Assembly: GCA_040880525.1 (NCBI GenBank)
Contig: JBBDIG010000048.1
Coordinates: forward strand, 1 to 64,000
DNA from: Bacteroidia bacterium
GTDB lineage: Bacteria > Bacteroidota > Bacteroidia > CAILMK01 > JBBDIG01
Reading direction: 5' to 3'
DNA length: 64,000 bases
Part shown: one piece after another, positions 1-64,000 of the stretch
Numbering within the stretch: the stretch's first letter is position 1
How the letters are laid out: every line of letters starts with the position of its first letter
Translations under genes and position numbers: made by a program
The notes under the pieces: generated by a model
Databases searched by the model: none
Seen by the model: only the letters and a program-made list of their open reading frames with translations
Told to the model about the DNA's origin: nothing

Positions 1-126
1 TCTCTTTAACATGGAGCAAAAATAACATATTGCTACCTAAGCGCCTATACCTAATAAGATTATTTCTAATTTTCAAATTTTATGATGGGCGCTGAGCATT
101 ACGTTTTTATTTAACACAGATAAATT

Positions 127-160
127 AAAAAAGCCCGGAGGATGAGTCCGGGCTTTTTTT
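127..160 (-). terminator. Rho-independent terminator of the 1712-aa T9SS gene
   Basis: A perfect GC-rich hairpin (AAGCCCGGA / TCCGGGCTT around a short loop) is flanked by A and T runs. On the minus strand it ends in a T tract and lies just past the stop codon of the gene at 188-5326. The flanking A run would let it work in both directions. Bases 1-126 hold no recognisable gene. Confidence 0.85.
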
Positions 161-187
161 AATCAAAATATTAATTTGTCATTACTA

Positions 188-3100
188 TTAATTTCCAGCC
201 TTTACAAGTTGTCTGGTCACCGTTCTTCCGTCCAGCATTATCCGAACAATATAGACGCCTTCGTTTAGCTTGAGTTCATCGCTTTTCACATCGGTATGTA
301 CCTTTCCGGCAGAAAAGTTTCCGCTCAGCAAGGTGCTGATCTTGCGGCCTTGCAAGTCGAAGAGGCTGATCTCCAGGTGTGTTGTTTTCGCGAGTTCAAG
401 AGCAATGCGGGAGTGCGCACGAAATGGGTTCGGAGTAACAGACAGCGAAACGAGCGAGGCCGGCAATGATTCCTCTATTCCCACCCAATCAATATAGACC
501 GAATCGGTAAAGGTAGCCGAGCAGCCCTCCGCACCAGTAACCGTGAGGGAAATGATCCTCCAGCCGAGATCAATATCAAAACTGTGGGTGGGCGACATGT
601 CGCCAGAAATTTCGCCATTACCAAAATCCCAAAGGTAGGTAGCGGCTGTGGTGTTGTTGGGTACAAAGCTTACATCACGGCCTGAAACGCTTGTGGAAAA
701 TCCTGCATCCGGCAGAGGATGAATGGTAATTTGCTTTATTACCGAATCATCACATCCGGTACCGGTTACAAACAATTTCACATCATACGTACCTGCGGTA
801 GTAAAGGTAAATGAAGGATTCTCCTGGCTGGAGGTCTGTCCGCTGCCGAAATCCCACATATAGGAATTTCCATCTGTAGAAAGATTAGAAAATGCCACGC
901 TTTCCCCTTCGCACAAAGCACCCGTTGTGGTAAAATCTGCCGTTGGCGGATCAATGATATCCAATGTTTGTTCGGTAGAATCAAAGCAGCCAAAGCTATT
1001 GCTCACGATAAGTTTTACGATGTAGCTGCCGGTAGACGTGTAGGTATGGCTGTCGTTTATCTGTGTTCCGGTTTGCCCGTCCCCAAATCTCCACAGGCTT
1101 GAAATGACATTCGCGCTGGTATCTGAAAAGCTGACAGGGCGATTGACGCAATTGCCGCTGATCTCCATTCCGGCTTCAGGATTTGGTGAGATCGTAACGC
1201 TACGGGATGTGCTGTCTGTGCAATTGTCCGCATTGGTTTCGATTACCGTTATACTTCCTGATCCGGTGCCTGTCCATTCAACCATTATCGTTTCAGTGTT
1301 TTGCCCACTGATGATCTGACCGCCAGCAACTTGCCAGTCATAGCTGTGTCCCGTATTGGCCGCTGTACTGTATGTAATGCTATTGCCTTCACAGATTGCA
1401 GTATCGCCCTGGATTTGTGGAGTGGGTAGAGGTGAAATGGTTACTACCGCTGAATCAATATCGAAACAGCCTGTAGAAGATATGGTCTTCTTCAGGATAT
1501 AAGTGGTGGTTTGGGATGGAGAAACAATAGGCCCGGAAGCGGTAGATACAAATCCCGGAGGCTGGCTTGTCCAGCTAAAACCAAAGCCCGGTTGGAAACT
1601 AGAACCGATCTGCACAGAGGCGCCAGGACAGATGGTCCGGTCCGACCCGGCAACAGCCACAGGCCTGCTATTCACAGTAAGACTGATGGTATCGCTATTG
1701 TAACAGCCGGTAGTTGTGCGGGTAACTTCCAGTACCAAAGTAATATTTGACGTGGGAGCAACCGTGTATTCTGCTACAGAATCCAGAACAGTACCTGCCA
1801 GGTCTTTCCATTGGTATTCAAATCCACTTGCTGCGGGAGGTCCCAGCGTTGTCGAATCTCCGAGACAAATGCTGCTGTCAGCCCCTAATGCCACGGCAGG
1901 CTTTGGATTGATGAAGCGCCCGGTGAAGGTGCTGTCGTTCATGGTAATGCCATCCGTTTCTCCATTAGGCGAAGTGCTCTTCACACTGATCAACGGGGTT
2001 GTGTTACCGGCAAAATTGTAGTTGCCTATTACTGCTGTATCCGTGCTATCAGTAGGGAGGTTACCTGTCCAGTTATAAGGAGTTTGGTTGATGCCTGCCA
2101 CGCGCCAGTTGATTGTAGCGCTGGTTAAAGGATCCCCGCCAAAATTCTTGATAACAACTCTCACAGGCCAGTTTCCTTCGCATATTCCATTTCCAGGATC
2201 AAGAATGGCCGTGATGCCCGCATCGTCCGCAACCAATTCAAATTCATCGGCTCCGATATCAGGATTTGTAGTATTGCGCAGATTACCGTCAATATCCGTG
2301 GTAACACCTGCAATGGGCACTCCTGCTTCCTTTAATGCAGAATTGCGCACGTGCAGATCAGTCCCGGAAATAAAAAGAGGATCCACCGCCATTGAAGATG
2401 CGTTTTTGGAGGTTCCGTTTTTCAGTGTGAACAGGCTGTTGTAAATATTACCCCAAACAGCATACTGGCTTCCTTTAGCAAATATGTTATTGTGGTCACT
2501 CGGCCCTACTTGTGAGGCTGAACTTATATTAAATACATATCCGCCTTCCATTACAATATTATTGTTGGAAAGGGTAATGTCGCTGGAGGAACTGCTGGTA
2601 GTGGCAATGCCTGCGTTATTATTAGCCGTTCCTGAAAAGTAAATGCTGTTGAAAACCACCTTATGCTCGTTCACGCCATCCAACCGAATGCCTGTACCCG
2701 AATTTTTCACAATGAAATTATTGGCCGTTATACCGGGATTAGCTGAGGAAGCATCATTCATGGATATAAGGAGACCGAGTTCTGAATTGGCGTCATAAAA
2801 ATAATTGCCCATAACCCTGATCGCGCTGTCGCAATCCTGCAAGTGAAGATCGAAGTTGCCAGTACCCGGAACGCTCACATTTCTGAAAGTATTTCCCCGG
2901 ACAATTACTCCGTCATTGAATTGAATATGCACCGCGCTGCTATATGCACTGTCGAAAAAATTTCCTTCTATAATGGTTCCTGTTTCGTGATCTGTTGTTG
3001 TACCTGAATACAAAATATTGTGGGTGCCAAATCTTATCCGGTTATTTCGGAATACGTTTCCAGTATCCCGATCCAGATTTGACCAGATATTCACGCCATT

Positions 3101-5326
3101 CGCATTGGCGGTGGATACCCGCGTGGCGATCATTTGGCAATTTGAAAAGGTATTATTATGAGAACCATTGAGAATATGCACTACCTGCGCAAAAGTATTG
3201 CTGCCAGTCCGCTCGAAAGTAATACCCCTGAAAGTAGTATAATCGGCTCCCCTTAGCTGTACAGCCGCATTATTGTTTCCTGTGGCGGTGGTGGAAGGCA
3301 GCGTTACAATCACCAGGCTGCTGTCGCCACTCTGGCTTTCGAATGTTACCGGATTTGACGATCCCATCCCTGGCAGTTGCACCAGCGTGATCTGTTCATT
3401 GTAGGTACCATCCTCTACATTAAAAGTAATGGGGCCGCATATTCCGCGGGAAGTCATTGCTGTAATTGCTTCATTGAATCCCCTGTAATCCGCGCTGGTA
3501 GAACTGCCGATAGAATATGATCCGCTCATCCCGGCAAAGCGCGTACTGGTGAGAGTATCATTACTGGGTTTCTGATCAGCCGAATTATTAGGGTCGGTTG
3601 TCCATATTTTAAATGTATAAGGTGTATTTGCAGAAAAAGCATAGCTGCCAAGGAGAATGGAGGAAGAGGAATTTCCGGGAGCCACAGAACCGGTCCAGCT
3701 ATAGGAAGTTTGTGAGGTGCCATCCACGCTCCAGTCAATATCAAGACTCTTAACGGTATCAATACCATAATTTTGAAAGGTCACCCTGACATTTCTTGTT
3801 CCAGCACAAAAAGTGTGAGGACTGTCCAGATTGGAAATTCCTACATCGTTTGCAGCCGGAAAGAACTCATCAGCCCCAATATCAGGAGTGGAGGTATTGC
3901 GGATTTCCCCGTCAATATCATCCGGTACGCTGGTGTAGGGCCGGGCCTTCCCGTTCAGGTTAATGTTGGAGACATGCAAGTCTGTATTGCTAGTAAAACC
4001 GGGATCTCCATACACCGAGTTTGACCCTTTACTGGAAGCTGATTTCCAGGCGGACAGTGTATTATAATCGGTGCCACCCCAGTTTGCGAATTTTGATCCG
4101 CTGACGTAGGTGTTATTATAATCCACGGTATCAATGTCGCCTGTGTTTGTGCCCGGTACATTATAAATATAGCCTCCGCCTTTATTTACGAGACTGTTAT
4201 TTATCAGGTTAACGTAAGTATTGGAATAGGTGGCATAGTGGTAATAAGCACTGCCATTTGCCAGTGAATTGGTGATAAGAATATTGTTGTAATAGAATTT
4301 CACATAGTTCACTAAGTATACTGCGAGGCCTGTACAATCGCCAGTTCCCCCATCGGCCCATATCCAGTTGTTGGTGACCATAGTCGGAGCCGAGGCAGTA
4401 CTTGTGGTATTCGCAATGATCATGGCTCTTACCACCTGGCCGTTGGTTGCCATCATGTAAACTTTGTTTTTTGTAACCAACATAGAGGGCGAGCTTTCTA
4501 TCCGTAAGCCATAAGAAGTATAGTGCCCCATACTCGGCCCAAAATCACCCATATTAAAAGTATTACTGATGATGCGAAGGTTGCTCTGGGAGGTCAGATA
4601 GATGCCTGCAGAGCCACTGGTGTCAATCACATTATCCTTAATAGTATTATTTGTAGCTGACTGGGTCCCGTATATGCCATTATAGCCATAGATCATTTTG
4701 TTCTGCCTGATCTCAGTGTTGTCAGCATTTCCCGTGAAATGGAATATTGAACCTATACCATATTGGAAACCCAGGCTGGAATTGCTGGGCATCCTGCGGC
4801 CCTGCATCCAGCACCGGATAAATTTATTGTAGTCCGCATCACCTGTAAGCTGGATGACCGTAGAGTTTGCATTCGTGCCGGTTCTTTCAAAGCCGATTTG
4901 CTGAAAAGTGATATAATCAGCCCCATTGAGCATCAGCACATAATCATCCGAAGTGAAGGCGGAAGAAGCATGTCTCAGCACACAAGCTGTGCTGTCTCCT
5001 CCTGCTGACTTGAAGGTGATGGTATTGGTGGAAGAGGCTCCGGTTATCGCGGTAATTTCCACCTGAGTATTGTAAACCGAATCATAAACCGTGATGGTTA
5101 CAGCTCCGTTTACGCCCGGTCCCTGTGCTGTTCCGAGATCCGTCCGGCTGGCGGAAATTAAATCCCCAACGGCAGATGCCCAGTTCTGATAGTTCGTGCT
5201 GCTGGCAGATGCGGTGGGATTTATCGTATAATTTCCGCTAAGCTGCGCCTGGCTTGCAACCGGAAACATAAAAATGCCGCCCAAGGCCAAAAGAATGGTG
5301 GCGAAGAATAAGTCAGGTTTTTTCAT
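188..5326 (-). CDS. Secreted beta-helix/PKD protein with T9SS type A sorting domain
   Basis: A 1712-aa exported protein. It has a Sec signal peptide (about residues 1-27, ending ASQAQ). Two large homologous modules follow, starting near residues 29 and 602 with S-G-x-Y-[TS]-I. Each is rich in Asn-containing right-handed beta-helix rungs, passes through a D-I-G-A-D-E-F motif (about 486 and 1029), and ends in a CARDB-like beta domain. Ig-like segments with C-x-G-D/N-S motifs come next, then about three PKD domains (W-R-F-G-D-G near 1412, then W-D-F-G-S-G and W-D-F-G-N-G). The last ~80 residues are a type A T9SS sorting domain: V-T-P-N-P-F, then an F-D-L-Q-G-R motif and a G-V-Y-I-V-R strand. By family this should be secreted across the outer membrane and cleaved or anchored by the T9SS sortase; a role as adhesin or polysaccharide-binding protein is inference. 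It appears to be monocistronic, with a terminator directly downstream. Confidence 0.88.
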   Translation of the reverse strand: MKKPDLFFATILLALGGIFMFPVASQAQLSGNYTINPTASASSTNYQNWASAVGDLISASRTDLGTAQGPGVNGAVTITVYDSVYNTQVEITAITGASSTNTITFKSAGGDSTACVLRHASSAFTSDDYVLMLNGADYITFQQIGFERTGTNANSTVIQLTGDADYNKFIRCWMQGRRMPSNSSLGFQYGIGSIFHFTGNADNTEIRQNKMIYGYNGIYGTQSATNNTIKDNVIDTSGSAGIYLTSQSNLRIISNTFNMGDFGPSMGHYTSYGLRIESSPSMLVTKNKVYMMATNGQVVRAMIIANTTSTASAPTMVTNNWIWADGGTGDCTGLAVYLVNYVKFYYNNILITNSLANGSAYYHYATYSNTYVNLINNSLVNKGGGYIYNVPGTNTGDIDTVDYNNTYVSGSKFANWGGTDYNTLSAWKSASSKGSNSVYGDPGFTSNTDLHVSNINLNGKARPYTSVPDDIDGEIRNTSTPDIGADEFFPAANDVGISNLDSPHTFCAGTRNVRVTFQNYGIDTVKSLDIDWSVDGTSQTSYSWTGSVAPGNSSSSILLGSYAFSANTPYTFKIWTTDPNNSADQKPSNDTLTSTRFAGMSGSYSIGSSTSADYRGFNEAITAMTSRGICGPITFNVEDGTYNEQITLVQLPGMGSSNPVTFESQSGDSSLVIVTLPSTTATGNNNAAVQLRGADYTTFRGITFERTGSNTFAQVVHILNGSHNNTFSNCQMIATRVSTANANGVNIWSNLDRDTGNVFRNNRIRFGTHNILYSGTTTDHETGTIIEGNFFDSAYSSAVHIQFNDGVIVRGNTFRNVSVPGTGNFDLHLQDCDSAIRVMGNYFYDANSELGLLISMNDASSANPGITANNFIVKNSGTGIRLDGVNEHKVVFNSIYFSGTANNNAGIATTSSSSSDITLSNNNIVMEGGYVFNISSASQVGPSDHNNIFAKGSQYAVWGNIYNSLFTLKNGTSKNASSMAVDPLFISGTDLHVRNSALKEAGVPIAGVTTDIDGNLRNTTNPDIGADEFELVADDAGITAILDPGNGICEGNWPVRVVIKNFGGDPLTSATINWRVAGINQTPYNWTGNLPTDSTDTAVIGNYNFAGNTTPLISVKSTSPNGETDGITMNDSTFTGRFINPKPAVALGADSSICLGDSTTLGPPAASGFEYQWKDLAGTVLDSVAEYTVAPTSNITLVLEVTRTTTGCYNSDTISLTVNSRPVAVAGSDRTICPGASVQIGSSFQPGFGFSWTSQPPGFVSTASGPIVSPSQTTTYILKKTISSTGCFDIDSAVVTISPLPTPQIQGDTAICEGNSITYSTAANTGHSYDWQVAGGQIISGQNTETIMVEWTGTGSGSITVIETNADNCTDSTSRSVTISPNPEAGMEISGNCVNRPVSFSDTSANVISSLWRFGDGQTGTQINDSHTYTSTGSYIVKLIVSNSFGCFDSTEQTLDIIDPPTADFTTTGALCEGESVAFSNLSTDGNSYMWDFGSGQTSSQENPSFTFTTAGTYDVKLFVTGTGCDDSVIKQITIHPLPDAGFSTSVSGRDVSFVPNNTTAATYLWDFGNGEISGDMSPTHSFDIDLGWRIISLTVTGAEGCSATFTDSVYIDWVGIEESLPASLVSLSVTPNPFRAHSRIALELAKTTHLEISLFDLQGRKISTLLSGNFSAGKVHTDVKSDELKLNEGVYIVRIMLDGRTVTRQLVKAGN

Positions 5327-5575
5327 GAGTTTGATTTATTGGATTTGAAGGGTACAAGTTATGGATTTTAGTCTTGAAAAGATGTTTACAACCTAAGAGG
5401 GAAAAACAGCATTGTTAGCTGGAAAAGGCTTTTTCTCCCGGCTTTTGTCAAAGGTGACTTCGATGCACGAGATACTTGTCTCTCTCTGCATATTGGGTAA
5501 TTGCCAAAAACCAAATTATCAAAAACAAGAAATTGATTCGTACAATTACCATTGCGATTAAAAGTATCCGGATGG

Positions 5576-5606
5576 TTTGAAATAAATCCTAATCCTTTTA
5601 TCTTTG
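5576..5606 (+). promoter_or_regulatory. Bacteroidota-type promoter of rpmE2
   Basis: TTTG at 5576-5579, a 19-bp spacer, and TATCTTTG at 5599-5606 match the Bacteroidota consensus (-33 TTTG/TTG, -7 TAnnTTTG) with ideal spacing. The ATG of rpmE2 is 29 bp downstream. I see no gene in the rest of the 5327-5635 gap. Confidence 0.75.
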
Positions 5607-5635
5607 CACTCCCAAATTTTTAAAGGTAGCGAATC

Positions 5636-5881
5636 ATGAGAAAAGGTATTCATCCGGAAAATTACCGCCAGGTTGTATTTAAAGACATGAGTAATGGTGA
5701 GGCTTTCCTTACTTACTCCTGTGTTGACACAAGGGGAGAAACCATTGAGTGGGAAGGCCAGGAATTGCCACTTTACAAGCTGGAGATCAGCAATACATCC
5801 CACCCCTTCTTTACCGGAAAGAAAATCTTCGTTGATACTGCCGGACGGGTGGAAAAATTCAAAAACAAATACAGGAAATAA
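5636..5881 (+). CDS. rpmE2: 50S ribosomal protein L31 type B
   Basis: An 81-aa protein starting [13 protein letters not shown] and ending in V-E-K-F-K-N-K-Y, typical of the long type B L31 family. The H-P-F-[FY]-T-G-K signature is at about residues 57-63. The CxxC zinc ligands of type A L31 are absent, so this is the zinc-independent form. It is a component of the large ribosomal subunit. The gene stands alone between its own consensus promoter and a strong terminator. In many bacteria type B L31 is induced on zinc limitation, but no Zur-box-like palindrome was recognised here, so it may be the organism's only L31. Confidence 0.95.
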
Positions 5882-5905
5882 ATTCAGTCTCCTAAGTTCT
5901 TATCA

Positions 5906-5942
5906 TAAAGCTTCTCTTGGTTAATCGGGAGAAGCTTTTTAC
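5906..5942 (+). terminator. Rho-independent terminator of rpmE2
   Basis: AAGCTTCTC / GAGAAGCTT perfect 9-bp stem with a 12-base loop and a trailing T tract, 25 bp past the rpmE2 stop. It also separates rpmE2 from the GlmU-like gene. Confidence 0.85.
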
Positions 5943-5952
5943 TTTTTAAGCC

Positions 5953-7143
5953 ATGAGCAACTACATCTTAGCCGACTGGGGACGCTGGAGCGAATTCCTC
6001 CCATTTACCTACACCCGCCCTGTGGGCGCCATCAGAACGGGCATCCTCACAATCCAGGAAAAATGGAAACATTACCTTGGCGAACTTCCCTCTTTTCTGA
6101 CTGAAGAATATCTCTCAAGAAAATTCACAGCACAGTGGAAGGAGATCAATGTGCTGATAAACACTTCAATACTCCCGGATGCCGCAATTGCTGCGGAACT
6201 GAAAAAGCTAAAACCTGGCAGCCTGCTCAAGAACGAAGACCAGGTGATTGCATTCTGCGGGTCACAAGCTCAGTGGCGGCAGTGGCAAGAGAATGAGCAT
6301 TCTGCTGAAATTCAGACATTATCGTATACACAACCTCTCTCCTGCCTCCAGGGAATCTGGAGCATATTTTCGCTGAACAGCAAAGAGATAGAAAAGGATT
6401 TCCGCATTATTACCAAAAACAGGAAGAGCGCAGGAACAGGCAGCGATGTCCATATTATCAATCCTGAAAACATATTTATTGAGGAAGGAGCGCAACTCAC
6501 TTACTGTTGCATTGATGCCTCTCAGGGCCCTGTATATATTGGCAGGGAAGCAACAGTGACGGCAGGGTCGCTGGTGCAAGGGCCATTTTCCCTGGGTGAA
6601 CATTCAACGCTGAAAATGGGCGCCAAAATTTATCCCGGCACCACCATAGGACCACATTGCAAAGTAGGCGGGGAGGTGAACAACAGCGTCTTTTTCGGAT
6701 TCGCAAATAAAGCGCATGACGGGTTTATAGGTAACTCAGTGATTGGTGAATGGTGCAACATCGGGGCTGACAGCAACAACAGCAACCTGAAAAACACCTA
6801 TGAACCGGTCAAGATTTGGAACTACAACACCCAAAGTTTCCAGGACACCGGGCTTACTTTCTGCGGCCTCTTCCTGGGAGATCACACAAAGTGCGGCATT
6901 AATACGATGTTTAATACTGGAACAGTGGCGGGCGTCAGCAGCAACATTTTCGGGGGCGGCTTCCCGCGAACTTTTATTCCGTCCTTTAGCTGGGGAGGGC
7001 CTGCGGGTTTCTCCACATTCAAATTTGATAAAGCAATGCAGGTAGCCCGAACGGTAATGGCACGCAGAAAACTGAATCTGTCAGACGAGGATGTGAAAAT
7101 ATTGAAACACATTTTTGAGAACTCTGCTGAGAACAGGACGTGA
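5953..7143 (+). CDS. GlmU-family sugar nucleotidyltransferase/acetyltransferase-like protein
   Basis: A 396-aa protein of the Bacteroidota-type alternative GlmU family. The N-terminal ~170 residues are a divergent nucleotidyltransferase-like domain beginning SNYILADWGRWSEFLPFTYTRP. It lacks the usual LAAGxGTRM pyrophosphorylase loop. From about residue 175 onward are left-handed beta-helix hexapeptide repeats ([IV]-G-x-x-[AST]-x-V, with segments such as I-Y-P-G-T-T-I-G-P-H-C-K-V-G-G-E-V). A conserved block follows, with F-C-G-L-F-L-G-D-H-T-K-C-G-I-N and G-F-P-R-x-F-I-P-S-F-S-W-G-G. By family it is predicted to act in UDP-GlcNAc or related sugar-nucleotide synthesis in the cytoplasm. It precedes tpiA by 40 bp and may be co-transcribed. 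The substrate cannot be told from sequence. Confidence 0.82.
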   Translation: MSNYILADWGRWSEFLPFTYTRPVGAIRTGILTIQEKWKHYLGELPSFLTEEYLSRKFTAQWKEINVLINTSILPDAAIAAELKKLKPGSLLKNEDQVIAFCGSQAQWRQWQENEHSAEIQTLSYTQPLSCLQGIWSIFSLNSKEIEKDFRIITKNRKSAGTGSDVHIINPENIFIEEGAQLTYCCIDASQGPVYIGREATVTAGSLVQGPFSLGEHSTLKMGAKIYPGTTIGPHCKVGGEVNNSVFFGFANKAHDGFIGNSVIGEWCNIGADSNNSNLKNTYEPVKIWNYNTQSFQDTGLTFCGLFLGDHTKCGINTMFNTGTVAGVSSNIFGGGFPRTFIPSFSWGGPAGFSTFKFDKAMQVARTVMARRKLNLSDEDVKILKHIFENSAENRT

Positions 7144-7183
7144 GGTATGCGTTTTATCCTTTTTATTACTTAAAAAAACTACA

Positions 7184-7942
7184 ATGCGACCCACCATTAT
7201 AGCAGGCAACTGGAAAATGCACAAAACACTCGGTGAAGGAATGGAACTGGCAAAGGCCATAATTCACCAATTAAAAGAAGATGACCTTGAGGATAAACAG
7301 GTGATTTTTTGCCCACCCTTTATTCATATTACAAGCATAGCATCTCTTGCAGAAGGCCAGGCAGCAATTGCCTGCGGAGCGCAAAATTGTTCCAGCCAGG
7401 ATGAGGGTGCGCTCACAGGCGAAGTATCTGCCGCTATGATAAAATCTGCAGGAGCAGAATACGTCATCATCGGCCACAGTGAAAGGCGAGCAATATTTGG
7501 CGAAACAAATCAGCAGTTAGCAGACAAAATGACCCTCGCCATCAAGAATGGTTTAAAACCGATCTTCTGTTGTGGTGAAACGCTGGAACAACGAAATATT
7601 GACAAACAATATGAGGTGGTGAGTCGCCAGATACGGGAGTCGTTATTCCATCTCACAGCCAATGAAATGCAACAGGTGATTATTGCTTATGAACCTGTTT
7701 GGGCGATTGGTACCGGCCAGACGGCATCGCCTGCGGAGGCGCAGGATATGCACCAATTTATCAGGCATTTCCTGAGAGCTAAATATGAGGACGATATTGC
7801 CGGAAATATCTGCATACTTTATGGCGGCAGCCTGAAACCGGACAATGCCGCTTCGCTCCTGGCCAAGCCGGATATTGACGGAGGCCTTATTGGAGGTGCC
7901 TCGCTGAAAGTGGATGATTTTCTCAGTATAATTAAATCCTGA
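7184..7942 (+). CDS. tpiA: Triosephosphate isomerase
   Basis: A 252-aa cytoplasmic TIM-barrel enzyme that interconverts dihydroxyacetone phosphate and glyceraldehyde 3-phosphate in glycolysis and gluconeogenesis. Visible motifs are the substrate lysine in AGNWKMHKT (residues 6-14), the catalytic histidine in IIGHSERR (about 95-102), the catalytic glutamate and flexible loop in [14 protein letters not shown] (about 165-178), and the phosphate-binding [10 protein letters not shown] and GLIGGASL near the C-terminus. The frame is open 69 bp further upstream into the GlmU-like gene. The start at [12 protein letters not shown] was chosen because it matches the family N-terminus and removes an unlikely overlap. 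Length is normal. Confidence 0.97.
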
Positions 7943-8023
7943 AATTCTTTACAGCCGCAATGATTTCCACATGTTCTTCCTGGCTTCAGCATCTTTGCCT
8001 GAAATCCTGATCACTACTTTGTT

Positions 8024-8848
8024 TTGCCAGCAACCTATCTCCTTTTTTCGATTCCCTCTTCTCCCCGTTTGCACGAAATTCTTTCAGCACTGCTGACTGA
8101 AACCGGCTTCGAAGGGTTTGAAGAGGAAGAAAACATACTGAAAGCATACATAAATGAGAATGACCTTGATATAGCGGCCGTTAAGGGTATCATGGATCAG
8201 TTTCATATTGCCGGATGGAGCTACAAACCTGTTACTGACAGGAACTGGAACGAAGAATGGGAACAAAGTTTTCAGCCCGTGGTCATCACTCCCGAAGTAC
8301 GCATCCGGGCTCCCTTTCATCCGGCTGATCCCCGCTACAGGCATGACCTGGTGATCAATCCGAAAATGGCATTCGGAACCGGCCATCACGCCACTACCAG
8401 CATGATGATGGAGTTAATGATGCAACAAAACCTACACAACAAAAGCGTAATTGACTACGGAACCGGAACCGGGATCCTGGCTATCCTGGCGGAGAAAGAA
8501 GGTGCGCAAAAAATATTAGCCTTTGATAATGATCCGGTTTGCGTTGAAAATTCTGTAGAGAACCTTGCACTGAACGATTGCCACCGGGTATCCGTAAAGT
8601 TGGGGGAGATCAATAATTTTGAAGATATCAGAGCAGATGTGGTTCTGGCGAATATTACGCGCAACACCATAATAGGAACCATGAATCAAATCGGCTCTTT
8701 TGTGCCGGAAAGTGGTCTTTTTATTGCGAGCGGCTTCATTCTTCAGGATCTTTCATCCGTGAGTTTGGCCGCCCTGAAATCGAAATTCCACCTGCTTGCG
8801 CAATTAGCGCGAGAACAATGGGCAGCCGCAGTTTTCATAAAATATTGA
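8024..8848 (+). CDS. prmA: Ribosomal protein L11 methyltransferase
   Basis: A ~274-aa SAM-dependent methyltransferase that trimethylates ribosomal protein L11. The C-terminal Rossmann domain has the SAM loop VIDYGTGTGILAI (about residues 146-158), the acidic residue in I-L-A-F-D-N-D, and the catalytic-type D-V-V-L-A-N-I-T. Before these comes the typical F-G-T-G-H-H-A-T-T motif. The N-terminal L11-recognition domain is present (LLFSIPSSPRLHEILSALL). No ATG is available: an in-frame TGA lies at 8000-8002, and the first plausible start is TTG at 8024, which also fits the family N-terminus. It lies 81 bp past tpiA and 12 bp before the next gene. Confidence 0.92.
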   Translation: MPATYLLFSIPSSPRLHEILSALLTETGFEGFEEEENILKAYINENDLDIAAVKGIMDQFHIAGWSYKPVTDRNWNEEWEQSFQPVVITPEVRIRAPFHPADPRYRHDLVINPKMAFGTGHHATTSMMMELMMQQNLHNKSVIDYGTGTGILAILAEKEGAQKILAFDNDPVCVENSVENLALNDCHRVSVKLGEINNFEDIRADVVLANITRNTIIGTMNQIGSFVPESGLFIASGFILQDLSSVSLAALKSKFHLLAQLAREQWAAAVFIKY

Positions 8849-8860
8849 TATTTACCATAA

Positions 8861-11800
8861 ATGAGAAAATTCCTCCTTCTTCTCCCCCTCCTGTTTATGT
8901 CAGTCTACGCTTTTGCTCAGCGAACGCATTTCTCCGGTAGTATTAGCAGCTTCCCGAAAGAGCTAAGCAAGGACTTCAGCAAAACGCCCAATCCAGCCTT
9001 TATTGAGAGCCTGAAAAAATTTGAAGATTTTTGGACAGCAGGATCCTACTCAGAACCGCAACAGCGAAAAATAATTGAAACCGCGGAACTAATGTATGCC
9101 AAGCGGCAAAAGAATGCAAGGGTGGTAGAACAATATGTCAATAATCTGCTGGCCTTTGAAGAGCACAATATTGATAGCTCAAAATTCAATGACTGGCATT
9201 TTATTCTAATGAAATTGCTGGAAGAAGATACGCGAAAGTTCAACCTGTTTAATCAAACCATTGAGGGGCTGTTCAGGCAGGAAGCTATTTATGCAAGCAG
9301 TTCAAAAACCTGGTTGGCCACCAATGAATATTCTCTGCTTTACAATGAACAACCGGTCGTCAGCTTTGGAAAATTCGATCTCAGATGCGTCACAAAAGGA
9401 GATACCATCACGATTTTCCAGACCAGCGGAAAACTCTACACCTCTGATAATATCTTCAAAGGTAAAGGCGGAAAGGTACTTTGGACCCGGTTCGGACTGC
9501 CGGAAGACGTTGTGTATGCTGAAATGGACGAATACCAGGTGGACGTCAATCAGCCTTTCTATTCAGTTGATAGCGTTACTTTTTTCCACAAGCAGTTTTT
9601 TGGTGACAGAGCCATAAAAGGACGGCTGGAAGACAAAGCATTCATCGGAGTGCAGGACGAGAACAGTTCCTACCCCCGATTCACCGCCTTCGAGAGAACC
9701 TTTAAGATTGATGACCTCGCTGAGAATGTGTTCTATGAAGGTGGATTCCAAATGGAAGGCGGCAAACTTCAGGGAATTGGCGGGCCCGATTACGATGCCA
9801 GCATTATGATCACTTATAATGGCGTTCCCACCTTCAGAGCACGCTCCAAGATTTTCACCTTGCTTCCTGACCGAATTCATTCTTCCCGGGCGCGCTGCTC
9901 TATCTACCTCGGTGAAGAAGATTCCATTTATCATCCTCAGCTTTATTTTCAGTATTTAATAGAAGACAAGGAGCTTACTGCCTCCAGAAGGGATGAAGGC
10001 TTATACCAGGCGCCATTTTTTGACAGCTATCATGGCCTGGAAATGTACTACGAGGGTATTGTCTGGAAAGTGGAGCAGCCAATGATCAATATGAAGCTGA
10101 TCACCAACACGGAAGGCGAGGCTATTTTTGAATCTACCAACTATTTTCGCGATACGCGCTATGACCGTATCCAGAGTATTCTCGACTACAACCCACTGGC
10201 GGTAATAAAGCATTTTGCTGAGCGCATCGGCACCAAGGAATTTTCCATACAGGACCTGGCGAATAACATGGGCGCAAAACCCAGCGATATTGAACGCCTT
10301 GTAATTCTCCTCAGCAACGAGGGCTACCTCTACTATGACATAAATAATGGCTGGATAAGCCTGAAGGATAAGCTCTTTCATTATGTGAATTCGCACCATG
10401 GCCGGGATGATTATGATGTGATCCGTTTCAAATCCATCATCAGCAAACTGGCAAATGCCAGCCTCAGCCTCGAAACATTTAACCTTACGCTGCAAGGCGT
10501 TCCCACTGCCCTTCTCAGCGATTCACAAAAAACCTGGATCGTTCCCAAGGACCAAACGATTATTCTTAAGAAGAACCTTGATATGGAATTTGATGGTCAT
10601 GTGCATTCAGGCCGTTTTGATTTTTATGGGGAAAAATTCAAACTGGATTACAAGCAGTTCAGAATTGCCCTCGACAATGTGGATTCTGTAAAATTTGTTT
10701 TTCCTGAAAAAGATGATAACGATGTAACCCGATATAAGCAAATTAAAACGGTACTTCAAAATGTGAAAGGATATCTATACATAGATCAACCTTTTAATAA
10801 ATCAGGATTAAAAGATTTTTCTGAATATCCCATTTTTGAATGTACCAAATCTGCCAACGTATTTTATGATAATCCCGCCATTCACCAGGGCGTTTACAAT
10901 CGTGAAGAGTTCTTCTTTACCATCCGTCCCTTTACGATTGACAGCCTCGATAACTTTACCATACAGGGTTTGACTTTTGGCGGCACGCTGCATTCGGCCA
11001 ATATTATCCCTGATATAGAAAGTGAACTCGTGATCCAGGATGATTACTCACTCGGTCTCACTGAAACTTCCCCATCAGGAGGTTGGCCGCTTTACGGTGG
11101 CAAAGGCACAGGTGACATGGTGGTGAACCTGAGCAACAAAGGCTTCAGAGCTACAGGAGAAGTAGAATACCTCGCTTCAACAAACAAGTCCAGCGATATT
11201 ATCTTCTTTCCCGATTCTATGAACTCAAATTCAGAAGAGTTCTCAATTCCTGATCCTGGTAAAGATATATATCCGAAAGTGGCGGGAAGAAATGTGCAGA
11301 CCCACTGGATACCTTATGCTGATACAATGGATATAAGGCAGAAAGCAGAGCCATTCCTGCTTTACACGGAAAATATCGTATACAATGGAGATTTGATCCT
11401 AACCCCTCAACGGCTTGCCGGGAAAGGTGAACTTTACTACAAGCGGGGAATCATGGCTTCAAACCTTTTTGCTTTTTACAGAAAGGATATAAAAGCAGAG
11501 ACCGCTTCGTTTAAGATCCATACCATCGAAGATTCCACTTTATTGGCATTCAACACGCCCAACATTCAAATGGAGCTTAATCTTCCAAATCAAAAGCTGA
11601 CAGGCACTTCCAACCTAAATACGGTAACCACTGAAATGCCCAGAAACGTTTACGCCACCTCATTGGAAAATATGGAGTGGGATATTGCCAAAGAAAATTT
11701 GCGTTTGGAAAAGGGCAAAAGCCAGGCGGTTGAGGATGCCGTTTTCCTTTCCTGGCACAATGACCAGGATTCATTGCGCTATTCCGTGGGCAATGCTGAC

Positions 11801-13237
11801 CTGAATCTGAAAAATTACCTTATCGCTGCGCATGAAGTACCGCTAATTAAAGTTGCAGATTCTCACGTGTTTCCTGACAGCCAGAATGTTTACGTAGAGG
11901 CCGGTGCGAATATGCGGGTCCTTAAAAATTCTGAACTGAAAACGGACACTCTTCACAACCTCCACCGTATTTACGAAGCCAGCATCAAAGTAGAAGGCAG
12001 GAAAAGCATGAATGGCTCCGGCATCTACGACTACGTGGATGGCAGTGAAAAAACCTACAAAATTGACATGAAGGCCATAGGCGTAAACATTGAGGGCCAG
12101 ACCATTGCAACGGGGCAGGTATCGGATTCTTCCGATTTCCAATTGGATGAAAAATTTGATTACAAAGGAGATGTTGAATTACTAAGTATTCGGAAACATC
12201 TCAATTTCAATGGTTTCATACTGGCGATGCATAAATTCCCCCAGCTACGCACAACCTGGTTTCGCTACAACGATGAGATAAAGCCAGATTCACTGTACTT
12301 CACCATTGATACTGCAACAAAAAGTGAAGACCGCCTTGAAATCTTCGCGGCCGTCTGCCTTGCTACAGATTCTCAGCATGTATACAATGTGTTTCTTGGT
12401 AGAAAAAAGCAGTACAGCCATCCGGAATATTTCAGAGCGAAAGGCGTCCTTTTCTATGACAAAGCCAGGCAGTCCTTTGTAATTGCTGATCCTGACAAAT
12501 TATATAATAATGCAACAGAAGGAATTTTCTATCGCTTTAATGACCGCACAGGAGATGTGTATGCCGAAGGCCCGCTGAACCTGGCTGGCAACATGCGCGA
12601 TGTAACTTCACGTTCAGCAGGCAAAGTAAATTTCAGTCCCTCAGATTCTCAGTTTGTATTTGATGTAGTTATGACTGTGAACTTTGGTTTTGATAATACT
12701 GCATTAAAGCTGATGACCGACTCACTGCAGCAATTTGGAACCGGATTGCCGGCTCCTGAAAATAGCTCAGATCTCGCAATGCTTGGCCTCTCCACTTTGG
12801 TGGAAGATGAAAAAGACAAAGAAAAGGTGCTGGCCAGCGCACAAGGCGGCCTTATCCCTGATGATAAAGCCCTGAAGTCCACGCTGCTTTTCACCAATGT
12901 CCGATTTGTTTGGGACCAACAAACAGAATCTCTTCACACTACGGAAAAAGTGGGCCTTGCCAATGTGGACGGAAGATCTGTAAACAAGGTACTTTATGGT
13001 GCCATTGATATTAGCACTAAACGAGCAGGCGATAAATTCACCATTCTGATGGAAACCCAGCCCGGACAATTCTATTATTTCTATTATTATTATGGTACAA
13101 TGTATTCTCTTTCATCAGACAAAGAATTTATTACTGCCGTGCGTGAGGGCGCCAATAAAACAAACAAAGGCAAATATCGGGTCCGGGTAGCCACCAAACG
13201 ACAAAAAGACATTTTTGTACGGGATATGGAAATCTAA
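8861..13237 (+). CDS. Large exported protein of unknown function (1458 aa)
   Basis: Not recognised. A 1458-aa protein with a clear Sec signal peptide (MRKFLLLLPLLFMSVYAFAQ, cleavage after AFA). There is no lipobox, no internal membrane helix and no T9SS C-terminal domain that I can identify. It ends in a basic tail (Y-R-V-R-V-A-T-K-R-Q-K-D). Most of it reads as beta-strands with repeated OstA/beta-solenoid-like phrases, such as Y-L-G-E-E-D-S-I-Y-H-P-Q-L-Y-F and R-A-K-G-V-L-F-Y-D-K-A. An alpha-helical island at about residues 448-530 resembles a winged helix (F-S-I-Q-D-L-A-N-N-M-G). It starts 12 bp after prmA and is probably co-transcribed. A periplasmic or outer-membrane structural or assembly role is inference only. 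Confidence 0.75.
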   Translation: MRKFLLLLPLLFMSVYAFAQRTHFSGSISSFPKELSKDFSKTPNPAFIESLKKFEDFWTAGSYSEPQQRKIIETAELMYAKRQKNARVVEQYVNNLLAFEEHNIDSSKFNDWHFILMKLLEEDTRKFNLFNQTIEGLFRQEAIYASSSKTWLATNEYSLLYNEQPVVSFGKFDLRCVTKGDTITIFQTSGKLYTSDNIFKGKGGKVLWTRFGLPEDVVYAEMDEYQVDVNQPFYSVDSVTFFHKQFFGDRAIKGRLEDKAFIGVQDENSSYPRFTAFERTFKIDDLAENVFYEGGFQMEGGKLQGIGGPDYDASIMITYNGVPTFRARSKIFTLLPDRIHSSRARCSIYLGEEDSIYHPQLYFQYLIEDKELTASRRDEGLYQAPFFDSYHGLEMYYEGIVWKVEQPMINMKLITNTEGEAIFESTNYFRDTRYDRIQSILDYNPLAVIKHFAERIGTKEFSIQDLANNMGAKPSDIERLVILLSNEGYLYYDINNGWISLKDKLFHYVNSHHGRDDYDVIRFKSIISKLANASLSLETFNLTLQGVPTALLSDSQKTWIVPKDQTIILKKNLDMEFDGHVHSGRFDFYGEKFKLDYKQFRIALDNVDSVKFVFPEKDDNDVTRYKQIKTVLQNVKGYLYIDQPFNKSGLKDFSEYPIFECTKSANVFYDNPAIHQGVYNREEFFFTIRPFTIDSLDNFTIQGLTFGGTLHSANIIPDIESELVIQDDYSLGLTETSPSGGWPLYGGKGTGDMVVNLSNKGFRATGEVEYLASTNKSSDIIFFPDSMNSNSEEFSIPDPGKDIYPKVAGRNVQTHWIPYADTMDIRQKAEPFLLYTENIVYNGDLILTPQRLAGKGELYYKRGIMASNLFAFYRKDIKAETASFKIHTIEDSTLLAFNTPNIQMELNLPNQKLTGTSNLNTVTTEMPRNVYATSLENMEWDIAKENLRLEKGKSQAVEDAVFLSWHNDQDSLRYSVGNADLNLKNYLIAAHEVPLIKVADSHVFPDSQNVYVEAGANMRVLKNSELKTDTLHNLHRIYEASIKVEGRKSMNGSGIYDYVDGSEKTYKIDMKAIGVNIEGQTIATGQVSDSSDFQLDEKFDYKGDVELLSIRKHLNFNGFILAMHKFPQLRTTWFRYNDEIKPDSLYFTIDTATKSEDRLEIFAAVCLATDSQHVYNVFLGRKKQYSHPEYFRAKGVLFYDKARQSFVIADPDKLYNNATEGIFYRFNDRTGDVYAEGPLNLAGNMRDVTSRSAGKVNFSPSDSQFVFDVVMTVNFGFDNTALKLMTDSLQQFGTGLPAPENSSDLAMLGLSTLVEDEKDKEKVLASAQGGLIPDDKALKSTLLFTNVRFVWDQQTESLHTTEKVGLANVDGRSVNKVLYGAIDISTKRAGDKFTILMETQPGQFYYFYYYYGTMYSLSSDKEFITAVREGANKTNKGKYRVRVATKRQKDIFVRDMEI

Positions 13238-13386
13238 TGCATTGCCCTTTTCTGTTCACCTATACATTGTTATGACAATGCTTTAATAATCATTAATTAC
13301 CGCGAATATCATTATTTGATTTTTTTGGATAATTGTTCTCTACTCCCAGATCACTGAAATTTGCAAAGAACTCAAACCTCATTATC

Positions 13387-14061
13387 ATGGCTGTTATCCT
13401 CGCTCCCTCCATTCTTTCTGCTGACTTTGGCAATCTTCAGCGAGACATTGAAATGCTGAATCGCAGCCAGGCCGACTGGATTCATGTGGATATTATGGAT
13501 GGCCGTTTTGTACCCAATATCTCCTTTGGTTTTCCGGTAATGCAGGTGTTGAAGCAGCACGCCAAAAAGCCCCTCGATGTCCACCTGATGATCGTAGAGC
13601 CGGAAAAGTATATAGAAAGATTTGTCGAAGCCGGAGCGTCAATTATTACCGTACACTATGAAACCTGTCCGCACCTTCATCGCACCATACAGCAAATTCA
13701 TGAAACGGGGATTAAGGCAGGTGTAAGCATTAACCCACATACCCCTATTTCCCTTTTGAAGAACATTGTACCTCATCTCGATCTGGTACTTCTGATGTCA
13801 GTAAATCCCGGCTTTGCCGCACAAAAGTTTATCCCGGAAACGCATCACAAATTGCAGGAACTCCGGCATCTCATCCAGGAACAAAACAGCCAGGCACGTA
13901 TCGAATTGGATGGAGGAGTCAATCTGGAGAATGCCGCAGACCTTGCAGCCAGCGGAGCCGATATTCTTGTAGCCGGTAACGCCATTTTCTCCTCCAGCGA
14001 TCCGGAAGCCACCATTGCAGCATTCAAGAAAGCAGATCGCGAAAGAAGCCACATCGTTTGA
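13387..14061 (+). CDS. rpe: Ribulose-phosphate 3-epimerase
   Basis: A 224-aa TIM-barrel enzyme that interconverts D-ribulose 5-phosphate and D-xylulose 5-phosphate in the pentose phosphate pathway. Signatures are LAPSILSADFGNL (residues 5-17), H-V-D-I-M-D-G-R-F-V-P-N-I-S-F-G (about 36-51) with metal-binding His and Asp, L-D-V-H-L-M-I-V, V-N-P-G-F-A-A-Q-K-F, and E-L-D-G-G-V-N. The start at MAVILAPS was chosen over an upstream TTG that would add 18 unconserved residues. It converges on the RES toxin gene with only 18 bp between the two stops. Confidence 0.96.
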   Translation: MAVILAPSILSADFGNLQRDIEMLNRSQADWIHVDIMDGRFVPNISFGFPVMQVLKQHAKKPLDVHLMIVEPEKYIERFVEAGASIITVHYETCPHLHRTIQQIHETGIKAGVSINPHTPISLLKNIVPHLDLVLLMSVNPGFAAQKFIPETHHKLQELRHLIQEQNSQARIELDGGVNLENAADLAASGADILVAGNAIFSSSDPEATIAAFKKADRERSHIV

Positions 14062-14079
14062 TCTTTTTAGAAAGACCGC

Positions 14080-14535
14080 TCAGGATTTTATTCGGGGATC
14101 GAAAAGGAAAGGTTCCGATTCCAGCAACGAGACAAAACGAAATTCTGGATGCAAAGGGTTGATCAGGACGTTATTTTCGCCTTTGATCAACGCAGACGGT
14201 ACGCGCAGCAGCAATGATGAAAGCGATGCAGCCCATCTGTCGCCAAAGGGCCGGCAAAGATCGTAAGCTGCCGGGTCTGACGCACTCCATCCCTCGTGCA
14301 ATTCCGGAATTTTCAAGGTATCGCAAAATATTTGATCCGGAACGTAAATCACCATAATGCGAAATGCTGCCAGAAGTGACACCTCATTATGATGAACAAT
14401 ATTTTCCAGGCATGCGAGAGAACGATGTGATGCAGTATAAATTACTCTGACACCCGTTGAATTCCAGCGTGCAGCGCGGCCAGAAGCCACGAGGTCGCCA
14501 GCCCACTTAGCCAATGTTATCCGGTAAAGCTCCAT
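14080..14535 (-). CDS. RES-domain toxin
   Basis: A 151-aa protein with the RES family core. The signature G-R-A-A-R-W-N-S-x-G-x-R-V-I-Y-T-A is at about residues 18-34, with the Arg and Tyr that characterise the fold, followed by S-L-A-C-L-E-N-I-V-H-H. The RES Ser/Glu positions also appear to be kept. Studied RES toxins degrade NAD+ or ADP-ribosylate metabolic enzymes, causing bacteriostasis. The ATG directly abuts the antitoxin stop codon (14536-14538), so the antitoxin is translated first, the usual order for Xre-RES type II modules. Length is normal and no lesion is visible, so it is probably active. Confidence 0.92.
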   Translation of the reverse strand: MELYRITLAKWAGDLVASGRAARWNSTGVRVIYTASHRSLACLENIVHHNEVSLLAAFRIMVIYVPDQIFCDTLKIPELHEGWSASDPAAYDLCRPFGDRWAASLSSLLLRVPSALIKGENNVLINPLHPEFRFVSLLESEPFLFDPRIKS

Positions 14536-15165
14536 TCAGGCAGTAGCTCCAAATTCAATCTTCAACAACTCCTCATAAATAAGGTCTATACCTGTGGAAG
14601 AACTAATATAAGAAAGAGGCGGCTTATTCCCCAGACCGTATGCAGGTTCAGCAAGCCATTTATTGAATTGCTCCCTGGACTGAAAAATCTCAATTCCTTT
14701 AAAATATAGCTCCTTTAATTTTATCATGGTTTCTACAGATCTTGTGGGCAGATACCTCTTTTCCTGCCGGTATGATGTCAAGGTTTTAGGCGTCATCTCA
14801 AAAACTCTTTCAGCCAAAACCTTAAGGGGCAATGCCGTGATTTTTAATAGTTCATCTATGAGAATATGCGAGGCTATGTTGCCTCCTAGTAAATTCAGGA
14901 GTTCGGCCTTGGAAATAGTTTCCTTATAACTGGAAATATAGGAAAGAACAGGCTCGTTCACTGTGATGGGGGCTTCTGGGGTCAGTTCAAAATTAGTTTC
15001 CTTATGCCCTGGGGAAAAAGATCCCAATCCTGATAGAGAGACAGGCTCTCCGGCATCTAGGGCACTTTTCACGGCCTTAATGAAAGATTCCAAAGCCTGA
15101 GCGGCCTCAACCTCTGTCAGGTTAGCATCTTTTGCCATTTTCTTTATTATATCAGACTTTTTCAT
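14536..15165 (-). CDS. RES-module antitoxin: HU-like N-terminus plus HTH and DUF2384 (MbcA/ParS/Xre)
   Basis: A 209-aa protein with two parts. Residues 1-55 read as an HU/IHF-type domain (MKKSDIIKKMAKDANLTEVE, A-L-E-S-F, V-S-L-S-G-L-G-S-F matching the HU V-G-F-G-S-F turn), followed by a short beta segment to about 80. The long DNA-intercalating HU arm (R-x-G-R-N-P) is missing. Residues ~90-209 are a typical Xre/MbcA antitoxin: an HTH (L-L-K-I-T-A-L-P-L-K-V-L-A-E-R-V), then DUF2384 with F-N-K-W-L, P-P-L-S-Y-I and the C-terminal G-I-D-L-I-Y-E-E-L-L-K-I-E-F-G that caps the toxin active site. The start was placed at the HU-like methionine; the frame is open 75 bp upstream but that stretch is not HU-like. 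Antitoxin function follows from the domain and the adjacency. The role of the HU-like part is unknown. Confidence 0.87.
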   Translation of the reverse strand: MKKSDIIKKMAKDANLTEVEAAQALESFIKAVKSALDAGEPVSLSGLGSFSPGHKETNFELTPEAPITVNEPVLSYISSYKETISKAELLNLLGGNIASHILIDELLKITALPLKVLAERVFEMTPKTLTSYRQEKRYLPTRSVETMIKLKELYFKGIEIFQSREQFNKWLAEPAYGLGNKPPLSYISSSTGIDLIYEELLKIEFGATA

Positions 15166-15251
15166 GCAGCATGTATTTTTACTCTTTTGAAGCCGTAAAT
15201 TTACTCCGATCTTCCCGGACTTCCAAACTTTCATCATCATTTTTCCTGGGG

Positions 15252-15279
15252 TTGATGATCTGTGGAAAATTGATCTTTG
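15252..15279 (+). promoter_or_regulatory. Candidate pabB promoter
   Basis: TTG at 15252-15254 and GATCTTTG at 15272-15279, 17 bp apart, give an imperfect match to the -33/-7 pattern (first base of TAnnTTTG is wrong). It lies 16 bp before the pabB ATG, in the divergent gap shared with the antitoxin gene. Confidence 0.4.
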
Positions 15280-15295
15280 CCACCAATAAAGAACA

Positions 15296-16603
15296 ATGCT
15301 CGGTACTTATACACTTAGCGATCATCATCAATTTATGCTGAAGGCGTTAAACTGGCTTCAACAATTTGAGGTATGCTGTATACTCAACAGCAATGGCTAT
15401 TATCAGAAACAGAGCGATCCAGCGAAGCATCAATATTATCATAGCTACGACCTCATTATCGCGGCTGAGGCCAGGCAGGAATTGACCTTGAAACCTCCCG
15501 TCTTTTCCAGGCTTCAGAAATTTATTAAGCATCACAACAGTTGGCTGTTTGGCTATTTGGGATTTGATCTTAAAAATGAAACCGAACACTTGGAGAGCCA
15601 CAATGAAGATCACCTGCACTTTCCTAATGCTTATTTCTTTGAACCTGAATTTCTGTTCTTATTGAAAGGAAAGAGTATAGAAATTATAGCAGATAAGCGG
15701 CAGCCAAAGTTTCTTCTGGAGGAGGTAATGGCCTGCACTCCTATACAGCGACCGGAAACTACCAAAATTTCCCAATCCATATTTCAAAATAGGATCAGCA
15801 AGGATAAATATCTGGAAACCGTAGAGCACATCCGTCAGCACATTATTGAAGGTGACGTGTACGAAATGAACTTCTGCCAGGAGTTTTACATGGAGAATAT
15901 GCAGGCAGACCCTTTTCAGCTTTACCTTAATCTCTGCGAGATTTCACCTAATCCCTTTTCTGCCTTTTGTCGTATTCATGACAAATTTATTCTCAGCGCC
16001 AGCATGGAACGCTTTCTTAAAAAAGAAGGCTCCAGACTGATCAGTCAGCCGATAAAAGGTACGATAAGGCGCGGAACAACGGATGAAGAAGACCGGCAAC
16101 TCGCTCTTCAACTGCTCAATGATGAAAAAGAAAAGGCGGAAAACGTCATGATTGTAGATCTCGTACGAAATGATCTTTCCAAAAGCTGCCGCGTAGGAAG
16201 CGTAAAAGTGGAAGACCTCTTTGGCATATATCCTTTCCCGAATGTGCATCAGATGATTTCGACCATAGTAGGAGAACTGCGCGAGGAAGTGCATCCCGTA
16301 GCAGCCCTGTGCAATGCCTTTCCTATGGGGAGCATGACGGGAGCCCCCAAGCTCATGGCCATGAAACTTATTGAAAAATATGAAAATACCAGGCGGGGTG
16401 TTTTCTCAGGTGCCATCGGCTACTTCTCTCCTTCTCAGGATTTCGATTTCAATGTTGTGATCCGTACGCTGCTCTATGATGCAGCCACACAATACCTTTC
16501 TCTTACAGTAGGCAGCGCCATCACCTATGATTCCGTTCCTGAAAAAGAATATGAAGAATGTTTGCTAAAGATTGAAGCCATCAGGCAAATCCTGGAAAAA
16601 TAG
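15296..16603 (+). CDS. pabB: Aminodeoxychorismate synthase component I
   Basis: A 435-aa chorismate-utilising enzyme, predicted to make 4-amino-4-deoxychorismate for folate synthesis with a glutaminase partner not found in this window. Signatures run in order: I-R-Q-H-I-I-E-G-D-V-Y-E-M-N (about 180-193), S-A-S-M-E-R-F, S-Q-P-I-K-G-T-I-R-R-G, D-L-V-R-N-D-L-S-K, F-P-M-G-S-M-T-G-A-P-K and R-R-G-V-F-S-G-A-I-G-Y. The lysine in P-I-K-G-T is the PabB hallmark (anthranilate synthases usually have Ala), which supports PabB over TrpE. The N-terminal domain is short and divergent. The gene is alone, divergent from the toxin module. Confidence 0.9.
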   Translation: MLGTYTLSDHHQFMLKALNWLQQFEVCCILNSNGYYQKQSDPAKHQYYHSYDLIIAAEARQELTLKPPVFSRLQKFIKHHNSWLFGYLGFDLKNETEHLESHNEDHLHFPNAYFFEPEFLFLLKGKSIEIIADKRQPKFLLEEVMACTPIQRPETTKISQSIFQNRISKDKYLETVEHIRQHIIEGDVYEMNFCQEFYMENMQADPFQLYLNLCEISPNPFSAFCRIHDKFILSASMERFLKKEGSRLISQPIKGTIRRGTTDEEDRQLALQLLNDEKEKAENVMIVDLVRNDLSKSCRVGSVKVEDLFGIYPFPNVHQMISTIVGELREEVHPVAALCNAFPMGSMTGAPKLMAMKLIEKYENTRRGVFSGAIGYFSPSQDFDFNVVIRTLLYDAATQYLSLTVGSAITYDSVPEKEYEECLLKIEAIRQILEK

Positions 16604-16685
16604 TTCAGCTTCAATAATTAAAAATTTATATCGATATTTTTAATTCCAAGGATAAAATTGATCAGCATTTCTTGGGTAACCTGAT

Positions 16686-16714
16686 CTTTTGCGATTTAAG
16701 GTTAGATCGCAAAA
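16686..16714. repeat. Perfect 10-bp inverted repeat (hairpin) after pabB
   Basis: CTTTTGCGAT at 16686-16695 and ATCGCAAAAG at 16705-16714 form a perfect stem around a 9-base loop. No T tract follows on the plus strand, so it is not a standard terminator, although its place 82 bp after the pabB stop suggests 3'-end processing or termination. The rest of the 16604-16854 gap is AT-rich. Confidence 0.6.
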
Positions 16715-16781
16715 GCAAATACCAAATTCACGTTATTCAATTTTTCCGAAAAAGTAAAACCTGATCCTAAATTTATCCCAT

Positions 16782-16812
16782 AAAAAAAGCCCCCAAAACC
16801 GGAGGCCTTCTG
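16782..16812 (-). terminator. Rho-independent terminator of rplU-rpmA
   Basis: On the minus strand GCCTCC pairs with GGGGGC (one G-U), followed by seven T residues, 43 bp past the rpmA stop. Confidence 0.8.
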
Positions 16813-16854
16813 TTTTTCAAATAAAGCCAAAACTTTCCAAAAAAGATTTCTGAT

Positions 16855-17133
16855 CTAAGCTTTCGCAGCTTCCCTTTCAGCCTCTGAGAGAACTGATACG
16901 AAAGAACGGTCATTTCTCTTTTTGACAAACGTAACGATGCCATCCGTCAGGGCAAAGAGCGTATGGTCTTTACCCATACCTACATTCTTTCCCGGATGAT
17001 GGCGGGTGCCGCGCTGGCGAACGATAATATTACCTGCCTTCGCAGTTTGACTTCCGAAAATTTTTACTCCGAGTCGTTTACTTTCTGATTCGCGGCCGTT
17101 CGATGAACTGCCTGCACCTTTTTTATGGGCCAT
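16855..17133 (-). CDS. rpmA: 50S ribosomal protein L27
   Basis: A 92-aa protein beginning [20 protein letters not shown] with the L27 core L-G-V-K-I-F-G-S-Q and [16 protein letters not shown]. The N-terminal tail that reaches the peptidyl-transferase centre is present from MAHKKG, without the cleavable extension found in Firmicutes. It lies 7 bp downstream of rplU in the conserved rplU-rpmA order and shares the downstream terminator. Confidence 0.97.
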
Positions 17134-17140
17134 AACTTTT

Positions 17141-17455
17141 TTACTTTAGGATTTCCTGAACTTGTACCTGGGATAAATGCTGACGATGTCCGCGTTTTAC
17201 TTTGTAGCCTTTCCTGCGCTTTTTCTTGAAGATTATTACCTTATCACCTTTCTCCTGCTTCAGGATCTTCACCTTCACTTTGGCCTTGTCAATAGAAGGG
17301 CTGCCGATAGAAAAATTATCGCCATCTGCCATCAACATTACGTTACCAAGTTCCACAGTGTCACCTTCCTGGCCTTCAAGGCGATTCACAAAGAGTTTCT
17401 GGTCTTTCTCGACCTTAAATTGCTGACCTCCGATACTTATAATTGCGTACATCAT
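17141..17455 (-). CDS. rplU: 50S ribosomal protein L21
   Basis: A 104-aa ribosomal protein. It starts [20 protein letters not shown] (the second Met at 17452 is an equally good start) and carries the C-terminal [15 protein letters not shown] signature of L21. It is the first gene of rplU-rpmA. A TACCTTTG -7 element sits 17 bp upstream. Length is normal. Confidence 0.96.
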
Positions 17456-17472
17456 TTCCTGATTTAGGGCTG

Positions 17473-17480
17473 CAAAGGTA
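17473..17480 (-). promoter_or_regulatory. -7 element of the rplU-rpmA promoter
   Basis: CAAAGGTA on the plus strand is TACCTTTG on the minus strand, an exact TAnnTTTG match just before the rplU start. No good TTTG is seen at the -33 distance, so the call rests on one box and its position. Confidence 0.5.
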
Positions 17481-17504
17481 AGGGAACTGAATAAATTTTT
17501 ATAC

Positions 17505-18200
17505 TTATTCTGGTTGCCGGAAACTTTCTCCCCTCAAATATTTGGTTTTCATGAGTGGGCATATTTTATAGCGCTCATCCCCCGTATCCATATAGATCGC
17601 GTCCAGGGTTTCACATACCTCCTCTATCCCGGCATCGTCAGCCCAGGCGAAAGGTCCGCGTGGATAGTTTGTGCCGAGTTGCATAGCCAGATCAATATCA
17701 TCCATGCCTGCCGTACCTTCCTGGAGTGCAAAACTTGCCTCATTGATGATCATGAACAATACCCGTGGCGTTACCATCCCAACGCGATCTTTTACCTCGC
17801 TTATATTCCAGCCAAGCTGTTTTATTATTTCCTTCAGAGAATCTGTAACCGGTTTATGCAAAGTACTCATTTCCAGTATTGGCCTGTTTATAAAGGTAGG
17901 CAAGGCATTGATGCCATATAAGTTACACTCCACCTCCTCATCCAGCAGATAAACCATCATAGCCAACTGCATTTTTACGGCACATCCCAGCACCGTAATT
18001 CCCTTCATCGAAGTATAGAATTCCAGATTTTCCGGCTGATCGTCAAGGTTCAGATCAAGAATAATATCTCCGGGCACTATTTCCTGATCAACTATTTGTT
18101 CGGCACTCGCGGAAACAATCAGATCAAGCCCTTTCAATTTCCCGGTTTTTTCCTGCAGTTCAGCTATGCGCTGATCTTTTCCTGTGACAAATATTTTCAT
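17505..18200 (-). CDS. 3-hydroxyacyl-CoA dehydrogenase-like protein lacking cofactor and catalytic motifs
   Basis: A 231-aa protein. The C-terminal ~110 residues match the 3-hydroxyacyl-CoA dehydrogenase C-terminal domain (R-V-L-F-M-I-I-N-E-A-S-F-A-L-Q-E-G, M-D-D-I-D-L-A-M-Q-L-G-T-N-Y-P-R-G-P-F). The first ~115 residues sit where the NAD Rossmann domain should be, but no G-x-G-x-x-G is visible and the usual G-x-H-F-F-N-P catalytic stretch reads G-I-N-A-L-P-T-F. Ordinary dehydrogenase activity is therefore doubtful; it may be a binding or regulatory paralogue. The start MKIFVTGKDQ was preferred to an upstream frame extension of 45 residues with no family resemblance. Confidence 0.75.
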   Translation of the reverse strand: MKIFVTGKDQRIAELQEKTGKLKGLDLIVSASAEQIVDQEIVPGDIILDLNLDDQPENLEFYTSMKGITVLGCAVKMQLAMMVYLLDEEVECNLYGINALPTFINRPILEMSTLHKPVTDSLKEIIKQLGWNISEVKDRVGMVTPRVLFMIINEASFALQEGTAGMDDIDLAMQLGTNYPRGPFAWADDAGIEEVCETLDAIYMDTGDERYKICPLMKTKYLRGESFRQPE

Positions 18201-18343
18201 GGTTTTTCGTTTTAATTGGTAGCTAAAATTTATGTTGTCCCTAATCCGGCAATGTACTGTGAAACTCTTTCCAAAGTTTCTAAAACTTTGAAGGGCTATC
18301 AAAGACTTACCGTACAATGAAAATTCAGGTTGCAAAAAATCAA

Positions 18344-18982
18344 TTATTCCATTTTTAATATTCTTCTTAAAATTGGTGAGAGGCCGCTGAAGAAAAACTC
18401 TACTGCTATCACCATAACGATCAGCCCCATCAACCTCATAAGGATTTTATTGCCAGTATCTCCCAGGAGATTAATGAATCGCGAAGAACTCCAGAGCGTA
18501 AGAAACGTGATAAGGCAGACCAGAAACATGATTCCGAAAAGTATCGCCTTTTTGGAGAAGGTTTCAGCATCTTCCATTAATACAATAGCATTAGTAATGG
18601 CTCCTGGCCCGCAGATCATGGGGATGGCCAGCGGAGTAATCGAAATATCCGTGACGTACTCCTTTATCTCCATTTCTGTAACTTTAATCTTTCCAATCCT
18701 GGCGTGGAGCATATCCTGACCCATCAGGAAAAAGATGATTCCGCCCACCACGCGAAAGCTGTCAGCAGAAATTCCGAAGAACTTGAACAGCAACTGGCCG
18801 GAAAAGGCAAATATGATGAGCGTGGCAAAAGCAACGACTACGGCTTTCTGCGCTGTATGCCTGCGTTGGGTATCATTCAGGCTGCCGGTCATCGTCATAA
18901 AAACTGGCATCACACCGATGGGATTCATCAGCGTGAAAAAGGAGGTAAAAGCAAGAAGTGCGAAAGCAAAATTTTCTGACAT
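18344..18982 (-). CDS. MarC family integral membrane protein
   Basis: A 212-aa protein with about six hydrophobic helices and the MarC/UPF0056 signatures: T-L-M-N-P-I-G-V-M-P-V-F near the N-terminus, R-V-V-G-G-I-I-F-F-L-M-G mid-protein, and I-T-P-L-A-I-P-M-I-C-G-P-G-A-I. It is an inner-membrane protein; despite the name, a drug-resistance role is not established and the substrate is unknown. It lies 24 bp downstream of the CLC channel gene on the same strand and is probably co-transcribed. The C-terminus is short. Confidence 0.9.
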   Translation of the reverse strand: MSENFAFALLAFTSFFTLMNPIGVMPVFMTMTGSLNDTQRRHTAQKAVVVAFATLIIFAFSGQLLFKFFGISADSFRVVGGIIFFLMGQDMLHARIGKIKVTEMEIKEYVTDISITPLAIPMICGPGAITNAIVLMEDAETFSKKAILFGIMFLVCLITFLTLWSSSRFINLLGDTGNKILMRLMGLIVMVIAVEFFFSGLSPILRRILKME

Positions 18983-19006
18983 TATATCAATGGATTTAGC
19001 GGCTGG

Positions 19007-20809
19007 CTAGTCAATGATCTGTTCATCTTCCTGCCCCTGTTTTATGAGTTGCGTCCGGTAATGATTGAAAATTTTGGATTTACTCAAAAACCCTATGTAT
19101 TTGCGGTCATGATTGATCACCGGCAAATTCCAGTCTCCGGTAGTATCGAATTTTTTCATAACGCTGTCCATGTCTTCATCAATATATACATAATCAGAGG
19201 GAGCATGCATCAGGTCTTTGATCTGCACGAGCTTGTATTGTTTGGGTTTAAACATGAGCTCCCGGATATCGTCAAGCAGGATCACACCATGGATTTTCTC
19301 ATGTTCATCCACTACGGGAAAAATATTTCTTCGCGAACGGGAAACGGCTTTCACCAGATCTTCCAGCCAGGCTTCAGGATGCACGACCACCAGATCGGTT
19401 TCTATAAGGCGCTGAAGACGCAGCAGGGTCAACACAGTTTTGTCCCGGTTATGAAAAACCAGGAGACCCCGTAGCGCCAGTTGCTTGGTATAAAGCGAAT
19501 GCGGTTCAAAATACATAGTGGTGGCAAATGCTATGGCCGAAACGATCATTAGCGGCAACATCAGAATATAACCGCCTGTAATCTCTGCAATAATGAAAAT
19601 TGCCGTGAGCGGAGCATGTAGCACACCGCTGCAAACTCCGGCCATTCCCACCAATATAAAGTTCTTCTCTGACAGCGGATTGCTTAAAAACCCGGTGAGG
19701 TTAAGGAATCGGGCCATCACAAAACCTGAAAGCCCGCCAACAAACATTGATGGCGCGAACACTCCTCCATTACCACCAGCGCCAATGGTAAACGATGTGG
19801 CAAAAACCTTAAATGCTAATACGCCTGCCATGAAAAGCAGAAATACCCACTGATTAGTATTATCCTCCAGAAAGAAACTTTCTGAAATAATGGCGGCACT
19901 CTCATTATCAATCAACCTTGTGAGCGTAACGTAGCCTTCGCCATATAAGGGTGGGAAAAGGAAAATGAGCAAGCCCAGACCAGAGCCCCCGATCAACGCA
20001 CGTTTCAGAGGATGCGTGAAGTGCCGCAGGTCGGATTCGATCCTGAAAGTGAGGCGGGTGAAATAGACGGAGAGCAGCCCGCAAATTATTCCGAGCATAA
20101 TATAAAGAGGTACCTCGCTGATCTGAAAGGTGTCAGTAATCTGAAAGTTAAAGAGGATCTCTCCACCCGTCAGATACTTGGATATGAGCGCAGCAGTGAC
20201 GGCTGCAATAAGCAACGGAATATAGGCCGGTATCGAAAGTTCCAGCATCAGCACTTCCAGGGTGAAAATGACTCCGGCAATAGGCGAATTAAAGATTCCG
20301 GCAATGCCTGCTGCTGCACCGCATCCAATCAGCAGCGTACGTTTTTTATGACCCAGATGAAACCACCGGCCCAGATTGGATCCCAGCGCGGCACCGGTTG
20401 TTACTATTGGTGCCTCAAGCCCAACGGAGCCACCAAATCCTACCGTTACCGAACTGCTGATCAGGTGGCTGTACATTTTATCCTTCTCCACCAGTCCTGA
20501 TTTGTGCGTAATGGCGTGAAGCAGATTGGGAATACCTCCACCAATTTTACCCTTCATAAATGCATATTTATAAAGGATCGTCAGGAGAATGCCTATAAGC
20601 GGAAAAATGAAGAACCAATAGCTTTCATAAATATTGTTGAAGCTGTTGATAAGGAGGGTTCCGATGGTATGTACCGTGGTTTTGAGCAGCACGGCCGCCA
20701 GTCCGCCACATATTCCCACCAGGAAACTCAAAAGAAAAATGAAGTTCTTGTTGCTGATATTTCTCACCCGCCAGACGAGGAAGTCGTGGAAAAGTTTTTT
20801 AAAAAACAT
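19007..20809 (-). CDS. CLC-family chloride channel/transporter with C-terminal CBS pair
   Basis: A 600-aa membrane protein. Residues ~20-440 are the CLC fold. The first anion-filter motif reads G-S-V-G-L-E-A-P (about 130-137), keeping the gating glutamate but with Ala for the usual Gly. The second is G-N-G-G-V-F-A-P-S-M-F-V-G-G. At the position of the internal proton-transfer glutamate of E. coli ClcA the motif reads F-T-L-E-V-L-M rather than F-I-I-E-E-M, so coupling to protons is uncertain. Residues ~465-590 contain two CBS domains, which bind adenine nucleotides in relatives. It is likely an anion channel or exchanger of the inner membrane. It is the first gene before marC. The 208 bp upstream show no gene. 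Confidence 0.9.
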   Translation of the reverse strand: MFFKKLFHDFLVWRVRNISNKNFIFLLSFLVGICGGLAAVLLKTTVHTIGTLLINSFNNIYESYWFFIFPLIGILLTILYKYAFMKGKIGGGIPNLLHAITHKSGLVEKDKMYSHLISSSVTVGFGGSVGLEAPIVTTGAALGSNLGRWFHLGHKKRTLLIGCGAAAGIAGIFNSPIAGVIFTLEVLMLELSIPAYIPLLIAAVTAALISKYLTGGEILFNFQITDTFQISEVPLYIMLGIICGLLSVYFTRLTFRIESDLRHFTHPLKRALIGGSGLGLLIFLFPPLYGEGYVTLTRLIDNESAAIISESFFLEDNTNQWVFLLFMAGVLAFKVFATSFTIGAGGNGGVFAPSMFVGGLSGFVMARFLNLTGFLSNPLSEKNFILVGMAGVCSGVLHAPLTAIFIIAEITGGYILMLPLMIVSAIAFATTMYFEPHSLYTKQLALRGLLVFHNRDKTVLTLLRLQRLIETDLVVVHPEAWLEDLVKAVSRSRRNIFPVVDEHEKIHGVILLDDIRELMFKPKQYKLVQIKDLMHAPSDYVYIDEDMDSVMKKFDTTGDWNLPVINHDRKYIGFLSKSKIFNHYRTQLIKQGQEDEQIID

Positions 20810-21017
20810 AGAGGTGAGACAGTTCCCTTTTTAAAAAAATGGACACAAAACTACTGTTCGGAACGGAAAGCAGCGGCCTTTGAGAAGAAAAGAAATAAGC
20901 CTGTAAAAAATCATTCTATGCTCCTTTTAATATTTCATTAAATAATTAAAACAAAAGAATTTGCAATAATTTAATTGGGAGCTTAAAAATGGAGTTGCAG
21001 ATCAATACTTTACAGGT

Positions 21018-23885
21018 TTATATATCGGACGTTGCAATCTCCGGTTTCAATTTTTTTCTGAGGTACTGCGCGGTATAGCTGCTGGTTTCCTTCAGGATTT
21101 CCTCTGGTTTTCCCTGGAATACTAAATATCCGCCTTCTTCACCGCCTTCAGGGCCCAGGTCAATAAGCCAGTCGGCACATTTCATTACTTCGAGATTATG
21201 TTCGATTACCATTACGGTGTGTCCTTTTTCAATGAGGGCATTAAAAGCGGCCAGGAGATGATGAATGTCATGAAAATGAAGTCCGGTAGTGGGTTCATCA
21301 AAAATGAAAAGAATGTGGTTTTGGCTGTTACTTTTGGAAAGGAACGAGGCCAGCTTTATCCGTTGCGCCTCACCCCCGCTCAGGTTTGCTGACGATTGTC
21401 CCAGTTTCAGATAGCCCAGCCCTACCTGGCGGAGCGGCATCATATTACTTGTAATCTGAGGCACTTCATCAAAGAATTCAATCGCCTCATCTACAGTCAT
21501 TTCCAAAACATCATAAATGTTCTTGTCTTTATGAGTCACCTGCAGCACTTCTTCCTTGTAGCGCTTCCCATTGCATTTTTCACATAATAATGAAATGTCG
21601 GCCATAAACTGCATTTCCAGTGTAATAATGCCCTCACCACTGCACACATCGCAACGCCCGCCATCTACATTAAATGAAAAGAAAGCAGGTGTAAAACCAT
21701 GGATTTTCGCCAGACGCTGATTCGAGTACAATTCCCGAATGGGATCAAAAGCCTTTAGATAAGTTACCGGATTGGAACGGGAGGACTTCCCGATCGGATT
21801 CTGGTCCACATATTCTACCTGTGTAATTTGACGAAAGCTACCGCTTAAAGTGCTGAAGCTTTTGGAGCCTCCCGCAGCCTGTTGTGTGAGAGCAGGGTGG
21901 ATGATCTCCCTGACCAGCGTGGATTTGCCACTGCCGCTAACTCCCGTTACTACCGTGAGCGCTTCCAGCGGGAACCGAACGTCAAGATGCTTCAGGTTGT
22001 ATTTATGAGCTCCGGTAATTTCAACGAAATTATCGGGATCACGTCTTTTTGCTGGCAAAGGAATGCTTAGTTCGCCCGTCAGGTATTTACCTGTCAGGCT
22101 CTCGGGATCATTTTCCATGCTGGAAATATCTCCCTCAAAAATGACCTTTCCGCCATCTCTCCCGGCAAACGGGCCAATATCAATAATATAATCTGCGGCC
22201 CGCATGATATCCTCATCATGCTCCACTACTATCACGTTATTTTCCTGCTTCTTCAGGCGCTGCAATATGGTGATCAGCTTTTCCGTATCCCGTGGATGAA
22301 GGCCAATGCTTGGCTCATCCAGGATGTACATAGAGCCTGTAAGCGTGCTGCCCAGCGAAGTAACAAGCTGAATACGCTGCGATTCACCGCCTGATAATGT
22401 ACGGGATGCACGATTAAGGGTAAGATAGCCCAGTCCTACGTCCAGCAGGAAATTTATGCGGCTTTTTATTTCAACCAGAATTCGCCTGGAAATATCCTGC
22501 TCGCTTTTAGTAAGTTTAAGATTGTCAAAAAATTCATGAAGGTCTTTTACCGGCTTCACGACAAGTGCCGTAATGGGAACATTGTTGATCTTCACATAAG
22601 AAGCTTCCTTTCTCAGCCGGGTGCCTTCACATTCCGGGCATTTTGTTTTTCCCTTATACCGGGAAAGCAACACGCGATACTGGATTTTATATTGCTTGGA
22701 TTCAATGTACCTGAAAAACTCCCGAATACCGTCAAAATATTGGGTTCCTTTCCACAGTGCTTCCTTTTCATCCGCAGTCAATTGATTATACGGCCGGTGG
22801 ATCGGAAAGTTAGCCTTTGACGCAGCTTTGAGCAACTGGTCTTTCCATTCGCTCATTTTATTTCCTTTCCAGCAGGCTACAGCGTCTTCATAAACTGATA
22901 GCGAGGGATCGGGAATTACTTTTTCTTCATCAATGCCAATCACCATTCCGAAACCCTCGCATGAACGGCAGGCACCAAATGGATTATTAAAGGTGAAAAG
23001 GTTTGCAGAAGGCTCCTCGAATTCGATCCCATCGGCTTCAAAGCGATTAGAAAACTCTATCTGCTTTGGCTCATCTTCCGAAGGGTTTAACTCTATTATG
23101 CAGGTACCATGTCCTTCGAAAAAAGCTGTCTGTACAGAATCCGCGATGCGACTGTCATTGTCACGATCCTCATATTTAATGACAATCCTGTCTATCAGTA
23201 ATTGTGCTTCCTGGATAAATTTCTTGCTTATAATATCAAGCCCGGCTAATTCCAGCTTCGCTTCACTTTTGTCAGCTTCAAAAATGCTGATTACGTCTTC
23301 GATGCTGTATACTTTGCCTTTATGCGCTATGCGGGAGAAGCCTTTTTGAAGAATAACTGAAAGCTCCTTTTTAAGGTCGCGGCCCGGACCGGTAATAATA
23401 GGAGCAAGAATTTGTACCCTCATGCCCTCCTCCTGTTCCTTCAGGTAAGCGAGTACATTATCCACTGTATGTAGCTTCACCTCTTTTTCCGAAACAGGCG
23501 AATAGGTGCGGCCAATACGTGCATACAGCAGCTTGAGGTAGTCATAAATTTCAGTAGTAGTGCCGAGCGTAGAGCGCGGATTGTTGGTCTTAACTTTCTG
23601 CTGGATGGCAATAGCAGGAGACAGTCCCTTAATATAATCAACCTCTGGTTTATTGATCTTTCCGGTAAATTGCCGGATATAGGCTGAAAGGCTTTCTACG
23701 TATCTCCTCTGTCCCTCAGCGTATAAAGTATCGAAGGCCAGGGATGATTTGCCCGAGCCTGATACGCCCGTGATCACTACAAGTTTCTTTTGAGGAATTG
23801 CAAGATCAATGTTCTTAAGATTGTTCTGCCGTGCGTTTTTGATCAGTATAAATTCTCTTGGATCCAGATCCTGCAGTTTCTGCAT
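21018..23885 (-). CDS. uvrA: Excinuclease ABC subunit A
   Basis: A 955-aa DNA-damage sensor of nucleotide excision repair. It has two ABC ATPase modules: Walker A G-V-S-G-S-G-K-S-S (about 39-47) and G-V-S-G-S-G-K-S-T (about 645), with signatures L-S-G-G-E-S-Q-R-I and L-S-G-G-E-A-Q-R-I. The C-terminal zinc finger is complete (C-D-V-C ... C-E-K-C, about 745-780). In the first zinc-finger region only one C-x-x-C is present (G-A-C-R-S-C-E-G-F-G); the upstream pair is replaced, a pattern I associate with Bacteroidota UvrA. It is a single gene, divergent from the ECF sigma gene. Length is normal. Confidence 0.96.
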   Translation of the reverse strand: MQKLQDLDPREFILIKNARQNNLKNIDLAIPQKKLVVITGVSGSGKSSLAFDTLYAEGQRRYVESLSAYIRQFTGKINKPEVDYIKGLSPAIAIQQKVKTNNPRSTLGTTTEIYDYLKLLYARIGRTYSPVSEKEVKLHTVDNVLAYLKEQEEGMRVQILAPIITGPGRDLKKELSVILQKGFSRIAHKGKVYSIEDVISIFEADKSEAKLELAGLDIISKKFIQEAQLLIDRIVIKYEDRDNDSRIADSVQTAFFEGHGTCIIELNPSEDEPKQIEFSNRFEADGIEFEEPSANLFTFNNPFGACRSCEGFGMVIGIDEEKVIPDPSLSVYEDAVACWKGNKMSEWKDQLLKAASKANFPIHRPYNQLTADEKEALWKGTQYFDGIREFFRYIESKQYKIQYRVLLSRYKGKTKCPECEGTRLRKEASYVKINNVPITALVVKPVKDLHEFFDNLKLTKSEQDISRRILVEIKSRINFLLDVGLGYLTLNRASRTLSGGESQRIQLVTSLGSTLTGSMYILDEPSIGLHPRDTEKLITILQRLKKQENNVIVVEHDEDIMRAADYIIDIGPFAGRDGGKVIFEGDISSMENDPESLTGKYLTGELSIPLPAKRRDPDNFVEITGAHKYNLKHLDVRFPLEALTVVTGVSGSGKSTLVREIIHPALTQQAAGGSKSFSTLSGSFRQITQVEYVDQNPIGKSSRSNPVTYLKAFDPIRELYSNQRLAKIHGFTPAFFSFNVDGGRCDVCSGEGIITLEMQFMADISLLCEKCNGKRYKEEVLQVTHKDKNIYDVLEMTVDEAIEFFDEVPQITSNMMPLRQVGLGYLKLGQSSANLSGGEAQRIKLASFLSKSNSQNHILFIFDEPTTGLHFHDIHHLLAAFNALIEKGHTVMVIEHNLEVMKCADWLIDLGPEGGEEGGYLVFQGKPEEILKETSSYTAQYLRKKLKPEIATSDI

Positions 23886-24060
23886 TCGATAAATTTTTTT
23901 TGCCTACCCTGTTGTTTTGAAAAAGTTTTATTAACTTGCCGTTCAATTCCACCACGGAATCATCACTCATTTTCAAGTGCAAAATTAAATAATCAATTCG
24001 GCCTATAGAGACAAGTTTACGCTTAACATTTCTTCGAGAACTTTTAACTATTTCAAGAAC

Positions 24061-24639
24061 ATGCGTAAACCAATTCAGAGTGATGAGCAACTTATCCAGC
24101 AATATATTGATGGCCACGAAACAAGCCTAAAGCTTCTCATTAACAGGCATCAAACCAAACTCTTCTCTTCCATTTATCTCCTTGTAAAAGACCGTTGCCT
24201 AGCTGAGGACATCTTTCAGGACACTTTTGTAAAGGTGATCAAAACGCTGAAGAAAGGCAACTATCAGGAGCAAGGCAAATTCCTTCCCTGGGTGATGCGG
24301 ATTGCAAGAAATCTGGTAATAGATTATTACCGGAAAACCAGCAAGATGCCTTCAGTAACTGATCCGGACGGTTTCGACATTTTTTCCGTAATAAAAATAG
24401 CGGAAGAAAACCGGGAGGATGAAATGATTCGGGAACAATCTCACGGCCGGCTACGGCTGCTCATCCAGCAGCTCCCTGATGAACAGAAAGAGGTACTCAT
24501 CCTCCGGCATTATGCTGAGATGCCTTTCAGAGAAATTGCAGAACTTACTGGTGTGAGCATCAATACGGCCTTAGGAAGAATGCGCTATGCCCTCAACAAT
24601 CTGAGAAAGCTCATCGAAAAGCATCAGATCACATTGTAG
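24061..24639 (+). CDS. ECF-type RNA polymerase sigma factor
   Basis: A 192-aa sigma-70 family group 4 protein. Region 2 (about 25-95) has A-E-D-I-F-Q-D-T-F-V-K-V and the -10-recognition segment W-V-M-R-I-A-R-N-L-V-I-D-Y-Y-R-K. Region 4 (about 130-185) has L-P-D-E-Q-K-E-V-L-I-L-R-H-Y and the HTH F-R-E-I-A-E-L-T-G-V-S-I-N-T-A-L-G-R-M. Unlike the other two sigma genes in this window it has no adjacent membrane anti-sigma gene. The next gene, 89 bp on, is a small acidic protein that could be its partner. Its regulon is unknown. Confidence 0.92.
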   Translation: MRKPIQSDEQLIQQYIDGHETSLKLLINRHQTKLFSSIYLLVKDRCLAEDIFQDTFVKVIKTLKKGNYQEQGKFLPWVMRIARNLVIDYYRKTSKMPSVTDPDGFDIFSVIKIAEENREDEMIREQSHGRLRLLIQQLPDEQKEVLILRHYAEMPFREIAELTGVSINTALGRMRYALNNLRKLIEKHQITL

Positions 24640-24728
24640 AAAATATTTTTCCGCTAAAAGAAAATAATCTTCTGCCACAGGCGTTTATTGAGGTGATTTA
24701 AACAGACAAAATAATTTACCTTGCGCTT

Positions 24729-24971
24729 ATGAGAAAGTCTTACACAGAGGATGATGTTATCAGGTACATTTATAATGAGACCGGGCCTCTTGAACGGGAA
24801 GAAATTGCCATTGCAATCAAAAGTGATTTAGAATTATGCGCGTTTTATAAGTCCCTCAAAAAAATGAATGTAAGTCTTGAAGAACTTAGGATGAAGCCAG
24901 ACCCATCCAGCATTAAATTAATTCTCGAATTTTCCCAATCCCTTTCAGGACGGCTGGAAACTTCACGATAA
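24729..24971 (+). CDS. Small protein downstream of ECF sigma factor
   Basis: An 80-aa protein, not recognised by family. It is predicted mostly helical, without signal peptide or membrane segment and without the H-x-x-x-C-x-x-C of zinc anti-sigma factors. It starts MRKSYTEDDVIRYIYNETGP; a run of acidic residues followed by a helical middle resembles the cytoplasmic N-termini of anti-sigma proteins. A weak promoter-like pair (TTG at 24698-24700, TACCTTG at 24717-24723) ends five bases before the ATG, so a very short leader is possible. A terminator follows, so it ends the sigma operon. A role as a soluble sigma modulator is inference from position alone. Confidence 0.65.
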   Translation: MRKSYTEDDVIRYIYNETGPLEREEIAIAIKSDLELCAFYKSLKKMNVSLEELRMKPDPSSIKLILEFSQSLSGRLETSR

Positions 24972-24997
24972 TTTCCTGTTGTTTTTAAAATGTTAAT

Positions 24998-25028
24998 AAA
25001 AAGCTGCCACTCTATGGCGGCTTTTTTC
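24998..25028 (+). terminator. Rho-independent terminator
   Basis: AAGCTGCCA / TGGCGGCTT stem (one G-U pair), loop CTCTA, then TTTTT. It lies 27 bp past the stop of the 80-aa gene. Confidence 0.8.
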
Positions 25029-25342
25029 GTTCCGGGTTTTTATCTTTTTAATAACGAATCCAAAAAATACGGAGCGTTTACTATTATTTATCATTTAAGA
25101 AATTATATTTTCTATGCTTGTTTTAATAATAACCCTGACTCCTCCGCGTCCTCCACGCAAATGAACCTGGCCTTTCCATGAATTTTCAAACTGGAAATAA
25201 ATGTCACACCTATCGGAATTCAAGTTCCCCAAAGGCTGATCATTTTCATTCCCTTTTTTGAACACACTTCTCTAGTTCTGGCTATTATGTGAATTACCTT
25301 TGCCGGAACCTTTGATATGGTACTTTAAACCGCAAAAAAAAG
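25029..25342 (+). other. metH upstream region, no riboswitch recognised
   Basis: 314 bp between the terminator and metH. I find no cobalamin-riboswitch B12-box-like sequence and no SAM-riboswitch core. One exact -7 match, TACCTTTG, lies at 25295-25302, 40 bp before the metH ATG, but with no convincing -33 box. The middle is AT-rich and non-coding in appearance. Confidence 0.4.
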
Positions 25343-28300
25343 ATGAAATACGATATAAAAGAAATTCTCAAAAGGCGGATCCTGATTTTAGACGGTGCGA
25401 TGGGAACGATGATACAACGGTATAAACCTCTTGAGGCGGATTATCGCGGTAAGAGGTTCGCTAACTGGACGCAGGATGTACAGGGAAATAACGACCTGCT
25501 GTCACTCACTCAACCAGAGATGATCCTGGATATACACCGGGATTATTTAGAAGCCGGCTCTGATATTATTGAGACCAACACATTTGCCAGTTCCAGCATT
25601 GCGCAGGCAGATTATGGTATGGAGGATCTAAGCTATGAATTGAATAAAACATCTGCTGAACTGGCATTAAAAGCTGCGGCAGAATATACGGCATTGACCC
25701 CTGATAAACCACGATTTATAGCAGGAGCGATTGGTCCGACCAACCGTTCATTGTCACTTTCCCCGGATGTGAATGATCCCGGTTTCAGAGCCGTTAATTG
25801 GGACGAGGTCGTGGAGTCTTATTCCATACAAATTCGCGGACTGATAGACGGGGGTGTGGATATTTTGCTTGTGGAAACCATCTTCGATACGCTAAATGCC
25901 AAGGCTGCCATTTTTGCCATTGAAGAGGTGAGTCGTGAAAAAGATGTGCAACTACCGGTAATGATCAGCGGTACGATCGTGGACATGAGCGGCAGAACGC
26001 TCTCAGGCCAAACCACTGAAGCATTTCTCATTTCTATAATGCACACCAAAAACCTGCTCACCATCGGGTTAAATTGTGCCTTGGGAGCACGACAGATGAG
26101 ATCCTATATTGAGGAATTATCAGCTAAGGCTCCGGTTTTCACATCTCTCTACCCAAATGCGGGACTGCCTAACGAGTTTGGCGGTTATGACGAAACAGCC
26201 GCAGAGATGGGTGCTTTGATGGAGGAATTCTGCAAAGAAGGTTTTGTGAATATTGTGGGAGGATGCTGTGGCAGCACGCCCGAACACATAGAAAGAATGG
26301 CAGAAATAGCTGCCAGATATAAGCCACGCATAATACCGGAAGTGGAGGATTATCTGCGCCTGAGCGGATTGGAGCCATTGGTGTTGCGCCCCGAAAGCAA
26401 CTTCGTGAATGTGGGAGAACGAACCAACGTAACCGGCTCCCGCAAATTTCTGCGCCTGATTAAAACAGAGAATTACGAAGAAGCCCTCTCGGTAGCCCGC
26501 GACCAGGTAGAAGGCGGTGCACAGGTTTTGGATGTGAACATGGATGAGGGAATGCTTGAGGGAGAAGCCGCCATGAAGAAATACCTGAACCTGATGGCTG
26601 CCGAACCTGATATTTCAAAGCTGCCCATAATGGTGGACAGTTCCAAATGGACCGTAATAGAGCAGGGGCTGAAGTGCCTTCAGGGAAAGAGCGTAGTCAA
26701 TTCAATCAGCATGAAGGAAGGGGAGGACTCCTTCCGCGAGCATGCGCAAAAGGTGCTGCAATATGGTGCGGCCGTCATCGTCATGGCTTTCGATGAAGAA
26801 GGCCAGGCAGATACTTATGAACGCAGGATACAGATTTGTCAGCGGGCCTACAACATCCTCACCCAAGAGGTAGGCTTTCCGCCACAGGATATCATTTTCG
26901 ATCCCAATATTTTTCCCGTGGCGACCGGTATTGAGGAACACCGGCATTATGCTGTAGACTTCTTTAATGCCACACGGTGGATAAAGCAGAACCTGCCTCA
27001 CGCCAAAGTGAGCGGGGGCGTGAGCAATATTAGCTTCAGCTTCAGGGGCAATGACAAAGTGCGGGAGGCTATGCACTCGGCTTTCCTTTATCATGCAATC
27101 CGGGCCGGAATGGATATGGGGATTGTAAACCCCGGCCAGCTTGAGGTATATGATGAAATAGACAAGGAGCTGTTGCAGCGTGTAGAAGACGTTTTACTCG
27201 ACAGACGGGATGATGCTACTGAACGACTGCTAGAGTATGCAGAAACAGTGAAACAGGATGAAAAGGGCGAGGTAAAAAAAGATGAATGGCGCGAAGGAAC
27301 GGTAGAAGAGCGCCTCAAACACGCCCTGGTAAAGGGCATTGTGGATTTCATTATTGAAGATACGGAAGAAGCCAGGTTACAATATGCCCGGCCCATTGAG
27401 GTGATTGAAGGGCCGCTCATGGCAGGTATGGACGTGGTAGGCGATCTCTTTGGTGCAGGCAAAATGTTTCTGCCCCAGGTAGTGAAGAGTGCCCGCGTGA
27501 TGAAAAAATCGGTAGCACACCTCATTCCCTACATAGAGGAGCAGAAGAAAGGAAGCGAAAAAAACAAGGCCAAGGGAAAGGTGCTGATGGCCACTGTGAA
27601 GGGCGATGTGCATGACATCGGGAAAAACATAGTGGGCGTAGTGCTGGGTTGCAACAACTACGATGTGGTAGATCTGGGCGTAATGGTGCCGGCCGATAAA
27701 ATTTTGGATGCAGCCGAAAAAGAGCAGGCTGATATAATTGGACTTTCCGGACTCATAACGCCTTCACTTGACGAGATGGTGCATGTAGCCAGGGAAATGC
27801 AGCGAAGAAATATGACGCAACCTTTATTAATAGGAGGAGCGACAACCAGTAAAATACACACTGCGGTAAAAGTGGCACCTCAATATGAAAATCCGGTGGT
27901 TCACGTGCTGGATGCAAGCCGTAGCGTAACGGTTGTGCAGAATCTTCTCAGCGATAAAACCCGCAATAGCTATGTTGAGGGTGTTGCACAGGAATACCAG
28001 CAGATGCGGAAAAGCCATGCTAATCGTTCTGAAACTAAGGAGTACCTGAGCTATCGCGAGGCCGTCCGGAACCGGTTCGTTCCCAAAACCGAAATGGTAT
28101 CAAAACCGCAACACCTCGGAGTTAAAGTCTTTGAGGATTATCCCATTTCCGAAATCCGGCAATACATTGACTGGACACCATTCTTCCAGAGCTGGGAATT
28201 AAAGGGAAAGTATCCCAATATATTTGAGCATCCTGAAATGGGCGTAGAGGCAAAGAAGTTATTTAATGACGCAAACGCTTTGCTGGACAAGATCATCAAT

Positions 28301-29032
28301 GAAAAACTCCTGAAAGCAAAAGCCGTAATTGGAATATTCCCAATAAGAAAAAGCAGTGCTGATACCGTGGAAGTGCTGAATCCTAAAGGCGAAGATTTGC
28401 TACAACGGTTCAACATGCTTCGTCAGCAGGGAAAAAAGGGTAGAAATATCCCGAACATTTCTCTGGCAGATTATCTCTCCGATCATGACTATATGGGATT
28501 CTTTGCATTGAGCACAGGCTTCGGTACGCAGGAATTGGCAGATAAATATAAACGCGACCATGATGATTACAATGCAATATTGGTTTCAGCGGCTGCAGAT
28601 CGCCTTGCCGAGGCCTTCGCGGAGTTAATGCACAAAAAGGTAAGAAAGGAGATTTGGGGATATGCTTCTGATGAAACGCTGGATAATGATGAGTTGATCA
28701 AGGAAAAATATCAGGGGATCCGGCCTGCACCGGGTTATCCTGCCTGCCCGGACCATACAGAAAAACGCCTGCTCTGGGATCTTCTAAAAATTACCGATAA
28801 TATCGGCATTACGCTCACTGAAAGTTGTGCTATGTGGCCGGCTGCTGCTGTTTCCGGTTTTTACTTCGCCCATCCTGAGAGCAAGTATTTTCCTGTCGGA
28901 AAACTGAAGAGAGATCAGGTAGATGATTATGCGAAGCGAAAAGGCATGACCCTGGAAGAGGCTGAACGCTGGCTCGCTCCAAACCTGAGCTATGATCCCG
29001 AACCGGTGATGGTGGATGCAATAATTAAGTAA
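25343..29032 (+). CDS. metH: Cobalamin-dependent methionine synthase
   Basis: A 1229-aa full-length MetH, which transfers methyl from 5-methyltetrahydrofolate via cobalamin to homocysteine. Modules in order: homocysteine-binding barrel (1-330) with zinc ligands in G-L-N-C and G-G-C-C-G-S-T; pterin-binding barrel (about 350-640; [19 protein letters not shown]); cobalamin cap and Rossmann domains with the B12-ligand motif D-V-H-D-I-G at about 754 and G-L-S-G-L-I-T-P-S; and the C-terminal reactivation domain that binds SAM (about 900-1229; [10 protein letters not shown]). It is a single gene convergent with radA. The enzyme implies a cobalamin supply; no B12 gene or riboswitch is in the window. 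Confidence 0.97.
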
Positions 29033-29064
29033 GAGTAGGCCCAAAATTTCCCATCGGGCTTATT

Positions 29065-30423
29065 CTAAAAAATCATTTCCAATAACGTATTCACGCTGTT
29101 GCATAAGGCCAGTTCAATTTTGAATTCCTTGCTGATGCTTTTCTTATTGAAGCTGCTAAGATAGATTTTGGAAAATCCTTGTTTTTCGGCTTCGCTGATT
29201 CGCTTCTCTACCTGATTCACCGGCCTTATCTCTCCTGAAAGGCCGACTTCTCCGGCAAAGCAAATATTTCCGGGAATCGCAATATCCTCAAAGCTGGAGG
29301 CAATAGCAGCCGTCACTGCCAGGTCTATTGAAGGATCTTCCACTTTCAACCCACCGGCAATATTCAGGAAGACGTCCTGTGAATTTAATTTCAGACCACA
29401 ACGTTTTTCGAGTACGGCCAGGAGCATGCTCATTCGCCTGCTGTCAAAACCGGTTGATGTGCGCTGCGGATTTCCATAAAAGGTAGGACTTACCAAAGCT
29501 TGTATCTCGATAAGCATGGGGCGGATACCTTCGAGCATAGCCGCTACAGATATGCCGCTGAGCATCTCCTCCCGGTGATTCAGCAATATCTCTGATGGAT
29601 TGGTAATGATCTGCAATCCCTTTCCGGTCATTTCATATATCCCGATTTCGGAGATGGAACCGAACCGGTTCTTTATTGTGCGCAATATGCGGTAATTGTA
29701 GTGGCGGTCACCCTCAAAGTAAAGCACCGTATCCACCATGTGTTCCAGCACTTTGGGTCCGGCAATATATCCTTCCTTAGTGATGTGGCCGATCAGACAA
29801 ATGGCGATCCCGCGCTTCTTGGCTATTTGTATGAGTTCTGCGGTGCAACCCCGGATCTGCGGAACGCTTCCGGGTGCAGATTCAATATCAGGATGATAGA
29901 GCGTTTGAATGGAATCAATGATCACGACCGTAGGTTCCAGACTTTTCATGGCCTGAGCTATGGTTTCAAAATTGGTTTCTGCCAGGAGATAGCAATCGGG
30001 GTTTTTAAGATCAAGCCTTTTTGCCCGCATTTTAATTTGATTCAGGCTTTCTTCACCGCTTACGTAGAGTATCCGTTGCGCTGGCAAATTCAGAGTAATC
30101 TGTAAAAGCAGGGTGGATTTGCCAATTCCCGGTTCTCCCCCAAGCAGCACAAGCGAGCCGGGTACGATTCCACCGCCCAACACCCGGTTAAATTCCTGAT
30201 CAGTACTTACCCAGCGTTCCGTACTTTCAGTAGTATACTCCCCCAGAGGCTCCAACCGGTTCTTCAAGGTCGCGGTATCAACCTCATTTTTCCTTCGCGT
30301 TTCCTTTATCTCTACTTCTTCAGCAAAACTATTCCAGGCTCCGCAACTGGGACATTTCCCGCCCCATTTAATGCTTTTGTAGCCACATTGCTGGCATACA
30401 AAGAAAGTTCTTGATTTTGCCAT
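29065..30423 (-). CDS. radA: DNA repair protein RadA/Sms
   Basis: A 452-aa RecA-like branch-migration ATPase that aids homologous recombination. It has the N-terminal C4 zinc finger (C-Q-Q-C ... C-P-S-C, residues 9-26), Walker A G-G-E-P-G-I-G-K-S-T (about 95-104), Walker B V-V-I-I-D-S-I-Q, the RadA-specific K-N-R-F-G-S motif, and a C-terminal Lon-like domain. The start MAKSRTFFVCQQCGYKS was chosen; 19 extra residues upstream are open but not family-like. Length is normal. It converges on metH with 32 bp between. Confidence 0.96.
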   Translation of the reverse strand: MAKSRTFFVCQQCGYKSIKWGGKCPSCGAWNSFAEEVEIKETRRKNEVDTATLKNRLEPLGEYTTESTERWVSTDQEFNRVLGGGIVPGSLVLLGGEPGIGKSTLLLQITLNLPAQRILYVSGEESLNQIKMRAKRLDLKNPDCYLLAETNFETIAQAMKSLEPTVVIIDSIQTLYHPDIESAPGSVPQIRGCTAELIQIAKKRGIAICLIGHITKEGYIAGPKVLEHMVDTVLYFEGDRHYNYRILRTIKNRFGSISEIGIYEMTGKGLQIITNPSEILLNHREEMLSGISVAAMLEGIRPMLIEIQALVSPTFYGNPQRTSTGFDSRRMSMLLAVLEKRCGLKLNSQDVFLNIAGGLKVEDPSIDLAVTAAIASSFEDIAIPGNICFAGEVGLSGEIRPVNQVEKRISEAEKQGFSKIYLSSFNKKSISKEFKIELALCNSVNTLLEMIF

Positions 30424-30483
30424 TTTCAGTTTAAAAAATCCATGTTGAAAGCTAATAATCGAAAGGTTCTTTTGCAACAAACG

Positions 30484-30515
30484 AAAAAAGGCTGCCCCCT
30501 GTGGGAGCAGCCTCT
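30484..30515 (-). terminator. Rho-independent terminator of the sigma/T9SS operon
   Basis: On the minus strand GGCTGCTCCC pairs with GGGGGCAGCC (one G-U), followed by six T residues, 26 bp past the stop of the 1604-aa gene. It closes the 30542-37364 operon and separates it from radA. Confidence 0.85.
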
Positions 30516-30541
30516 ATAAATAAAGATTAAAAGATTCAGAT

Positions 30542-33500
30542 CTACCGGATAAGGGTAATTGTTCCGGTATGCTCTTTCTCTTCTTGTCCTGCCAGTTGGT
30601 ATTTGAACAACATGTAATAGCCACCGGAAGGACATTCTGCACCGGTGTTATTCACCAGGCCATTCCAGGTATAAGTCCTCTCACTGCTTTCGAATACCTT
30701 TTCGCCCCAACGGTTAAAGATCACCAACTCATACATTAATTCACCCGCGATTTCGATCACGAAGTTATCATTGGTGCCATCGTTATTTGGCGTAAATACA
30801 TTGGGGATCACCAGTTCAATTTCCACGGTAACTACCTTACAAGTTCGGGCACTGCAGCCGCTTGCATTTTCAGCAGTCAGGCATACTTCAAAGGTGCCTT
30901 CTCCCGGGAACTCCTGGATAAACGGATCCTTGCTGGTGGTTTCAAAGCTGTCAAGAATGTTTCCTGTATTATCCCTGATCACCCAGATATAATTACTGGC
31001 CCCGGAAGAGGTATTGATCAGGTTACGTTTTGTAACGTCAGCACCATCCTGTATTTCAAAACCAACAGCTACCTCTGATACAGTTACATAGCCGCTATCC
31101 ACCCGCGGACAATTAGCCCCGGTAGGAGTATACCGTATCAGGTATCTGCCAGGTTCATCATAAGAATGGGTAACAACTTCACCTGAAGCCTGCGTACCGT
31201 CACCGAAATCCCAGTTAAACTCATCATAATCCGGATCAGCATCATCCATGAAAGTGATTTCGTCACCCGGGCAAACAACTGTGTCTGACATAGTAAAGTC
31301 TACTGAATCGGGAGGGTGAACAATTACCTCAAAACTGTCCCTGTTCGGATCATCGGGATCAGGCCATTCTGCCTTACATTCTCTGTAACGCCCCTGCACA
31401 GGATCATAAATACTGTCTGTAGCGGTTACTGAAAGATAATAGGTGCCGGGTTTATCATATCTCAGCGTTACGATTTCTCCTTCCGGATCTCCATTGGGAC
31501 CCCAATAAGAGGTATTCCGATTGGTACCATCACCCAAGTTCCATTGAAAACCCCGGCCCTCGGTTTTATCACTTAATATCCGCACTTGTAGCTCGAATGG
31601 AGCGCAGCCATCATTTTCACCTATAACCTCGAACATCGGTTTAGGACCTATGAGCGACATATCAATGCTAGTAGTATCGGCACATCCTGTCGTATTTCTC
31701 ACAATGAGGGTAATAGTATAGTCTCCGTTACTGGTATAAGTGTGAATTGGATTCTCCAGGAAACTGTGCGTTTTGCCATCTCCAAAATCCCAATCCCAAT
31801 GGGCAATTGAATCTAAAAGAATGGAAGGATTAGGATTGTCATCCACGGTCACGGAGCTGTCAATAAATTGTATCGGTTTGGGAACGCAGTAATAAATTGA
31901 CGAATCCAGGTGAATGCTGGCATCTACACCTACAACGTGAATATATTTGGTATTGGCAATCCTGCAACCAAGGCTATCCGTGGTCCATAACGTTACAGGA
32001 TAAGAACCGATAGCATTGTAGGTAAATGAAGGATCGGGAGTATCAAAGGTTTCGGCTACGCCATCACCATCCAGATCCCACTCAAATGATTCAAATTGAT
32101 TTGGAGGTTCAGGTGTCCAGGTACGATATCCTTCCGGATCATCCCAGTAGGGCTTAGGATCGTAACCCAGCGGGTAATTGATCGGATCCCAACGGTGCCA
32201 GTAGAATATAGAATCCTTAAAATGAACAGTTTCACCTACGCATATTACTGTATCACTCCGGAAAAACTCATTAATATGTCCCACAAAGACCTGCTGTGAA
32301 GTACTACGGGAACAGCCAAAATAGCTTTTCATGCTTCCTGCAATAGTGTAAACACCAGGCTCCTCAAAATTTTTGTGCAAAGTATCCGCAAGATCCAGCA
32401 TCACAACCTTTTCCACGATATCAGCATTGGGCTCACTAAGCAAGTCGGCCAGCGTAACCGGTTTAGGCTGACCACTCTCCACACATCCAATTCCGGAATA
32501 ACAGGTGAAACATGCTGTATAGGTCTTCGTGGGAGGCACTGTGTTATTATCCAGTGTATATTGGGTTGTATCACAAACTGTAAATATCGTGTCCGGGGAT
32601 ACCTGCGGTGTATCGGTAATGGCAAGATCAGGTTGAAGCAACAAATCTTCCATCTCCTCCGGTATAGTTCCGCACCCAAACTCAGGGAAGCTGAGGCAAT
32701 TCGTATAAATCTTTGTGGGTGGATTGGTAGTATTATCCATTGTATACTGCGTTGTATCACATATCGTATAAACGGTATCCATTGCTTTTGTAAAAGTATC
32801 AGTAAATAACGTAATAGGAGGAGCTAAAGGATTGGTAGTATTGAATGCCCTTATAATGTACTCAACAATACCCGTTTGGCTCTGGTTCAGCGGAGTAATG
32901 TCCACAGGCTGAGGCGGGCAAAAAACGGTAAGTGGTGAGTCAGTGGCAGGATCAATAAACTCAAAGCGTGGGTCAAGATCCGGGAAGTATTTGTAATTGT
33001 GATACCAGGCCGTATCATAGCAATCGCCAGTTTTAATGATTAACCCAATGGTTTTGCAGCCGGGGGTATTATAGATCCATTGCATACCTAGCAATTCCAG
33101 AATTGGCTTTGGTACCCAGTTAAATTCTTTATAGACATCTTTAACAGTGGTATAAGTATCGGTAATCGGGTCATAAACTTGTCTTTCACAGGAATCCTGA
33201 AGTGTTTGATCATTCGCAGAGTCAAATACCATTGCAAACCACTCCCGGTTACAATCTGGTTCTGTTTCGCTCAGGTCAATTTGCTGCGGATAATCCAATC
33301 CAAGACAAGGGGCACCATGCAACTGGACGCCCTTATTTCCCTCATAGCTAAAGGTTTGAGGTCCTTGCCATGGGGGCGTTCTGAGTTGTCTTTCCCAGGT
33401 CATGTGGCCCGGATAGTTTATGTCATCATGGCCGGCATGAGGCGCTTCCTGTACAATGGTTTGGGTTGCCGTAGAAGTACATTGGGTAACCGTATCAATT

Positions 33501-35356
33501 ACTCGCAAGCTAACGGTGTAGCAACCTGAATCCTCAAAAAGATGCCAGGGCTGTATCTCAGTCGAAAACTGACATTTCACATCCGGATTGGCAGTGGTAG
33601 AAGTACACTGGTCGCCATCTCCGAAGTTCCAGAAGTATTGCATACTATCACTGCCCCAGGGGTAGCTTGGAATTTTACAACGATCAGGATAGCCCGCAAA
33701 TGGTGGAGTATTATCAATAGCGTCATAAAGCCTGTATTTCTTCGAGTTGTTGACAAACCTTACCAGGTTTGGACCACTGCAGGAAGGAGTAAACATATCT
33801 GTATCATGCATACTGATCATGTTACATACTCCGGAATAATTTGTAAATATTGGCTCCGTAGGAATAGGATCATTGGCCGGATCCCATTGAAAGGTTCCTG
33901 TAACCAGAATTGAGTCCAGTTCATACTCTGTTCCTGTAGGTATAAGAGTAAAGGTAGTATCAATCATCATTAAAGGTCCGCAAAAGGTAGTATCCACCGT
34001 AAAGGTGTCAATTGCGGAATTGCAATAAACGTCCGTGGAGCTTACGATGAAAGGAGAAACGCTGTCAATGGTTACATGGTCCACCGTGGTAATTCCTAGA
34101 TTCCTCCTGAAACATTCATTGTACTTCAGCTTCTCTAGATAACTAATAGGAATGGGTGCAGGCCTCCGGCAATTATTAGGTGGAGGAGGATTAAGATTAA
34201 TGATTGCCTGCGGACCTTTTAAATCTACGTAAGCACAAAATGTCGTGTCCCTGATACAATTGGGTTCTCTGATCTGTAATGAAATATCATATAATCCCGG
34301 GCCTCCCATAAAGGCATGAGAAGGTGACCACGATTCATCATTGGTATTTTGATTACCGCTTGCCGGATCTCCAAAATTCCAGTTCCAATAGAATGCATTT
34401 GGCCGTGGTGTCTGGAAAAACTGAATGTTGTTTCCAGTGTAACAAATTGGCTGATTGGGATTAAATGTAATGTCGAAATAGTAAAAGATATTTTGGGCAC
34501 CCCCGGTTAACTGGAATGTATCAATACAGCCAAAATCATTTTCAATAATGAGCCGCGGATTAAAGCTTCCATCTCCCGTAAAGCGATGCTTAAAGCCATC
34601 CCAGGCAGTATCGAACTTCACTCCATCGTCAAGATCCCATTCCCATCTGATTATATTCTTTCCGAATGAATCGGTTTCATTCACAAAAGTTACATCTGTA
34701 TATGGACAACTTATGTTATAGTTGGTAGAAAATTTGGCATTAAGAGGCTTTAATACCTCAATGGCCTGATCTCGTTGTATGAAACCGATACATCCATTGG
34801 CATCAACAACCTCAAGCGTAATGGTAAAGGTATCGCTGTTACCATAAGAATGGCAAGGGCTGGTTGCCGTGGATGTGTCTCCGTCTCCAAAGTCCCAGAG
34901 ATACTTGACAATAGGCGAATTGCTGCTACCTACTGTTGAGTTATCAGTAAAACAGAAATAGTTTCCTTCAAAACATTGCTTGAGATTAGTCGGAAGGATC
35001 ATGTCTGCAGTAGGATTGTCAAAAATCTTAATATCCCCGGTGAGTACTGTGGTACAGCTATCCCCGTTGCTCAAATAAACGGTGAGCTTGGGTTTATATG
35101 TACCGGGCACCGAATACTGATGTTCTTCAGGTGAAGGATTTTGATTGTTTTGCACAACCACGGTCTGGTCTCCAAAATCAAACTTGAAAGAAGTTGGCGT
35201 CTCAGAGCCGGTGTAGTTGGCAGTGAAAGTGATGGTTGTAGGCACACAACCTTCCAGGGTCGAGGCCGTAATTGTGCATTGCCCGTAGGCACTGCTGCTG
35301 CTGTAAATTACAGCAAGAATCATCAAGGTTAGGTAGTTAAAGATCCGCTTCATCAT
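30542..35356 (-). CDS. Giant PKD-repeat surface protein with T9SS type B (CHU_C) domain
   Basis: A 1604-aa protein with a Sec signal peptide (residues 1-25, ending SSAYG-Q). It carries at least eight PKD-type beta domains, recognised by W-[DN]-[FL]-G-D-G-like cores near residues 62, 155, 240, 325, 575, 1110, 1195, 1275 and 1382. A Thr/Asp/Pro-rich segment at ~855-970 holds two imperfect ~60-residue repeats (D-T-x-[YF]-T-[IV]-C-D-T-T-Q-Y-T). The last ~95 residues are the gliding-motility-associated C-terminal domain: V-I-P-N-V-F-T-P-N-N-D-G-T-N-D-N-F, F-N-R-W-G-E-K-V-F and a final G-T-I-T-L-I-R. That domain is the type B T9SS sorting signal. Predicted to be exposed on the surface or released. 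It lies 41 bp after the membrane sigma-regulator-like gene. Confidence 0.9.
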   Translation of the reverse strand: MMKRIFNYLTLMILAVIYSSSSAYGQCTITASTLEGCVPTTITFTANYTGSETPTSFKFDFGDQTVVVQNNQNPSPEEHQYSVPGTYKPKLTVYLSNGDSCTTVLTGDIKIFDNPTADMILPTNLKQCFEGNYFCFTDNSTVGSSNSPIVKYLWDFGDGDTSTATSPCHSYGNSDTFTITLEVVDANGCIGFIQRDQAIEVLKPLNAKFSTNYNISCPYTDVTFVNETDSFGKNIIRWEWDLDDGVKFDTAWDGFKHRFTGDGSFNPRLIIENDFGCIDTFQLTGGAQNIFYYFDITFNPNQPICYTGNNIQFFQTPRPNAFYWNWNFGDPASGNQNTNDESWSPSHAFMGGPGLYDISLQIREPNCIRDTTFCAYVDLKGPQAIINLNPPPPNNCRRPAPIPISYLEKLKYNECFRRNLGITTVDHVTIDSVSPFIVSSTDVYCNSAIDTFTVDTTFCGPLMMIDTTFTLIPTGTEYELDSILVTGTFQWDPANDPIPTEPIFTNYSGVCNMISMHDTDMFTPSCSGPNLVRFVNNSKKYRLYDAIDNTPPFAGYPDRCKIPSYPWGSDSMQYFWNFGDGDQCTSTTANPDVKCQFSTEIQPWHLFEDSGCYTVSLRVIDTVTQCTSTATQTIVQEAPHAGHDDINYPGHMTWERQLRTPPWQGPQTFSYEGNKGVQLHGAPCLGLDYPQQIDLSETEPDCNREWFAMVFDSANDQTLQDSCERQVYDPITDTYTTVKDVYKEFNWVPKPILELLGMQWIYNTPGCKTIGLIIKTGDCYDTAWYHNYKYFPDLDPRFEFIDPATDSPLTVFCPPQPVDITPLNQSQTGIVEYIIRAFNTTNPLAPPITLFTDTFTKAMDTVYTICDTTQYTMDNTTNPPTKIYTNCLSFPEFGCGTIPEEMEDLLLQPDLAITDTPQVSPDTIFTVCDTTQYTLDNNTVPPTKTYTACFTCYSGIGCVESGQPKPVTLADLLSEPNADIVEKVVMLDLADTLHKNFEEPGVYTIAGSMKSYFGCSRSTSQQVFVGHINEFFRSDTVICVGETVHFKDSIFYWHRWDPINYPLGYDPKPYWDDPEGYRTWTPEPPNQFESFEWDLDGDGVAETFDTPDPSFTYNAIGSYPVTLWTTDSLGCRIANTKYIHVVGVDASIHLDSSIYYCVPKPIQFIDSSVTVDDNPNPSILLDSIAHWDWDFGDGKTHSFLENPIHTYTSNGDYTITLIVRNTTGCADTTSIDMSLIGPKPMFEVIGENDGCAPFELQVRILSDKTEGRGFQWNLGDGTNRNTSYWGPNGDPEGEIVTLRYDKPGTYYLSVTATDSIYDPVQGRYRECKAEWPDPDDPNRDSFEVIVHPPDSVDFTMSDTVVCPGDEITFMDDADPDYDEFNWDFGDGTQASGEVVTHSYDEPGRYLIRYTPTGANCPRVDSGYVTVSEVAVGFEIQDGADVTKRNLINTSSGASNYIWVIRDNTGNILDSFETTSKDPFIQEFPGEGTFEVCLTAENASGCSARTCKVVTVEIELVIPNVFTPNNDGTNDNFVIEIAGELMYELVIFNRWGEKVFESSERTYTWNGLVNNTGAECPSGGYYMLFKYQLAGQEEKEHTGTITLIR

Positions 35357-35397
35357 TCTGATTATTTAAAAGATGGTCAAATTTAATTCATTAAATA

Positions 35398-36813
35398 TTA
35401 ATCGCGGATTAATGCGATTGCACCCGTTTGGGTGACTGGCCTGTGCTGCCCTTGCAACTTATACTGCAATACATAGTAATAAGTGCCTGAAGGCAGGGGT
35501 TTACCGTTCCGGCTGTCAGTGCCGTCCCAGCTATTGCTTTTTTCTTTGCTATGGAAAACTTTATTGCCGCTCCGGTCAATTACCGAGAATTCAAAATAGG
35601 TTTCACCACTGATCAGGACTTCAAACCGGTCGTTGATGCCATCTCCGTTCGGTGTAAAAGTATTGGCCAGATCCAGTGAACTTTCAGCTTCTATTTGCAG
35701 CCTGTCAGTAAAAGTATCCCGGCACCCGTAATCATTAATAGCGATCAGTGAAGGACGATAAAGACCACTGAGATTATAGCGGTGTTGCGGGCTTAAATCA
35801 TTGGAAACCGTTCCGTCTCCAAATACCCACCGGTAGCTGGTTGCTTCACGGCTCGTATTGTTAAAGGCAATGTTCGGCATTCGTGTTATATCCGTCACAA
35901 ACTCTGATTCCGGAGTTTCATGAACCGTCAGTGTGAGGATCGCTGTATCGGTACTGATTCCATTTATTTTCTTGATAATCCAAACTTGTTTCTCTCCGGC
36001 TGAGGTAAAGGCGAGTTCGGTATTTTTCTCAAGCTTTTCGATTATTCCTTCCCCCTTCAGCCAGTAAAAAGCCGCTTGTGGCGCGGAAGAGGTGGTGAGA
36101 ATCACACTGCTATTGAGACAGAGCGTTTTAGCGGTAAGTTTCAAATCCTCAACTGCAGCCCGGGTATTATCCGAAATAGTAACGGACCTGTCCTGAACTC
36201 TCTTCAAATCTTCTGTCGTCTTATCGGTTGGCAAAGGCGGGTTTGCCGGCTGTTCTACATTTACAGTTTGCCTGCTTTGTTCCCGGATTCTTTGGGGTTG
36301 CTGTCCGGAAGTCTGGTCAGAGGAATTTCTCAGATCGCTATTCCTGTCGTCATTTCCGGATAACGATTCCGTTGCCGGGACCAGGGTTTCTTTGCTGGAT
36401 TTACTCTGTTCAGTAATAGCCGTTTCCTTATCATTTTCAGGATTTTGACGGGCCGGAGCTTCATCTTCCTGATCTATATATATTCCTTGTTCCATTCCAA
36501 GCTCCTTGTTCGGCTCTGGTAAGTTTATCTCCGAACTTGTTTCAAGATCAGTACTGTTGTTCTCATTGCCAGACATTATTACGATGATAGCAATAAGGGC
36601 TGCAGTTAAAACGGCCACCACAGAGGAAGCTACCACAAACGAACCGGAACCACTTGCAGCAGTTCCACCTGCTGTGCTGCCGGTTGCAGGCAGATGTGAT
36701 TTCACCGCGTTCCAGTCAGCATCCATTTCGGCAGAAGTATGGGCCGCTTCCTTCCCGTCAAATGCTTCACGGAAAAAGTCATCAAACCTCTCTATGTCTT
36801 TTCTGCTGCTCAT
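35398..36813 (-). CDS. Anti-sigma-like membrane protein fused to PKD and CHU_C domains
   Basis: A 471-aa protein. Residues 1-60 are a charged cytoplasmic segment (R-F-D-D-F-F-R-E-A-F-D-G, then D-W-N-A-V) like the N-termini of Bacteroidota anti-sigma factors. One membrane helix follows (about 59-82, V-V-A-S-S-V-V-A-V-L-T-A-A-L-I-A-I-I-V). Then come a long low-complexity linker, an Ig-like domain (about 215-300), a PKD domain (Y-R-W-V-F-G-D-G-T) and a C-terminal CHU_C domain (N-T-F-T-P-N-G-D-G-I-N-D-R-F ... G-A-I-A-L-I-R). It has no cleavable signal peptide. The ATG overlaps the stop of the upstream sigma gene as ATGA, so the two are translationally coupled. Probably an envelope-sensing regulator of that sigma factor; this is inferred from architecture and position. 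Confidence 0.85.
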   Translation of the reverse strand: MSSRKDIERFDDFFREAFDGKEAAHTSAEMDADWNAVKSHLPATGSTAGGTAASGSGSFVVASSVVAVLTAALIAIIVIMSGNENNSTDLETSSEINLPEPNKELGMEQGIYIDQEDEAPARQNPENDKETAITEQSKSSKETLVPATESLSGNDDRNSDLRNSSDQTSGQQPQRIREQSRQTVNVEQPANPPLPTDKTTEDLKRVQDRSVTISDNTRAAVEDLKLTAKTLCLNSSVILTTSSAPQAAFYWLKGEGIIEKLEKNTELAFTSAGEKQVWIIKKINGISTDTAILTLTVHETPESEFVTDITRMPNIAFNNTSREATSYRWVFGDGTVSNDLSPQHRYNLSGLYRPSLIAINDYGCRDTFTDRLQIEAESSLDLANTFTPNGDGINDRFEVLISGETYFEFSVIDRSGNKVFHSKEKSNSWDGTDSRNGKPLPSGTYYYVLQYKLQGQHRPVTQTGAIALIRD

Positions 36814-37364
36814 TTTCTGATAATAAGACGTTGTTTAATTGCTTCCTGAAGTTGGTGACGCGCTTTATGGAGCTGGCTTTTGGATGTACCGGCACTTATT
36901 CCCAGCATCTCTCCTATTTCCTGATGGCTAAACCCCTCTATTACATAAAGATTGAAAACCGTCTGGTATCCATGCGGTAATTCCTGCACGCATACCAAAA
37001 GGTCTTCATAATCAAGTTGTGTCAGAATTTCCTCTTCAATAGAAAGATCATAGACCTTGTCCACATCCACCTTGAAGGGTTCGGAAACCTTTTTCCGGTA
37101 CTTGTCAATGGACATATTTACCATGATCCTGCGAATCCAATGCTCCAGCGAACTCTTAAAATTGAACGTGTGGAGATTTTCAAAAACCTTAATGAAGCCA
37201 TCCTGCAAAGCATCTTTGGCATCGTCCCGGTCTTTCGCATATCTGTCGCAAATGGCTAACATCTTTGAATAATATAATTGAAACAATTCCTTCTGGCTTT
37301 GCACATCACCATTGATGCACTTCTCCACAAGTGATATGTCTTTCTGTTTTCTTTCATCAGGCAT
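36810..37364 (-). CDS. ECF-type RNA polymerase sigma factor
   Basis: A 184-aa sigma factor. Region 2 has A-K-D-A-L-Q-D-G-F-I-K-V-F and W-I-R-R-I-M-V-N-M-S-I-D-K-Y-R-K (about 50-100). Region 4 has L-P-H-G-Y-Q-T-V-F-N-L-Y-V-I-E-G-F-S-H-Q-E-I-G and the HTH G-I-S-A-G-T-S-K-S-Q-L-H-K-A-R. The end of region 4 closely resembles the partial sigma gene at 63906-64000. It is the first gene of a three-gene operon with the fused membrane regulator (ATGA overlap) and the 1604-aa T9SS protein, which suggests it responds to, or drives, cell-surface cargo production. Confidence 0.93.
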   Translation of the reverse strand: MPDERKQKDISLVEKCINGDVQSQKELFQLYYSKMLAICDRYAKDRDDAKDALQDGFIKVFENLHTFNFKSSLEHWIRRIMVNMSIDKYRKKVSEPFKVDVDKVYDLSIEEEILTQLDYEDLLVCVQELPHGYQTVFNLYVIEGFSHQEIGEMLGISAGTSKSQLHKARHQLQEAIKQRLIIRK

Positions 37365-37574
37365 TTTTGCTGCCTTTGGTGTGTATGACGAAGCCTTATT
37401 TCTCAGGGTTGCCCATGCTCCTGCTTTTATTTCTAAATAGTTCCAGTTTCTCTAAAAAAATTTCCCGCTGAAATTCAACTGCTCATTTTCAAGCATTTAT
37501 AAATCAATCTGTCGCTGGCATTTTATCACAAAAACTCCGGTCAGGCTTTACCTTATGGATAACCCTAAATTTTC

Positions 37575-37582
37575 TAATTTTG
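37575..37582 (+). promoter_or_regulatory. -7 element upstream of the 163-aa gene
   Basis: TAATTTTG is an exact TAnnTTTG match 41 bp before the start codon. TTATG at 37553-37557 is a poor -33 candidate at about the right distance. It lies in the 259-bp gap divergent from the sigma gene, which holds nothing else I recognise. Confidence 0.45.
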
Positions 37583-37623
37583 ACCGCTTTAAAACCTGCA
37601 CCCACGCAAACAATCAAAGATAG

Positions 37624-38115
37624 ATGCACCAAGGATTAGAAAATTTGTCTCCCGAAGAATATAAATTCATTCATGAAGTTCCCGCCTGGATTACAGTGCT
37701 GATAGCGGGCGCTGACAATGTAATTGATCAGCAGGAACTGGAATGGGCCGAACGGATCACCCATTTTCGTACCATGAAGGAGGACTATTTGCTTCGCGAA
37801 TTTTATCGTGAAATAGACGAAAATTTCCATCAGAGCCTGCAGGATAAGATCCAGGAACTAAAGGGCATTGCGGATAATGCTGAAGGACGCAACCTGTGGA
37901 TTTCTCAAAAACTGGCAAAGGTAAATGAGCTATGGCCTAAAATAGAATATAACCTGGCGACCAAACTTTATGTAAGTTTTAAAACGCTGGCCTCCCACAT
38001 CGCCAACTCTTCGGGAGGTGTACTTGGATTTGGCGCCATGAGTCCGTCTGAAAAACTTTGGGTTGACCTCCAGATGATAGATAACCCGGAACTGACGCAT
38101 CCTGATGCTGAATAA
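37624..38115 (+). CDS. Conserved helical protein, possibly TerB-like
   Basis: A 163-aa cytoplasmic protein, not firmly recognised. It is predicted all-helical. The segment I-T-V-L-I-A-G-A-D-N-V-I-D-Q-Q-E-L-E-W-A is like the acidic D-G-x-x-D-x-x-E metal-binding turn of TerB/tellurite-resistance-like domains. The C-terminus has a Gly-rich stretch (S-S-G-G-V-L-G-F-G-A-M-S-P-S-E-K). It has no signal peptide. It lies 27 bp before accC and may be co-transcribed, but the pairing does not suggest a specific role. Confidence 0.7.
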   Translation: MHQGLENLSPEEYKFIHEVPAWITVLIAGADNVIDQQELEWAERITHFRTMKEDYLLREFYREIDENFHQSLQDKIQELKGIADNAEGRNLWISQKLAKVNELWPKIEYNLATKLYVSFKTLASHIANSSGGVLGFGAMSPSEKLWVDLQMIDNPELTHPDAE

Positions 38116-38142
38116 TATTGCTCAGCGTACACCACCTTTAGC

Positions 38143-39633
38143 ATGAAAAAAATACTCATCAGTAACAGAGGCGAGATAGCCCTGCGCATCATCCGTTCTG
38201 CAAAGGAAATGGGAATCGGGACAGTAGCTGTTTTTTCTGAAGCTGACCGGGATGCGCTGCACGTACGCTATGCTGACGAGGCAGTGTGTATTGGTCCCGC
38301 GGCTTCCTCGGCTTCTTACCTCCTCGGAGATAAGATCATAGAAACTGCCTTACAATTTAAAGCAGACGGGATTCATCCGGGCTACGGTTTTCTCTCTGAA
38401 AATGCTGCATTTGCCCAAAAGGTACAGGAGGCCGGAATTAAGTTTATCGGCCCCTCTTCTTCTTCTATAGAAATGATGGGCAATAAACTGGCAGCCAAAA
38501 GGGCAGCTAAGCAATACAATATTCCCATGCTGCCGGGAACCAATACGGCCGTCTCGGATTTGGCTGAGGCTGCCAGAGTAGCTGAGGAAATCGGCTTCCC
38601 GGTATTGATAAAAGCTGCTGCCGGTGGCGGTGGAAAAGGAATGCGGGTAGTCAACGCTGCCAGCGAATTTCACGAGCAAATGCAGCGGGCCGTGAGTGAA
38701 GCGCAATCATCCTTTGGGGATGGGTCGGTGTTCCTCGAAAAGTATATTTCCTCTCCTCGGCATATTGAAGTGCAGGTCCTGTGCGACCAGCACGGGAATT
38801 TTCTTCACCTCTTTGAGCGGGAATGCTCCATCCAGAGGCGGCACCAGAAAGTGGTCGAGGAAGCACCCTCATGCATTCTTACGCCAGAAATCCGGGAAAG
38901 CATCGGACGAAGTGCGGTGGATGTGGCGCGTGCCTGCCACTACGAAGGTGCCGGCACCGTGGAATTTCTCCTGGATCAGGACCTTAATTTTTATTTCCTT
39001 GAAATGAACACCCGCCTGCAGGTGGAGCATCCTGTAACCGAAATGGTAACGGGCGTTGACCTCGTAAAGGAGCAGATAAAAATTGCCCGCGGAGAAAAAA
39101 TAAGTTTCAAGCAAGAAGATCTTTGGCTGAACGGCCATTCTATAGAATTGCGGATCTATGCGGAAGATCCCTACAACAATTTTCTGCCTGATACCGGAAC
39201 GCTTACCGGTTATCGCCCGTCAGACGGGCCTGGCGTACGAACGGACAGCGGCTATGAGGAAGGGATGGAAATCCCTGTTTTTTATGATCCGATGATCTCG
39301 AAATTGGTAACGCATGCGCCAACGCGCATAGAAGCCATAGATCGAATGAGCCGCGCTATCAGTGAATTTCATCTGGAGGGGGTGGCCAACACGCTGCCTT
39401 TTGGCAAATTCGTAATGGAACATGAGGCTTTCCGCTCAGGTAACTTCGATACGCATTTCGTGCAGAAACATTTCACACCGGATAACCTGTATCAGGAAAA
39501 TGAGGATGAGGCAGAAGTGGCAGCACTGCTTGCCGTCTACCTAGAGCAGGAGCGCAAGCACCAAGTCAAATCATCCTACGCTCAAAGACCTTCCGATGCG
39601 GCCTGGAAGAAAAGACGGACTGCAGGTACCTAA
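38143..39633 (+). CDS. accC: Biotin carboxylase
   Basis: A 496-aa ATP-grasp enzyme that carboxylates biotin on a carrier protein, the first half-reaction of acetyl-CoA or another acyl-CoA carboxylase. Motifs: K-K-I-L-I-S-N-R-G-E-I-A-L-R-I-I (residues 2-17), H-P-G-Y-G-F-L-S-E-N (about 77-86), the ATP-binding A-A-A-G-G-G-G-K-G-M-R, E-R-E-C-S-I-Q-R-R-H-Q-K, and E-M-N-T-R-L-Q-V-E-H-P-V-T-E. The tail after ~450 is about 45 residues longer than in E. coli AccC and is basic. No biotin carrier or transcarboxylase gene is adjacent, so the complex it serves is not shown; an acyl-CoA carboxylase other than acetyl-CoA is possible. Confidence 0.92.
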   Translation: MKKILISNRGEIALRIIRSAKEMGIGTVAVFSEADRDALHVRYADEAVCIGPAASSASYLLGDKIIETALQFKADGIHPGYGFLSENAAFAQKVQEAGIKFIGPSSSSIEMMGNKLAAKRAAKQYNIPMLPGTNTAVSDLAEAARVAEEIGFPVLIKAAAGGGGKGMRVVNAASEFHEQMQRAVSEAQSSFGDGSVFLEKYISSPRHIEVQVLCDQHGNFLHLFERECSIQRRHQKVVEEAPSCILTPEIRESIGRSAVDVARACHYEGAGTVEFLLDQDLNFYFLEMNTRLQVEHPVTEMVTGVDLVKEQIKIARGEKISFKQEDLWLNGHSIELRIYAEDPYNNFLPDTGTLTGYRPSDGPGVRTDSGYEEGMEIPVFYDPMISKLVTHAPTRIEAIDRMSRAISEFHLEGVANTLPFGKFVMEHEAFRSGNFDTHFVQKHFTPDNLYQENEDEAEVAALLAVYLEQERKHQVKSSYAQRPSDAAWKKRRTAGT

Positions 39634-39676
39634 TGCTGTTGCCGTTCGCACCAAATTATTTCCTTGCAAGGCACAT

Positions 39677-39710
39677 AAAAAAGGCTGATAATCTCTTATC
39701 AGCCTTTTAA
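39677..39710. terminator. Bidirectional terminator between accC and tRNA
   Basis: AAGGCTGATAA / TTATCAGCCTT stem with a four-base loop, flanked by an A run and a T run, so it can end accC (plus) and the tRNA transcript (minus). Confidence 0.85.
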
Positions 39711-39714
39711 GTAG

Positions 39715-39787
<73 letters not shown>

Positions 39788-39851
39788 GTGTTTTTTCGAG
39801 GTGCAAATGTAGATTTCCTTTTTGTGTCCTCCAAACATTTAATTTTATGCC

Positions 39852-41582
39852 TTATTCTGCCTCCCACCGGTGGCCTGCCCAGGCCTCAAAGTTTCGCATT
39901 TGCTCTGCTGTGGGATGTTCCTGTTTCACTACTTCGTGGTACGGGTAGTACGTCTCACTCCCGCCCTGTAGCTTCAGCGTCCTTAAATTTCCCCGCGACC
40001 GGACAGTGAGTTTCATCTTAGCCTTTTCGAAGAACGCAAAGAGCGAGAGCACGTATTTCTCCTGTAATGGAATGCCATTAAGGCTCAGCACTTCGTCCTT
40101 CAATGAAAGGCCTGCCACCTCAGCAGGAGAACCGGGAGCAATAGCCGTTACCATCATCTCCTCATTCAGCTTGAATCCCAGCCGCTGTTCGGCCATAAAC
40201 GCAGAAGGAACCCGTTTTATCGCTAATCCCAAAAAATCAAACGCCTCATCCAGCACCTCATCCAGGGCATCCGTGCCCCAAATGTAATTTTGAAAAAAGT
40301 CAGTATAGTCCTCGTCTGAAATTGCTTCAATAGTCCCTTTATAATCCGCCTCGGTAAATCCTATTTTTTGCAGAGCAAATTTTTCATAAAGCTGGCGCAT
40401 TACCGTGTCCAGCGATAGTTTGTGATTGCTGCGTTTGCGCAAGCGGACATCCAGGATCAGCGCCACCAGCGCTCCTTTATGATAAATGGAAACTTTCCTG
40501 TTCGGAGCGCCCTCGCTATAGCCATCAAGCCAGGTATCAAATGAAGATGCGGCTACTGACAAGTTAAAGCGGCCATAGTTGTGGAAGTGGCGGTTCAGTA
40601 CTTTACCGGCTTTATAGCAATATTCATTAAAACTCCATACGCCCGACCTCAGCAGCATATAATCACCATAATAAGTGGTAACGCCCTCTGCCACATAGCC
40701 GAGCGGACTGTAGTTTTCCTTTGTAAAATCATACGGATACATCTCAGCGGGGCGAAGCGCCTTCACGTTCCAGGTATGGAAAAGTTCGTGCGAACTGATG
40801 CCCAGGAATTCACCATACTTCTCCGGCTTCATCAACTCGAAGCCCGGACCCAGGGCTATGACGGTGGACCGCTCATGCTCTACACCATGATACACAGGGT
40901 AGGGCGGCACCTGAAACAGGTATTGATATTCTTCTACCGGAAATGCTCCGAATACTTTCAATTGCTCCCCGGTAAATGCCATGAAATCCTTTTGGATCCG
41001 GCTCCACTCTGGCCGCGCGATTCCCTGAAACCAGAGATGAAACTGAACACCACCCAGATCAAAATCCTGGTGCTGCAAAGTGGCAGATGCAATAATGGGA
41101 GAATCAGCTAACCGGTCAAAATCCGGTGCCCATAACTGATGACCTGACGTTTGCCTGAGACTGCCCGCCACCAGGTAATCTTCAGGAACATTGAGGCTGA
41201 GGCTGCAATCCTCCCCTGCCCGCTGCGGCACGTACATCAGGCAATTTACCGGGTTCAGATAGAGTTGCTCAGCATCCACATACGTAGAACCGGCATTTAG
41301 CTCGGAGGCATAAAGATTATACTTCACCACAACCGTATCGATATCTTTACAGGTTACCTCCCACAGGTCTTTCGTACGTTTCTCAAATGGCAGGAATTTG
41401 CCGTCAATATCTTCAGCGCGCCATGCCTGCACATTTTTCGCGAAATTTCCGAGCTCGTAGCGCCCGGGACGCCAGGCTGGCATTTGCAATTGTAGTTTAT
41501 CCCCCTCTATTTCCGGTATCGCCATTTCTATCTGCAGGTACTGTCCTGCCGGATTTTCACATGAAATTGTATAGGAAATCAT
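39852..41582 (-). CDS. M61 family metallopeptidase with PDZ domain
   Basis: A 576-aa protein. The N-terminal ~160 residues are the M61 beta-sandwich (I-S-Y-T-I-S-C-E-N-P, A-W-R-P-G-R-Y-E-L-G-N-F-A). The peptidase domain holds the zinc site S-H-E-L-F-H-T-W-N-V-K at about residues 262-272, with a downstream G-Y-V-A-E-G-V-T-T-Y-Y supplying the third ligand. A PDZ domain lies at ~470-560 (I-A-P-G-S-P-A-E-V-A-G-L). M61 enzymes are glycyl-type aminopeptidases. No signal peptide is visible, so the protein may be cytoplasmic. It is a single gene downstream of its own -7 box. Confidence 0.9.
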   Translation of the reverse strand: MISYTISCENPAGQYLQIEMAIPEIEGDKLQLQMPAWRPGRYELGNFAKNVQAWRAEDIDGKFLPFEKRTKDLWEVTCKDIDTVVVKYNLYASELNAGSTYVDAEQLYLNPVNCLMYVPQRAGEDCSLSLNVPEDYLVAGSLRQTSGHQLWAPDFDRLADSPIIASATLQHQDFDLGGVQFHLWFQGIARPEWSRIQKDFMAFTGEQLKVFGAFPVEEYQYLFQVPPYPVYHGVEHERSTVIALGPGFELMKPEKYGEFLGISSHELFHTWNVKALRPAEMYPYDFTKENYSPLGYVAEGVTTYYGDYMLLRSGVWSFNEYCYKAGKVLNRHFHNYGRFNLSVAASSFDTWLDGYSEGAPNRKVSIYHKGALVALILDVRLRKRSNHKLSLDTVMRQLYEKFALQKIGFTEADYKGTIEAISDEDYTDFFQNYIWGTDALDEVLDEAFDFLGLAIKRVPSAFMAEQRLGFKLNEEMMVTAIAPGSPAEVAGLSLKDEVLSLNGIPLQEKYVLSLFAFFEKAKMKLTVRSRGNLRTLKLQGGSETYYPYHEVVKQEHPTAEQMRNFEAWAGHRWEAE

Positions 41583-41609
41583 TGATTGTATTTTGATTTA
41601 ATAATTCTG

Positions 41610-41617
41610 CAAAGTTA
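41610..41617 (-). promoter_or_regulatory. -7 element of the M61 peptidase gene
   Basis: CAAAGTTA on the plus strand is TAACTTTG on the minus strand, 27 bp upstream of the start codon. No clear -33 box is seen. The remainder of the 41618-41786 gap is very AT-rich and without a gene. Confidence 0.45.
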
Positions 41618-41786
41618 AGGGTGTGCTGAAAACTACATTATCTGCTATTCGATAAAACCGTATTTTCTATTGAAATATCAAATATTTTAAAATTCTTTTA
41701 ACTATTTCACATCAGAATTTTAAATTAAAATTTTTGATTAAGAAATAATAACTATAATGTCACAATTAAATTCCAATAATTAAAAC

Positions 41787-41833
41787 AAAAAAAATCCCGC
41801 TCCGTTGCTTTTTTCAAGCTTCAGGAACGGGAT
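41787..41833 (-). terminator. Rho-independent terminator of grpE-dnaJ
   Basis: On the minus strand ATCCCGTTCC pairs with GGAGCGGGAT (one G-U), with a long loop, followed by a run of eight T residues, 24 bp past the dnaJ stop. Confidence 0.75.
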
Positions 41834-41856
41834 CTACCTAACCATAAATATATTCA

Positions 41857-43026
41857 CTAACTAAACATTTCCTTTACTTTTTCAAAAAATCCTTTTTCAT
41901 CACTTTCGGCTTTTGGCTGAAAGTTTTCTGATTTGCTCAGTTCCTTCAATATTTTCTTTTCCTGGTTTGTGAAGGCTCTGGGCACATAAATATTTACATG
42001 AATCAACTGGTCGCCTTTCAGCCCGTTTTCCAGTCGTGGTACACCTTTATGTTTTAACCTGAATATTTTCCCTCCCTGTGTACCTGCCGGAATGTCAATT
42101 TTCACCATTCCATCAATGGTAGGAATTTCTTTCTCTGTCCCCAGCGCAGCATCGGCAAAACCAATATGGAGATCAAACATAACGTTGCTTCCGTCTCGTT
42201 TCAGGTATTTGTGTTCTATTTCTTCAATAACCACGATAAGGTCTCCGGCAATTCCGCCACGTGGTGCGGCATTTCCCCGGCCTGAAACGCTCAGTTGTAC
42301 GCCATCCTTCACGCCTGGCGGAAGTTTTACGGTAACCACCTCCTCGCCATGTACGCGGCCCTCGCCATGGCAGACATCACAGCGGCTGGTGATCACTCTG
42401 CCTTCGCCCTGGCAGGTGGGGCAGGTGCTGGCCGTCACCATTTGCCCCAGGAAAGTATTAGAAACCTGGCGCACCTGGCCTGAACCCTGGCACGTGGAGC
42501 AGGTGGAAAATGAATCGCCACCTTTTGCACCGGAACCACTGCAGGTTTCGCAGGAAAGATATTTCTTGAGCCTCAGCTTTTTCTCAACGCCTGCTGCCAC
42601 ATCCTGCAAGGTTACCTTCACCTTCACGCGCAGGTTCGTGCCTTTGTATACAGTCCTTCTCCGGCCTCCGCCTGAGCGGCCTCCGCCAAAGAAACTGTCA
42701 AAAGGATCGCCACCACCTCCACCGAATATGTCTCCAAACCGGCTGAAAATATCGTCCATTGACATACCGCCTCCGCTGAAGCCACCTCCTCCTCCATAAG
42801 CGCCTGCACCGGCATGGCCAAAACGGTCGTAAGCCGCGCGCTTCTGCTCGTCTCTCAGTATCTCGTAAGCCTCCGCTGCTTCCTTAAAACTTTCTTCGGC
42901 TTCTGCATTTCCGGGGTTCTTGTCAGGGTGGTATTTGATCGCCAGCTTGCGATATGCCTTCTTGATCTCATCCTGTCCGGCATCCTTTGAAATACCTAAT
43001 ATCTCGTAATAATCTCTTTTTGTCAT
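41857..43026 (-). CDS. dnaJ: Chaperone protein DnaJ
   Basis: A 389-aa type I J-protein that stimulates DnaK ATPase and binds unfolded clients. It has a J domain (1-70) with H-P-D in [10 protein letters not shown]; a Gly/Phe-rich linker (about 75-125); four zinc-binding C-x-x-C-x-G-x-G repeats between ~160 and 235 (C-E-T-C, C-S-T-C, C-P-T-C, C-D-V-C); then the two client-binding beta domains and the dimerisation tail. It lies 5 bp after grpE. No CIRCE element or hrcA is seen nearby. Confidence 0.97.
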
Positions 43027-43031
43027 ACCTC

Positions 43032-43583
43032 TTATTGTCCTACTATCACTTTAGCATGGCGGATAATTTTGTCGTTGAGTAAATATCCTTTCTCAACCTG
43101 ATCCACCACTTTTCCTTTCATTTCATCGTTTGGCGCCTGAATTTTTGTCAATGCCTCATGCATATCCGGATCGAACGGTTCGCCAATCGCCTCCATTTCC
43201 TTCAGCCCTTTTGACACCAACGTTCTTTTGAGTTTATTATAGATTAATTCCACCCCCGTCAGCACATCTTCATTTTCGGCAAGTTTCATTGAGTCCAGGG
43301 CTCTCTCCAGATCATCCAATACAGGTAGTAGCTCAGCTACCAGGCTCGCATTGGCATTGGTAATAAGTTCCGCCTTCTCTTTAAGAGTTCTCCTTCTGAA
43401 ATTCTCAAAATCAGAATATAACCGGATGAATTTATCATAATATTCATCGCGATCTTTCGACTCGTCTTTCTCCAAATCCTTTGGATCCTCCTCGTAAGCC
43501 TGTTCATCTGTAACTGTTTCTTCTTCAGGCACGAGGTCATTCTCTATATTCATATCTTCTTTTTCTTCCTTCTTATCGTTCAT
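43032..43583 (-). CDS. grpE: Nucleotide exchange factor GrpE
   Basis: A 183-aa DnaK nucleotide exchange factor. It has an acidic disordered N-terminus (about 1-60, rich in E and D), a long coiled-coil helix with [15 protein letters not shown], then the GrpE core [12 protein letters not shown] and the C-terminal [16 protein letters not shown]. The start [10 protein letters not shown] was preferred over an upstream start that would add 37 non-acidic residues unlike the family. It forms an operon with dnaJ. Confidence 0.95.
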
Positions 43584-43711
43584 GGATTTTTTATTATTTG
43601 AGTTTCCAATAAAAACATCAAAAATTCTGGTTCTTCTCCTTTCGGCCGCATTCAACAAGATTATTGCCAGCAGGGTGTGCTGACAAACTGACACCGGAGA
43701 TATAGGATCGG

Positions 43712-44233
43712 CTACTTTATACGGGAAGCAAGGATTTCCTCGAGCTCTGCAGCGCTGAGTTCTTTGGCCACGATAATTCCGTTGCCATCAATCAGGAGAT
43801 TATACGGAATGGCATTGATGCCATAGGTTCTGGCGGCTGCAGATTTCCAGCCCTGAAGGTCGCTTACCTGATTGGGCCATTCCAATTTATCATTCTGGAT
43901 CGCCTGCATCCAGTCTGCTTTCACTTTATCGAGCGAGACGCTGTAAATCGTAAAACTTTGTCCTCCGTCAAATTCCCCGTTCCTGAACCTGGTATATACC
44001 CTTTTGAGGTTTGGATGCTCTTTGCGGCAGGGAATGCACCAGGAAGCCCAAAAGTCAATAAACACCATATTTCCTTTTAATGAAGAAAGGGGGATGGCTT
44101 TGCCTTCGGGATTATTAAGATTGATCTCCGGAGCATGATCTCCGGGGTTCAGTCCCACCTTTTGTGCGAAAGCAGGAGATATGGCAAAACAAAATAGCGT
44201 TAGTATCAGAATGAGCCTTTTCACTTCCATCAT
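43712..44233 (-). CDS. TlpA-like exported thioredoxin-fold protein
   Basis: A ~173-aa protein with an N-terminal signal peptide when started at 44233 (MMEVKRLILILTLFCFAISP, cleaved near AFA-Q). The thioredoxin domain has the redox motif W-C-I-P-C (about residues 62-66), preceded by M-V-F-I-D-F-W-A-S, and a cis-proline segment A-I-P-Y-N-L-L-I-D. It belongs to the TlpA/ResA/AhpC-TSA group, which reduces disulfides in the periplasm, for example in cytochrome c maturation. An upstream ATG at 44266 is possible but would put 11 polar residues before the signal. It is monocistronic, 128 bp upstream of grpE on the same strand. Confidence 0.88.
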   Translation of the reverse strand: MMEVKRLILILTLFCFAISPAFAQKVGLNPGDHAPEINLNNPEGKAIPLSSLKGNMVFIDFWASWCIPCRKEHPNLKRVYTRFRNGEFDGGQSFTIYSVSLDKVKADWMQAIQNDKLEWPNQVSDLQGWKSAAARTYGINAIPYNLLIDGNGIIVAKELSAAELEEILASRIK

Positions 44234-44416
44234 CGTTAGTTTTACTTTTAGTTGTCCAATTTCCATTCCAATACAGAAAGAAAGCTTTGAAGAAAAAGTT
44301 TTGGAGATAGCTTCACCTCTTCGCTATGGGACCGGGCCATAGTGCCGATATAGTGACTTACAAGATTAAACTGTGGGATTTTACCATTGCTTTTACATTG
44401 TCAAGTGTGAAAGTCG

Positions 44417-45517
44417 TTATTTATATTCCAATAAAAATAATGTTAAACACAAAATAATAAATAAAATTAATATTTTAATAATTATTCTAATATCCGTTGA
44501 TTCCATGTGTCTGTCAATTCCATGCTTCCCCAAAGGTTTCTTTAGCAAATAATACAGGTATTCTGCCTTCACCAAAGCGCTGGCCGGAAGATTAGTGCCT
44601 TCCATGGGAAAACGCTGTAAATGCCGGTAACTGAAATCCTGTTTGAGTCCGGCACTCCCGAAAGTAAAATCCACCCCTGTCCGATGCATCTGCTGAATGA
44701 GTTTTGCAGAAATTCCGTGATCTGTAAAAGGAAATGAAAATGACTGAGTTTCCTGCTGATAATCCCTGGTTATTTCTTCCATGCTTTTTTTCGCCTGCTC
44801 CCACTGCTCATTATAGGATAACAGTGAGAATAGCGGGTGTTCCATACTGTGGCCTCCAATATTAAATCCATCGTCTATCATTTCTTTAACTTGCGCGGAA
44901 GTCATATACGGACGCTCCTTTAGCAGAAAACCGGCAAAATTAACTTCGAGTATCTCAGCTATTTCATCCAGTTTTTGCTTCAGTAAAAAATTGATTTTCA
45001 GCACTGCCGCTTCAAGATTAAAAGTGGCAGGAATCCCCAGGATCTCATAGATCCTTTTCTTCACTGGCTCTGAAATTCCTTTTTTAATTTGATTAATGAT
45101 CAAACTCGCTTTATAGCGGTACATTAATCCTTTATTATCAATAAAAGGTGGATTAATAAAAAATACTGCCGGAATGCCTTTCCGCAGGAGAATGGGTGCG
45201 ATGACTTCAGCGCATTCCCGCAGGCCGTCATCAAAGGAAAGTAACATGCAGGGTTTGGCGTGAAGCAGTTTTTCATCCTGCAAATATTTAAGCTCCTGCA
45301 GGTTGACCGGCTTATAAAATTTCAGCAGAAAATCAAGATCAGCCTCAAAGTGGCGGGTGTTGCGGTATTGATACAAATGGCTGATATGCGGCAGGTATTC
45401 ATCGGAAACGACATGATAAAATGGCAGGAAGAGCTGTTCTCCGGTTAATTTGAAGAGCAGAGGCAAGGGAACCACTCTGCCGGCTGTTCGCAAGGTATTC
45501 ACAATTAATTTTTTCAA
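44417..45517 (-). CDS. Polysaccharide deacetylase family protein
   Basis: A 366-aa NodB-fold protein. The metal-binding Asp-Asp is in L-S-F-D-D-G (about residues 93-98) and the His pair in G-G-H-S-M-E-H-P (about 220-227). Then comes S-F-P-F in place of the usual S-F-P-Y/R-x-P motif. A hydrophobic C-terminal helix (about 345-362, I-I-I-K-I-L-I-L-F-I-I-L-C-L-T-L-F) suggests a tail anchor. No signal peptide is evident. The family deacetylates N- or O-acetylated glycans such as peptidoglycan, poly-GlcNAc or lipid-linked sugars; the substrate cannot be named. It stands alone, with AT-rich gaps on both sides. Codon use is more AT-rich at the 3' end. Confidence 0.83.
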   Translation of the reverse strand: MKKLIVNTLRTAGRVVPLPLLFKLTGEQLFLPFYHVVSDEYLPHISHLYQYRNTRHFEADLDFLLKFYKPVNLQELKYLQDEKLLHAKPCMLLSFDDGLRECAEVIAPILLRKGIPAVFFINPPFIDNKGLMYRYKASLIINQIKKGISEPVKKRIYEILGIPATFNLEAAVLKINFLLKQKLDEIAEILEVNFAGFLLKERPYMTSAQVKEMIDDGFNIGGHSMEHPLFSLLSYNEQWEQAKKSMEEITRDYQQETQSFSFPFTDHGISAKLIQQMHRTGVDFTFGSAGLKQDFSYRHLQRFPMEGTNLPASALVKAEYLYYLLKKPLGKHGIDRHMESTDIRIIIKILILFIILCLTLFLLEYK

Positions 45518-45756
45518 TTGCGTACAACCTTATTTAAGGTCTTATCAGTTTGAATCACGGCTGGAAAAAGAATAAGTTTGGGTTGAGTGTATTACCGAAG
45601 TGTTTCTATAGTTTTTAAAAAAATGAAAATAAGGGTTTTATTAAATTCAAATTTTCACTTACATTTAACGATTTACGGTTATAGGATTTAATCTGAACTG
45701 GCCGGTTTGGTTGCGTTCTTTCCATTGCAAAAAGTATGGTTATGCTCTGCTCGCAG

Positions 45757-47076
45757 TTAATCACCAGCCGCATTCACCCTCGCTATCCCGGCTCCCAGCG
45801 CATTCAGGCGCTCATCAATTTTTTCATAGCCGCGATCAATTTGCTCAATGTTGTAAATGGTGCTTCTTCCTTCTGCTGAAAGGGCGGCAATCAGCAGAGA
45901 AACCCCGGCCCGAATATCGGGCGAGCGCATGCTGATTCCTTTCAGCGGATGTTTCCGTGCAAGGCCCATAACGGTGGCCCGGTGCGGGTCGCACAAAATT
46001 ATCTGCGCGCCCATGTCAATAAGATTGTCCACAAAAAACAGCCGGCTCTCGAACATCTTTTGATGGATCAGGACATTTCCTTTGGCCTGCGTGGCAGTAA
46101 CCAATGCGATGCTGATAAGGTCGGGCGTAAATCCTGGCCATATTGCATCCGCCACAGTCATGATAGATCCATCAAGGAAAGTCTCAATTTCATACTCTTC
46201 CTGTCCATGAATTACCAGGTCGTCTCCTTCCCTGCTCATGCGTATTCCCAACCGCTTGAAAACTTCCGGGATAATGCCCAGGTGCTCATAGCCTACATTT
46301 TTAATGCGGAGTAAAGACTGGGTCATAGCGGCCATCCCGATGAAGCTACCAATCTCGATCATATCAGGAAGGCAGCGGTGTTCGCAGCCGCCTAGTTTCT
46401 CCACGCCTTCTATTACAAGGAGATTGCTGCCAATGCCGCTGATGTTGGCGCCCATGCTGTTAAGCATTTTGCAAAGCTGCTGCAGGTAGGGTTCGCAGGC
46501 CGCATTGTAAATGGTGGTTTTACCTTCGGCAAGTACAGCAGCCATTGCAATGTTTGCCGTACCGGTTACCGAGGCTTCGTCCAAAAGCATATACGCGCCT
46601 TTGAGCCGGTTTGCAGTCAGCTTGTAAAAGCGTTGTTCAGGATCGGCTTCAAAGCTGGCGCCCAACTTTTCAAATCCGGTAAAATGAGTATCCAGTCTGC
46701 GCCTGCCGATTTTATCGCCACCCGGCTTGGTGAGCACGCCTTTTCCAAACCGCGTCAATAGCGGTCCCATCAGCATTATAGATCCGCGCAGGCTTCCAAC
46801 TTTGCTGAAAAAATCAGGGGAATGGAGATAGTCCAGATCAATATCATCTGCCTTGAATTCATAATCATTTGGCGCAAGCCGGTCCACTTTTACGCCCAGC
46901 CCACGGATAATCTCCAGCAGCTTCAGCACATCCCGTATCTCAGGTATGTTGCGGATCACAATTTTTTCCGCGGTAAGCAATGTAGCGCAAATCACTTGTA
47001 GTGCCTCATTTTTTGCACCCTGCGGCTGTATGGTTCCTGAGAGCCTTACCGGTCCGTTAATTACAAAAGATTCCAT
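45757..47076 (-). CDS. murA: UDP-N-acetylglucosamine 1-carboxyvinyltransferase
   Basis: A 439-aa EPSP-synthase-fold enzyme that adds enolpyruvate from PEP to UDP-GlcNAc, the first committed step of peptidoglycan synthesis. Visible are G-A-K-N-E-A-L (about 21-27, with the conserved K-N), the active-site loop, and D-R-G-Y-E-K-I-D-E-R-L near the C-terminus. The loop reads T-K-P-G-G-D-K-I-G-R-R-R-L-D-T-H-F, so Asp stands where E. coli MurA has Cys115, the residue alkylated by fosfomycin. The same Cys-to-Asp change in Mycobacterium and Chlamydia gives intrinsic fosfomycin insensitivity. It lies 5 bp downstream of the DUF4290 gene and is probably co-transcribed with it. Confidence 0.95.
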   Translation of the reverse strand: MESFVINGPVRLSGTIQPQGAKNEALQVICATLLTAEKIVIRNIPEIRDVLKLLEIIRGLGVKVDRLAPNDYEFKADDIDLDYLHSPDFFSKVGSLRGSIMLMGPLLTRFGKGVLTKPGGDKIGRRRLDTHFTGFEKLGASFEADPEQRFYKLTANRLKGAYMLLDEASVTGTANIAMAAVLAEGKTTIYNAACEPYLQQLCKMLNSMGANISGIGSNLLVIEGVEKLGGCEHRCLPDMIEIGSFIGMAAMTQSLLRIKNVGYEHLGIIPEVFKRLGIRMSREGDDLVIHGQEEYEIETFLDGSIMTVADAIWPGFTPDLISIALVTATQAKGNVLIHQKMFESRLFFVDNLIDMGAQIILCDPHRATVMGLARKHPLKGISMRSPDIRAGVSLLIAALSAEGRSTIYNIEQIDRGYEKIDERLNALGAGIARVNAAGD

Positions 47077-47081
47077 TCGTT

Positions 47082-47738
47082 TTATTTCTTGCCGCCTCTG
47101 CGAAAGTTCTTCCGTCCCTTCCCTTTGTTTGTCCGGTAGTCGCGCCTGTGGCGTTTTGCATGCTGGGAAGGAGCGTCTGGTATTTTCAACTGTCCTTTAA
47201 TGGTATCCGGCTGAAGTTTGCCTCCTGACATATTCTTCAGATCGTTCAGCACTTTTTCATCCGTTACCTTGTCATCGTTCCAGATTTTATATGACATGCG
47301 CATGTAGCTGGCAATAGAATCCACCAATTCTTCTTTTGCCTCGCCATCTTCCATTTCCGTAGCGGTTTTAATCATTTGCTCTACTATGCGTCCATAGTGG
47401 CGAAGCTTAATATTATTGCTGGCATAAGGGATGGGATCCGGCTGCGTTTTGAGCGTATCTTCTTCGGGTGGCGGATACGGTGCCTCCACATCCAGGCGGA
47501 AATGTGAGATCAGGTGCAGGTGATCCCAGAGCTTGTGCTTGTAGTCTCCCTGCCCTCTTACTCCGGGATTAATCTGCGACATTACATCAATAATCTCATG
47601 GGCGGCTGCGGTTCGCTTTTCCCGGTCCTCAATTCCTATGGTAAACTCTATCATCTTCTGGATATTTCTTCCATATTCCCGGATCACCATTTCCGGCCGG
47701 TTGGAGTTGTACTCCATTTTTAATTCTTCTTCAATCAT
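47082..47738 (-). CDS. DUF4290 family protein
   Basis: A 218-aa protein typical of Bacteroidota, of unknown function. The N-terminal ~155 residues are helical with the family phrase E-Y-G-R-N-I-Q-K-M-I and D-P-I-P-Y-A-S-N-N-I-K-L-R-H-Y-G-R-I-V-E. The C-terminal ~45 residues are strongly basic and disordered (A-K-R-H-R-R-D-Y-R-T-N-K-G-K-G-R-K-N), which suggests RNA or other polyanion binding. No signal peptide. The very close spacing to murA (5 bp) is, to my knowledge, common in the phylum and hints at a link to envelope growth, but that is inference. Confidence 0.85.
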   Translation of the reverse strand: MIEEELKMEYNSNRPEMVIREYGRNIQKMIEFTIGIEDREKRTAAAHEIIDVMSQINPGVRGQGDYKHKLWDHLHLISHFRLDVEAPYPPPEEDTLKTQPDPIPYASNNIKLRHYGRIVEQMIKTATEMEDGEAKEELVDSIASYMRMSYKIWNDDKVTDEKVLNDLKNMSGGKLQPDTIKGQLKIPDAPSQHAKRHRRDYRTNKGKGRKNFRRGGKK

Positions 47739-47820
47739 AATTTAAAATCTAAATGTAAAAAATATTTTCAGGGAACAGAATTGGGTGCAAAAAACGATCT
47801 TTTAAAGGGAAAAACCTTTA

Positions 47821-50061
47821 TCAGTTTATGATGCGCATTTTGGCAAACTTCAACAGTATTTGCTTTTGTCCCAAACCTTTAAACTCAATTGTTGCTTTTC
47901 GGTTTTGGCTGTCACCATTTACATTCACAACGGTGCCCTGTCCAAAACGGTTGTGCTCCACCTGCATGCCGCTCTCTAACGTACTCACATCATCCGGTTT
48001 AAAATCAGGTGATGGCTGATGAACGGCCTTCGAGAAATTGGCTTTTCTCATTACCGGTTTTGTCAGATTGGGCAGCGAAAACTGCGGCTTCTGCTTTTGT
48101 GCAGGCTGCTGATAATCCAGAAAGCGGGGATCTATTTCATCAATAAACCGGCTTTGCTCGCCCGGCACTAACGTTCCCCACCGGAAGCGGCTTTTGGCAA
48201 ATGAGAGGTACACTTTTTCCCGTGCCCGTGTTAAGGCTACGTAAAACAGGCGCCTCTCCTCTTCCAGGTCCTCACGGGATTGCAGCGACATTTGCGAGGG
48301 AAAAAGATTTTCTTCCAGCCCACCCACAAACACCACCGGAAACTCCAGCCCTTTGGCAGCATGTATGGTCATCATCGTTACGCTGTCAGCATCGGGATCT
48401 TTGGTGTCGGCATCTGTAAGCAATGACACTTCCTGCATAAACAGCGCTAAGTTCCTGGCATTGCCCTCCGCATCCTCATCTTCTCCCCGCTCTGTAAATT
48501 CTTTGACTGCCGAGAGCAATTCCTGGATATTCTCGTATCGCGCCACACCTTCAGGAGTTTTATCCTCGAACATCAGCTTCAGAATGCCGGATTCACGGGC
48601 TATCTGCATCCCCATTTCGTAGGCATCAGTTTCCTGTACCCGCACCTGGAAGCTTTCGATCATTACACGGAAATTTTCAAGAATATGCTTCACGCGGGCA
48701 TCAAACGGTGTTTGGCTGATGTGCTGTATCACCTCCCAAATGCTCACACTGTTCTTGTTGGCCAGAATGATCAGTTGCTCCAACGTGGTTTTGCCAATGG
48801 CTCTTTTGGGATAATTGATCACCCGCTTCAGGGCCTCCTCATCCCGCGGATTCACGGCCAGGCGAAAATAGGCCAGCAGGTCTTTCACCTCTTTCCGGCT
48901 GTAAAACGAAATGCCGCCAATGATCTGGTACGAAATATTCAGTTTTCGCAGCCATTCCTCGAATGCGCGCGATTGGGCATTGGTACGGTAGAGGATCGCA
49001 AAGTGGCTATTGCGATAGCGATTGGTCATTCTTTCATCAAAAATGGTTTGCGCTACGATCCTGCCTTCCTCACTTTCTGACTGCGCTTTAAAAACCTTGA
49101 TCAGGCTGCCGGCCTGGTTCTGGGTCCAAAGCTCCTTCTTCAGTTGATAGCGGTTTTTGCTGATCACCGCCCCGGCAGCGTTCACGATGTTTTCCGTAGA
49201 ACGATAGTTTTGTTCCAGCTTGTAGACGGCCAGGTCAGGATAATCCTTTTCATAATCGAGGATATTTTTAATGTTGGCACCCCGGAAAGCATAGATGCTC
49301 TGGGCATCGTCTCCCACCACGCAAATGTTGCGATGAACGGCCGCCAGCTTCCGGATGATGAGATACTGAAGATGATTGGTATCCTGGTATTCATCCACGA
49401 GTACATAGCGGAACTTCTGCTGGTATTTATTCAGTACAGGGGCATGACGCGTAAACAATTCATAGGTTTTCAGCAGAATGTCATCGAAATCCATGGCTCC
49501 GGAAGTGAAGCAGCGTTTCGCATATTTCTCATATAGCAAACCCAATTTAGGACGGGCATTGGACTGGTCTTCTGCCTGAATTTCAGGATCGTCCTGGTAT
49601 TGTTGCCATGAGATGAAATTGTTCTTGGAGAGGGAGATCCGGTTCAGCACGAGGCTCGGCTTGTAAAGCTTAGGATCAAGATCCTCTTCTCTCAGGATAC
49701 TGCGGATCAGGCTCTTGCTGTCGTCCGTATCATAAATGGTGAAATTGCCGGGATAGCCAATGTGGTGCGCTTCTATTCTTAATATCCGGGCAAATACCGA
49801 GTGGAAAGTGCCCATCCACAGGTTCTTTGCTTCGGTACCTACCAGCGCTTCTATTCGCTCCCGCATTTCACGGGCAGCCTTGTTCGTAAACGTTAGGGAT
49901 AAAATACGGAAAGCATCTACATCATTCTGGAGCAAATGGGCTATGCGGTAGGTGAGTACCCGCGTTTTGCCCGACCCGGCTCCTGCAATGATCATTAACG
50001 GACCTTCGCCATGCTGCACGGCCTGCTGCTGTACTTCATTCAGCTCAGCAAGATATTTCAT
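47821..50061 (-). CDS. uvrD: UvrD/PcrA-type ATP-dependent DNA helicase
   Basis: A 746-aa superfamily 1A 3'-5' helicase. Motifs in order: Q-like L-N-E-V-Q-Q-Q-A-V; I G-A-G-S-G-K-T-R-V; Ia F-T-N-K-A-A-R-E-M; II V-D-E-Y-Q-D-T-N; III G-D-D-A-Q-S-I-Y-A-F-R-G-A; IV L-E-Q-N-Y-R-S-T; V T-I-H-A-A-K-G-L-E-F; VI Y-V-A-L-T-R-A-R-E. The C-terminal ~60 residues form the Tudor-like domain (V-E-H-N-R-F-G-Q-G-T-V) that in PcrA contacts RNA polymerase. It acts in repair and removal of replication or transcription conflicts. uvrA is elsewhere in this window but not linked. Start and length are normal. Confidence 0.94.
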   Translation of the reverse strand: MKYLAELNEVQQQAVQHGEGPLMIIAGAGSGKTRVLTYRIAHLLQNDVDAFRILSLTFTNKAAREMRERIEALVGTEAKNLWMGTFHSVFARILRIEAHHIGYPGNFTIYDTDDSKSLIRSILREEDLDPKLYKPSLVLNRISLSKNNFISWQQYQDDPEIQAEDQSNARPKLGLLYEKYAKRCFTSGAMDFDDILLKTYELFTRHAPVLNKYQQKFRYVLVDEYQDTNHLQYLIIRKLAAVHRNICVVGDDAQSIYAFRGANIKNILDYEKDYPDLAVYKLEQNYRSTENIVNAAGAVISKNRYQLKKELWTQNQAGSLIKVFKAQSESEEGRIVAQTIFDERMTNRYRNSHFAILYRTNAQSRAFEEWLRKLNISYQIIGGISFYSRKEVKDLLAYFRLAVNPRDEEALKRVINYPKRAIGKTTLEQLIILANKNSVSIWEVIQHISQTPFDARVKHILENFRVMIESFQVRVQETDAYEMGMQIARESGILKLMFEDKTPEGVARYENIQELLSAVKEFTERGEDEDAEGNARNLALFMQEVSLLTDADTKDPDADSVTMMTIHAAKGLEFPVVFVGGLEENLFPSQMSLQSREDLEEERRLFYVALTRAREKVYLSFAKSRFRWGTLVPGEQSRFIDEIDPRFLDYQQPAQKQKPQFSLPNLTKPVMRKANFSKAVHQPSPDFKPDDVSTLESGMQVEHNRFGQGTVVNVNGDSQNRKATIEFKGLGQKQILLKFAKMRIIN

Positions 50062-50101
50062 ATATTAATTCAGAAAATTCTCTGGTGATAAAAAGATGGT
50101 T

Positions 50102-50109
50102 CAAAATTA
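50102..50109 (-). promoter_or_regulatory. -7 element of the uvrD promoter
   Basis: CAAAATTA on the plus strand is TAATTTTG on the minus strand, 40 bp upstream of the uvrD start. No clear -33 box. Confidence 0.4.
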
Positions 50110-50170
50110 CCGCTTCAAAGCTGATATACCGGATTTCAGCTACTGACACTTTAATAAATTTGTTTTTCGT

Positions 50171-50239
50171 GCCGCTAACCAACCGGGTTGGATCCAGGTT
50201 AGCGCGCGTTATGCTGACACTAAACGCGCGCTAACGGCA
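50171..50239. repeat. Nested palindrome cluster (REP/BIME-like)
   Basis: GTTAGCGCGCGTT (50198-50210) and AACGCGCGCTAAC (50223-50235) form a perfect 13-bp stem with a 12-base loop. Just upstream CCAACCGGGTTGG is a second small palindrome, and GCTAACC (50174-50180) can also pair with GGTTAGC (50197-50203). The cluster lies in the 327-bp gap between divergent uvrD and the lipoprotein gene. It has no T tract and different sequence from the RAYT-type REP downstream. Confidence 0.7.
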
Positions 50240-50388
50240 GAAAAACCATGAAAAAGTACTGCCACCCGCTATACTTCATTGGAGTTATGAGGTAATGCAG
50301 CAATATCATTTCTTTTTGGGATTAAGTTTTTGGTCTAAGAAAAGAAAATTAACTTTCCGCTACCAAAAGAGTTGAAAATATCAGCCCC

Positions 50389-50949
50389 ATGAAAAACTTA
50401 GCCACCATACTTGTTGCAACCTTTGCCTTTTTATTACTGGCGATGCAATGCCGGAAGAAAGACGAACCTAAACCTAATTCTGAGCCTGGGCTGCCGCCCA
50501 TTACCACCTCGGGTGAGAACACTTTTGGCATGAAGGTAAACGGGGAGCTTTGGCTTCCGAATAAGCTGCCGGGACATCCGACAACCGGTCCAAAAGCTAT
50601 TTATAAGAGTGGAGAGCTTAGTATTTCAGCAAATAGATACTATGAGCCTGATTATGATTCATCCGAAAATTTAAATATAGGGTTTGTTTCAGGCAGCCGA
50701 TTGGTAGAGGATACAGGTACCTTCAGGTTAATTACTTATCCTTTTGGCGGTGGAGCGTATCGGACATATTATCCTTCGGTTATATGCCATTATGAAACGG
50801 ATTCCAGCAGCATTGGAGAATTACACATTTCAAGGTTAGATAAGGACATCGTTTCCGGTACTTTTTGGATGACCGTAGTGCCAAAAAAGGGAGAATGCGC
50901 TGATACCATTTATATAACTGATGGCCGTTTCGATTTTAAATACTATTAA
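50389..50949 (+). CDS. Putative lipoprotein (DUF6252-like)
   Basis: A 186-aa protein with a lipoprotein signal: hydrophobic A-T-F-A-F-L-L-L-A-M-Q-C with the candidate lipid-anchored Cys at about residue 21, followed by a Lys/Asp/Pro linker. The mature part begins N-T-F-G-M-K-V-N-G-E-L-W-L-P, the phrase that marks a family of small Bacteroidota lipoproteins (DUF6252-like). It ends G-R-F-D-F-K-Y-Y with a beta-rich profile. The function is unknown. Its last ~42 codons are repeated at 52353-52480 as part of the duplicated block that brackets the transposase pair. Confidence 0.78.
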   Translation: MKNLATILVATFAFLLLAMQCRKKDEPKPNSEPGLPPITTSGENTFGMKVNGELWLPNKLPGHPTTGPKAIYKSGELSISANRYYEPDYDSSENLNIGFVSGSRLVEDTGTFRLITYPFGGGAYRTYYPSVICHYETDSSSIGELHISRLDKDIVSGTFWMTVVPKKGECADTIYITDGRFDFKYY

Positions 50950-51068
50950 TTGTTAATATTTCTTTAATCTCATAAAACCCAAACATCATGAGAAAGCTAG
51001 TTCTTTATTTTCGTTTTAATTGCTATGGCCTCCTAACGCTGGTGCCGCACCCAAACCCCTACCTCCCC
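50822..51068 (+). repeat. Duplicated block, copy 1
   Basis: 247 bp that recur at 52353-52598 with a few substitutions and one 1-bp indel. It covers the 3' end of the lipoprotein gene, its downstream gap, and a start-like ATG at 50988 that opens a short degraded reading frame (MRKLVLYFRFN...). In copy 2 the same position encodes a signal-peptide-like start. The block ends at ACCTCCCC, three bases before the first RAYT element. Confidence 0.9.
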
Positions 51069-51071
51069 CAC

Positions 51072-51698
51072 GCTGGTGCGAGTTTAACGGAATAATCTGA
51101 AATGACAATGGAAGATTATGCAGTGTAACTCGTACCTTTATCAGCCATGAGCAGGAAATACAAGTTCTACAATAGTGAAGGCCTATATTTTGTGAGTTTT
51201 GCTACCGTTTATTGGCTGGATGTATTCGTAAGAGAAGAATATTGTGAGATTTTAGTGCAGAGCCTAAAATATTGTCAGAAAGAAAAAGGAATGGAAATAT
51301 TTGACTGGTGCATTATGCCAAGTCATGTGCATTTAATTTTTAGTGCTACTGATCATAATCCTTCTGATCTGATGAGGGATTTTAAGAAATATACTTCAAT
51401 AGAATTGCAAAAAGCTATAGGGACAAACCCGGCAGAAAGCCGAAAGGAATGGCTGCTTTGGATGATGAAGCGTGCCGGGTCAAAGAGCAGTAATGTTAAG
51501 AATTATCAGTTTTGGCAACAGCATAATAAACCGATTGAACTGTGGAGCAATGCGGTTATTGATCAAAAGGTTGAATATATTCACAACAATCCGGTCGAAG
51601 CTGGCTTTGTAAGTGAGCCACAGCATTGGAAATACAGCAGTGCAAATGAAAATCAACTTATTAAACTGGCTGTGCTCTAAAGGTACGAGTTACCCTTT
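51072..51698 (+). mobile_element. RAYT element, copy 1
   Basis: 627-bp unit from GCTGGTGCGAGTTTA to the start of copy 2. The left end holds GCTGGTGCGAGTTTA and, ~35 bp on, GTAACTCGTACC, which can pair as a hairpin. The transposase gene follows. The right end keeps only the first half of the REP hairpin (GGTACGAGTTAC at 51682-51693), after which copy 2 begins, so copy 2 interrupts or replaces the right end of copy 1. Confidence 0.85.
51147..51680 (+). CDS. REP-associated tyrosine transposase (copy 1)
   Basis: A 177-aa HUH/Y1 single-strand nuclease of the IS200/IS605-like TnpA_REP family. The HUH motif is in M-P-S-H-V-H-L-I-F (about residues 57-65), and the likely catalytic tyrosine is in V-E-Y-I-H-N-N-P-V-E-A-G-F (about 143-155). 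The protein starts MSRKYKFYNSEGLYFVSFAT. RAYTs cut and join REP hairpins and are thought to spread them; both ends of this element carry such hairpins. It differs from copy 2 by one residue (Gln versus Arg before H-W-K-Y-S-S), so duplication is recent. The reading frame is intact. Confidence 0.94.
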   Translation: MSRKYKFYNSEGLYFVSFATVYWLDVFVREEYCEILVQSLKYCQKEKGMEIFDWCIMPSHVHLIFSATDHNPSDLMRDFKKYTSIELQKAIGTNPAESRKEWLLWMMKRAGSKSSNVKNYQFWQQHNKPIELWSNAVIDQKVEYIHNNPVEAGFVSEPQHWKYSSANENQLIKLAVL

Positions 51699-51773
51699 GC
51701 TGGTGCGAGTTTAACGGAATAATCTGAAATGACAATGGAAGATTATGCAGTGTAACTCGTACCTTTATCAGCC

Positions 51774-52307
51774 ATGAGCAGGAAATACAAGTTCTACAAT
51801 AGTGAAGGCCTATATTTTGTGAGTTTTGCTACCGTTTATTGGCTGGATGTATTCGTAAGAGAAGAATATTGTGAGATTTTAGTGCAGAGCCTAAAATATT
51901 GTCAGAAAGAAAAAGGAATGGAAATATTTGACTGGTGCATTATGCCAAGTCATGTGCATTTAATTTTTAGTGCTACTGATCATAATCCTTCTGATCTGAT
52001 GAGGGATTTTAAGAAATATACTTCAATAGAATTGCAAAAAGCTATAGGGACAAACCCGGCAGAAAGCCGAAAGGAATGGCTGCTTTGGATGATGAAGCGT
52101 GCCGGGTCAAAGAGCAGTAATGTTAAGAATTATCAGTTTTGGCAACAGCATAATAAACCGATTGAACTGTGGAGCAATGCGGTTATTGATCAAAAGGTTG
52201 AATATATTCACAACAATCCGGTCGAAGCTGGCTTTGTAAGTGAGCCACGGCATTGGAAATACAGCAGTGCAAATGAAAATCAACTTATTAAACTGGCTGT
52301 ACTGTGA
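51774..52307 (+). CDS. REP-associated tyrosine transposase (copy 2)
   Basis: A 177-aa HUH/Y1 transposase, identical to the copy at 51147-51680 except Arg for Gln in P-R-H-W-K-Y and a different stop codon (TGA versus TAA). The HUH (S-H-V-H-L) and Tyr (E-Y-I-H-N-N-P) motifs are intact. Because this copy retains the full right-end hairpin it is the better candidate for an active element. Tandem RAYT genes are unusual, since members of this family are normally single-copy domesticated genes. Confidence 0.94.
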   Translation: MSRKYKFYNSEGLYFVSFATVYWLDVFVREEYCEILVQSLKYCQKEKGMEIFDWCIMPSHVHLIFSATDHNPSDLMRDFKKYTSIELQKAIGTNPAESRKEWLLWMMKRAGSKSSNVKNYQFWQQHNKPIELWSNAVIDQKVEYIHNNPVEAGFVSEPRHWKYSSANENQLIKLAVL

Positions 52308-52308
52308 A

Positions 52309-52343
52309 GGTACGAGTTACGCTATCGCTAAACTCGCACCAGC
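52309..52343 (+). repeat. REP hairpin at the right end of RAYT copy 2
   Basis: 35 bp. GGTACGAGTT pairs with AACTCGCACC (one A-C mismatch) around ACGCTATCGCTA, followed by AGC. The same hairpin occurs alone at 53362-53396, and its parts form the left ends of both RAYT copies. Confidence 0.85.
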
Positions 52344-52352
52344 AACGGTAAC

Positions 52353-52480
52353 TACACATTTCAAGGTTAGATAAGGACATCGTTTCCGGTACTTTTTGGA
52401 TGACCGTAGTGCCAAAAAAGGGAGAATGCGCTGATACCATTTATATAACTGATGGCCGTTTCGATTTTAAATACTATTAA
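52353..52480 (+). pseudogene. 3' fragment of the lipoprotein gene
   Basis: The last ~42 codons of the gene at 50389-50949, in frame to the TAA and with identical protein sequence, but with no start or signal peptide. It arose as part of the duplicated block. Confidence 0.85.
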
Positions 52481-52518
52481 TCGTTAATATTTCTTTAATC
52501 TCATAAAACCCAAACATC

Positions 52519-52566
52519 ATGATAAAGCTAATTCTTTTTTTCATTTTAATTGCTATGGCCTCCTAA
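52519..52566 (+). pseudogene. Signal-peptide-only remnant of a secreted-protein gene
   Basis: ATG followed by a 15-residue hydrophobic start (MIKLILFFILIAMAS) and an immediate TAA. It looks like the beginning of a signal peptide whose mature part has been lost. The equivalent position in copy 1 (50988) is shifted out of frame by one base. Confidence 0.5.
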
Positions 52567-52588
52567 CGCTGGTGCCACACCCAAACCC

Positions 52589-53281
52589 CTACCTCCCCGG
52601 AAGAAGAAGCTTAAAATTAATCAAAGGAGAAAGGTTCATTTCCTCTTCATAACTTCCCCAATTTTTCAAATGAATGGGCGCATAAAATGCTGCTAAACCC
52701 ATGTCCATAGAAAATATCAAGTTGGGTTTTACACTCCAATTGCCATTTAGCAGTAATTCTCCGGCAAGCCCATCCCGTTCGTGATAGCTCCAGGAATAAT
52801 TACCTTCTTTATCGGAATAAGTCCGGTATTCATTTATTCTTCCGGCCAAATTCAGGTAATACTTTCCTCCTGCTTTTAACCCACCCCAAAATCGCTCTCG
52901 GCTAATAACATTAAGTTGCAAATTCAGTGGAAGCACTAAGGATAAAATCTCATTGCTGACAAAATCATATCCATAAGTATTGAAACATGCTACTGGACAT
53001 CGCCTGCTGTTCATGACCTCTTCATGCGACATGCCTACTCCTTCGAAATCATATTTCATCCAGGAAATTCCGGCACCGCTCGTAATCCAAAACCGGTTAC
53101 CAAGGCGATGGCTCACCTCACCAGCGGCATTGAGGCCGAAACTGTAATTATCATTGTAATAGGTCGAATTGAGGGATGTACCTACGGTAACGCCTGTAAG
53201 CCATTTGATTTCACGATCTTGGGCATAAGCTCCAGTGAAAAACAACAGGCACAGTAGCAAAAGAATAAGGTGGTTTCTCAT
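52589..53281 (-). CDS. Outer-membrane beta-barrel protein, C-terminus probably altered
   Basis: A 230-aa protein with a signal peptide (MRNHLILLLLCLLFFTGAYA-Q). Its mature sequence has the alternating aromatic and glycine pattern of PorT/OMP_b-brl barrels (V-T-V-G-T-S-L-N-S-T-Y-Y, G-G-L-K-A-G-G-K-Y-Y-L-N-L-A-G-R, F-S-M-D-M-G-L-A-A-F-Y). Barrels normally end in an aromatic residue in the last strand. This one ends L-L-L-P-G-R, and the last three codons plus stop come from duplicated block copy 2. The original end has probably been replaced. Function is unknown. It could still fold, as only the last few residues are changed. Confidence 0.75.
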   Translation of the reverse strand: MRNHLILLLLCLLFFTGAYAQDREIKWLTGVTVGTSLNSTYYNDNYSFGLNAAGEVSHRLGNRFWITSGAGISWMKYDFEGVGMSHEEVMNSRRCPVACFNTYGYDFVSNEILSLVLPLNLQLNVISRERFWGGLKAGGKYYLNLAGRINEYRTYSDKEGNYSWSYHERDGLAGELLLNGNWSVKPNLIFSMDMGLAAFYAPIHLKNWGSYEEEMNLSPLINFKLLLPGR

Positions 53282-53361
53282 GGTTTTACAATTTTTAAGA
53301 TAGCGCTAAGATATAAATTATCGAGAGAAGCAATAGCCCGGAGTCGCTTGGCCTCTGTAAT

Positions 53362-53396
53362 GGTACGAGTTACGCTGTCGCTAAACTCGCACCAGC
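53362..53396 (+). repeat. Solo REP hairpin
   Basis: Differs by one base (CTGTCG versus CTATCG) from the right-end hairpin of RAYT copy 2. It is a non-autonomous copy 80 bp upstream of the beta-barrel gene. This supports the view that the RAYT has dispersed its REP locally. Confidence 0.85.
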
Positions 53397-53444
53397 GCTG
53401 TAAAAGCAGCCACGTAACCCTGGCAAGGCCTTTATGTGCAGGAG

Positions 53445-53479
53445 ATTCCTGATATTCCGCTATCGCGAAATTCAGGAAT
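53445..53479. repeat. Second hairpin family (REP-like)
   Basis: ATTCCTGA and TCAGGAAT form a perfect 8-bp stem around TATTCCGCTATCGCGAAAT. The loop core GCTATCGC is shared with the RAYT-type REP, so the two may be related. Confidence 0.6.
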
Positions 53480-53582
53480 GACAGGTTTGTTTGTAGTTCA
53501 AGATTTTATCCCGCTCGTGGTATAATAGTACAATTCTCCACTGATTATCATCAGCATTTTTTAACCACAAACAATAACCACA

Positions 53583-53716
53583 ATGAAAAAAACCAATGCT
53601 GCTATCTTTGATTTCTGCTGATTACTTCTTTGATATACGGGCAGGTTACCACGAAAACCTGGCCTGAGTACATGATAGAATATCTTGATTTTAAAAGTCG
53701 TAAAAATCATTTTTAA
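53583..53716 (+). pseudogene. Frameshifted remnant of a small exported protein
   Basis: ATG at 53583 reads MKKTNAAIFDFC then stops. Shifted into another frame the sequence continues F-L-L-I-T-S-L-I-Y-G-Q-V-T-T-K-T-W-P-E-Y and on to a TAA at 53714-53716. Joined, these read as a signal peptide with a normal cleavage site and a short mature stub, i.e. a decayed secreted-protein gene. The product is not recognised. Confidence 0.55.
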
Positions 53717-53720
53717 ATAG

Positions 53721-53777
53721 CCCCCGGTTTAAACCGGGGGTAACGAATGTCAGGTGTGACGTTACCGCTTTAGCGGT
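53721..53777. repeat. Palindrome pair
   Basis: CCCCCGGTTTAAACCGGGGG (53721-53740) is a perfect 20-bp palindrome. ACCGCTTTAGCGGT (53764-53777) is a perfect 6-bp-stem hairpin 23 bp further. Neither is followed by a T tract on the relevant strand. They fill the gap between the remnant and the FAD oxidoreductase. Confidence 0.7.
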
Positions 53778-53881
53778 TTCATGTATTTACCTTCAACAAA
53801 AAGCCGTGTGAAAAAGGGTAATTGATACTCACCCAAACTTCTACCACCTGATTCACTTTTTACCCCATAGCGCCATCCAGC

Positions 53882-54994
53882 CTAAAACGTCTCCCCATGC
53901 GTCTTCTTCACAAGAAAGCGGGCCAGCGGAGGAATATTTTTGGCAATGCTGATGGCCGCCTCGGTGAGCAGCTTCTCGCCAAACAACCGCTGGATCTGGC
54001 GGCCTGCCCATAGCCGCTGCGCGAAGAGCTTATCCCAGCGATGGGAATAAGCTTGCTCCATTTGGCTGCGCGAAGTTTCGCTTTTCAAAAAACGGTGGCA
54101 TTCTTCCGCTGCAATCTTCCCAGCATGGATGGCCATTGCCATTCCGTTTCCGCACAAGGGAGCAATCATTCCTGCTGCATCTCCAGCCATCAGGATATGG
54201 TTCCATACGGGTTCCTTTTTTCCGAAAGAAATTTCATTGATCACCTCCGGCTTCATAAAGAGGTAATGGGCTTTTGAAAATATCGCCTGCAGGTATGGAT
54301 TTTTATACAATACCTGCTTTTCCATTTCGAGAATGCTCCCATGCTTTTTCAGGTTGTCGCGGCTGGTGAGGTAGCATATATTCACTTTGCTGAACTCAAT
54401 GGGTGCAATACCGCAATAGCCCTCATGGAAATTGTGTAGTGCGATCAGGTCGTCAGGATAATCGAGCCGGACGTGATACTTCACTCCCATCCAGGGAGAT
54501 CGCTGTTGCATGAATTTGCGACTGAGCTGACGGTCAATATTCGAGCGCTTGCCAAAAGTTCCGATCACAACCTTAGCATTTAGGGGCGCTCTGCCGGGAA
54601 TCTCAACCTCAAACACGTCATTCGTAAATTTTACGTCATACACTTTAGTATTAAGCAAGAATTCAGTGCCAGCGCTTATTGCCTTTTCATATAAATGATG
54701 ATCAAAGGATTGCCGGCTGATGCCGAAACCTCCCAGGTCCAGCGGCATTTCCAGCAGCCTGCCGGAAGGTGCAGAGATTTGCAAGTGCTTAATTTTTGTG
54801 GCATTGAGCCGCTCCGGTTCCACACCCAGGGATTTTAAAAATGGCAATACCTCATTTGCGATGTATTCGCCACAGACCTTATGGTAAGGATACTGATTTT
54901 TCTCTATCACCAGCACATCGAATCCTGCGCGGCCCAGGAGAATGGCAGAGGTTAATCCCGCCAGGCCGCCTCCTATTATTATTACATCCTTCAA
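53882..54994 (-). CDS. FAD-dependent oxidoreductase, geranylgeranyl reductase-like
   Basis: A 370-aa flavoprotein. The N-terminal FAD Rossmann motif is I-I-G-G-G-L-A-G-L-T-S-A (about residues 6-17), followed by the acidic V-I-E-K-N and a conserved H-K-V-C-G-E-Y (about 38-44). The second FAD motif is L-M-A-G-D-A-A-G-M-I-A-P-L-C-G-N-G-M (about 282-299). This pattern matches the geranylgeranyl-reductase/PHBH-like group, which includes enzymes of isoprenoid reduction and of pigment pathways in Bacteroidota. No pathway genes are adjacent, so the substrate is not assignable. The start is 13 bp after the rlmB stop on the same strand. Confidence 0.87.
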   Translation of the reverse strand: MKDVIIIGGGLAGLTSAILLGRAGFDVLVIEKNQYPYHKVCGEYIANEVLPFLKSLGVEPERLNATKIKHLQISAPSGRLLEMPLDLGGFGISRQSFDHHLYEKAISAGTEFLLNTKVYDVKFTNDVFEVEIPGRAPLNAKVVIGTFGKRSNIDRQLSRKFMQQRSPWMGVKYHVRLDYPDDLIALHNFHEGYCGIAPIEFSKVNICYLTSRDNLKKHGSILEMEKQVLYKNPYLQAIFSKAHYLFMKPEVINEISFGKKEPVWNHILMAGDAAGMIAPLCGNGMAMAIHAGKIAAEECHRFLKSETSRSQMEQAYSHRWDKLFAQRLWAGRQIQRLFGEKLLTEAAISIAKNIPPLARFLVKKTHGETF

Positions 54995-55007
54995 AGGTCC
55001 ATGCTTT

Positions 55008-55757
55008 TTATTCCGCTTTCAGCCGTTGGTGCATGGCCTCATGGAAGATGATCCCGGCAGCAACCGATACATTCAGAGAGCCGATAGTTCCCGCCATTGA
55101 AATTTTAATTGAATCTTCGAGCAGGCCCGCTATTTCTTTTCCAATTCCTTTTCCTTCGGCTCCAAGAACAAGCACCACCGGGTGCGTAAGTTCAGCTTCC
55201 TGAAGTGGCTTCTTCGCATCTTCTCCTGCTCCAATCGCCATGAGGCCGGATTGCTTCATGAAGTGGATGGCATTGGAAAGATTCTTCTCGCGGCAAACCG
55301 GCACTTTGAGCAAGGCCCCGGCTGAACTTTTCACTGCATCAGCATTGATAGCGCCCGTCCCTTTTGCCGCCACCACTAATGCATGCACGCCAAAGCACTC
55401 CGCGCTACGGGCGATAGCACCAATATTTCTTACATCCGTTATTCCATCAAGCACAGCAATGAGCGGCATTTTTCCCTGCTCAAACAGCGCAGGCAGCAAT
55501 TGTTGCAGATCATGAAATTCTATGGGAGAAATAAATGCCACCACGCCCTGTTGTGCCCTGCCCGGCATTCTCTTCATTCGCTCTTTGGGCAGATGCTGAT
55601 ATGGAATGGCCTCTTTCCTTAGCAGTTTCACGAGTCCCGTCAGCCCTTCGCCACGGTACTCCTGCTGTATCAGCACTTTGGATATTTCCCTGCCTGCCGC
55701 CACAGCTTCTTCCACAGCATGGATGCCGTAAATGATCTCGTCTTTTTCAGACTTCAA
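55008..55757 (-). CDS. rlmB: 23S rRNA (guanosine-2'-O-)-methyltransferase
   Basis: A 249-aa SpoU/TrmH-family trefoil-knot methyltransferase. The N-terminal substrate-binding domain begins Y-G-I-H-A-V-E-E-A-V. The three SpoU motifs are R-N-I-G-A-I-A-R-S-A-E (about 111-121), V-L-V-L-G-A-E-G-K-G-I, and I-G-S-L-N-V-S-V-A-A-G-I (about 226-237), which form the SAM knot. RlmB methylates G2251 of 23S rRNA in E. coli. TrmH-type enzymes acting on tRNA share the fold, but the N-terminal domain favours RlmB. Confidence 0.92.
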   Translation of the reverse strand: MKSEKDEIIYGIHAVEEAVAAGREISKVLIQQEYRGEGLTGLVKLLRKEAIPYQHLPKERMKRMPGRAQQGVVAFISPIEFHDLQQLLPALFEQGKMPLIAVLDGITDVRNIGAIARSAECFGVHALVVAAKGTGAINADAVKSSAGALLKVPVCREKNLSNAIHFMKQSGLMAIGAGEDAKKPLQEAELTHPVVLVLGAEGKGIGKEIAGLLEDSIKISMAGTIGSLNVSVAAGIIFHEAMHQRLKAE

Positions 55758-55802
55758 TTTCTTCTTTATTAAGATTTTAAAAATAAACCGGAAAAAAACG
55801 CC

Positions 55803-56123
55803 CTAATCTTCAGACAGTAATTCAAGAGCCTGCCGCAATTCATTCAGCGTTTTTTGCTCGCGCTGCCGGACAGCCAATGAAATTCCCCGTTCATAAGCGG
55901 CTGCCGCCTCAGAATGTTCGTTCATTCCTTCGTAAAGCTGGCCCAACTGAAAATATTGGGGCAGGTAATCCGGATCCATTGCATTGAGCCGCAGGAAATG
56001 GTGCAGCGCAGCCTCAAAATCGCCTTTTCCCATATATTCAAGAGCGATAGCATATATCAGAAAGGGATCCTGAGGATCGGCCTTTTGCATCTCTTCCAGT
56101 TTCGCCAGGCGATCATTAGCCAT
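55803..56123 (-). CDS. Small tetratricopeptide-repeat protein
   Basis: A 106-aa all-helical protein with about two and a half TPR units: A-L-E-Y-M-G-K-G-D-F-E-A-A-L-H-H-F (about 27-43) and L-G-Q-L-Y-E-G-M-N-E-H-S-E-A-A-A-A-Y-E-R-G-I (about 60-81). No signal peptide or enzymatic motif. Likely a protein-interaction adaptor; partner unknown. It is divergent from etfB with 45 bp between starts, so the two promoter regions overlap. Confidence 0.82.
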   Translation of the reverse strand: MANDRLAKLEEMQKADPQDPFLIYAIALEYMGKGDFEAALHHFLRLNAMDPDYLPQYFQLGQLYEGMNEHSEAAAAYERGISLAVRQREQKTLNELRQALELLSED

Positions 56124-56137
56124 TCTTCATTTTTTAG

Positions 56138-56145
56138 TACGTTTG
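56138..56145 (+). promoter_or_regulatory. -7 element of the etfBA operon
   Basis: TACGTTTG matches TAnnTTTG exactly, 23 bp upstream of the etfB ATG. No good -33 box is visible in the short divergent gap. Confidence 0.5.
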
Positions 56146-56168
56146 CAGCTCCCAAAAATCAAGGATTT

Positions 56169-56909
56169 ATGAAGATTTTAGTGTGTGTGAGCAAGGTTCC
56201 GGACACCACGACAAAAGTAAAATTTTCCAGTGACCGCAAGTCAGTTGACTACTCAGGAGTTCAGTTTATTATTAACCCTTATGATGAACACGGACTTGCG
56301 AAGGCACTTGAACTCAAGGAAAAACATTCCGGCAGTACCATTACTATCATCAACGTAGGTGATGCATCATCTGAAGCCATCATCAGAAAGTGCCTGGCAA
56401 TAGGCGCTGACGAAGCCATGCGTGTGGATGCTGAACCTGCCGATGCCTTTTTCGTGGCCGAACAAATTGCCGCAGCTATAAAAGATAAAGGATTTGACCT
56501 CATCATTACGGGCCGCGAATCTATTGACTACAATGGTGGCCAGGTTTGCGATCTGCTCGGAGAAATGCTGGAAATTCCATCGGTTGGGCTGTCTACCTTT
56601 GTAGAAGTTGCTGACGGCTCAGCTACCATCACCCGGTTTGTTGATGGCGGGCACGAGACGTTGCAATCGCCACTGCCGCTGGTGCTGAGTGCTACCAAAG
56701 AACTGGCTGAACCCCGCATTCCGAATATGCGCGGAATTATGATGGCGCGCTCCAAACCTATTCAGAATGTTCCGGCTGCTGATGTGACCAAACATACCTC
56801 GGTTGCGGAATATGAACCGCCAAAGGAAAAAGGTGAATGCAAATACATAGATCCGGAAAATGCGGGGGAACTCATTCAACTTCTGCACTCAGAAGCCAAA
56901 GTAATATAA
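56169..56909 (+). CDS. etfB: Electron transfer flavoprotein subunit beta
   Basis: A 246-aa subunit of the FAD/AMP heterodimer that carries electrons from acyl-CoA dehydrogenases. Signatures: K-I-L-V-C-V-S-K-V-P-D-T (2-13), I-I-N-P-Y-D-E-H-G-L-A-K-A-L-E-L, I-G-A-D-E-A-M-R-V, and L-I-I-T-G-R-E-S-I-D-Y-N-G-G-Q-V with the beta-subunit AMP site. The frame is open 255 bp upstream across the antisense TPR gene, but the family start is MKILVCVSK at 56169. It is followed by etfA 72 bp on. Confidence 0.95.
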   Translation: MKILVCVSKVPDTTTKVKFSSDRKSVDYSGVQFIINPYDEHGLAKALELKEKHSGSTITIINVGDASSEAIIRKCLAIGADEAMRVDAEPADAFFVAEQIAAAIKDKGFDLIITGRESIDYNGGQVCDLLGEMLEIPSVGLSTFVEVADGSATITRFVDGGHETLQSPLPLVLSATKELAEPRIPNMRGIMMARSKPIQNVPAADVTKHTSVAEYEPPKEKGECKYIDPENAGELIQLLHSEAKVI

Positions 56910-56981
56910 ACCCGTTCATTAAGTTCAGAACCTTTTGCTGTTCTGATTGTCAAAAAATTTAACCAGCATAATTAAAAATAA

Positions 56982-57953
56982 ATGCCTGTTTTAGTATATG
57001 CCGAAAACTGGGATGGACAGTTTAAAAAAGCCACCTTCGAAGCAGTTTCTTATGCTTCTCAAATTGCTGAAAAATCAGGAGATAGCGTTACGGCTGTTTC
57101 CATTGGTGAGGTATCAGAAGAAACCCTGAAATCCATAGGAAAATATGGCGCTGACAAGATACTGGTTGCCGGGAATGAAAAACTAAAACAATATCGCGTG
57201 AGCAGTTATGCCGCAGCCATCGTACAGGCAGCAGAAAAGGAAGGCGCCAAGCTCGTGATATTCGCCAGTACTTTCAATGGAAAATCGCTTGCTCCGAGAG
57301 TTGCTGCCAGGATGAAAGCGGCAGCCATAACCGGTGTTATTGATATTCCGCAAATGGATGGAGATTTCATTGTAAAAAAGCCGGTTTTCAGTGGAAAGGG
57401 TTTTAGCCATGTTAAAATGGAAAGCGATAAAAAAGTGCTGGCACTGCTGGTAAATTCTGTGAAGGCGCAGGAAAATCCAAAAGAAGCATCCATTGAGAAA
57501 TTCAATGTAGAAATAGATGATGCTGCGGTAAATACTGAAATTAAGGAAGTAAAAAAGTCTACGGGGAAGCTTTCGCTGACGGAAGCCGAAGTGGTGGTAT
57601 CAGGAGGACGCGGCATGAAAAGCCCGGATAACTGGGGCCCGCTCGAAGAACTTGCCGAAACGCTGGGAGCCGCTACCGCCTGTTCCAAGCCGGTGTCTGA
57701 CATGGATTGGCGCCCGCATTCAGAACACGTAGGCCAAACCGGACTGGCCATTCGCCCGAATCTTTATATTGCGATCGGTATTTCAGGAGCGATACAGCAT
57801 CTGGCCGGTGTAAACGCCAGCAAAGTGATCGCTGTTATCAATAAGGATCCTGAAGCCCCATTTTTTAAGGCAGCAGATTATGGCATTGTAGGCGATGCCT
57901 TTGAAGTGCTGCCAAAGCTGATTAAAGCTGCTAAAGAATTAAAAGCCTCCTAA
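56982..57953 (+). CDS. etfA: Electron transfer flavoprotein subunit alpha
   Basis: A 323-aa subunit with the C-terminal FAD-binding domain. Motifs are V-V-S-G-G-R-G-M-K-S-P-D-N-W (about 207-220), H-S-E-H-V-G-Q-T-G, A-I-G-I-S-G-A-I-Q-H-L-A-G (about 265-277), and D-Y-G-I-V-G-D-A-F-E-V-L-P near the end. It forms a pair with etfB and passes electrons to ETF:quinone oxidoreductase (not in this window). 10 bp separate it from the bifunctional-nuclease gene, so these are probably one operon. Confidence 0.95.
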   Translation: MPVLVYAENWDGQFKKATFEAVSYASQIAEKSGDSVTAVSIGEVSEETLKSIGKYGADKILVAGNEKLKQYRVSSYAAAIVQAAEKEGAKLVIFASTFNGKSLAPRVAARMKAAAITGVIDIPQMDGDFIVKKPVFSGKGFSHVKMESDKKVLALLVNSVKAQENPKEASIEKFNVEIDDAAVNTEIKEVKKSTGKLSLTEAEVVVSGGRGMKSPDNWGPLEELAETLGAATACSKPVSDMDWRPHSEHVGQTGLAIRPNLYIAIGISGAIQHLAGVNASKVIAVINKDPEAPFFKAADYGIVGDAFEVLPKLIKAAKELKAS

Positions 57954-57963
57954 GGTTGCTCCA

Positions 57964-58590
57964 ATGCAAAAGACCGAACTCAAGATATTAGGAATTTCAT
58001 CAGGCCATACTTCTACATCCTATACGTTGATCCTGGAAGAAAAGAACGGTTCGCGAAAACTGCCCATTATCATCGGTGCTTTTGAAGCCCAGGCCATTGC
58101 TATTGAAATTGAGAAGATTGTGCCTGTGAGGCCCATGACACACGACCTGTTTAAATCACTTTCTGAATCATTTGATATTAAAGTAAAAGAGGTGATTATA
58201 CACAGGCTGCATGAAGGTATTTTCTATGCACATGTGGTTTGTGCCAATGGAACAAGAGAGCACGAAATAGACGCACGGACATCTGATGCCATTGCTATTG
58301 CCCTCCGGTTCAAATGCCCCATATTTACTTACGAATCCATCCTGCAGGATGCCGGCATCATCCTTAGCGACCTCGAAGCCGAGGAGCTGGAAAAAGATGA
58401 GAAACGCAGCCGCAAAAGCCCGTCCGCGAAAACTTCAGCAGAAAAGCCGGCTGACCTTGCCAAGCAGTCAATGGACGATCTGAAAAAGCTGCTGGATGAA
58501 GCCATTGAGGTAGAAAACTATATCCTGGCCGCAAAACTCCGAGATGAAATCAGACGAAGGGAGGAAGGCAAAGAAGGCGATAATGGATAA
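57964..58590 (+). CDS. Bifunctional nuclease (DUF151) domain protein with UVR motif
   Basis: A 208-aa protein. Residues ~1-135 are the BFN/DUF151 domain (L-P-I-I-I-G-A-F-E-A-Q-A-I-A, then D-A-R-T-S-D-A-I-A-I-A-L-R). A charged linker follows, then a UVR motif at ~165-200 (L-K-K-L-L-D-E-A-I-E-V-E-N-Y-I-L-A-A-K-L-R-D-E-I), as in UvrB/UvrC. Plant and bacterial BFN proteins show DNase/RNase activity. The UVR domain suggests it meets a UvrB/UvrC-like partner. Its last 8 bases overlap the start of nupC. Confidence 0.9.
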   Translation: MQKTELKILGISSGHTSTSYTLILEEKNGSRKLPIIIGAFEAQAIAIEIEKIVPVRPMTHDLFKSLSESFDIKVKEVIIHRLHEGIFYAHVVCANGTREHEIDARTSDAIAIALRFKCPIFTYESILQDAGIILSDLEAEELEKDEKRSRKSPSAKTSAEKPADLAKQSMDDLKKLLDEAIEVENYILAAKLRDEIRRREEGKEGDNG

Positions 58591-60244
58591 GCGGCTTTGG
58601 AGTCTGCTGCTCACGGTTCTCCTCTTCTCCTCCTGCTCCTACGAATATCCTACTCTTGAAAAAACAATGGCCCGGCAGTGGAAGCTGATCGCCATCGTGC
58701 AGGAAAGCGACACCACAGCCGTATCGCCCCAAATCCTGCTGCTGCGCGACAGCAGCCTCTTTTCCCTCGCAAACCAGAAAGGAACCTGGCAACTCCACGA
58801 CAGCACCATTACGTTTAGCCAGGGCAACAGCACCATAGCTGCCAATACGCCTTACGGCATCAGGAATATCTCGGCTACTAAACTAGAATTGATGGACCGA
58901 GAACAAGTGCTGCTCTTTGAGTTTGTACCGCAAGCCCGCACCACCGCCACTATTTTATACGATGTTTTCCGGGGCATTCTGGGCATCATCATTCTCCTGA
59001 TTGTGGCGGTTCTTTTCAGCAACAACCGCAGAAAAATTGACTGGAGGCTTGTGGCCACCGGCATTGGCCTTCAGGTCGTTTTTGCACTGGCCGTCCTGAA
59101 AGTAGAGGCCGTAAAGGCGGTATTCGACTTTATCAGCAGCGGCTTTGTCATAGTGCTCACCTTTACACTCCACGGTGCGGATTTTCTTTTTGGCAAACTG
59201 GTTACAGATGTAAATTCATTCGGATACATTTTCGCTTTCCAGGTGCTGCCCACCATCATCTTCTTTTCCGCCCTAACATCCTTGTTTTATTACCTGAATA
59301 TTCTTCAATATGTGGTAATGGCTTTTGCCTGGATTATGAAAAAGACGATGCGATTGTCGGGCGCAGAAAGCCTGGCCGCAGCCGCCAATATATTCGTGGG
59401 CCAGACGGAAGCACCGCTTGTGGTAAAACCTTACGTGGATAAAATGACACGCTCAGAAATCATGGCGCTAATGACCGGAGGAATGGCCACCATTGCCGGA
59501 GGCGTGTTGGCTGCATTCATTGGTTTTTTGGGTGGCACCGATCCTGTGGCGCGGCAAATCTTTGCCACGCACCTGCTCACGGCCTCCATCATGTCAGCAC
59601 CGGCTGCATTGCTCATCGCCAAGATAATGATCCCTGAAACGGAGGTAGTGAACCGCGACCTCAACATCAGCAAAGAAAAGATGGGGAAAAACGTGCTGGA
59701 TGCCATCTCCAATGGCACTACGCAGGGCCTGAAGCTGGCCGTAAATGTGGGGGCCATGCTGCTGGTATTTCTCGCATTTGTGGCCATGTTTGACTACATT
59801 TTTCTGCATGGCATTGGCGAACCTACGGGCCTGAACCAGGTGATCAGAGAAAGCACAAATGGCTATTATGAAGGATTCAGCTTCCGCTATATTCTCGGCC
59901 ATCTCTTCGCGCCTTTCGCCTGGATCATGGGTGTGCCAGCGCAAGACCTTACCTCCGTAGGACGACTGCTGGGCGAAAAGACGCTGTTCAATGAGTTTGT
60001 GGCGTATGTCTCCCTCGGCAACCTGAAGGATACTGCGATGCTCACAAATGAGAAATCCATTATTATCGCTACTTACGCCCTCTGCGGTTTTGCCAACTTT
60101 GCCTCCATCGGCATCCAGATCGGGGGAATTGGCGTGATTGCACCTCACCGCAAAACCATGCTTTCAGAACTTGGCCTGCGTGCTTTGGTTGGAGGCACAC
60201 TGGCTTGCTTCCTTACCGCTGCTATAGCAGGGATGCTGGTTTGA
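58583..60244 (+). CDS. CNT-family nucleoside transporter with lipoprotein-like N-terminal domain
   Basis: A 553-aa protein. A lipoprotein-type signal is visible (L-L-L-T-V-L-L-F-S-S-C). Then comes an ~85-residue beta-rich domain (R-Q-W-K-L-I-A-I-V ... G-T-W-Q-L ... L-L-F-E-F-V-P) that looks lipocalin-like. From about residue 120 it is a concentrative nucleoside transporter: several membrane helices, G-L-Q-V-V-F-A, V-G-Q-T-E-A-P-L-V (the substrate and Na+ motif), M-T-G-G-M-A-T-I-A-G-G-V, and G-F-A-N-F-A-S-I-G-I-Q. It imports nucleosides with Na+ or H+. The start MDKRLWSLLL was chosen because it opens the signal; an in-frame ATG 39 bp upstream would hide it. It overlaps the preceding gene by 8 bp. 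Confidence 0.88.
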   Translation: MDKRLWSLLLTVLLFSSCSYEYPTLEKTMARQWKLIAIVQESDTTAVSPQILLLRDSSLFSLANQKGTWQLHDSTITFSQGNSTIAANTPYGIRNISATKLELMDREQVLLFEFVPQARTTATILYDVFRGILGIIILLIVAVLFSNNRRKIDWRLVATGIGLQVVFALAVLKVEAVKAVFDFISSGFVIVLTFTLHGADFLFGKLVTDVNSFGYIFAFQVLPTIIFFSALTSLFYYLNILQYVVMAFAWIMKKTMRLSGAESLAAAANIFVGQTEAPLVVKPYVDKMTRSEIMALMTGGMATIAGGVLAAFIGFLGGTDPVARQIFATHLLTASIMSAPAALLIAKIMIPETEVVNRDLNISKEKMGKNVLDAISNGTTQGLKLAVNVGAMLLVFLAFVAMFDYIFLHGIGEPTGLNQVIRESTNGYYEGFSFRYILGHLFAPFAWIMGVPAQDLTSVGRLLGEKTLFNEFVAYVSLGNLKDTAMLTNEKSIIIATYALCGFANFASIGIQIGGIGVIAPHRKTMLSELGLRALVGGTLACFLTAAIAGMLV

Positions 60245-60308
60245 GGATCGTGGCGGGAAAACCTTAATAGATCTTCCCGGATGGAGCAAGATTGAGAAGG
60301 TACCATCC

Positions 60309-62687
60309 TTATTTAATGATTACTTTTTGGTTGGCGCCAGAGACAATATCCCGCACAAAGTACATTCCTGGAGGAAAGTGCTCAATGTTCAGCGTTATTT
60401 CTTCCCGGCCCATTTCCAATTGCCGCCACAGCCTGCCGGTGACATCATATATATGCAGGGTCAATCTTCCTTTAGCCGCAGTATTGCGAATGTGCAATAC
60501 ATCCTGGGCGGGATTGGGATAGATCGCAAAAGGTACAGGGATAACTTCTTCAGGCTCGTTAATTCCAGTTTGCAGTTTCACCACGCTTACCGTTTGATTG
60601 GTAATGATGGGGCTGTTATAATCAAAATAAATATAAGCGCGGTTTAGAATAGTATCGCCCACCGCTATTCCGGGGCGTATGCCTGCGGTGTACCTGATGA
60701 AGCCGTGGCTTTTCGGCTCGTTGATATGGCTGTCCGGCAACAGGATATTGTCAAAAGTCCAGATCAGCGTATTGTTCCGAATCTCAAGGCTGTAAGGATG
60801 GCTGCTGTTGTTCATTACCAATTCAGTAAGCGGAAGATTGGCATCCACGGTATCCACGATCACAACCTTATAAGCCGTATCTGTGCCCGTATTCTGGAAG
60901 CGGATCAGATAATCAATTTTCCGGGTGTCCGGGGCAATATTGCCTTCAGGACTGGATTGCTTGTCGTTGGGATCATAGGATGCTACGATCCTTTGGCAAA
61001 GCGTGTCATAATTGTCGGGAGGAAACGAATCTCCGGCTACGGGGCTGATGAACGCAGAGAAACAGAGGCTATCGCCCATAGCCAGAGAATTGGATATTTC
61101 AAAAGTTATGGTCAGCGAACCTTTATCAAACATCGCCAGCGGATCTAAATTCCAGGTAATTTCATTTCCGGAAAGATTATCATAAGGAAGCGAGACGGAA
61201 TCAAGGGTGGCACCTGCCGGGAAATTTAATTTTACGCTTGCACCTGTGATGGTATCAGTACCTGTATTCTCCCAGTCCAATTTATAAGTTTCAGTAAATC
61301 CCCTGCGGGCTCTGAAACCGGTAAAACCGGTAATATTCGTTCGCAAATCCCGAATGCCAGGAACAGGCGAAATAGCAAAGTCAAGGGTATCTACACGAGA
61401 TTGTCCCTGAAGCTGAATAGAAAGCGTGTCGGACTGGCAACTGTTTATTTCCCAATATTTTTTATGAAGCGTAATTTGAAAATTTCCAGGATACAATACT
61501 GCTAAATATTTCCCGGAAGAATTTACATTCATAAAATGGTTTATAGGAGAAACTTCAATTAACGCTTGTTCCACTATTTCTTCTGCGGGATCTTTTTCGC
61601 AATTTTTATTGATATCATAATACACTAATCCGCTTACCAATGATAGCGAATCGTAGTAAAGCCGGTAGATTTGCTTGTCGCTATGCTTTGTACCGTAAAA
61701 AGAATATGTATAGAGGTTATCTTCAAAGGTGAAAACAATCGGATATGAAGGGGTATCAGCTTGCATGAGGCTAGGACCTTCGGCCCATTCCATTCCTGTC
61801 CATGTATAGAATACAGTATCAGGTCCCCAGCCTGCACTCCAAAGATTTCCCTTATGTTCGGCAAAGGAAGATGCGGTTTCATTATTAAGGTGCCTCCATA
61901 TTCCATTATAGTAATAATCTGTTGTACCAAATCCTAAATTTGGCTCGAAGCCTGACGTAAATATGGTATCCTGATATTCATACATTATTTGTCCTGATAA
62001 TTTAAGAATATGACCCACGGTATCCCATTTGGATCCATTCCATGTTTCCAAATGTGTAGCCCAAATGTTATTAATAGTCACAAATATTTGATCCAAGATA
62101 TACAAGGTATCAGCGTGAACAAGAATATCCGTGACATGATATATCATTTGTGAATCACTGGTTCGGACAGGTTGCCACTCACTGCCATCCCATAGTGCAA
62201 GATTGGCTGCGCTGTCAGTTCCAGCCTTCTGGAAGTTCCCACCCGCATATAGCTTTCCCTGGTATACTTCAAGGTCATTAACATAGGGACCGAATGGCGA
62301 GAATATGTCCTGTCCATAAGGATCTCCGGTTCCTGCACTTTTCCAGTTCTGGCCATCAAACCGGATTACAGTAGTTGCAGTAGGTATTGATGGTATTGAA
62401 TCGAAATATCCGCCTAAATACAATTCATTCTGATAAAACTTCATTGAATTAACAGATGCCAAACCTTCATAAGGTAACCGGCCCAACACCGCCCAAAAAA
62501 AGGTATTCCATTTTGCTACTTCTAAGGTTGATGAATCTGTATTGAAATACGCCACATAAAGTTCATTATTATGGACAGTGGTTGCGGATGGTACTGTGGG
62601 AAATGCCGCCCCTGCAGGAACCCACACCTGTGCGTTCATTACAAAACAAAACACGAGGGAAATAAAAGTCATGTAAAATATTTTCAT
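60309..62687 (-). CDS. Secreted protein with T9SS type A sorting domain
   Basis: A 792-aa exported protein with signal peptide (MKIFYMTFISLVFCFVMNAQ). The first ~370 residues form Kelch/WD-like beta blades: repeated L-Y-[VLAI]-[AG]-G-[GY]-[FN] and W-[ND]-G-x-x-W phrases, such as A-L-W-D-G-S-E-W. A short linker then leads to a DUF11-like beta domain (about 470-690; G-T-D-T-I-T-G-A-S-V-K-L, I-V-A-S-Y-D-P-N-D-K-Q, I-R-F-Q-N-T-G-T-D-T-A-Y). The last ~75 residues are a type A T9SS sorting domain (F-A-I-Y-P-N-P-A-Q-D ... G-M-Y-F-V-R). It begins 8 bp after the membrane regulator-like gene, so they form one operon. Predicted to be secreted; role unknown. Confidence 0.87.
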   Translation of the reverse strand: MKIFYMTFISLVFCFVMNAQVWVPAGAAFPTVPSATTVHNNELYVAYFNTDSSTLEVAKWNTFFWAVLGRLPYEGLASVNSMKFYQNELYLGGYFDSIPSIPTATTVIRFDGQNWKSAGTGDPYGQDIFSPFGPYVNDLEVYQGKLYAGGNFQKAGTDSAANLALWDGSEWQPVRTSDSQMIYHVTDILVHADTLYILDQIFVTINNIWATHLETWNGSKWDTVGHILKLSGQIMYEYQDTIFTSGFEPNLGFGTTDYYYNGIWRHLNNETASSFAEHKGNLWSAGWGPDTVFYTWTGMEWAEGPSLMQADTPSYPIVFTFEDNLYTYSFYGTKHSDKQIYRLYYDSLSLVSGLVYYDINKNCEKDPAEEIVEQALIEVSPINHFMNVNSSGKYLAVLYPGNFQITLHKKYWEINSCQSDTLSIQLQGQSRVDTLDFAISPVPGIRDLRTNITGFTGFRARRGFTETYKLDWENTGTDTITGASVKLNFPAGATLDSVSLPYDNLSGNEITWNLDPLAMFDKGSLTITFEISNSLAMGDSLCFSAFISPVAGDSFPPDNYDTLCQRIVASYDPNDKQSSPEGNIAPDTRKIDYLIRFQNTGTDTAYKVVIVDTVDANLPLTELVMNNSSHPYSLEIRNNTLIWTFDNILLPDSHINEPKSHGFIRYTAGIRPGIAVGDTILNRAYIYFDYNSPIITNQTVSVVKLQTGINEPEEVIPVPFAIYPNPAQDVLHIRNTAAKGRLTLHIYDVTGRLWRQLEMGREEITLNIEHFPPGMYFVRDIVSGANQKVIIK

Positions 62688-62695
62688 GGCAGTTT

Positions 62696-63925
62696 TTATT
62701 TAAATAATTCAGTTGTGATTAAAAGCGTAGCGTTTATTTTGAAAGCCTGCGGAACAAGCTTTACTTGCTCCTGCTCCGAAAGCAGGTTTCCATACCGGTG
62801 GTAGGTGGGTTCCAGTTCTATCGCCAGGCCATTGCCAAACCGGTATCCAATGCCCATTCCCACTTTTGCATTTGTACTCCAGCGCCCGAAATTATCCGGC
62901 TCCATTTTTCTGTAAGACAGCGTAGTGCTTTCGAGTTGCGCACCATCGGCATCCAGCATTTTCATAAAGCTGAAACCCAAACTTGCCCGCAAGTAATAGC
63001 GATCGGAGATATTAAAGTTGTAGCCCATTTCTAAAGGAATTTCAATGTACTGGTAACGAATGATGGTGGATGAATCAATCTTTTCAGCCGAGGCGTTTGG
63101 CAGCGTAATGTAGCCCAAAATATTACGGGTTGCGGAATCCACCACCGCAATTTTATTTTTATAGAAATCATAGTTCATCCGGTTTTCATAGCGGGTATAT
63201 TGAATTCCCGCTTTAACTCCCAGGGCCGGCAGAAGATTGTAGCGCAGCACAATTCCGGCATTAATTCCCGGCCTGGCCGCTCTCGCGGATTCCTGCAACC
63301 GCAGGTAATCCTCATGTACCCGCGCAGGCTCCGCTGTCTGCTCTCCCGGATCCAATATTGCGGTGCCGGCCGTTATGCCAAACTGCAGCCCGTTTGATTT
63401 GGGTTTTGTTTGCTCCTCTGCCTCTTTTTCCGGGTACGCTTTTAAAGTAGGTGGAATGACCAACACAACTGTGGATTTTATGCTTAATTCATTCGCCATA
63501 AGCGGAAACGGGTACAACGGTTTTCCTTGTTTTAGCGGGTTTTCATTTTTAATTTTATCATTTATTTGGTTTCTGCTATTTCTTGTTGATTTTAAAGTGG
63601 GAACTGAAGAATTTCCGGAATCCACAATGGTTTCTTCTTTCATTACCGGAATTGATTGCTGCGGCTTCACAATTTCTCCTGAAGCCATTGGCCGGGCTTC
63701 TGATATTTTCGGCATCTCATCAGGACGCTGCAGCCACAAAATAGAGGAGCCAATAGCTATAAGAGTCAATAAGCCCGTCAGCAAATAAGGCCATAGCAGC
63801 TTCCGCTTGTTCCTGCCATGATACCGGAGGCTAAACTCCCGCCATGCCTCAGGTGCTGCAGGAGCGGCATAGCCTTTCAGCTTTCCTGACAGGACTTTGT
63901 CCAGTCTATGAGGTGCATTTTTCAC
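62696..63925 (-). CDS. Anti-sigma-like membrane protein with beta-barrel-like C-terminal domain
   Basis: A 409-aa protein starting with GTG (63925). Residues 1-40 are a charged cytoplasmic segment (L-D-K-V-L-S-G-K-L-K-G-Y, W-R-E-F-S-L-R) like anti-sigma N-termini. One membrane helix is at about 45-65 (L-L-W-P-Y-L-L-T-G-L-L-T-L-I-A-I-G). A ~110-residue linker leads to a C-terminal domain of about 235 residues with the OMP_b-brl/PorT beta-strand pattern (G-I-T-A-G-T-A-I, I-Q-Y-T-R-Y-E-N-R-M-N-Y, Y-I-E-I-P-L-E-M-G-Y-N-F). A barrel on an inner-membrane anchor is odd. The start overlaps the upstream sigma gene by 20 bp. Probably an envelope-linked regulator of that sigma factor, by analogy with 35398-36813. 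Confidence 0.82.
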   Translation of the reverse strand: MKNAPHRLDKVLSGKLKGYAAPAAPEAWREFSLRYHGRNKRKLLWPYLLTGLLTLIAIGSSILWLQRPDEMPKISEARPMASGEIVKPQQSIPVMKEETIVDSGNSSVPTLKSTRNSRNQINDKIKNENPLKQGKPLYPFPLMANELSIKSTVVLVIPPTLKAYPEKEAEEQTKPKSNGLQFGITAGTAILDPGEQTAEPARVHEDYLRLQESARAARPGINAGIVLRYNLLPALGVKAGIQYTRYENRMNYDFYKNKIAVVDSATRNILGYITLPNASAEKIDSSTIIRYQYIEIPLEMGYNFNISDRYYLRASLGFSFMKMLDADGAQLESTTLSYRKMEPDNFGRWSTNAKVGMGIGYRFGNGLAIELEPTYHRYGNLLSEQEQVKLVPQAFKINATLLITTELFK

Positions 63926-64000
63926 GTTCGGGCATTTGTTTTTTTAAAAGTGCTTTCAACGCTTGTCTCGCTTTGTAAAGCTGAGATTTGGAGGTTCCAA
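63906..64000 (-). CDS. ECF sigma factor, C-terminal part (cut by window edge)
   Basis: Only the last ~31 codons are in the window. They read G-T-S-K-S-Q-L-Y-K-A-R-Q-A-L-K-A-L-L-K-K-Q and end at a TAG (63906-63908). This is the end of region 4 of an ECF sigma factor and closely matches the same part of the sigma at 36810-37364 (G-T-S-K-S-Q-L-H-K-A-R). The upstream part lies outside the window. Confidence 0.85.
   Translation of the reverse strand, partial: GTSKSQLYKARQALKALLKKQMPEREKCTS

Follow-up and report, generated by a model that had tools for sequence, protein, structure and literature searches.

Among described toxin-antitoxin systems, the closest to the locus analysed here is Xre-RES of Pseudomonas putida (6gw6, 9r35), in which a RES toxin is paired with an HTH/DUF2384 antitoxin whose gene comes first and whose promoter holds a palindrome. 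NatR-NatT of P. aeruginosa, VPA0769-VPA0770 (8gug), MbcA-MbcT (6fkg) and ParS-ParT (6d0h) belong to the same toxin and antitoxin families. In the window, by which we mean the whole 64,000-nucleotide stretch of DNA that was analysed, we find a module that shares all of these traits with the P. putida pair, together with a match in predicted fold. Unlike the P. putida Xre, which has no HU domain and whose dimer is unstable without toxin (PMC12204516), and unlike the matched chains of the other four systems, none of which has an HU module, the window antitoxin begins with a segment of HU. The locus is best read as an ordinary autoregulated type II RES/Xre toxin-antitoxin module with a degraded HU stub on its antitoxin, made up of the following parts:

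14536..15165 (14539-15165 without the stop codon), minus strand: antitoxin of 209 aa, consisting of HU stub, linker and HTH/DUF2384 part (Pfam, NCBIfam)
15016..15165, minus strand: HU-derived stub, antitoxin residues 1-50, with alpha1, alpha2 and the first beta hairpin (PF00216, HU profile, Foldseek)
15010..15015, minus strand: point between residues 51 and 52 at which the arm (18 aa) was probably deleted, a clean in-frame gap opposite ISKSRIATNPQTGKAIKI of the homolog L025 in alignment A1
14917..15015, minus strand: linker, residues 51-83, predicted to be disordered and holding a (T)VNEP motif (pLDDT, motif comparison)
14539..14916, minus strand: HTH and DUF2384 (Xre/MbcA/ParS) toxin-binding domain, residues 84-209 (NF049845, PF09722, Foldseek)
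14080..14535 (14083-14535 without the stop codon), minus strand: RES-domain toxin of the ParT/Res/MbcT type, 151 aa (PF08808, NF049844, phmmer)

The antitoxin gene comes first on the minus strand and the RES gene follows directly, with the antitoxin stop codon abutting the toxin start codon; the antitoxin start at 15165 is backed by alignment with L025, which begins at the same residue. The toxin matches PF08808 in the Pfam search (E=1.9e-22), passes the NCBIfam cut-off for NF049844 (134.5 bits against 110) and matches ParT 6d0h by phmmer (E=2e-24) with the RWN, YxAS, VPS and LINPxHP active-site motifs aligned, giving it both the curated-threshold score and the active-site motifs that mark the RES toxins of type II RES/Xre systems. 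In the antitoxin, Pfam places PF09722 on residues 158-206 (E=3e-9; 37.1 bits against a cut-off of 24.5), the RES/Xre antitoxin family NF049845 covers residues 103-209 in the NCBIfam search with 78.9 bits, under its 90-bit cut-off, and the C-terminal part matches five solved antitoxins in Foldseek (8gug_B, 9r35, 8qnl, 6gw6 and 6fkg). The toxin is thus adjoined by an antitoxin with an HTH and an Xre/MbcA/ParS C-terminal domain, and the initial annotation, which had described an HTH/DUF2384 antitoxin with an HU-like N-terminal segment and a neighbouring RES toxin, had the arrangement and its coordinates right. Many RES antitoxins that lack HU, among them L006, L007 and L030-L033, likewise have a (T)VNEP-like motif close to the N-terminus, and the VFEMTPKTL stretch of the HTH is common to the window antitoxin, L025 and a third antitoxin, L026.

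The HU homology of the N-terminus is far above chance. Pfam places PF00216 on residues 1-56, over its curated cut-off (E=3.3e-12), and against a profile of free-standing HU proteins the N-terminus scores 56.6 bits, compared with a maximum of 11.4 among 2000 shuffles. The N-terminal helix pair and GxGxF turn that characterize HU/IHF are both present, the turn as GxGSF, which bears out the observation from which the analysis began. Like solved HU proteins, to which it is about 29-37% identical over some 51 columns, the stub has a helix pair and first hairpin; unlike HU/IHF, it is armless and slightly acidic, is fused to an antitoxin, and has no confidently predicted third strand or C-terminal helix. 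Two other kinds of HU-fold module, HU-HIG (PF18291), which the Pfam description gives as HU fused to other domains, and the CCDC81 type (PF18175), match the window antitoxin under their curated cut-offs, and canonical HU scores best.

Structure prediction is in keeping with this assignment. A model built from a trimmed alignment of the window antitoxin, L025, eight HU-free antitoxins and six viral HU fragments has a pLDDT of 73.8 (alignment-free prediction was poor, at 50.6), with helices at residues 3-13 and 18-37, a short hairpin at 42-50 and a well-predicted HTH/DUF2384 part. The best Foldseek matches of the whole model are Xre/MbcA/NatR antitoxins, and those of the N-terminus are HU, with E. 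coli HU-beta (4p3v) fitting at an rmsd of 1.2 Å across 51 columns (probability 1.00); the E-values start at 0.03. Because HU sequences sat in the input alignment, the modelled fold depends in part on the sequence match, and it supports the HU homology rather than proving it independently. The pLDDT is below 50 at residues 47-83 and about 32-50 at 51-83, where the model is unstructured. Of the HU fold that had been proposed for residues 1-85, the part that stands is therefore residues 1-50, and the disorder past residue 50 suggests an HU part of about 50 residues, not 85.

The most informative relative of the window antitoxin is L025, from the Bacteroidetes MAG RYN_276 (contig G199:C25), which is homologous over its full length (51% identity in the best segment) and likewise has a RES gene directly after it. 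Its HU is complete with an NPQTG arm, matching PF00216 with 78 bits over positions 1-82 of 90. Both the beta-ribbon arm (NPxTG) and the basic charge of HU/IHF are present in L025 and missing from the window antitoxin, whose HU part has a net charge of -2, compared with about +11 in L025 and a median of +12 in free HU proteins. Since L025 bears a full HU with its arm, the arm was probably lost later from the window antitoxin, through the 18-aa deletion. The earlier description of an HU-like module without an arm thus fits the window protein as it stands, but not a module that was armless from the outset. With the arm gone and the charge at -2, it is unlikely that the window stub binds DNA.

Assembly chimerism was rejected as the source of the fusion, the same fusion being found in this other MAG, and L039 and L068 were rejected as further fused members, being on the same contig as L025. 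The L025 module adjoins a tRNA-Asn gene (L025 4692-4768), and the window module lies between rpe and a gene for a chorismate-binding enzyme; because these neighbourhoods differ, the module probably moves between genomes. An empty-site comparison did not find the neighbouring rpe in the same context in the order's other genomes. Elsewhere in the window, at 21018-23885 on the minus strand, lies a gene for an apparently ordinary UvrA-like protein (955 aa), in which UvrA interaction and DNA-binding domains are recognised.

In a tree of toxin plus antitoxin, the window module groups with L025 (SH-aLRT 96), next with the HU-free L026 (92) and next with L028 (95). In a tree of HU sequences, the window HU stands beside the fused HU of L025, with the free HUs from RYN_276's group close by; support for this placement is weak (72.6), and the end branch of the window HU is very long, at 2.86, against 0.45 in the toxin-plus-antitoxin tree. 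These trees fit a single fusion followed by arm loss and rapid change in the window copy, with an HU part that changes much faster than the rest of the module, a pattern with which decay is also compatible; there may also have been two fusions rather than one. The N-terminus of L026 scores 4.9 bits against the HU profile, ranking third among 82 antitoxin N-termini, and in a separate shuffle test 1 of 2000 shuffles scored equally high. This is suggestive only of a trace of an eroded HU helix pair in L026 (4914-5000). The start codon of L026 is apparently TTG.

RES antitoxins of Bacteroidota clearly do not carry HU as a rule. In our collection of antitoxin/toxin pairs, which is a biased sample, two of 82 distinct RES-linked antitoxins bear HU, namely those of the window and of RYN_276. 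Full-length matches occur in only two of 395 genomes of the class (G000 and G199) and, in a 288-genome sample of the phylum, only in the window's own genome. Further HU-bearing DUF2384 reading frames were not found in 12 genomes of the order, 36 of the RYN_276 order, 396 of the phylum and 395 of the class, samples that overlap and in which most reading frames of at least 200 aa were followed up; nor was a full-length fusion found in the phages, plasmids and viral contigs searched. An HU-antitoxin fusion was not found described in the literature searched, most subscription papers lying outside that search, which agrees with the initial annotation on novelty. Burroughs et al. reportedly surveyed the HU clades in 2017, and such a fusion may be mentioned there. 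The HU-bearing antitoxin is a new form of an otherwise known RES/Xre toxin-antitoxin system.

As in other type II RES/Xre systems, a predicted operator lies at the module's own promoter. Two palindromes in a tandem GTAN4TAC pattern are found just upstream of the antitoxin start codon:

15195..15204, minus strand: predicted operator palindrome 1, GTAAATTTAC
15173..15182, minus strand: predicted operator palindrome 2, GTAAAAATAC, 22 nt from palindrome 1

The promoter of L025 carries GTAATTTTAC and GTAAAATTAC and that of the HU-free L026 carries GTATTATTAC and GTAAATTTAC, each pair spaced by 22 nt. The window's 3.8-Mb genome holds a single copy of GTAN4TAC-N12-GTAN4TAC, and the fetched loci, about 583 kb in all, contain the pattern only in the promoters of the window, L025 and L026; when the three 150-nt upstream regions were shuffled with a first-order Markov model, it arose 0, 0 and 2 times in 20,000 shuffles. 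A stricter tandem form is present in 14 of 395 class genomes, and at the one locus examined per genome in 12 other class genomes the GTAN4TAC pairs had no RES or DUF2384 gene nearby. Because HU-bearing modules have this operator in common with the HU-free L026, it is most likely that the HTH, and not HU, sets DNA specificity.

Upstream of 28 of 81 RES modules (e.g. L029, L031, L082, L097, L113 and L133) there is a TGTC-N11-GACA-like palindrome, nearly always with N11 and expected about 0.03 times per region, which is likely the common operator of RES modules in Bacteroidota. The inner half-sites TAC-N12-GTA of the tandem pair (window 15173-15204; L025 4963-4994) have a 15-nt start-to-start geometry equal to that of TGTC-N11-GACA, and given this equality the GTAN4TAC pair may derive from the common operator by divergence and doubling. 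In L103 (G251), TGTCGTAATTTTACAGACA places a GTAN4TAC palindrome inside the common TGTC-GACA operator and is a possible intermediate. At window 15196-15227 on the minus strand, TTTG and TAAATTTA lie 20 nt apart in a promoter-like arrangement that overlaps palindrome 1 and resembles a Bacteroidota promoter (TTTG / TAnnTTTG); in L025 it is not seen at this spacing.

We propose that the RES toxin depletes NAD and that the DUF2384 tail of the antitoxin would neutralise it by plugging it, while the antitoxin HTH would repress the operon at the tandem GTAN4TAC operator. A complete HU would have been fused to the antitoxin N-terminus in the common ancestor of the window and RYN_276 modules. Later deletion of the DNA-gripping arm would have left the window copy with its helix pair and first hairpin, and this stub would hold two antitoxin chains together, stabilising the repressing complex. 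Taken as a whole, from autoregulated module through ancestral fusion and arm loss to dimer-stabilising stub, the account seems to us evenly poised between right and wrong. HU is itself dimeric, largely by way of its helix pair. The P. putida Xre forms an unstable dimer and is a monomer when isolated; proper repression requires the Xre dimer, within a 4:2 complex, and a tag at the Xre N-terminus breaks this dimer up (PMC12204516). Since the Xre dimer is weak and sensitive at its N-terminus, and HU is dimeric, a fused HU would be expected to act on the dimerisation step, and the added dimerisation surface that the initial annotation had put forward is plausible. Dimerisation by half an HU is uncertain because prediction confidence is low for the third strand and last helix, and the occurrence of the same operator in L026, with no recognisable HU, counts against a dimer-stabilising role.

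The chief rival is that the HU part is a functionless, decaying relic and that the module acts like any Xre-RES pair without it, a serious prospect that we nonetheless doubt. Decay would suit the deleted arm, the lost charge, the long HU branch and the possibly further-eroded stub in L026, whereas the frame is still open and the helix pair and GxGSF turn still clearly those of HU. Dimer stabilisation is favoured only slightly over such a relic, and the sequence hardly separates the two. It is unlikely that HU was captured as an obligate module for dimerisation or for sensing the nucleoid that shifts toxin release, either by making repression independent of toxin or by pairing with cellular HU. 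Pairing of the stub with the cell's own HU proteins, which would make the amount or stability of the antitoxin depend on the state of the nucleoid, appears in itself quite improbable: HU paralogs can heterodimerise, and three free HU-type genes in the genome score over the family cut-off, but the stub is only 30% and 27% identical to the genome's own HU over the matched stretches. Least probable is that HU makes the second contact with operator DNA that had been suggested early on, or bends the operator, for although the HU of L025 keeps its arm and positive charge, and P. putida Xre-RES may touch DNA at two places (PMC12204516), the window copy has neither arm nor positive charge and its operator is common to the HU-free L026. 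In the RYN_276 protein, HU may make such a contact.

RES antitoxins repress as dimers, and nature has provided a ready comparison: a fusion of a dimer-forming domain to an antitoxin, with the full HU in one sister and the helix pair in the other. Such a comparison could show how dimer stability sets toxin-antitoxin regulation, and the operators that these modules have in common offer direct DNA targets for binding tests. The locus is also a case of HU reuse outside chromosome packaging.

Follow-up and report, generated by a model that had tools for sequence, protein, structure and literature searches.

A protein of 471 amino acids, encoded on the minus strand at positions 35398-36813 of a 64,000-nucleotide stretch of Bacteroidia DNA (the window hereafter), is predicted to be a membrane-anchored anti-sigma factor with a C-terminal T9SS type B domain. 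On the basis of its sequence it can be described as a Dma-like anti-sigma factor in which a T9SS domain stands where Dma proteins have a barrel. We propose that it acts as a non-exported, cargo-like periplasmic sensor which, through docking and sigma release, would couple the state of T9SS to the transcription of cargo genes, a proposal that in our judgement hangs evenly in the balance. The observations that carry it are established at the level of the DNA and protein sequences, and comprise the architecture of the protein, its conservation, the homology of its N-terminus, the loss of a tryptophan from the R-W-G motif, and a conserved promoter that recurs at cargo genes.

The anchored CHU_C protein and its operon

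The C-terminal domain of the 471-aa protein (CHU_C, residues 381-471; 35401-35673, on the minus strand like all features below unless stated) is recognised by the profiles that characterise T9SS type B cargo, namely PF13585 over residues 381-470 (E=3.6e-20, 72 bits, cut-off 27) and TIGR04131 (E=1.5e-14, 54 bits, cut-off 35). It is preceded by Ig-like and PKD domains (approximately residues 223-375; 35689-36147), which appear as strands in the structural model and of which the PKD domain lies well over its curated cut-off (PKD_4, 5.3e-11), and by a disordered tether of some 140 amino acids with low pLDDT (approximately residues 81-222; 36148-36573). Hydropathy and AlphaFold2 place a membrane helix at approximately residues 61-80 (36574-36633), on the single hydrophobic segment of the protein (residues 61-79, mean hydropathy 2.81), which is followed by low-complexity sequence and preceded by a polar N-terminus of about 57 residues. 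Approximately residues 1-45 (36679-36813), with two predicted helices, are assigned by HMM homology and AlphaFold2 as a putative sigma-binding domain. The AlphaFold2 model contains helices at residues 3-18, 27-38 and 63-80, then the Ig-like, PKD and CHU_C beta domains; its mean pLDDT is 60, with values mostly between 75 and 96 in the beta domains and below 50 over residues 42-222. A search of PDB folds with this model returned generic Ig/PKD matches only, headed by the Aureispira grappling hook protein, and indicated no function.

The first-pass annotation had described a CHU_C domain on a protein with an N-terminal segment ahead of a single membrane helix, a description that both profiles, hydropathy and AlphaFold2 confirm. 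In place of the Sec signal peptide of type B cargo, the protein carries an uncleaved-looking helix behind its polar N-terminus, and it is predicted to be anchored in the membrane with the N-terminus uncleaved, probably as an anti-sigma factor. Among 36 proteins of the anchored CHU_C design, the length ahead of the helix ranges from 40 to 85 residues. A positive-inside test on these 36 proteins was not significant (K+R 2.0 before the helix and 1.5 after it; p=0.23), and we infer the N-in topology from the sigma linkage and from CHU_C being an extracytoplasmic domain.

The genome contains 49 CHU_C matches. Among the complete CHU_C proteins, the long N-terminus before the helix is unique to the 471-aa protein, and the remaining ones open with a signal peptide (median beginning of the h-region, residue 12). 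The other matches are fragments or short ORFs, and one signal-peptide case is lipoprotein-like.

The gene for the 471-aa protein starts within the end of an ECF sigma factor gene, with which it overlaps by 4 nt (36810-37364; 184 aa; Sigma70_r2 2.8e-12, Sigma70_r4_2 5.6e-15, TIGR02937 1.3e-27). On its other side, after a gap of 41 nt, lies the gene for a giant PKD-rich type B T9SS cargo (30542-35356; 1604 aa; PKD_4 3.8e-78, CHU_C 2.5e-19) with a signal peptide and an intact R-W-G motif. No porP/sprF-like gene adjoins this operon of sigma factor, anti-sigma factor and cargo. The sigma/anchored-CHU_C pair is kept, full-length and in the same layout, in ten of the 12 genomes of the order, the two that lack it being G008 (67% complete) and G010. 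Identity among these orthologs is about 25% for the anti-sigma proteins versus 40-52% for the sigma factors, and therefore the architecture is conserved more than the sequence. The claim of the first-pass annotation that the protein is not a usual cargo is borne out by this sigma-paired operon, kept across the order, and by the signal peptides of the other complete CHU_C proteins. The third operon gene of relatives codes for a very large PKD protein, which is a homologue of the 1604-aa cargo where checked and elsewhere was assigned by position. A further case of the sigma/anchored-CHU_C layout is found in G035, from another family of the class. The adjoining cargo gene is a feature of this order and of a few more, and most CHU-type operons outside the order (GTDB loci) are without it. 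Elsewhere in the window, 51147-51680 and 51774-52307 (plus strand) are tandem, nearly identical 177-aa ORFs of a REP-associated transposase-like type, a recent duplication.

A common chassis and an altered type B domain

A scan of GTDB with an alignment of the sigma factor yielded 80 loci, at which 77 directly downstream genes could be classed by the C-termini of their products: 25 CHU_C, 22 beta-barrel (20 with Pfam support, in some cases weak, and two by similar ends only), two with a type A T9SS domain, and 28 short or truncated. At these loci the downstream proteins nearly always combine a short N-terminus containing a conserved W, one helix and a variable C-terminus. An HMM built solely from CHU-type N-termini finds, at E<=1e-3, 18 of the 22 barrel-type and 24 of the 28 short sigma-linked proteins, with 1 of 1160 background ORFs, and the chassis is therefore homologous across these classes. 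By this sequence criterion, the CHU_C, barrel and type A T9SS domains are three putatively outer-membrane-directed C-termini on one homologous chassis. The CHU_C domain ends no more than 13 residues from the C-terminus in every CHU-type protein of the GTDB loci, and lies 123-308 residues from the helix. At least six changes of the CHU label are required on the tree of sigma factors, the strongly supported branches being still compatible with a single origin. SprA was found with 25 of 25 CHU-type proteins versus 43 of 47 of the other classes, and its presence has no discriminating power.

The Dma family was reportedly first described by Pardue (2024, PNAS). Dma (dual membrane-spanning anti-sigma) proteins are built from an N-terminal sigma-binding domain, a helix, a tether and an outer-membrane-directed C-terminus, which sits in the outer membrane (PMC13088901); their sigma partners are of group ECF21. 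The 471-aa protein has no C-terminal barrel, and it is therefore regarded as Dma-like rather than as a Dma. A barrel-type sister of Dma layout is encoded in the same window (62696-63925; OMP_b-brl_2 3.7e-14), with its sigma factor just past the window end (G000:C48:63930-64478) and a gene for a type A T9SS cargo behind it (60309-62687), so that two C-terminal designs occur in one window. The genome also encodes three more barrel-type sisters and one short sister. On contig 49 of the same genome (L226:1968-3395; G000:C49), a sigma-linked membrane protein of 475 aa has a type A T9SS domain at its C-terminal end (Por_Secre_tail 7.1e-9), and similar cases at L132 and L135 show type A domains, too, placed on anti-sigma-like proteins.

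The CHU_C domain of the 471-aa protein differs from that of cargo at residues 414-416 (35566-35574), which align with the R-W-G of cargo domains and read R-S-G. In an alignment of 33 anti-sigma CHU_C domains with 82 domains of a cargo set, the tryptophan of this motif is present in none of the former versus 71 of the latter (Fisher 1e-19, kinship ignored). The arginine is kept in 8 of the 33 anti-sigma domains, while the cargo set has R in 91%, W in 88% and G in 98%. The anti-sigma set was gathered through sigma genes and was therefore not selected on the tryptophan; moreover, three held-out domains (the orthologs of G009 and G003, and L266) are also without it, for a total of 36 out of 36. 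The other signatures of the domain are kept by the anti-sigma proteins, namely the W and the G of WDG (33/33 each), the P of FTPN (30/33) and the Y/F of GxY (33/33). The 11 cargo-set domains without the tryptophan, read by eye, include four type A cross-hits, one FlgD-like protein and one lipoprotein. A tree of CHU_C domains is compatible with one or several losses of the tryptophan. In Flavobacterium johnsoniae, secretion needs all five conserved type B motifs (PMC12618676), one of which may or may not be exactly R-W-G. From the aligned residues we infer that the anti-sigma CHU_C domain keeps its fold but is not meant for export; the loss of the tryptophan could also mean that it no longer binds T9SS at all.

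Two further proteins bear on the distribution of this residue. L266:1072-3062 (G001:C15) is part of a sigma/anti-sigma pair of a different family, has a CHU_C match (PF13585, 1.7e-7) with R-S-G rather than R-W-G, and suggests a second, independent fusion of CHU_C to an anti-sigma factor. The short product of L043:1696-2202 (G000:C38) combines a lipoprotein-like signal with a CHU_C domain that is likewise devoid of the R-W-G tryptophan.

The promoter and the predicted regulon

A predicted ECF promoter of the operon, GGCAAC-N17-CGTC, is located at 37387-37413, about 22 nt ahead of the sigma start codon. CAAC-N17-CGT, with the exact 17-nt spacer, is found upstream of the sigma gene in nine of the ten orthologs of the order, G005 being the exception; this position, together with its resemblance to a classic ECF promoter, implies autoregulation of the whole operon. 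Upstream of the sigma-linked operons among the GTDB loci, CAAC-N16-18-CGT occurs in 13 of 25 CHU-type versus none of 22 barrel-type cases, and the promoter is therefore not common to the whole superfamily.

GGCAAC-N17-CGT has 18 matches in the genome, three of which are intergenic and no more than 50 nt from a gene start: those of the operon itself, of one type B cargo gene and of one type A cargo gene. Among the 43 CHU_C genes of the genome, the spacer of 17 occurs in five, and seven other spacers account for two in total (P ~1e-5). The genome-wide pattern CAACY-N16-CGTC, whose Y and closing C had been adapted to the cargo sites, gives 27 sites. Ten of these are non-self sites in promoter position, with five before type B and two before type A cargo genes (7/10), where about 6% would be expected for T9SS genes (some 200 T9SS-domain matches among 3,300 genes, the gene number being an estimate). 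The reversed control pattern counted higher in the genome than the real one; the motif is thus not enriched as such, and the link to T9SS cargo is drawn from where the sites lie and what kind of gene follows them. Among relatives, 61 sites were examined and 22 of them lie in promoter position, one being that of the sigma operon. Of the other 21, seven precede genes with a T9SS domain and two precede genes for long truncated proteins with a signal peptide. Exported-looking products are encoded by 19 of 23 downstream genes versus 69 of 198 in the background (p=1.6e-5).

Further genes of the predicted regulon, mainly in relatives, encode an FKBP isomerase, TPR proteins (in G001, G004, G007 and the genome under study), DUF1573 proteins and an alkaline phosphatase. 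TPR genes with a signal peptide and an upstream CAAC-N17-CGTC are found in four genomes (L324:4908-6062, L356:381-1544, L362:5666-6832 and L306:198-1478), and the TPR proteins are possibly a conserved member of the regulon. Taken as predictions, these sites make it appear that the genes switched on by the sigma factor include T9SS cargo genes, but the motif might also be recognised by another sigma factor encoded in the genome.

Proposed mechanism, alternatives and known systems

In the proposed mechanism, the N-terminus of the anti-sigma protein would hold the ECF sigma factor at the inner membrane, while its flexible tether would span much of the periplasm. The CHU_C domain would serve as a non-exported copy of the type B cargo signal and dock on an outer-membrane component of T9SS, the likeliest candidates being a PorP/SprF-like carrier and the SprA translocon. 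Since type B cargo remains bound to its own PorP/SprF-like carrier (PMC9143113, PMC12618676, PMC12635249), the carriers are plausible docking partners, and the genome contains SprA and six PorP/SprF-like matches. The domain would compete with real cargo as it samples carrier or translocon, and would thereby signal a free or a loaded export path; this would set the amount of sigma factor released. A change at CHU_C would lead to release or degradation of the anti-sigma protein, the favoured direction being that free capacity allows docking, docking releases sigma and released sigma yields more cargo. The freed sigma factor would then transcribe the operon that encodes it, the giant cargo included, as well as other T9SS cargo and envelope-protein genes. 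Such an arrangement would amount to a split Dma, the fused barrel being replaced by non-covalent docking to a barrel on another protein. The suggestion of the first-pass annotation that CHU_C acts as a T9SS sensor for the sigma factor is partly supported by the retained and altered domain, the sigma pairing and the predicted regulon with T9SS cargo genes, the last being a connection that the annotation had not drawn on. In its broader and more tentative form, to which we give rather less credence, the proposal extends to a widespread class of Bacteroidota anti-sigma factors with a disarmed type B signal, in which a dummy cargo competes for carrier or translocon and secretion load sets cargo transcription.

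A different reading of the same chassis, unlikely in our view although it deserves attention, is that of a Dma-like anti-sigma factor whose CHU_C and PKD domains merely bind an envelope or surface ligand (a glycan, peptidoglycan or a misfolded protein), the T9SS origin of the domain being a matter of history. The absence of the conserved tryptophan from all anti-sigma CHU_C domains would fit such a sensor, as would the chassis common to barrel, short and CHU_C C-termini and the presence of FKBP, TPR and DUF1573 envelope proteins in the predicted regulon; it accounts less well for the conservation of the remaining secretion-domain signatures, the position of the domain at the extreme C-terminus, the addition of type A T9SS domains to the same kind of protein, and promoter sites that favour T9SS cargo genes. 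It has also to be considered, as an improbable case, that T9SS carries the C-terminus out to the cell surface and the N-terminus remains embedded in the inner membrane, giving a trans-envelope anti-sigma factor for which pulling is the signal, with a logic like that of FlgM. The 123-308 residues between helix and CHU_C suffice to cross the periplasm, Dma C-termini reside in the outer membrane (PMC13088901) and type B cargo stays carrier-bound at the surface (PMC12635249), but a tethered chain would remain in the SprA pore, and the R-W-G tryptophan is missing from all 36 domains, where mutation of conserved type B motifs stops secretion (PMC12618676). It is highly improbable that the protein is a normal T9SS cargo, cleaved at its N-terminus and secreted, whose signal region is exceptionally long or whose start codon was wrongly assigned, in spite of the PKD and CHU_C combination seen in many cargos; plain cargo and start-codon error were both rejected for the 471-aa protein on its long N-terminus, conserved in all orthologs, the overlap of its start with the sigma stop, the homology of its N-terminus to barrel-type anti-sigma proteins and the altered R-W-G.

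If the sensor mechanism is true, it provides a loop of one component, as the protein that inhibits a sigma factor bears the secretion tag of the proteins driven by that sigma factor; this would be a simple and testable arrangement present in many Bacteroidota, and would extend the new Dma class to non-covalent outer-membrane contact. Most of what is known about the matching of T9SS output to capacity comes from the PorXY-SigP system of P. gingivalis, and a T9SS-sensing anti-sigma factor would be a possible new regulatory principle. Moreover, the apparently non-exported CHU_C domains would form a natural set for working out the role of R-W-G, and the promoter motif would be usable to predict T9SS-linked regulons. 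The first-pass annotation had called the idea undescribed, which holds only in part: the chassis has been published as Dma (PMC13088901) and PorA-PorXY-SigP is a precedent (PMC7712824), whereas a description of a T9SS domain on an anti-sigma factor was not found in the open literature, which is not proof of absence.

Several known systems share features with the 471-aa protein. Type B CTD cargo has the same C-terminal domain family and most of the signature residues (PMC9143113, PMC12618676), but the 471-aa protein lacks a signal peptide and the R-W-G tryptophan and is membrane-anchored. In Porphyromonas gingivalis, the T9SS CTD protein PorA acts upstream of an ECF sigma factor controlling T9SS, in the PorA-PorXY-SigP pathway (PMC7712824). 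Common to that pathway and the mechanism proposed here is an ECF sigma factor that receives its signal from a protein bearing a T9SS C-terminal domain; PorA, however, has a signal peptide, is a surface protein in its own right and works through a two-component system, whereas the presumed anti-sigma factor carries the T9SS domain itself. The coupling of secretion competence to the transcription of secreted parts would be shared with FlgM of flagella, a soluble anti-sigma factor itself exported by the type III system, unlike the 471-aa protein with its predicted membrane anchor. The closest resemblance in layout is to Dma, with an adjoining ECF sigma factor, a short N-terminal region predicted here to bind sigma, one helix, a long disordered tether and a C-terminus putatively directed to the outer membrane, and with an N-terminus homologous to that of the barrel-type sigma-linked proteins of the GTDB set, on which this comparison was made. 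The two differ at the C-terminus, a beta-barrel in Dma and a PKD plus T9SS type B domain here, and in the regulon, which in Dma consists of vesicle and polysaccharide-utilisation genes and here, as predicted, of genes for T9SS cargo and envelope proteins.
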